From: Tubulinosema ratisbonensis
Lineage: Eukaryota > Microsporidia > Tubulinosematidae
Direction of reading: 5' to 3'
Assembly (NCBI GenBank): GCA_004000155.1
Contig: RCSS01000427.1
Span: 1-18,742, forward strand
Length of the DNA: 18,742 bases
The translations under genes and the position numbers were made by a program. The notes beneath the pieces were generated by a model. That model ran no database searches. It was given only the letters and a program-made list of their open reading frames with translations, and had not been told where the DNA came from. This document shows, one piece after another, positions 1-18,742 of the stretch. Numbering within the stretch: position 1 is the first letter of the stretch; every line of letters begins with the position of its first letter.

Positions 1-393
1 CCAAAAACTAAGAGTTTTTATGTTTCACGGGAGCAAAAGCATCAAGAAGAGCAACAAAAAAATGTCGCAGAACAAGCGAAATTAGTTGCAGTGGATAAGT
101 ATGCCAGCTATAATGTTATTTTTAAAAGAGGTATGGACGAAAGATCAGTACGTAGGATGATGTTCATTATGGAAGGAGAAGACAATTTTGAACTCAGGTC
201 ATTAAGAAGCAAAATGACTGAGGTAATAAAAAAGAGTTCAAAAAATTTACAAGATGATTTTTATGAGAAAGGTGTAGATGGCAAATTGCCAGAAAATTGG
301 GAAGCGTTTAAAGTGTACGTAGAAGAATATTGCACTGAACAGAGTATAAGTTCCTTAAAAAATACATTAATGAAAGCTGGGCAGAATACATAA
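1..393 (+). pseudogene. gag: Ty3/gypsy retrotransposon Gag, 5'-partial, frame-broken
   Basis: This reading frame is open from the first base of the window, so its true start lies to the left. The first in-frame ATG is an internal Met, and the GTG at 91 is not a credible start. The visible protein is charged and Lys/Glu-rich, and carries a segment with NWEAFKVYVEEYC that resembles the W..F....F pattern of the retrotransposon Gag domain. Gag would form the particle that packages element RNA. The frame stops at 391-393, but the Gag-like sequence continues at once in the -1 frame (WAEYISRMYDW from about 378), so the gene is split by a frame change at the A6 run 357-362. It belongs to the same element as the pol frame downstream. 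Family assignment rests on the linked zinc knuckles and RT more than on this part alone. Confidence 0.75.
357..363 (+). other. A AAA AAT run at the gag frame change
   Basis: In the upstream gag frame the codons read TTA AAA AAT, so these seven bases match the X XXY YYZ pattern of a -1 slippery site. The downstream coding frame is exactly -1 relative to gag. The site lies inside gag, ahead of the zinc knuckles, where programmed shifting is not expected. A one-base length change in the A run, as mutation or sequencing error, is the simpler explanation. Confidence 0.4.
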
Positions 394-398
394 GTAGA

Positions 399-1907
399 AT
401 GTATGATTGGGCTAGGCTAAGAAATCTGTCAGAAAATGATGTTATTGACAAGTTAAGAAAAGAAAAAATTCCCCAAATGCTACAAAATATGTGTTATATG
501 CCTAATATAAGTCTAAATACTATTTTAGAGAGAACAAAAGAGTTTGAGAAGCAATCAAAAAGATTTTCAAAAAAAGAAAATATAAATTTAAAGAACACCA
601 AAAATGAAAATAAAGATATAAATTACGATGATAAAAAGTGTTTTATTTGTAAAAAATCTGGCCACATGTTTAAAAATTGTCGCAGCCGTAAAACAAAGTG
701 CTACAAATGCGGTAAGAATGGTCATTACAGTAACGAATGTGATGGTAAGATTAACAATGTATTAGTAAAAGAATACATTGACACCAGAAATATAAGAATT
801 CAAAATAAAAACTTCATGACTATTTTTGACACTGGAGCATCAGACAACATGATGTGCTCTGGAGTTTTGAAGCAGTTGAAGAAAATTGATGTGTTACCAA
901 TAAAGAAAACATATAAGTGTTTTGATGGTAGTAAAAATACAACAGAAGGAACGGCGGAAATAGAATTTGAATACGATGGTCGAGTATTCAAAGAGCAGTT
1001 CAATATTGTTAAGAATGACAAAGAAGAAAATATATTACTAAGTAACAATTTCGTTAAATCGCTTGAGAAAAAAATAAAAGCTATACCTATGGAATGTAGA
1101 ATAGATACTCAAGGAAAGGGCCCAGTGAGTTGGAGTAGGCCAATAAGATCACAAAAAGACAAAAAAGATTTTGATTATTTGTTAACAGAATTGGAAGGTA
1201 AAGGTATTATAGAGCCAAGTACATCAGAATGGCTCAATCCTGTAGTTCTTACGAGGAAAAGGTCGGGAGAATTGAGGTTTTGCGTGGACTTTAGGAGATT
1301 AAACGATCTCGTAGTTTTAGACGAATTTGAAATACCTCGTATAGGAGAAATGATAAATCAATTACATAACAAAAAATATTTTACATTGATAGATTTGAAG
1401 GATGGATTCTTTCAAATCAATATTAGAAAAGAAGATCGTAAGAAAACTGCTTTTTACACGGGAACTAAATTGATGCAGTTTGTAAAAATGCCTCAAGGGT
1501 TTAAAAACTCACCAGCTATATTTCAAAGAACTATGAATGTAGTATTTCAAGATTTGATTGGAAGTAAATGTTTTGTTTATATAGATGATATATTAATCTT
1601 TGGAGAAACTAAAGAAGAACACGACAGTAACCTAGAAATCGTTTTAAAAAAAATAGAAGAATATGGATTAATAGAAAACACAGAGAAACGTCAAGAATGT
1701 TTAGAGGAAATCGACTTCTTAGGATACAGAATTTCCTTAAATAAAATAAAGCCACTGTTAAAAAGATGTCAAGGTATTATAGACTATTCAACACCAAGAA
1801 CAAGAAAACAACTACAACGTTTTCTTGGAGTCATAAACTATGATAGAAATTTCATCAAAGGCANTGTATTGATCTACAAAAATAAAAATGCGATATTATG
1901 CTCTTAA
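399..1907 (+). pseudogene. pol: Ty3/gypsy Gag-Pol: zinc knuckles, protease, reverse transcriptase; 3'-truncated
   Basis: Coding similarity begins before this first Met, and the frame is open from 339. From Met 399, residues 81-94 and 101-114 are two CX2CX4HX4C zinc knuckles (nucleocapsid). DTGAS at 144-148 is the aspartic protease active site. Residues about 230-485 are a Ty3/gypsy-type reverse transcriptase with FCVDFRRLND, FTLIDLKDGFF (first catalytic Asp near 332), MPQGFKNSPAIFQ and YIDD at 394-397 (the other two Asp), then FLGYRIS. The enzyme copies element RNA to DNA. The RT catalytic residues are intact. The frame runs into the connection domain (FLGVINYDRNFIKG), then diverges near 1863, next to an N at 1864, and stops 14 codons later. 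RNase H and integrase are therefore missing. Protease and RT are fused with a short linker. The element looks fairly young but dead. Confidence 0.93.
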
Positions 1908-1992
1908 TATAGTTAGAATACAAATCCTTTTATTATAGTTGTTAAAAATGCATATTCGACTGCTTTTTCATAAGAATATATAAATTTCTTGT

Positions 1993-2121
1993 AACCAAAG
2001 CCTACAAGATAAGGTAGACTTGGGCAGCCAATAGAGTGTATTGGGTGAGTTTTAGAGGGTGAAATGCTTGCAGTATCTTGAGCTATACCTAAGTATGTAG
2101 AAACATATTTTACCACATGTT
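1993..2121 (-). repeat. Degenerate dispersed repeat, copy A (inverted relative to 9578-9706)
   Basis: Read on the minus strand, these 129 bases align without gaps to 9578-9706 on the plus strand, with about 26 differences by my hand count (roughly 80% identity). Most differences are transitions. Shared blocks include ACCCTCTAAAACT, CACTCTATTG and GGCTTTGGT. Copy A lies in a minus-strand frame open from 2116 to 1913 (67 codons, GTG at its start, no credible ATG). Copy B has one stop in the matching frame, so the repeat may descend from a coding sequence. I do not recognise the product. Weaker similarity may continue toward 1930. It sits directly beyond the truncated pol, so it could belong to whatever disrupted that element. 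Confidence 0.75.
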
Positions 2122-5100
2122 TTTTAACAAAATATTATACTTTATATAGAAGATATAGCGAAAAAATCTTTGAGTAAATTTCCCATCCTTAGGCAACAAG
2201 AAAAATCTCGCCTTTAAAACTTTTTCAAACAAAATAACACATTATTCTTTAAAATAAAATAAAGGGGGATTTTAAAAAAACAATAATACTAAAATCAAAG
2301 AAATTTGTTTGAACTTATTTTGCTTTGAACTAAATGTTTTAATTTAGATTGTCAAGGACCATAAATAAAAAATGATTTAATAAATAATTTGATTAAATCA
2401 CAATTTGAATTGTAATTAAATGTACATAAAATTATAAAACAATCAACCAAATAGCATCAATAGCTGTTCAAAATATTTATATGCATATCATATTAAAACT
2501 TAGTTGCACCTTTGTATCTGATATAACTTGTTTAATAATATTTGTTTATTATGTGTGGTTACATGGGGGTTATATGACTCAAGATTAGATTTTTCGAGAA
2601 AATAAAAAAGAGAGTTATAATTACTATCTTTTTTGTGTCTAATCTTTTTAAAAATCTATCTTTATCTCTTAATATATCTATTTATTACTTCATTCTCTTT
2701 AATGTTGCTTTTTAACATTTTCAAATTTAAACATAAGCTACTTTTTCTTTTTATCAGTAAAAAAGGTCTATTTAAAAGATATAATTCGCCTCTGTCGGAC
2801 TTTACCGTCTTTTTTGAAATAAAATATATAGATAATAAATATGAGCTTTGATTATTATTTTACTTAAAAATATAAAGAAAAATGATAATTAATTTCTTTA
2901 AATTAATTTATCCCATTAATTGATTATAAATGAAAAGTTTTTGTAGTTGTATTTAAAAGCAGCAAAAAAATCTAAAATAAAACTATTTTTATTTATAAAT
3001 ATTAAACCTTTATAAGGTTTTTGCGTCCAAATTTAAATTTAAAGTTAAGATTAATTTTTTTTATGTATAATCTTTAAAAAAATCTCTTTATACCTTTTTT
3101 GATATAAAATAAAAACATTGAGTAAAACTTTGATCATTCATGGTGTTAAAAGTCAGCAATTATATGTAAACTAATGATTTGTTAGTATTTTATTATTTTT
3201 AGTTGTGTCTTTAGAACTAGTTTTTAAACAAGGATTCTAAATATTTTTTAATTTTATCATAATCTTTTAAATTTATTTGTAAAAACTATCAAAGAAAATT
3301 TAAAACTAATCAATAATTATGAAATATACATAAAATCTTTAAATATGTTTGTATCTAAGCTTTGGAACAGTTTATAACATCAATTTTTGTTGTTATTTTA
3401 ATTTATAGAGAATTTATTTTTGAAAGAAATTTCATTCTTTTATTACGTGTCTCCTCTTAATATATTTTCAAATTACAACTTATGTTAATTTTTCTAAATC
3501 ATTGAAAATTTTAAAAATTTTTTTTGTAAAACAATAGAGAAAAATATGCTCAAAAACATAATAATTCTTTTTGAAAATATATCTATTTTTTCTAAATAAA
3601 AATATTATTTTTTGATTTTATACCAAACTCTTTGATAACTAAGTTTACATATTCTTTCTTAAAATTAATAATATTACAAATTTTTTTAAAAAACCAATAA
3701 AAATCATACCTTGTCTATCTATTAATTTATATATTTTTCCACAGTATTACTTTACTCTACATAAGATATTTTATAACTTAAAATTTATTCAAAATATAGT
3801 CGATTATAAATCTCTAGTTGAAATGTATACAAGATCGACAAGTATTTACATAAATTTTATTAAAACAAAACTATTGTAGATAGTTTATTTGCCAGGCAGA
3901 AGTTTATTTGGAATAGTCAGTTTTGTAATCTAAATTATGATAAATGGTCTCTTCTTTGTAAATTAGAATCGTACTGAAAATTTGCTTTTTTGAAAAGTCC
4001 GAATACAGTAAAAAATATTTTTGTTCTAAAATTAAATATTTATTTGATATTACGTTAATTCAGATTGAATTAATATTGAAAGTACAATAAGAATGTCATT
4101 TTATAGCTTTTTTTATAAGATGAGAAAAGGTATTATTTAATTATAATTTTTTTCTTTTTAAAAGAACCGGAATCCTTTCTCTTGTCTAATTCTTGAGCTT
4201 ATCATCTATATTTGGTAAAATTATTAAGTCATTTTGAATATATGTACTTCTATTATATAAACTTATTGTATGCAATGAATAAATACACTTTATATTGAAA
4301 TGAAGGTACATGAAGTTATTAAAAAGACAGTTATTTATTTTTCTTCTTTTAAACTATTTGAGAAAATTTCTATTACATTTTCTTTTTTTAGTCTAATAAA
4401 CTTTATACTTCAAAATTCTAATCGTCAGCGATAAGACAAGTATCCAGCTCATACTTATTCTGATTACATAGGTATATATTGTTTAATTTAACTCGTTCAA
4501 ACTTTGATTCAATTTATAAATCAGCATATGCACTCAACGAAAACAATAAAAGTTTTTATCATAATAAAATCTATAATATTTAATAAAATTTTTTTAATTT
4601 AAAAAGTCATTTATTCGCAAACATTCTAACAAATAAAAATAATGAATTTTTTAATTTACGTCATTTGATCGTGTCTTAACAATATAGAAAATCTTATGAC
4701 AGCCGTATCTAACTGACTTAAATTTATCTTTATTTGAATTGTTTATTTGGTTAATATTTCTTTTTTATACTATTTATAAATTTTATCTAAATGTTCATTT
4801 AGTTTTGATATTTTTCACAAAAAGTTAATATTTCTAATTTACTGGTGCATTACATATAAATTTACAACTTACAATGAAAACAAGATTTTCAATTTGAATT
4901 ACGTAATTACATAATTAATATTTAAATCTTATAAAATAAGAAATCAACAATTAATTTATGATAAAAAATATTTAAAAACAAAAAACTTAGGTAAAAGAAA
5001 ATCCTGTATTTTTTAACTCCTTCTAAAATCATTCTAACATTATATCAATTCATAAACTTACTAGTAATTTTTTTTCAAAATGAAAAAACGGAACTTTTAT

Positions 5101-5245
5101 CGATGAAAATATAAAATTTTTACCAATTTAAAATTTATTTTACAAAATCCATATATATAAATTTTACCAAATTGTTGATTTGCTATAAATAGTAAATTTA
5201 TAAAAAAATTTTTTATTTTTAAAAATACAAAAACTTTACCCATTA
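2122..5245. other. AT-rich gene-poor region
   Basis: I see no gene with recognisable similarity, no start-site CCC motif and no RNA gene in this roughly 3.1 kb stretch. It is dominated by A/T homopolymer runs and short A+T words. The one longer Met-initiated frame (2633-2851, 72 codons, Phe/Leu/Lys/Ile-rich) has the composition expected of random AT-rich sequence. A fragmentary frame near 3876-4060 is no better than chance. The region may hold decayed transposon DNA beyond recognition. Confidence 0.6.
5235..5241 (+). promoter_or_regulatory. Microsporidian CCC start-site motif (TTTACCC)
   Basis: TTTACCC ends four bases before the ATG at 5246. The same heptamer sits just ahead of the proposed eS1 start on the other strand (13330-13336). 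A CCC or GGG motif just upstream of the start codon is a known feature of microsporidian genes. Its presence supports the long frame at 5246 as a real expressed gene and supports this ATG as its start. Confidence 0.7.
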
Positions 5246-7090
5246 ATGTCTTTAATAAAGAGATTAGGTGTTAAAACTATTACATTATGTTTTTTTATTG
5301 GTTTAAATAAAGGCGCTGAAGGAAATTCTAGGGATGTTTGTTCCTTTTCTATGAATGGTAGAGAGGCTGCGATGATAGGTAAAAGTGTTACAATGACTTC
5401 AACACCCGAAGATGATTGTTTGGTATATACTTCTACAGCGCAACATACTTTTCAGATGAAGAGTTTTAGTAAACAACAGGGTGTAAAACCTAAAATCATA
5501 GTAAATCATGAGCCTTTGCATAAACAGCAAACAAATCAAGAAAAACCGACAAGATATTTTAATCCCAATCAATATCAACCTTATTGTCCTTTTGATTTAC
5601 AATGTAGTTATTCTGAGGATTCTAGTATCGATTCGACTAGCTTACCTTTCAATAGTACACATTTTCAATACAGTAAAGATTATTCAAGAGCGCTACAAAG
5701 AGAATCTAGAAAAGATGGAGATAAAAACACTAGAGGGGGTTTTTCAGATAGAATAGGCAACTATGATCAGCTTATCGGGTCACAAAAATTTTCAGGTCCA
5801 TCTTTCAAAAGAAAAGAAGAAATTTCTTATATAGGAACTGAAAATGATTTTCCTGAAAGAATAGGCACTTGGGAGGAATTCGTCAAAACTGCAAGCTCAG
5901 AAAAGCAAAGAAGTTCGTATTTAGAAACTTCATTCCCTTATTATGAAAAGAGCTTAGGGTCCGAAAATCTCGAAACCCCGTCCGTAATGGAAAATGAATT
6001 TTTACAATCAATGAAACAAATTGCAATAAACGAGCCACCTAAACATACAAATTCAATAANAAGTGATTGTAGAGATTTACAAAGACAAAGAGCACAGGAA
6101 ATATTTAAAGAATCATATTCACCTTTTTTATCTAGTTTAGGTGATAGAGTTTGTTTCTCACAAGAGAGTAAAAGTGACAATAGACTTCAATTTTCTATGG
6201 ATGATTCTTATAAACACCCAAGTGGTCTACAATTATTAGAAAATNGATCAAATTTTATAAGAGCAGAAACTTATTCGCATAATAGAACTTATCAGTCAGG
6301 TGATAATGGTAAAGAAGTAGAAGATGCCCAAAGCTATAATGAAGCAAATATGCATATAATTGAATATCACTATGATACAAAACACTTCGGCAATCCAATT
6401 AGAAATTGTCTTGGTATTTGTTCTTTCGAAAAAAATGAAATTAGTTTTTCTTGCATAAAAATTGATATTACTCCAGTACATAATCATATTTTTAAAGCAA
6501 ATCTTGTTAATCATAAAATATTTAAACTTGAAAAGAGACTAAGTGAACATCTTATGATAAGATTAAATAAACGTGCAAAAGAGAAATTACTTAACCATTA
6601 TATAAATCATTTAGTTGAAGATAAACAAAAAAAATCAGAATTATTTAGAACTAACAAGATACTTGAAACAGCATTTAATGAATTAAGTGAATCTAGTGGA
6701 ATAAATAAAATTACTTGTATAACATTTCTTTACTGGATTACATATAATTTTGGAAAAACTGGTTCGTTTAAAAATCAAGATTCTTTAGAAGAAATCAATT
6801 TCTTTTTAGAACCACACAAAAACTATAAAAATGTTAATTTTTATTCATCATTGCTCTGTTCTTTAAAATACTGGAAAATTCAAAATTACCAATTTACAGA
6901 TTTTTATAATACAATTAGAATATTTTTTGATGTTATACTGAGAAATTATATTAAAATGAATAACAACGATGACAACGCTGTGCAAAAACTAATAACAAGC
7001 ATAAGAAATGAATTAAGTAATATGTATAAAATTTTATTAGGAGATAAACATGCTGAAGCAGTTGGTGGAATCTGCATTTCAATTAAATAA
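5246..7090 (+). CDS. Hypothetical protein, 614 aa, possibly secreted
   Basis: I do not recognise a family. The N-terminus (KRLGVK, then TITLCFFIGL, then GAEG) looks like a short signal peptide, suggesting entry to the secretory pathway; this is inference. Residues about 50-360 are polar and low in hydrophobics, rich in Ser, Gln, Asn and Tyr, and contain a short near-repeat: FSDRIGNYDQLI (166-177) and FPERIGTWEEFV (202-213). Residues about 400-614 are more ordered-looking and Lys/Asn/Ile/Phe-rich. No transmembrane segment is obvious after the N-terminus. N calls fall in codons 272 and 334; the second reads NGA, so a T there would be a stop. The start is set by the TTTACCC motif at -11 to -5. 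The stop codon overlaps an AATAAA. Its length is far beyond chance in such AT-rich DNA. It stands alone, with no gene within 3 kb on either side, and may be a lineage-specific secreted or host-interaction protein. Confidence 0.8.
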   Translation: MSLIKRLGVKTITLCFFIGLNKGAEGNSRDVCSFSMNGREAAMIGKSVTMTSTPEDDCLVYTSTAQHTFQMKSFSKQQGVKPKIIVNHEPLHKQQTNQEKPTRYFNPNQYQPYCPFDLQCSYSEDSSIDSTSLPFNSTHFQYSKDYSRALQRESRKDGDKNTRGGFSDRIGNYDQLIGSQKFSGPSFKRKEEISYIGTENDFPERIGTWEEFVKTASSEKQRSSYLETSFPYYEKSLGSENLETPSVMENEFLQSMKQIAINEPPKHTNSIXSDCRDLQRQRAQEIFKESYSPFLSSLGDRVCFSQESKSDNRLQFSMDDSYKHPSGLQLLENXSNFIRAETYSHNRTYQSGDNGKEVEDAQSYNEANMHIIEYHYDTKHFGNPIRNCLGICSFEKNEISFSCIKIDITPVHNHIFKANLVNHKIFKLEKRLSEHLMIRLNKRAKEKLLNHYINHLVEDKQKKSELFRTNKILETAFNELSESSGINKITCITFLYWITYNFGKTGSFKNQDSLEEINFFLEPHKNYKNVNFYSSLLCSLKYWKIQNYQFTDFYNTIRIFFDVILRNYIKMNNNDDNAVQKLITSIRNELSNMYKILLGDKHAEAVGGICISIK

Positions 7091-7091
7091 A
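7086..7091 (+). terminator. AATAAA poly(A) signal containing the stop codon
   Basis: The last codons read AAA TAA followed by A, so the TAA stop (7088-7090) lies inside a perfect AATAAA. Similar overlaps occur at three other genes in this window. It implies a very short 3' UTR if the signal is used. Confidence 0.5.
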
Positions 7092-9577
7092 ATTTTTTTA
7101 ATCATTATTTTAAATATACAAATATTTTAAAAAAAATATATTTTTAATCAAAGCTTACTGAAATGTTTTTTAATTTTATATAAATAATAAGATTTTAAAA
7201 TAAGTACTTGGAAAAAAATATAAAATATTTTTTAATTTATTTTTTAAAAAATAATTTAAACAATAAACATAAAATATAGCTTTGAAAAAATTGTAGTTAT
7301 AATGATCCTTATCTAACACAAATAAATGTTTGTGTAAATAGATAAAAATGTGCTTGTAAAATATTTTATGTTCTTTGAAACGAGAATAATAATATTTTTG
7401 ATTTTTCAAAATAACTAGTTAGAAATTAAAAGTGTATTTCAGAACACAAATGTTTATTAATAACTACTTTATAGAAGTTTTTTTAAAATTATTTTGATCT
7501 TGCATTTATTTTATATGCCATTTATCAAGATCCATGAGTTCTAAAATTAATGTTTTATATTGAAAACATTGATTTTCAAGAAATAAATTGGGGCAGTGTT
7601 TTGGTCCTTTAAAGACTTATAATCTAAGCATTTTAAACTTGTTTTATATCTTTAACTAAGAAAAAAATATAAAAATTTTATTACCTAAAGCTGTTACAAT
7701 TATCCCTTAGCTAACAATCTGCACCCAGAAAATTAATGACCATTAATGATTTGAGTACAAAAATGACCTAAAAAGATTTTTTTTATTGAGTAATTAGATA
7801 TAGAGATACACATATTTAAATAAGAGGGATAAAAAAACAAAATAAGACGCAGATTATCACAAATAGAACTTTTAAACTTTGAGGAAGCAATTTATTTTTA
7901 AAAACATTTTGAAATTTTAGATATTCTTTATAATAAAGGAGGTTTTTGTAGTGATAATAATCAACTAAAAAAATCAATTTTTAAAAGAAAAATAAATAAA
8001 CCGATAAGCCCACGATGCCAGAAGAACCAAGAATAAATAAAAACATTAAAAAAGATTTTTTTAAATAAACATACAGTATCACACCTGCCTAGAAGGCAGA
8101 CAGAGAAGTCCGATTCTCTATCTAACCTCCAAGGAAGTATTTCCTTCTTAGAGTATTATTTTAGAACAAAAGAGCTTTCAGGCAAACACTTCAGTTATAT
8201 CAAATTTAGGTGCTAAAATGCTTGTTAGATTCTGTAAAATTTTAATAAAATCTAAAAAATCACTTTTCAATAAAATCTTAACAGAGACAAAAGGTGAACT
8301 TTATGAAAAAATGCTTAAACAAACATATTTAATCCTAAACGAAAAGCATAATAAGGATACATATGTATATAATTTGATTTGCTTATGATTTAAGCTTACA
8401 AAATAGTAAATCTAAAAAATTTTCTAGTGGGGCTTTTTTTATATATACTGCCAATATATTGTAAAAAATTTAGATTGTTCCTTTCCTAATATAATTATTC
8501 TTTTGGTTTGGGCTAAATAAATTTACTAGATTAAATATAAAATCCAAATTTAACGCTTTTCAAAATTTGGAAATATTGACCTTAAACTATAATAAATATA
8601 AGAACAATGTATTAAATTATAGAGTATAGGTTTATAGGTTATTTAAGACAAACTCAATTTAAAATGTTATAGAGTATGTATTTATGTCAATCACCTTGGA
8701 TTTTATAAGTTACAAGTTATCAGTAGACAAAATGACGTTGATATATATGATAGTCTATTGCGATAGTTGAGTCTAAATTAATTATTTAAATCTTAGAATG
8801 ATATATAGTTGGGCTGTTTAATTATTGTGATCATATTTTTGGGGTAGTGACAAAATATGCTTAAAAGAAGTGATAAAAAAGAGATGGTAGGTAGAAAGAA
8901 AGAACAACAACAAAAGATGCTATAAAACAAATAAAGTTGTCATTTCAGATATATTTAATGTTTTAACCGCGATAATACTAAAAATATTTTGCTGCGGGAA
9001 AAGATTTCTTTTTGATAATTTAAGACTCTAAATGCAAATTATTCTTAAAATTTAGAAAATATATTAAAACAGCCTATTTAGAGTATTAACATAAGTTTAT
9101 ATTTATTAAAATCTAACATATTATAGATTTCAAGAAAGTTGAATCGTTGATTCCAAAGTTAAATTTTATGGTAACAAATTTTAGTATCCGTTAAAATTTT
9201 TAAATCAATGCAACAATGTTAAATTACATGGTAAGTATTTAACGAAAGAGGTGTCTCGAGCTTGCTTTATTCAGTATGCATAATCGAAGTTCAACAAATG
9301 TTCACTGTATATTTGAATTATAAATTTAATTAGAAAACAAACAACCATTATTTAACTAGTTTGAAGTCAATTTTAAAATTTCTCAATTATATGGAAGAAT
9401 GTGAACAAGGATTATAAGATTTAAGTAGTTGAAATCTAAATAATTGAATTATGTGCCACAAATATGAATTTGTAACTTTTGTGAAAAATATCAATTTTTT
9501 ACTGTCTACAAGTGGGGAATTCGTGTAAAGATCTTTTGCTATACCTTCTATAAAAATATTAATACCAAGTCACAAGA
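7092..9577. other. AT-rich gene-poor region with one structured patch
   Basis: No recognisable gene. The notable object is the three-hairpin cluster at 8085-8146, listed separately. A 56-codon frame begins at 8218 and a mostly open plus frame with scattered stops runs about 8525-8775; both fit chance for this composition, and neither has a CCC motif or recognisable motifs. Two imperfect copies of a roughly 25-base word containing GTTAAATT and ATGGTAA lie about 60 bases apart near 9155-9235. The rest is A/T homopolymer-rich sequence. Confidence 0.55.
8085..8146. ncRNA. Cluster of three perfect hairpins; candidate structured RNA
   Basis: Three uninterrupted stems follow one another. CTGCC/GGCAG has a 5-base loop (8085-8099). 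AGAGAA/TTCTCT has the 6-base loop GTCCGA (8102-8119). AAGGAA/TTCCTT has the 4-base loop GTAT (8131-8146), possibly extended by CTC (8127-8129) pairing with GAG (8151-8153). The patch is clearly richer in G and C than its surroundings, which in AT-rich genomes often marks functional RNA. I tested it by eye against tRNA, 5S rRNA, U6 and SRP RNA and none fits: the second stem has a 6-base loop rather than a tRNA T-loop, and ACAGAGA is present without the following U6 bases. Strand is unknown because the stems work on both. Confidence 0.3.
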
Positions 9578-9706
9578 AACATATGATAAAATATGTTTTT
9601 ACATAATTAATTGTAGCGCAAAGTACTGTGAGTTTTTTACCCTCTAAAACTTACTCTATGCACTCTATTGACTGCCTAAGTCTGTCTTACCTTGCAGGCT
9701 TTGGTC
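9578..9706 (+). repeat. Degenerate dispersed repeat, copy B
   Basis: This is the plus-strand partner of 1993-2121. It aligns over 129 bases without gaps at roughly 80% identity by hand count, so the two copies are inverted and about 7.5 kb apart. In the frame that is open in copy A, this copy reads MIKYVFT, a stop, then a run including PSKTYSMHSIDCLSLSYLAGFG, against PSKTHPIHSIGCPSLPYLVGFG in copy A. The frame is kept without indels, which hints at an ancestral protein. After about 9710 similarity becomes patchy. No terminal inverted repeats or target duplications are evident. Confidence 0.75.
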
Positions 9707-11913
9707 AAAGGATTACAGATCGTTCATATATATTAAATCTATGAATTGGTTTTTCAACAACTAATATTTTAAAAGAAAAAATTATCTTTTTGACAATTAA
9801 TTCTTAAAATTTGATTTAATAATTTATATTGTTGTATTTATGATGGACAAATTAAAAACCCCCATTTCATTTTTAAATTAGAAATTGCTATAGTCTAGCA
9901 AACTCTGCATGGGTTCAACTCCTACTGTAGGTATTTTTTATTTATTTTTAAAGGGATATAAATAAAAAATAAAAGGAGCCCGTGAAACATTATCATACAA
10001 GAAACCATTTAAATAAAAGAAACAAGAAAACATTTAACTTTATTTATTTAAATCATTTAGTGTTTGGGTTATATCCCGTAGGATTTAAATGAAATAAATT
10101 CGTTTTCTTGGATTACAAGAACATATTTTATAAATAAAAATCTTAAAATTGTTTTTTATTGATCTATTATTTAAAAGTGCTATTTATTTAATATAGACAC
10201 CAAAAATAATAAATTTGAAATACCTATGATGATTTATTTATTAAAGTTTTCTTGGCTTTGAGTATGAAAAGATATTAAATAATAACTCCCTGCTTTTCGT
10301 TGGGTGTAGAATGAAAATTATTTCTTATACAAAAATTTTATGACCAAAGTTTTATAGTTTTGATTAAATTACATCCATAAATTTGTTTGAAATTTTAATG
10401 ATATAATTCATTAAGTCTTTAATTTGTCTATGAAGTTAATATTTGTTAAAAAAGGTATCGTTAATAAGAGTTTTTAATGTTATACCCTTTTTACGTCTAT
10501 TTATAAAGGCACATTTCCTGTGTTTTCTTTGAGTTTTGATGATTTTTTATTTTTACTCTATATGCATCTACCATATTTTAATTATTAAATACTAGATAAT
10601 CCTTCATACTAAGAAAATACATTGATTTAGTCCTATAATTTAAATATTTGTTAACACATATAATTTTTCGAAGTCTAAATTTTTATAAAATCTAATGCAA
10701 AATTTTCTAAATAACCAAATTCATCAGATGCACATATTTTTTCTATCTTTGTATTTGTTTTTGATATAATATTTATCATGTTTGTTGCTAGTATTGCTTG
10801 CTAAAGAAAAGAAAGTCACATAATTAGTTTTCAAATGTTATATTAGATTTTTTTCAATTCTGAAAACAAAAAATATTGCAGAGGATAATTTACATATAAA
10901 ATACTATTAGAATCTCTTTTAAAAGCTTCAAGGTATTGGTTGTTTAACGATATTCTGCTCAACCTTAACATATTTGCCTTAGACGTCTGGTGCATGATTT
11001 TAAAATTTAACTTCAGAAAAAATTTTTCAAATCATTTGCATATATTAAAGTACTGTTAAGTTAATGTTTAAAATTTTAAAATATAAGATCAAAAACAAAT
11101 ATTCTTCATTAAATATACAATTTGGAAAAAAATCTAAAGTGTAGTATCTACTTACAATGATTTTTTAATGTTTTATTATTACTATAGACTTGTTTATATC
11201 TTTTTACCTCGTTTTTTATCATAAACAGTTTATTTAAGTAAAACCATCAATACGTAACGTTCACACCCAAAAACACATAAATAACATATTAACATTATGA
11301 GTTGGATACTGCAAGTATCTTTTCTCTGTGATTGGTCATTTCCATAATATGAAATGATTATCATTTGAAAGGAGAAAAATATATATTGGTTTTATTTTAA
11401 GGAGTAAGAATATAAAAACCAATTTTTAAATAAATTATGCCTTTTCCTAAAAACGCTTTTAATTATAAAAAGAAACAAGTTGGTAAGAACATATCCAACC
11501 TTATGTATATTCGTAATCTATAACTACCTATATAATCTGATTGTTTGTAGTTAGTTTTTTAGAATGTAAAATTTTAAATAAGTTGAACATTTTGTGTTTT
11601 CATAAGAGCAAAAAGTAAATGGAATATTGTTCGTTGTTAAGACAAAATATAATTAATAAGTGGTCAATGTTTATGGTATGGCTATAAAAGTAATATTAAT
11701 AAAACATCTACAGACTCAGACAAAGTATCTAAAAATATATCATGGTAGATTTAATTCTGTCATTTATTTCTTTTTCAGCATTAAACATGTACAGAAACTC
11801 TTTTTCTAAAATAACTGCATAAATTTAGATATCTGAATTTATCTTTGGTGTAAAATAAGTTTTTTTGGCTATTTTGTTTATTTCTTCAACATCACNAAAT
11901 TCTCCTTTTTTTA
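9707..11913. other. AT-rich gene-poor region
   Basis: It holds the tRNA-like fragment at 9890-9936 but no supportable protein gene. On the minus strand a 62-codon open frame (11031-10846), a 41-codon frame (10800-10678) and shorter pieces down to about 10366 form a chain that might be a decayed gene, but frames of this length are expected by chance here and no motif is recognisable. Short palindromes occur near 11310 (GATACT/AGTATC) and 11355 (AAATGAT/ATCATTT). An N lies at 11896, 18 bases before the next gene. Confidence 0.5.
9890..9936 (+). tRNA. tRNA 3'-half-like sequence (remnant)
   Basis: TTGCT and AGCAA form a 5-bp stem around a 7-base loop ATAGTCT, which has the T expected at position 33 of an anticodon loop (anticodon would be AGT). 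About seven bases later comes ATGGG-TTCAACT-CCTAC, with a T-loop-like TTCAACT and four of five stem pairs, then TGTAGGTA where the acceptor 3' strand would be. A matching acceptor 5' strand (ACCTACA-like) and a D-arm are not visible upstream, and the base after the anticodon is C rather than a purine. This is at best a 3' tRNA fragment or a coincidence, not a functional tRNA gene. Confidence 0.25.
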
Positions 11914-12102
11914 ATGGATAGACAAAACACAACAATCACAGAAACAAAAAAATTAGTTTTAAAACTTAAAAAGAAAGAGAAAAAGGTTACATTCACACAA
12001 GACACAGTTGATAATGAACATTCTGATAAGAAGAAATCTAAAGTATGTTGTATTTCTAAGGTGCATAAAAAAGGAGATGTCAATAAATATGAAAGAATGT
12101 AA
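11914..12102 (+). CDS. YPI1: Type 1 protein phosphatase inhibitor 3 (PPP1R11/YPI1 family), 62 aa
   Basis: The family binds and restrains the catalytic subunit of protein phosphatase 1, mainly in the nucleus in yeast and animals. Here residues 24-27 are KVTF, a match to the RVxF-type PP1 docking motif. Residues 30-36 are DTVDNEH, the most conserved block of the family, and KKKSKVCC (39-46) corresponds to the basic, Cys-rich segment that follows it (RSSKCCC in the human protein, one Cys fewer here). The upstream VLKLKKKEK also fits. At 62 residues it is about half the animal length: the variable N- and C-terminal tails are lost, as is usual for shortened microsporidian proteins. No CCC motif precedes the ATG (context TTCTCC, then T-rich). 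An AATAAA begins three bases after the stop. Identification rests on motif recognition and is strong for so short a protein. Confidence 0.85.
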   Translation: MDRQNTTITETKKLVLKLKKKEKKVTFTQDTVDNEHSDKKKSKVCCISKVHKKGDVNKYERM

Positions 12103-12611
12103 GAAAATAAATTTGTTTTATTGGTGTTAAATTGAAACTGTTTTATAAAAATATCTTAAATATTTTTTTAAAATGTTTTTTAATTTATTTTATATGAATA
12201 AATATTTATTTAAATATTCTCTTTTATTAAAAGTAAAAATTAATTTTAAATTAAATTTTTTTGATTAACAAACAATCTAAGAAATATTTAAATCAGATTG
12301 TATAAATGAATAAATAAAATATATGAGTGAATTTTTTAAAGGTTATTAATATTATACAAAAATAGAATATTTTATTAATGTTATAAAATACTAGAAATTA
12401 ACAGAATATAAGCAAAAGACTTTCGTATGGATTTCCCTCCCCTAAGCAATAAAAAAAATATTCTTGTAAAATTATTGTTTTATGCTCTATTTTCTAAAAA
12501 AAAGATAAATTTATTATTTGATTTATTAAAAATGCATAAATTAATAAATATATAAACATTTTAAATTAAAAAACCAAAAACAATTTAAAAAATAATTTTA
12601 AAATTATTTCT
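12103..12611. other. Convergent intergenic spacer, AT-rich
   Basis: About 0.5 kb lie between the 3' ends of the PP1 inhibitor (+) and eS1 (-) genes. I see only A/T-rich sequence with short homopolymers, and one less AT-rich spot near 12430-12450 (TTTCCCTCCCC). No gene or RNA is supported. Confidence 0.6.
12106..12111 (+). terminator. AATAAA poly(A) signal after the PP1 inhibitor gene
   Basis: A perfect AATAAA starts three bases past the TAA stop at 12100-12102. It is consistent with the very short 3' UTRs suggested by the other genes in the window. Confidence 0.4.
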
Positions 12612-13324
12612 TTAATTAATTACTTCTTCTTTCTTTGGTTTACCAACAACCTTTACTTTAGAAATAAAAACATTTTCTAAAGGAACGATTGACAAACTTT
12701 TCTTTTCAATCTCTTGGGTTACTTTATTACCTTGTAATATATCCATAACTTTAAGTAAATCAAGGTCACTAAAATGATTCTCAATGATATTAAAAATAAC
12801 CTTCCTTACTCTTTTTACGTTTGCTCTCTTGGCGTAACATGTTTTCTTAGTTTGTCCTAATTCTCTCTTAGTAATTCCCATAACAAATATCCTTAAAGTA
12901 TATCCATCCTTGGTAAGAACATCTTGATAAGTTTTGACTAAAGTATGCCATTTTCTGATAATTCCTTTTTTCTTGTCTTTTGTTAAATCCATGCCATTAA
13001 ATTCTGTCTTAGCAACTGAACCATCCACTTGTGAGATGACAAACTTAAACTTTCTAAAAGAGTTTGTCTCGTCGTTTGGGTTTAAGTCACCTTGGCATGC
13101 CTCAAAATTCCTTCCTAACAAGGCTCTGTCTAACAAAGCTTTGGAAGATTGCTTGTTAACAAGGGTTTTGCCTGCATCTGTCTTTATAAATGCACCAGGT
13201 ACTTTTAAGGTGTACCATTCTTTCTTTGCAAAAGTGTCTACTGCTTTCTTCTTTAAACCTTTTTTCATTTGTTTTTTTGTGACTGATTGTACTTTAATTG
13301 CCTAATTAAAATTTTACTTACCAT
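12612..13324 (-). CDS. RPS1: 40S ribosomal protein eS1 (S3Ae), two exons
   Basis: eS1 is a core small-subunit protein near the mRNA exit channel. The main frame (12612-13268) contains family hallmarks in order: KKKAVDTFAKKEWY, GKTLVNKQ, FRKFKF, FNGMDLTKDKK, KWHTLVKTYQDVLTKDGYTLRIFVMGITKR, KTCYAK, and IEKKSLSIVPLENVFISKVKVV. Starting at 13268 would lose the basic N-terminus. The proposed gene is complement(join(12612..13301,13322..13324)): exon 1 is only the ATG, a 20-nt intron follows, and exon 2 adds AIKVQSVTKKQ before the old Met, giving 230 residues that match the usual basic eS1 start. The ATG is preceded by TTTACCC with five bases between. Without splicing, translation from this ATG ends after 19 codons out of frame. 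It diverges from V-ATPase C and converges with the PP1 inhibitor gene. The stop overlaps ATTAAA. Confidence 0.93.
13302..13321 (-). other. Predicted 20-nt spliceosomal intron after the eS1 start codon
   Basis: On the minus strand the sequence after the ATG is GTAAGT, then AAAATT, then TTAATTAG. It has a perfect GTAAGT donor, an A-containing TTTAAT branch-like site immediately before the acceptor, and a TAG 3' end. Removing the 20 bases joins ATG to GCA in the eS1 frame; keeping them shifts frame to a TGA. Microsporidian introns are known to be short, to cluster at the 5' ends of ribosomal protein genes, and to have the branch site next to the 3' splice site. No transcript evidence is available here. 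Confidence 0.8.
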
Positions 13325-13329
13325 TTTAT

Positions 13330-13336
13330 GGGTAAA
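13330..13336 (-). promoter_or_regulatory. Microsporidian CCC start-site motif (TTTACCC) of eS1
   Basis: TTTACCC lies five bases ahead of the proposed eS1 ATG (13322-13324) and not ahead of the internal Met at 13268. It matches the motif before the gene at 5246 and independently supports the intron-containing gene model. Confidence 0.75.
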
Positions 13337-13389
13337 AAAATTTTATAAAAAAATAAAATAAAAATAAAAATAAATTGATATAAAATAAT

Positions 13390-13391
<2 letters not shown>

Positions 13392-13420
<29 letters not shown>

Positions 13421-13470
13421 TAAAAATAAAAATAAAAATAAAAATAAAAATAAAAATAAAAATAAAAATA
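13392..13470. repeat. TAAAAA hexanucleotide microsatellite
   Basis: About 13 near-perfect copies of TAAAAA fill roughly 79 bases of the 279-bp space between the divergent starts of eS1 and V-ATPase C. Less regular AATAAA/AAAATA runs flank it from about 13345. Such A-tracts tend to exclude nucleosomes, so it could serve a shared bidirectional promoter; this is inference. Copy number may be uncertain in the assembly. Confidence 0.9.
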
Positions 13471-13509
13471 TAGAAATATACAATTATAAAAATATAGAAA
13501 TATACAATT
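13464..13509. repeat. 24-bp tandem duplication
   Basis: Two adjacent copies of a 24-base unit (AAAAATATAGAAATATACAA plus four more bases) start at 13464 and 13488. They are identical up to the last two bases. They follow directly on the TAAAAA array, upstream of the V-ATPase C start. Confidence 0.85.
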
Positions 13510-13603
13510 TTAAAATATAAAAATAGAAATAAATTAAATTAAATTTTTTGTGAAAAAGTATTTTATTTAATTTAATAATTAAATATTAAAATATTTTTAA
13601 ACC

Positions 13604-14677
13604 ATGTTAGTAATAACAGGATTACCTGACCAACAATCAAAATTATTACAAAGCCACCAAGAAGAAGTAAAGATCCAAAAACTTGATTTACAATCAATCT
13701 CATGCAATGGCTTAGCATCAATAATCAGTGCATCAGAAAAGCTTTACGAACTAGAAAAAAGATTAAACAACATTATCAATGCAATATACACATTCTTAAA
13801 CGTAAACTATCAGGAAGAAAGTAAAGAACTCTCTAAAGAATTTGATAAACTTTCTTTCGAGAATAATTTTTTTACAAAATTAATACAAAAAAATTTGCCA
13901 CTTAAATCAAAAAGAAAATTATCAGAGAGAAGAATGACAATTGAAGATTATATTTCTAGGACTGAGTCTATTTTTAGAGAAATAGAAAAGAATTATTCTG
14001 AGAAACATTCTGATTTTGTAAAGTATATTAAAAGAAATGTTGTTGAAAAAAGGAAGATAGGAAATGATTTAAAGACAGCTGCTTTGAATAATTTTTGCAA
14101 AGAGGAAAAACATGAATTTCTTCAAATTTTTTATGTGGTACGTAATAAAAAGAACAAAAATCCTATATCCTCTCTTTTTGATAACGAAAAACTGGTTTAC
14201 CACTCAATAAAAATTGTAGCACAAGATGAATCTGACGAGCTAATCTCTTTTTACGGCATGAAAAGTACCGAAGAAAAAGTAAAATTAGATTGTAAGAAAT
14301 ACGATTTTATTTACAAATCCTTTCTTACCGAGGAACAATTTGAGAACATAAAAAAAAATTTGGATGATTTCGAAGAAACAAAAAAAAGTCATTTTATTTT
14401 TTTGAAAGATTCTTTTTTTGAATTGACAGGTTTAATTTGTAATTTTAAATTTAGTAAAGCATATTTGGATAGCATTCTTTCTTATGGATTACCCCCTGAT
14501 TATGTCTTTTATGCTATGAAAAGTAATAAAAATAAGTATCTTAATGAATTTTTGCTTAAGTTTGCCAAAGAAACAGAACATTTGATTGACCAAAAGAAGT
14601 ATGCCGGAAAACTTTATGGAGATTTAGTTGTTGTGAATGTCAGTTTACCATTCTATGAGGAAGAAGAAGATAAATAA
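13604..14677 (+). CDS. VMA5: V-type proton ATPase subunit C, 357 aa
   Basis: Subunit C links the V1 catalytic sector to the stator of the vacuolar proton pump and is the part released when the enzyme disassembles reversibly. The C-terminal half carries the family signature: KKSHFIFLKDSFFELTGL, then KAYLDSILSYGLPPDYVFYA (285-304, with the conserved YGLP) and MKSNKNK, then a hydrophobic end (LVVVNVSLPF) resembling the family C-terminus. Residues about 40-130 are helix-rich, and the centre is charged as in the head domain. The length is slightly below yeast and human (about 380-390). The start is the first ATG of the frame; only CC, not CCC, precedes it. The stop codon lies inside AATAAA. It is divergent from eS1 (279 bp between starts) and convergent with the LC8 gene. 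The residual doubt is the diverged N-terminal half. Confidence 0.87.
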   Translation: MLVITGLPDQQSKLLQSHQEEVKIQKLDLQSISCNGLASIISASEKLYELEKRLNNIINAIYTFLNVNYQEESKELSKEFDKLSFENNFFTKLIQKNLPLKSKRKLSERRMTIEDYISRTESIFREIEKNYSEKHSDFVKYIKRNVVEKRKIGNDLKTAALNNFCKEEKHEFLQIFYVVRNKKNKNPISSLFDNEKLVYHSIKIVAQDESDELISFYGMKSTEEKVKLDCKKYDFIYKSFLTEEQFENIKKNLDDFEETKKSHFIFLKDSFFELTGLICNFKFSKAYLDSILSYGLPPDYVFYAMKSNKNKYLNEFLLKFAKETEHLIDQKKYAGKLYGDLVVVNVSLPFYEEEEDK

Positions 14678-14678
14678 A
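14673..14678 (+). terminator. AATAAA containing the V-ATPase C stop codon
   Basis: The gene ends AAA TAA A, placing the TAA (14675-14677) inside AATAAA, the same arrangement as at 7086-7091. Confidence 0.5.
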
Positions 14679-14829
14679 ATGTTAATTTTTTTCTATTCAA
14701 ATTTAATTTAATTTTTTAACAAATTTAATTTTTTTTTAATTAAAATTTAATAATTTATTTTTTTATATAAAAAATACACTTAAAATATAAAAAAAGATTT
14801 AAATTTTAATTAAAAATAATTTAATAAAT

Positions 14830-14835
14830 TTTATT
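14830..14835 (-). terminator. AATAAA containing the LC8-like gene stop codon
   Basis: On the minus strand the end reads CAA TAA A, so the stop (14833-14831) is again inside AATAAA. The convergent neighbour's signal lies only about 150 bases away, so the two 3' ends may overlap. Confidence 0.5.
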
Positions 14836-15373
14836 GATCATCAGAAATATACGTTTTAAAAATTAATACCATCATATACCCAACCTTAACCTGTACCAAA
14901 GTATCTTCCTCATAGGAACACACCCCACAAAAATGCTCTCCTACAAAGACATTCCACCCTTTCCCAAACTGTTCTTCCATCTTACACTTTAAATACTTAG
15001 GAAACTTAGAAGAATACTTGTCATCAGGATATTTCTTAATCAATTCAATTAAAATATTACAAATATTCTCTGCGGTCTCACTTTCTTCTTTAATGATTGT
15101 TTCTATGGTTAATGATTTATTGACTGATAAATCAGGTGTCTTTAAAACTGTCTCTTTTGATTTGTTTGGTTTTATTTCTTTACTTGGATCTTCTATCACA
15201 AGTTTATTTTCTTCTTCATTTTTTATTTTACTTTCTTCTACTAATTCTTCTTCTAACTCTTTTTCTGTTATTATTTCTTCTTTGGTTAATTCTTTTTCTT
15301 TTAATTCTTCTTCTTTTATTTCATTATTTATATTTTCTTCTATTTCTTTTATACTTTTTTCTTTGTCATCCAT
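14831..15373 (-). CDS. LC8-type dynein light chain domain protein with acidic N-terminal extension, 180 aa
   Basis: Residues about 92-174 match the LC8 (DYNLL) fold: helices containing AENICNILIELIKKY and SKFPKYLKCKMEEQFGKGW, then strands with NVFVGEHFCG, EEDTLVQVKVGYMMVLIFKT. LC8 has the corresponding order W..IVG..FG....HE, then a strand ending in LLFK. LC8 is a dimeric hub that binds short linear motifs and sits in the dynein complex. The first 90 residues are an unusual Glu/Lys-rich, probably helical or disordered extension; canonical LC8 is about 89 residues in total. The start is the ATG at 15373. The frame is open 17 codons further but only from a TTG at 15424, so the upstream part is not used. 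There is no CCC motif. Function of the extension is unknown; a chance fusion or lineage-specific tether are both possible. Confidence 0.78.
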   Translation of the reverse strand: MDDKEKSIKEIEENINNEIKEEELKEKELTKEEIITEKELEEELVEESKIKNEEENKLVIEDPSKEIKPNKSKETVLKTPDLSVNKSLTIETIIKEESETAENICNILIELIKKYPDDKYSSKFPKYLKCKMEEQFGKGWNVFVGEHFCGVCSYEEDTLVQVKVGYMMVLIFKTYISDDQ

Positions 15374-15689
15374 TATTACTTTTCCTTTTGGTATTAAAAA
15401 GGAGTGTGTTAATAATTTAACCAATCAAAATTTACTTTTAAAATTAATATTTTTAAAAAAAATAAAANGTTTGAACATTTAATAAATTTGATATTAAATT
15501 AATTACCATTTATTTAAATAATATTAATATAAAATTTGAAATAAGAAAAAGGTTTTAATTACTATATAAAGAATTTCCGATCAAAAAGGGCACTTTTCCC
15601 TCCAAATTTCCCCGGGCCCCAAAAAATGGGAGTCTACCCGCTTTTAGATCAATCTAAATAATATAAATTGAATAACAATAAATTAGAGA
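15374..15689. other. Spacer with a GC-rich patch
   Basis: No gene is seen. An N lies at 15469. From about 15588 to 15640 the sequence is unusually GC-rich for this window, with GGGCACTTTTCCC, CCCCGGGCCCC (15610-15620) and AAATGGGAGTCTACCCGC. It lies between the LC8 promoter side and the decayed gypsy element, so it may be part of the element's lost 5' end or an assembly join. Confidence 0.5.
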
Positions 15690-16560
15690 ACATTAAAGTA
15701 GACCCAGTTAAAATTATGCTAAGAGATAATACCTGTAAAATTCAATCATAGCTCTTAAATTAACCGTTTAAGTTTTATAAGCCAATACAAGAAGACTTAA
15801 CAGACTGTGAATGAAAAAACAATGGTAGAAAACTAAACACTGAGTTCTAGTCCAGGTTTTATAATTTCTAAAAATGGTGACATTCGCCTTGTTATCGACT
15901 ATAGAAGGATTGATGAAAATATTTATGATCTTAATACTAGCATTTCAAAGATATTTGAAAATCTTCAACTTTTAGGAAAAAATAAATATTTTTCTATAAT
16001 TGATTTAAAATAGCTTTAATCAATTAGTATTACATGACGATTCAAAAGAATACACAGAATTTGTAATTTAAAATAGCAATTTTAGGTATCAACGATTATC
16101 TTTTGGTTAAAGTCAGGACCAAAACTATTTCAAAGGGTTGTTAAGAATATATTAAGTAATTACAAAAATTGTTTCGTGCATATTGATGAATAGTTGTTCA
16201 TAGTGAAGATGAGGATGAGCATGACAATTGTTTATATCAGGTGCTTAAACAACTATATGAGAATAATGTTAGAATTTATTGAGGCAAGAGGATTTTTAAG
16301 CAAAAGGAAACAGAAATAATTTTTCGTAAAGTAACAGAGAATGAAATTATTATTATTAAAAATCACTTAGATAATTTATTATTCAAATTTAATAACCTCA
16401 AAACCATTAAGCAGTTACAAAAGTAAATGGGCAAGATTAATTGTTATAGGGACTTTATACATAAATTCTCAGACAAAATTAAACATTTACGGATAAACTA
16501 AAGACATTGGAAAAGACCACATCTAAAAATCTAAATTGGAATAAAGAAAAAACTCAAAAA
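15690..16560 (+). pseudogene. Reverse transcriptase remnant
   Basis: The best stretch is open from 15843 to 16010: SSPGFIISKNGDIRLVIDYRR, then KNKYFSIIDLK, matching the RT fingers and first catalytic Asp motif. It then shifts frame: FNQLVLHDDSKEYTEFVI, RYQRLSFG (the FG of the FGL.N.P motif), FQRVVKNIL, and VHIDE followed directly by a stop where Y.DD should be, so the second catalytic Asp is lost. VVHSEDEDEHDNC and later TIKQLQK, NCYRDFIHKFS mark the hinge and connection domain. At least five stops or frame changes separate these pieces. Confidence 0.87.
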
Positions 16561-16590
16561 AATTAAACTGATATTTAACGAAATAAAAGA

Positions 16591-16975
16591 ATGTTTTGGT
16601 TTATAAACCAAAACTTCAATCAATTATTCTACTTGAAAACATATGTTTCTGATTTTGGTCTAGGAGCCGTTTTGTATCAGAAACATGGAATATTAGAATA
16701 TTACAGTAGGAAATTAAATACTTCTGAATTAAATTATTCTGTCATTGAAAAAGAGTTTTTAGGAATCTTAAAAGCTATAAATTACTTTAGAAATATAGTA
16801 CAAGGGAATAAGATTGCTATAAATACTGATAAATAAAACATTCTTTCGATAAGATTTGATCCTAACAAAAGAATTAATCGCTGGAAAGTGCTACCAAATA
16901 AGTTTGATTTTAAGTTGTCCGATGTCTTTAGAAATGAGAATAAAACAGTCGTTTTATTTATAGAGATGTGTGTTT
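16591..16975 (+). pseudogene. RNase H remnant
   Basis: An 81-codon frame (16591-16836) holds SDFGLGAVLYQKHG, EYYSRKLNTSELNYS, EKEFLGILKAINYFR and AINTDK, the usual gypsy RNase H motifs. The first catalytic Asp of the TDAS motif is replaced by Tyr (TYVSDFG), while the Glu of EKEF and the Asp of NTDK remain. A stop replaces the residue after DK, and similarity continues beyond it (RINRWKVLPNKFDFKLSDV), matching the RW...L..F.F tail. The domain would degrade RNA in RNA-DNA hybrids but is dead here. Confidence 0.9.
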
Positions 16976-17039
16976 GATTGGCATAGATAAAAATAATTGC
17001 GAAATAAAAAAACATAAAAAAAATAAAAAAGAAAAAAAT

Positions 17040-17740
17040 TATTGTTTAATCATTTAATTAATAAAAGAAAATATGGTATCCTTACATCAGAGTTACAATA
17101 TAACAAAGAAGAAAAAAATATTATTTACAAAGAAAAAACATAAACATGCAGTTATACAATTTGTATATTAAAGTAGAGTATACCTTGGTATCAATGCAAC
17201 ATATTATGCCTTCAAATAATACATATATATTCTTAATTTACATTCATAAATAGTAAAAATTATAAGTGGACGCAGAAATGTAAATAATACAAGGGAATAT
17301 ATCACCACAATAAACACATAAATGTAAGAATAAGCAGTAAAGCAAACTTTGAGAGAGTTTCAAGTGACATTATAGTGCCATTTGAATTAGATGAGTTTAA
17401 TACCTTGTTAAGTTTTAAGAAGTTTTATATTTTAAATATAACAGATATTTTTAGTCGTTTTACGAAAGTTTATATTTTATAAAGTCTGAGTGAAAAAAAG
17501 TAGTAAACCCGTTAAAATATGGATAACTAATATGNCAAAGAAGAATATCAGAAGGAATACCTTACATAATTGATATAGTTGTCTTAAAAATATTAATGTA
17601 AATCTTGAAGTTCTGAGGGGAATCCTGGGTAGCTTAAAATTTTTAAAAAGGTCCGCGCAATTTTATAAATTGTGATTATAGAAAGAGCTAATAGGGCCTT
17701 GTAGAATAATTCAACAAATTTGTTTGATTCTTCTCTATTT
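17040..17740 (+). pseudogene. Integrase remnant
   Basis: Around 17170-17300, LGINATYYAFK and VDAEM resemble the damaged HHCC zinc-binding region. The core is clearest at 17354-17482: SSDIIVPFELDEF (first catalytic Asp at 17366-17368) and FYILNITDIFSRFTKVYIL (second Asp), ended by a stop. After an N at 17535, GIPYIID fits the G.P....SD segment. GLVE, stop, FNKF at 17695-17721 matches the G.VER.N motif with the catalytic Glu, the Arg codon now being a stop. Many indels separate the pieces. Confidence 0.8.
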
Positions 17741-18742
17741 GTAAAATATGTACTAAATTCGAATAAAAAATCTTGTTTAAGATGAAATAAGATAAAAAAT
17801 GTGAGTATAAAGAAATTGATCTGTAATTTTTATAAAAATTTATTTCAAACAGATTTTTACAAAAAGAAGTCTTGTTTAACTTTATTTTTCGAGTGTTTAA
17901 ATCATTTTGCAATATGTTCATAAATTCATATTTTTCAAAATAACAAATATTATAGGAAAATATGTTTTTTCTTCATAAATAATACAGTGCGGAACTGCAT
18001 CTAGAGCTTTAAACAAAAAAAGGTTTTATCTATTACATAGTTTGAGTACTTATCCAGTTTAGATAACATTATTTCAAAAAAAATTCATCAAAAAAAATCA
18101 AAACTCATTAAATTTGTGAGCCATATCTTTAAAAATTATTACATGAACACGATTTGATAGGTTTCGTTTAAAATAGAATATGGATAAAATTTTGATTTTT
18201 TATTAGTTCTAATGATTTTGTATATTTTTTCTAAAATGGTCATTGATCTAATTTTCATATCTGAAACCTCAAAAAATTTATAATTACCTGTCTCGTAGGT
18301 TCTACTTTTTATAATCAGGAACTTTTATTCTCCAAACTACAATAGTTGCATCGAGCTCGTGATTATTAGGCGTTGTTTTAACAAGCTAAATATTCTATTT
18401 TAATGTTTTGCACAAGATTTTGCTATTCCATTACAAGTGTATATTAAATATCTCCAATTAATTTTTTTTTGTTTTTTCTAACTATTTTAAATATAAAGTT
18501 TTTTGTAAATTAATCCAAGTTACTAAATTTTTATTTTTTTAATCAAAGATTTAGCCACATTTAATTATTTTAACGTTAGTTTTAGTATCAAAGAATTAAG
18601 TATTTCTTTGTTTCACAATCTTTTTTTATATCCATTTATTTAATGTTATAGCTTATAACAAAGCTAAAGATTCAATTTCCGGCTTGTTGTTTTTAGAAAA
18701 TTAAAGTATATTAAGAATAATTTATAAGAAACCATGAAACAT
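17741..18742. other. AT-rich region without recognisable gene
   Basis: No gene or RNA is supported. The minus strand has a 27-codon open stretch (18385-18305) followed in another frame by 61 open codons (18324-18142), possibly a decayed coding fragment, but frames of this size arise by chance here. The last bases, CATGAAACAT, are the reverse complement of ATGTTTCATG and resemble words near the left edge and at 9981-9990. Confidence 0.55.

Follow-up and report, generated by a model that had tools for sequence, protein, structure and literature searches.

A probable 20-nt intron directly after the start codon of the eS1 gene, and a set of 19-20 nt introns, in the microsporidian Tubulinosema ratisbonensis

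Positions 13321-13302 of the window, the 18,742-nt stretch of T. ratisbonensis DNA analyzed here, are very probably a genuine 20-nt spliceosomal intron in the gene encoding ribosomal protein eS1, and one of a tight set of 19-20 nt introns in the genome of this microsporidian parasite of fruit flies. The features of the eS1 site that stand out from chance are the length of the intron, its place directly after ACCC-ATG and the N-terminus that is encoded when it is removed. Accounts of microsporidian introns usually present them as scarce, short and concentrated in ribosomal-protein genes. T. ratisbonensis instead appears to have about a dozen introns of 19-20 nt; ribosomal genes host only a minority of these, and paralogues differ in whether they carry them. 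The genome offers a natural test of the shortest donor-to-branch distance, and the shortest first exon, that a reduced spliceosome can handle.

Structure of the eS1 gene and its N-terminus

The eS1 gene is on the minus strand. A CCC-like start signal, TTTACCC (13330-13336), of the type documented in microsporidia (PMC10815200, PMC2803860), is separated by 5 bases, ATAAA when read on the minus strand from 13336, from an ATG (13322-13324) that is by itself the first coding exon. The intron, GTAAGTAAAATTTTAATTAG (13302-13321), follows immediately, with the donor GTAAGT (13316-13321) at one end and TAATTAG (13302-13308), containing a branch-point-like A and the acceptor AG, at the other; the branch-point role is assigned by likeness to microsporidian motifs, and the intron also fits the relaxed microsporidian intron expression quoted in the same source (PMC3486916). 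The second coding exon (12612-13301; 229 codons and a stop codon that ends at 12612) opens GCAATTAAAGTACAATCAGTC and matches PF01015 (Ribosomal_S3Ae, 7.6e-56). When the ATG is joined to GCAATTAAAG, residues 1-12 of eS1 are restored and the protein, MAIKVQSVTKKQMKKGLKKKAVDTFAKKEW..., has 230 amino acids. Unspliced, the frame from the ATG encodes 19 amino acids, and because the TAG that ends the intron is a stop codon in the frame of exon 2, that exon cannot be reached by read-through. GT-AG borders, a strict donor and a branch-point-like A near the acceptor are the marks of the microsporidian class; the intron directly follows the start codon of a ribosomal-protein gene (PF01015), its removal restores a conserved open frame and its retention breaks the frame. 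Among the 562 ATGs on both strands of the window, which has a GC content of 24.0%, this is the only one directly followed by GTAAGT-N0-20-TAATTAG. The original prediction had located the ATG, the 20-nt GTAAGT intron, the in-frame eS1 exon and the upstream TTTACCC correctly, giving no strand, which is minus; its 19-codon dead end upon retention is the 19-residue frame described above, and the internal Met that it named as the rival start, at 13268, is confirmed as the first ATG within exon 2 (13266-13268, minus strand), residue 13 of the joined protein.

Several other features of the window can be recorded. An array of ~20 tandem copies of AAAAAT (13349-13470) lies in the spacer between eS1 and a divergent gene for V-ATPase subunit C (PF03223, 4.8e-10; 13604-14677, plus strand), and the minus strand nearby (14831-15373) encodes a dynein light chain (PF01221, 1.4e-13) whose N-terminal part is long and charged. 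Positions 399-1907 contain a retroelement frame that encodes a zinc knuckle and a reverse transcriptase domain, and 5246-7090 a 614-codon open frame without a Pfam match. An Rfam scan of the window gave no match.

The N-terminus encoded by the join is conserved and basic, and resembles that of P. locustae eS1. The eS1 chains of Paranosema locustae (PDB 6zu5), which starts MAKKDQPVTKKSLKKGLKKKATDSFAKKEW, and S. lophii (7qca), which starts MAIKADN, can both be aligned with the joined protein from residue 1, and the P. locustae alignment bears out the proposal that the exon supplies a missing basic N-terminus. Of the 11 residues after the Met, 7 are identical in P. locustae; the score of the match is 26, which was reached by 83 of 200,000 shuffles of these residues and by one of the 15,762 stop-free six-frame 11-mers of the window, presumably the eS1 site itself. 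Compared ungapped with S. lophii, the same 11 residues have 3 identities, a weak match with a score reached by 2,006 of 200,000 shuffles.

The comparison with related eS1 genes that had been suggested as a check was made here at the protein level. A protein search gave 41 matches among 378 candidates, and 16 of the 41 were examined. In P0003, P0004, P0005 (Anncaliia algerae) and P0010 the recorded start is the Met that corresponds to eS1 residue 13, as would be expected of ORF calling blind to introns if the intron is common to them. P0007, P0008 and P0011, relatives of the P. locustae type, begin MAKK and are recorded without a gap after Met1, and so the intron need not be common to them. A 5′ intron shared among eS1 relatives would, as judged from these protein starts, fit the first four records. 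The T. ratisbonensis genome also suggests that some ribosomal-gene start codons in this family are recorded too far downstream. Anncaliia algerae, the nearest relative with a name among the protein-search matches, is cited as intron-free in the source available (PMC8476143). One further relative, P0006, carries seven additional residues after Met1 and before AKKEQ, where the intron would be; these could be an intron retained in frame or result from a different start. P0012, recorded as the eS1 of the ant Nylanderia fulva, is 52% identical to T. ratisbonensis eS1 and may be microsporidian contamination of the ant genome.

Introns of 19-20 nt in the surveyed genome

The draft genome of T. ratisbonensis has been reported as 7,555,974 nt in 952 contigs with 23.2% GC (PMC6675976), and the motif survey covered 4,116,903 bases in 236 contigs, ~4.1 of 7.56 Mb. 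Within this 4.1 Mb, GTAAGT-N0-20-TAATTAG occurs at 20 sites and the reversed-pattern control at 10. An order-1 Markov model fitted to the window predicts ~16 such motifs, and as the 20 observed are near this chance expectation, the motif count alone is no evidence for introns and motif frequency was dropped as evidence. The lengths are far from evenly distributed: 13 of the 20 sites are 19-20 nt, for which a uniform null over 13-33 nt gives P about 2e-9. A site was accepted as an intron when one phase had at least 36 open codons to each side of the join, a threshold set after the table of sites had been seen, or when there was homology support. By this rule, 12 of the 20 sites join two coding pieces in frame, and all 12 are 19 or 20 nt although the search pattern allowed 13-33 nt. 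None of these lengths is divisible by 3 and retention therefore shifts the frame in every case. Because the search itself dictated the letters of the donor and acceptor, the consensus of the accepted introns is not used as evidence; the survey also passes over introns of more than 33 nt and those with different motifs.

The introns of eS1 (20 nt), eL43 (20 nt) and eL39 (19 nt) are each located directly after ACCC-ATG. A 19-nt intron (C136:15555-15573; L005) is in a non-ribosomal host, an Arv1-like gene (PF04161, 1.8e-14), and seven are in a family of hydrophobic proteins of ~275 residues, with two each in the members on contigs C60 (20 and 19 nt), C95 (20 and 20 nt) and C165 (20 and 20 nt) and one of 20 nt in a second C60 member. 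The last was accepted on open frames and a resemblance judged by eye, intron 1 of this member falling in a run of N, and a 20-nt intron in an orphan on C231 was accepted on open frames alone. The C95 family protein had no Pfam match in the part scanned.

Sites that were not accepted were also inspected. The remaining 8 of the 20 (17, 18, 19, 22, 22, 24, 26 and 33 nt) have neither a two-sided open phase of at least 36 codons nor homology. The sequence ATG-GTAAGT...TTAATTAG that opens eS1, eL43 and eL39 accounts for 3 of 40 ATGGTAAGT sites (37 distinct contexts), and the other 37 were not accepted as introns; four of these, L013, L015, L024 and L047, have longer joins, from 60 to 180 codons, yet were rejected because the downstream frame runs open across the putative acceptor in any case (57-520 codons) and no intron is needed. 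Both TAATTTAG sites, both TAACTAG sites and all nine GTATGT...TAATTAG sites were rejected on the same ground of open frames and homology, so that these other donor and acceptor variants gave no accepted intron from 13 sites. Two CTAATTAG sites belong to the 20 GTAAGT...TAATTAG sites, one accepted and one rejected. Reversed-pattern controls gave 37 sites against 40 observed for ATGGTAAGT, 1 against 2 for CTAATTAG and 6 against 9 for GTATGT; in further motif searches control and observed counts were 5 and 10, 2 and 2, and 6 and 2.

Evidence for intron removal and alternative explanations

The hydrophobic-protein family provides indirect, apparently RNA-derived evidence of splicing, in another gene than eS1. 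Exon 2 is 269 nt in the C60, C95 and C165 members. In each of the three exons, C95 and C165 differ most often at third positions of codons in the spliced frame (27/10/53, 18/8/37 and 8/8/15 at codon positions one, two and three of exons 1 to 3, respectively), and each of the two introns is identical at 18 of 20 bases, with all four differences in middle bases. A protein search with 10 matches in all identified a further copy on contig C184 (C184:5832-6641; L075) that is open for 282 codons with no stop and has 489 consecutive nt identical to spliced C165, lacking exactly both 20-nt introns. This run of identity begins 33 nt ahead of junction 1 and continues for 187 nt beyond junction 2; it stops 63 nt past the stop codon, where it adjoins AATAAA, and neither unspliced junction of the family gene is present in the C184 locus. 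Exons 2 and 3 of the copy are identical to those of C165 (269/269 and 123/123) and exon 1 is nearly that of C95 (430/435). C184 is a chimera with a 3′ part that looks derived from spliced RNA: either the hybrid assembly took in an RNA-seq contig or a recent cDNA-mediated event produced it, and both origins require splicing at those two sites. RNA-seq contigs are reported to have been merged with genomic contigs in the published assembly (PMC6675976), and as the C184 sequence is probably RNA-derived within this hybrid assembly, other contigs may contain similar joins. The spliced eS1 string is absent from the 236 contigs searched. Two diverged paralogues form, with the family, a small series of intron presence and absence: C179 (L080) reads without a gap through junction 1 and lacks intron 1, and C95:13652-13900 (L084) reads without a gap through junction 2 and lacks intron 2. 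Both could also be read as intron gain elsewhere, and the mixture of intron presence and absence among paralogues is compatible with C184 being an ancestral intronless gene, the other members having gained introns, in which case it would be silent on splicing. We regard this as barely credible, given that exons 2 and 3 are identical to C165 while exon 1 is near-identical to C95 and that the identity to C165 ends 63 nt after the stop codon by AATAAA; a recent origin from spliced RNA, whether it took place in the cell or during assembly, accounts for all of these features.

For eS1 itself, the spliceosome, with U6 and Prp8 present, would remove the 20-nt intron from the pre-mRNA in vivo, using a geometry of GUAAGU, ~15 nt to the branch-point-like A, two bases and then AG. 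The pre-mRNA probably begins a few bases before the ATG, and the whole of exon 1 would then span between a few and about a dozen nt, because the CCC-like signal is 5 nt before the ATG and intron-containing genes of E. cuniculi have, as reported, short 5′ UTRs (PMC3629993). Were there no intron, eS1 would start at the internal Met (13268) and lack 12 N-terminal residues, and GTAAGT...TTAATTAG would be a chance product of AT-rich DNA. The 218-residue frame is complete from this Met, close relatives are recorded from the equivalent Met and the genome motif counts are near chance, but codons 2-12 match P. locustae eS1 and are open only up to the last base of the intron, and the same ATG-GTAAGT...TTAATTAG opens eL43 and eL39, which makes a gene without an intron very improbable. 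Two published precedents also count against splicing at eS1: in the accounts available, six of eight intron-like sequences in Spraguea, those beside the start codon, stayed unspliced (PMC3749934), as did a 27-nt intron predicted in a ribosomal gene of E. cuniculi (PMC2803860). By analogy with other microsporidia, splicing of the eS1 intron is likely to be incomplete. Unspliced eS1 RNA would give the 19-residue peptide; a truncated eS1 that starts at the internal Met is a less likely product. It is the dead-end peptide that could let retention gate eS1 output, with the rate of splicing setting eS1 supply. In E. cuniculi splicing is poor at most introns, with 11 of 37 junctions changing from one time point to another, and yeast ribosomal genes autoregulate by splicing, all as given in one report that nevertheless judged low E. 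cuniculi splicing to be non-regulatory in most cases (PMC3629993); in the available account of H. tvaerminnensis, splicing efficiency is unlinked to length or frame. Such a gate would, moreover, be a special case of a real eS1 intron rather than a competing explanation. E. cuniculi commonly retains its introns, and 30 of 37 introns were reported to be less than 50% spliced (PMC3629993), and for this reason the dead-end peptide may reflect plain inefficiency; splicing in H. tvaerminnensis is described as ranging from 7.5 to 92.3% at 17 introns. Deliberate gating of eS1 is possible but unsupported, and we consider it improbable. A genuine intron that is removed, if incompletely, remains by far the best explanation of the eS1 site.

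Spliceosome components and relation to known introns

The genome retains parts of a spliceosome. A U6 snRNA was identified by Infernal with 57.9 bits against a gathering threshold of 44 (L050:1501-1598, minus strand; C15:13838-13935), the one match seen in about half of the assembly, together with the U6-binding domain of Prp8 (PF10596, 1.1e-31). The original assignment of the eS1 sequence to spliceosomal-type introns of a microsporidian genome, with a branch-point-like TTAAT by the acceptor, is supported. Rfam gave no match to U2 snRNA in the genome and was likewise silent in the control genomes. In the Infernal alignment the U6 has ACUGAG in place of the consensus ACAGAG, with no change of length between the conserved blocks on either side. 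The ACAGA box has been reported as invariant in 240 species, comprising 230 Saccharomycotina and 10 outgroups, and a uridine at its center would pair with the A at donor position +4 (PMC10581693). The uridine of ACUGAG could pair in this way with the strict GUAAGU donor of T. ratisbonensis; all 12 accepted introns have +4A, although it was imposed by the search, and the nine GTATGT sites, with T at +4, gave no accepted intron. The same central A-to-U change in the ACAGA box is described for Cyanidioschyzon merolae (PMC10581693), a red alga, so that its occurrence in a microsporidian is an independent change. C. merolae has no U1, according to the source available (PMC6461891), and U1 has been reported as unidentified in E. 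cuniculi (PMC3629993), which makes recognition of the donor led by U6, having arisen twice, a testable idea. We suggest, tentatively and as less probable than not, that the Tubulinosema spliceosome might measure a single intron size of 19-20 nt and read the donor with U6 and not U1; as part of the same doubtful proposal, the distance from donor to branch point would be ~15 nt and ACU of U6 would make three Watson-Crick pairs with donor positions +4 to +6 (AGU). If true, a reduced spliceosome would have moved to U6-led donor recognition for a second time, independently of the U1-less C. merolae, and the T. ratisbonensis introns also offer a test of whether the U6 change goes with a short donor-to-branch distance. 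The U6 variant, a side observation here, may perhaps be the better story than the eS1 intron.

The suggestion that 20 nt is at or near the lower limit for spliceosomal introns was overstated, as introns of 15-17 nt have been published: Mikrocytos introns are reported to be 16-17 nt and those of heterotrich ciliates 15-16 nt, with 18-21 nt in chlorarachniophyte nucleomorphs (PMC10245619). The part of that claim that stands is narrower. With introns of 22-76 nt in E. cuniculi (PMC3629993), 24-33 nt in O. bayeri (PMC2784321) and a mean of 28 nt in the available account of H. tvaerminnensis, 19-20 nt is provisionally the shortest size when set against the published microsporidian ranges compared, in which the minimum is 22-24 nt.

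The closest likeness in structure is to the 5′ ribosomal introns of E. cuniculi, Octosporea bayeri and Nosema ceranae, which likewise have GT-AG borders, a strict donor and a branch point near the acceptor, are beside or inside the start codon and break the frame when retained. E. cuniculi and O. bayeri are reported to have introns in L37a and L39, the orthologues of the eL43 and eL39 hosts (PMC2784321), and eS1 is not named as an intron host in the accounts of such introns available, nor in the main text on E. cuniculi. The T. ratisbonensis set is, however, much narrower at 19-20 nt than those of E. cuniculi (22-76 nt) and O. bayeri (24-33 nt), as published. The intron-like sequences of Spraguea lophii share the place by the start codon and the motif, with ribosomal genes among their hosts (PMC3749934), but are described there as unspliced and readable in frame, whereas all 12 T. 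ratisbonensis lengths shift the frame; the eS1 intron, at 20 nt, does not have the frame-keeping length, free of a disruptive stop, of the Spraguea type. Mikrocytos and nucleomorph introns are also described as having a very narrow size range near 20 nt, in reduced genomes (PMC10245619, PMC6461891), and in the 4.1 Mb surveyed with fixed motifs all 12 accepted T. ratisbonensis introns are 19-20 nt. Those systems have, as reported, hundreds of introns in contrast to the 12 accepted here, about a dozen, and nucleomorph introns have no donor motif beyond GU, whereas the T. ratisbonensis search required GTAAGT. With 12 introns and not hundreds, T. ratisbonensis resembles the Mikrocytos and nucleomorph type in intron size only.
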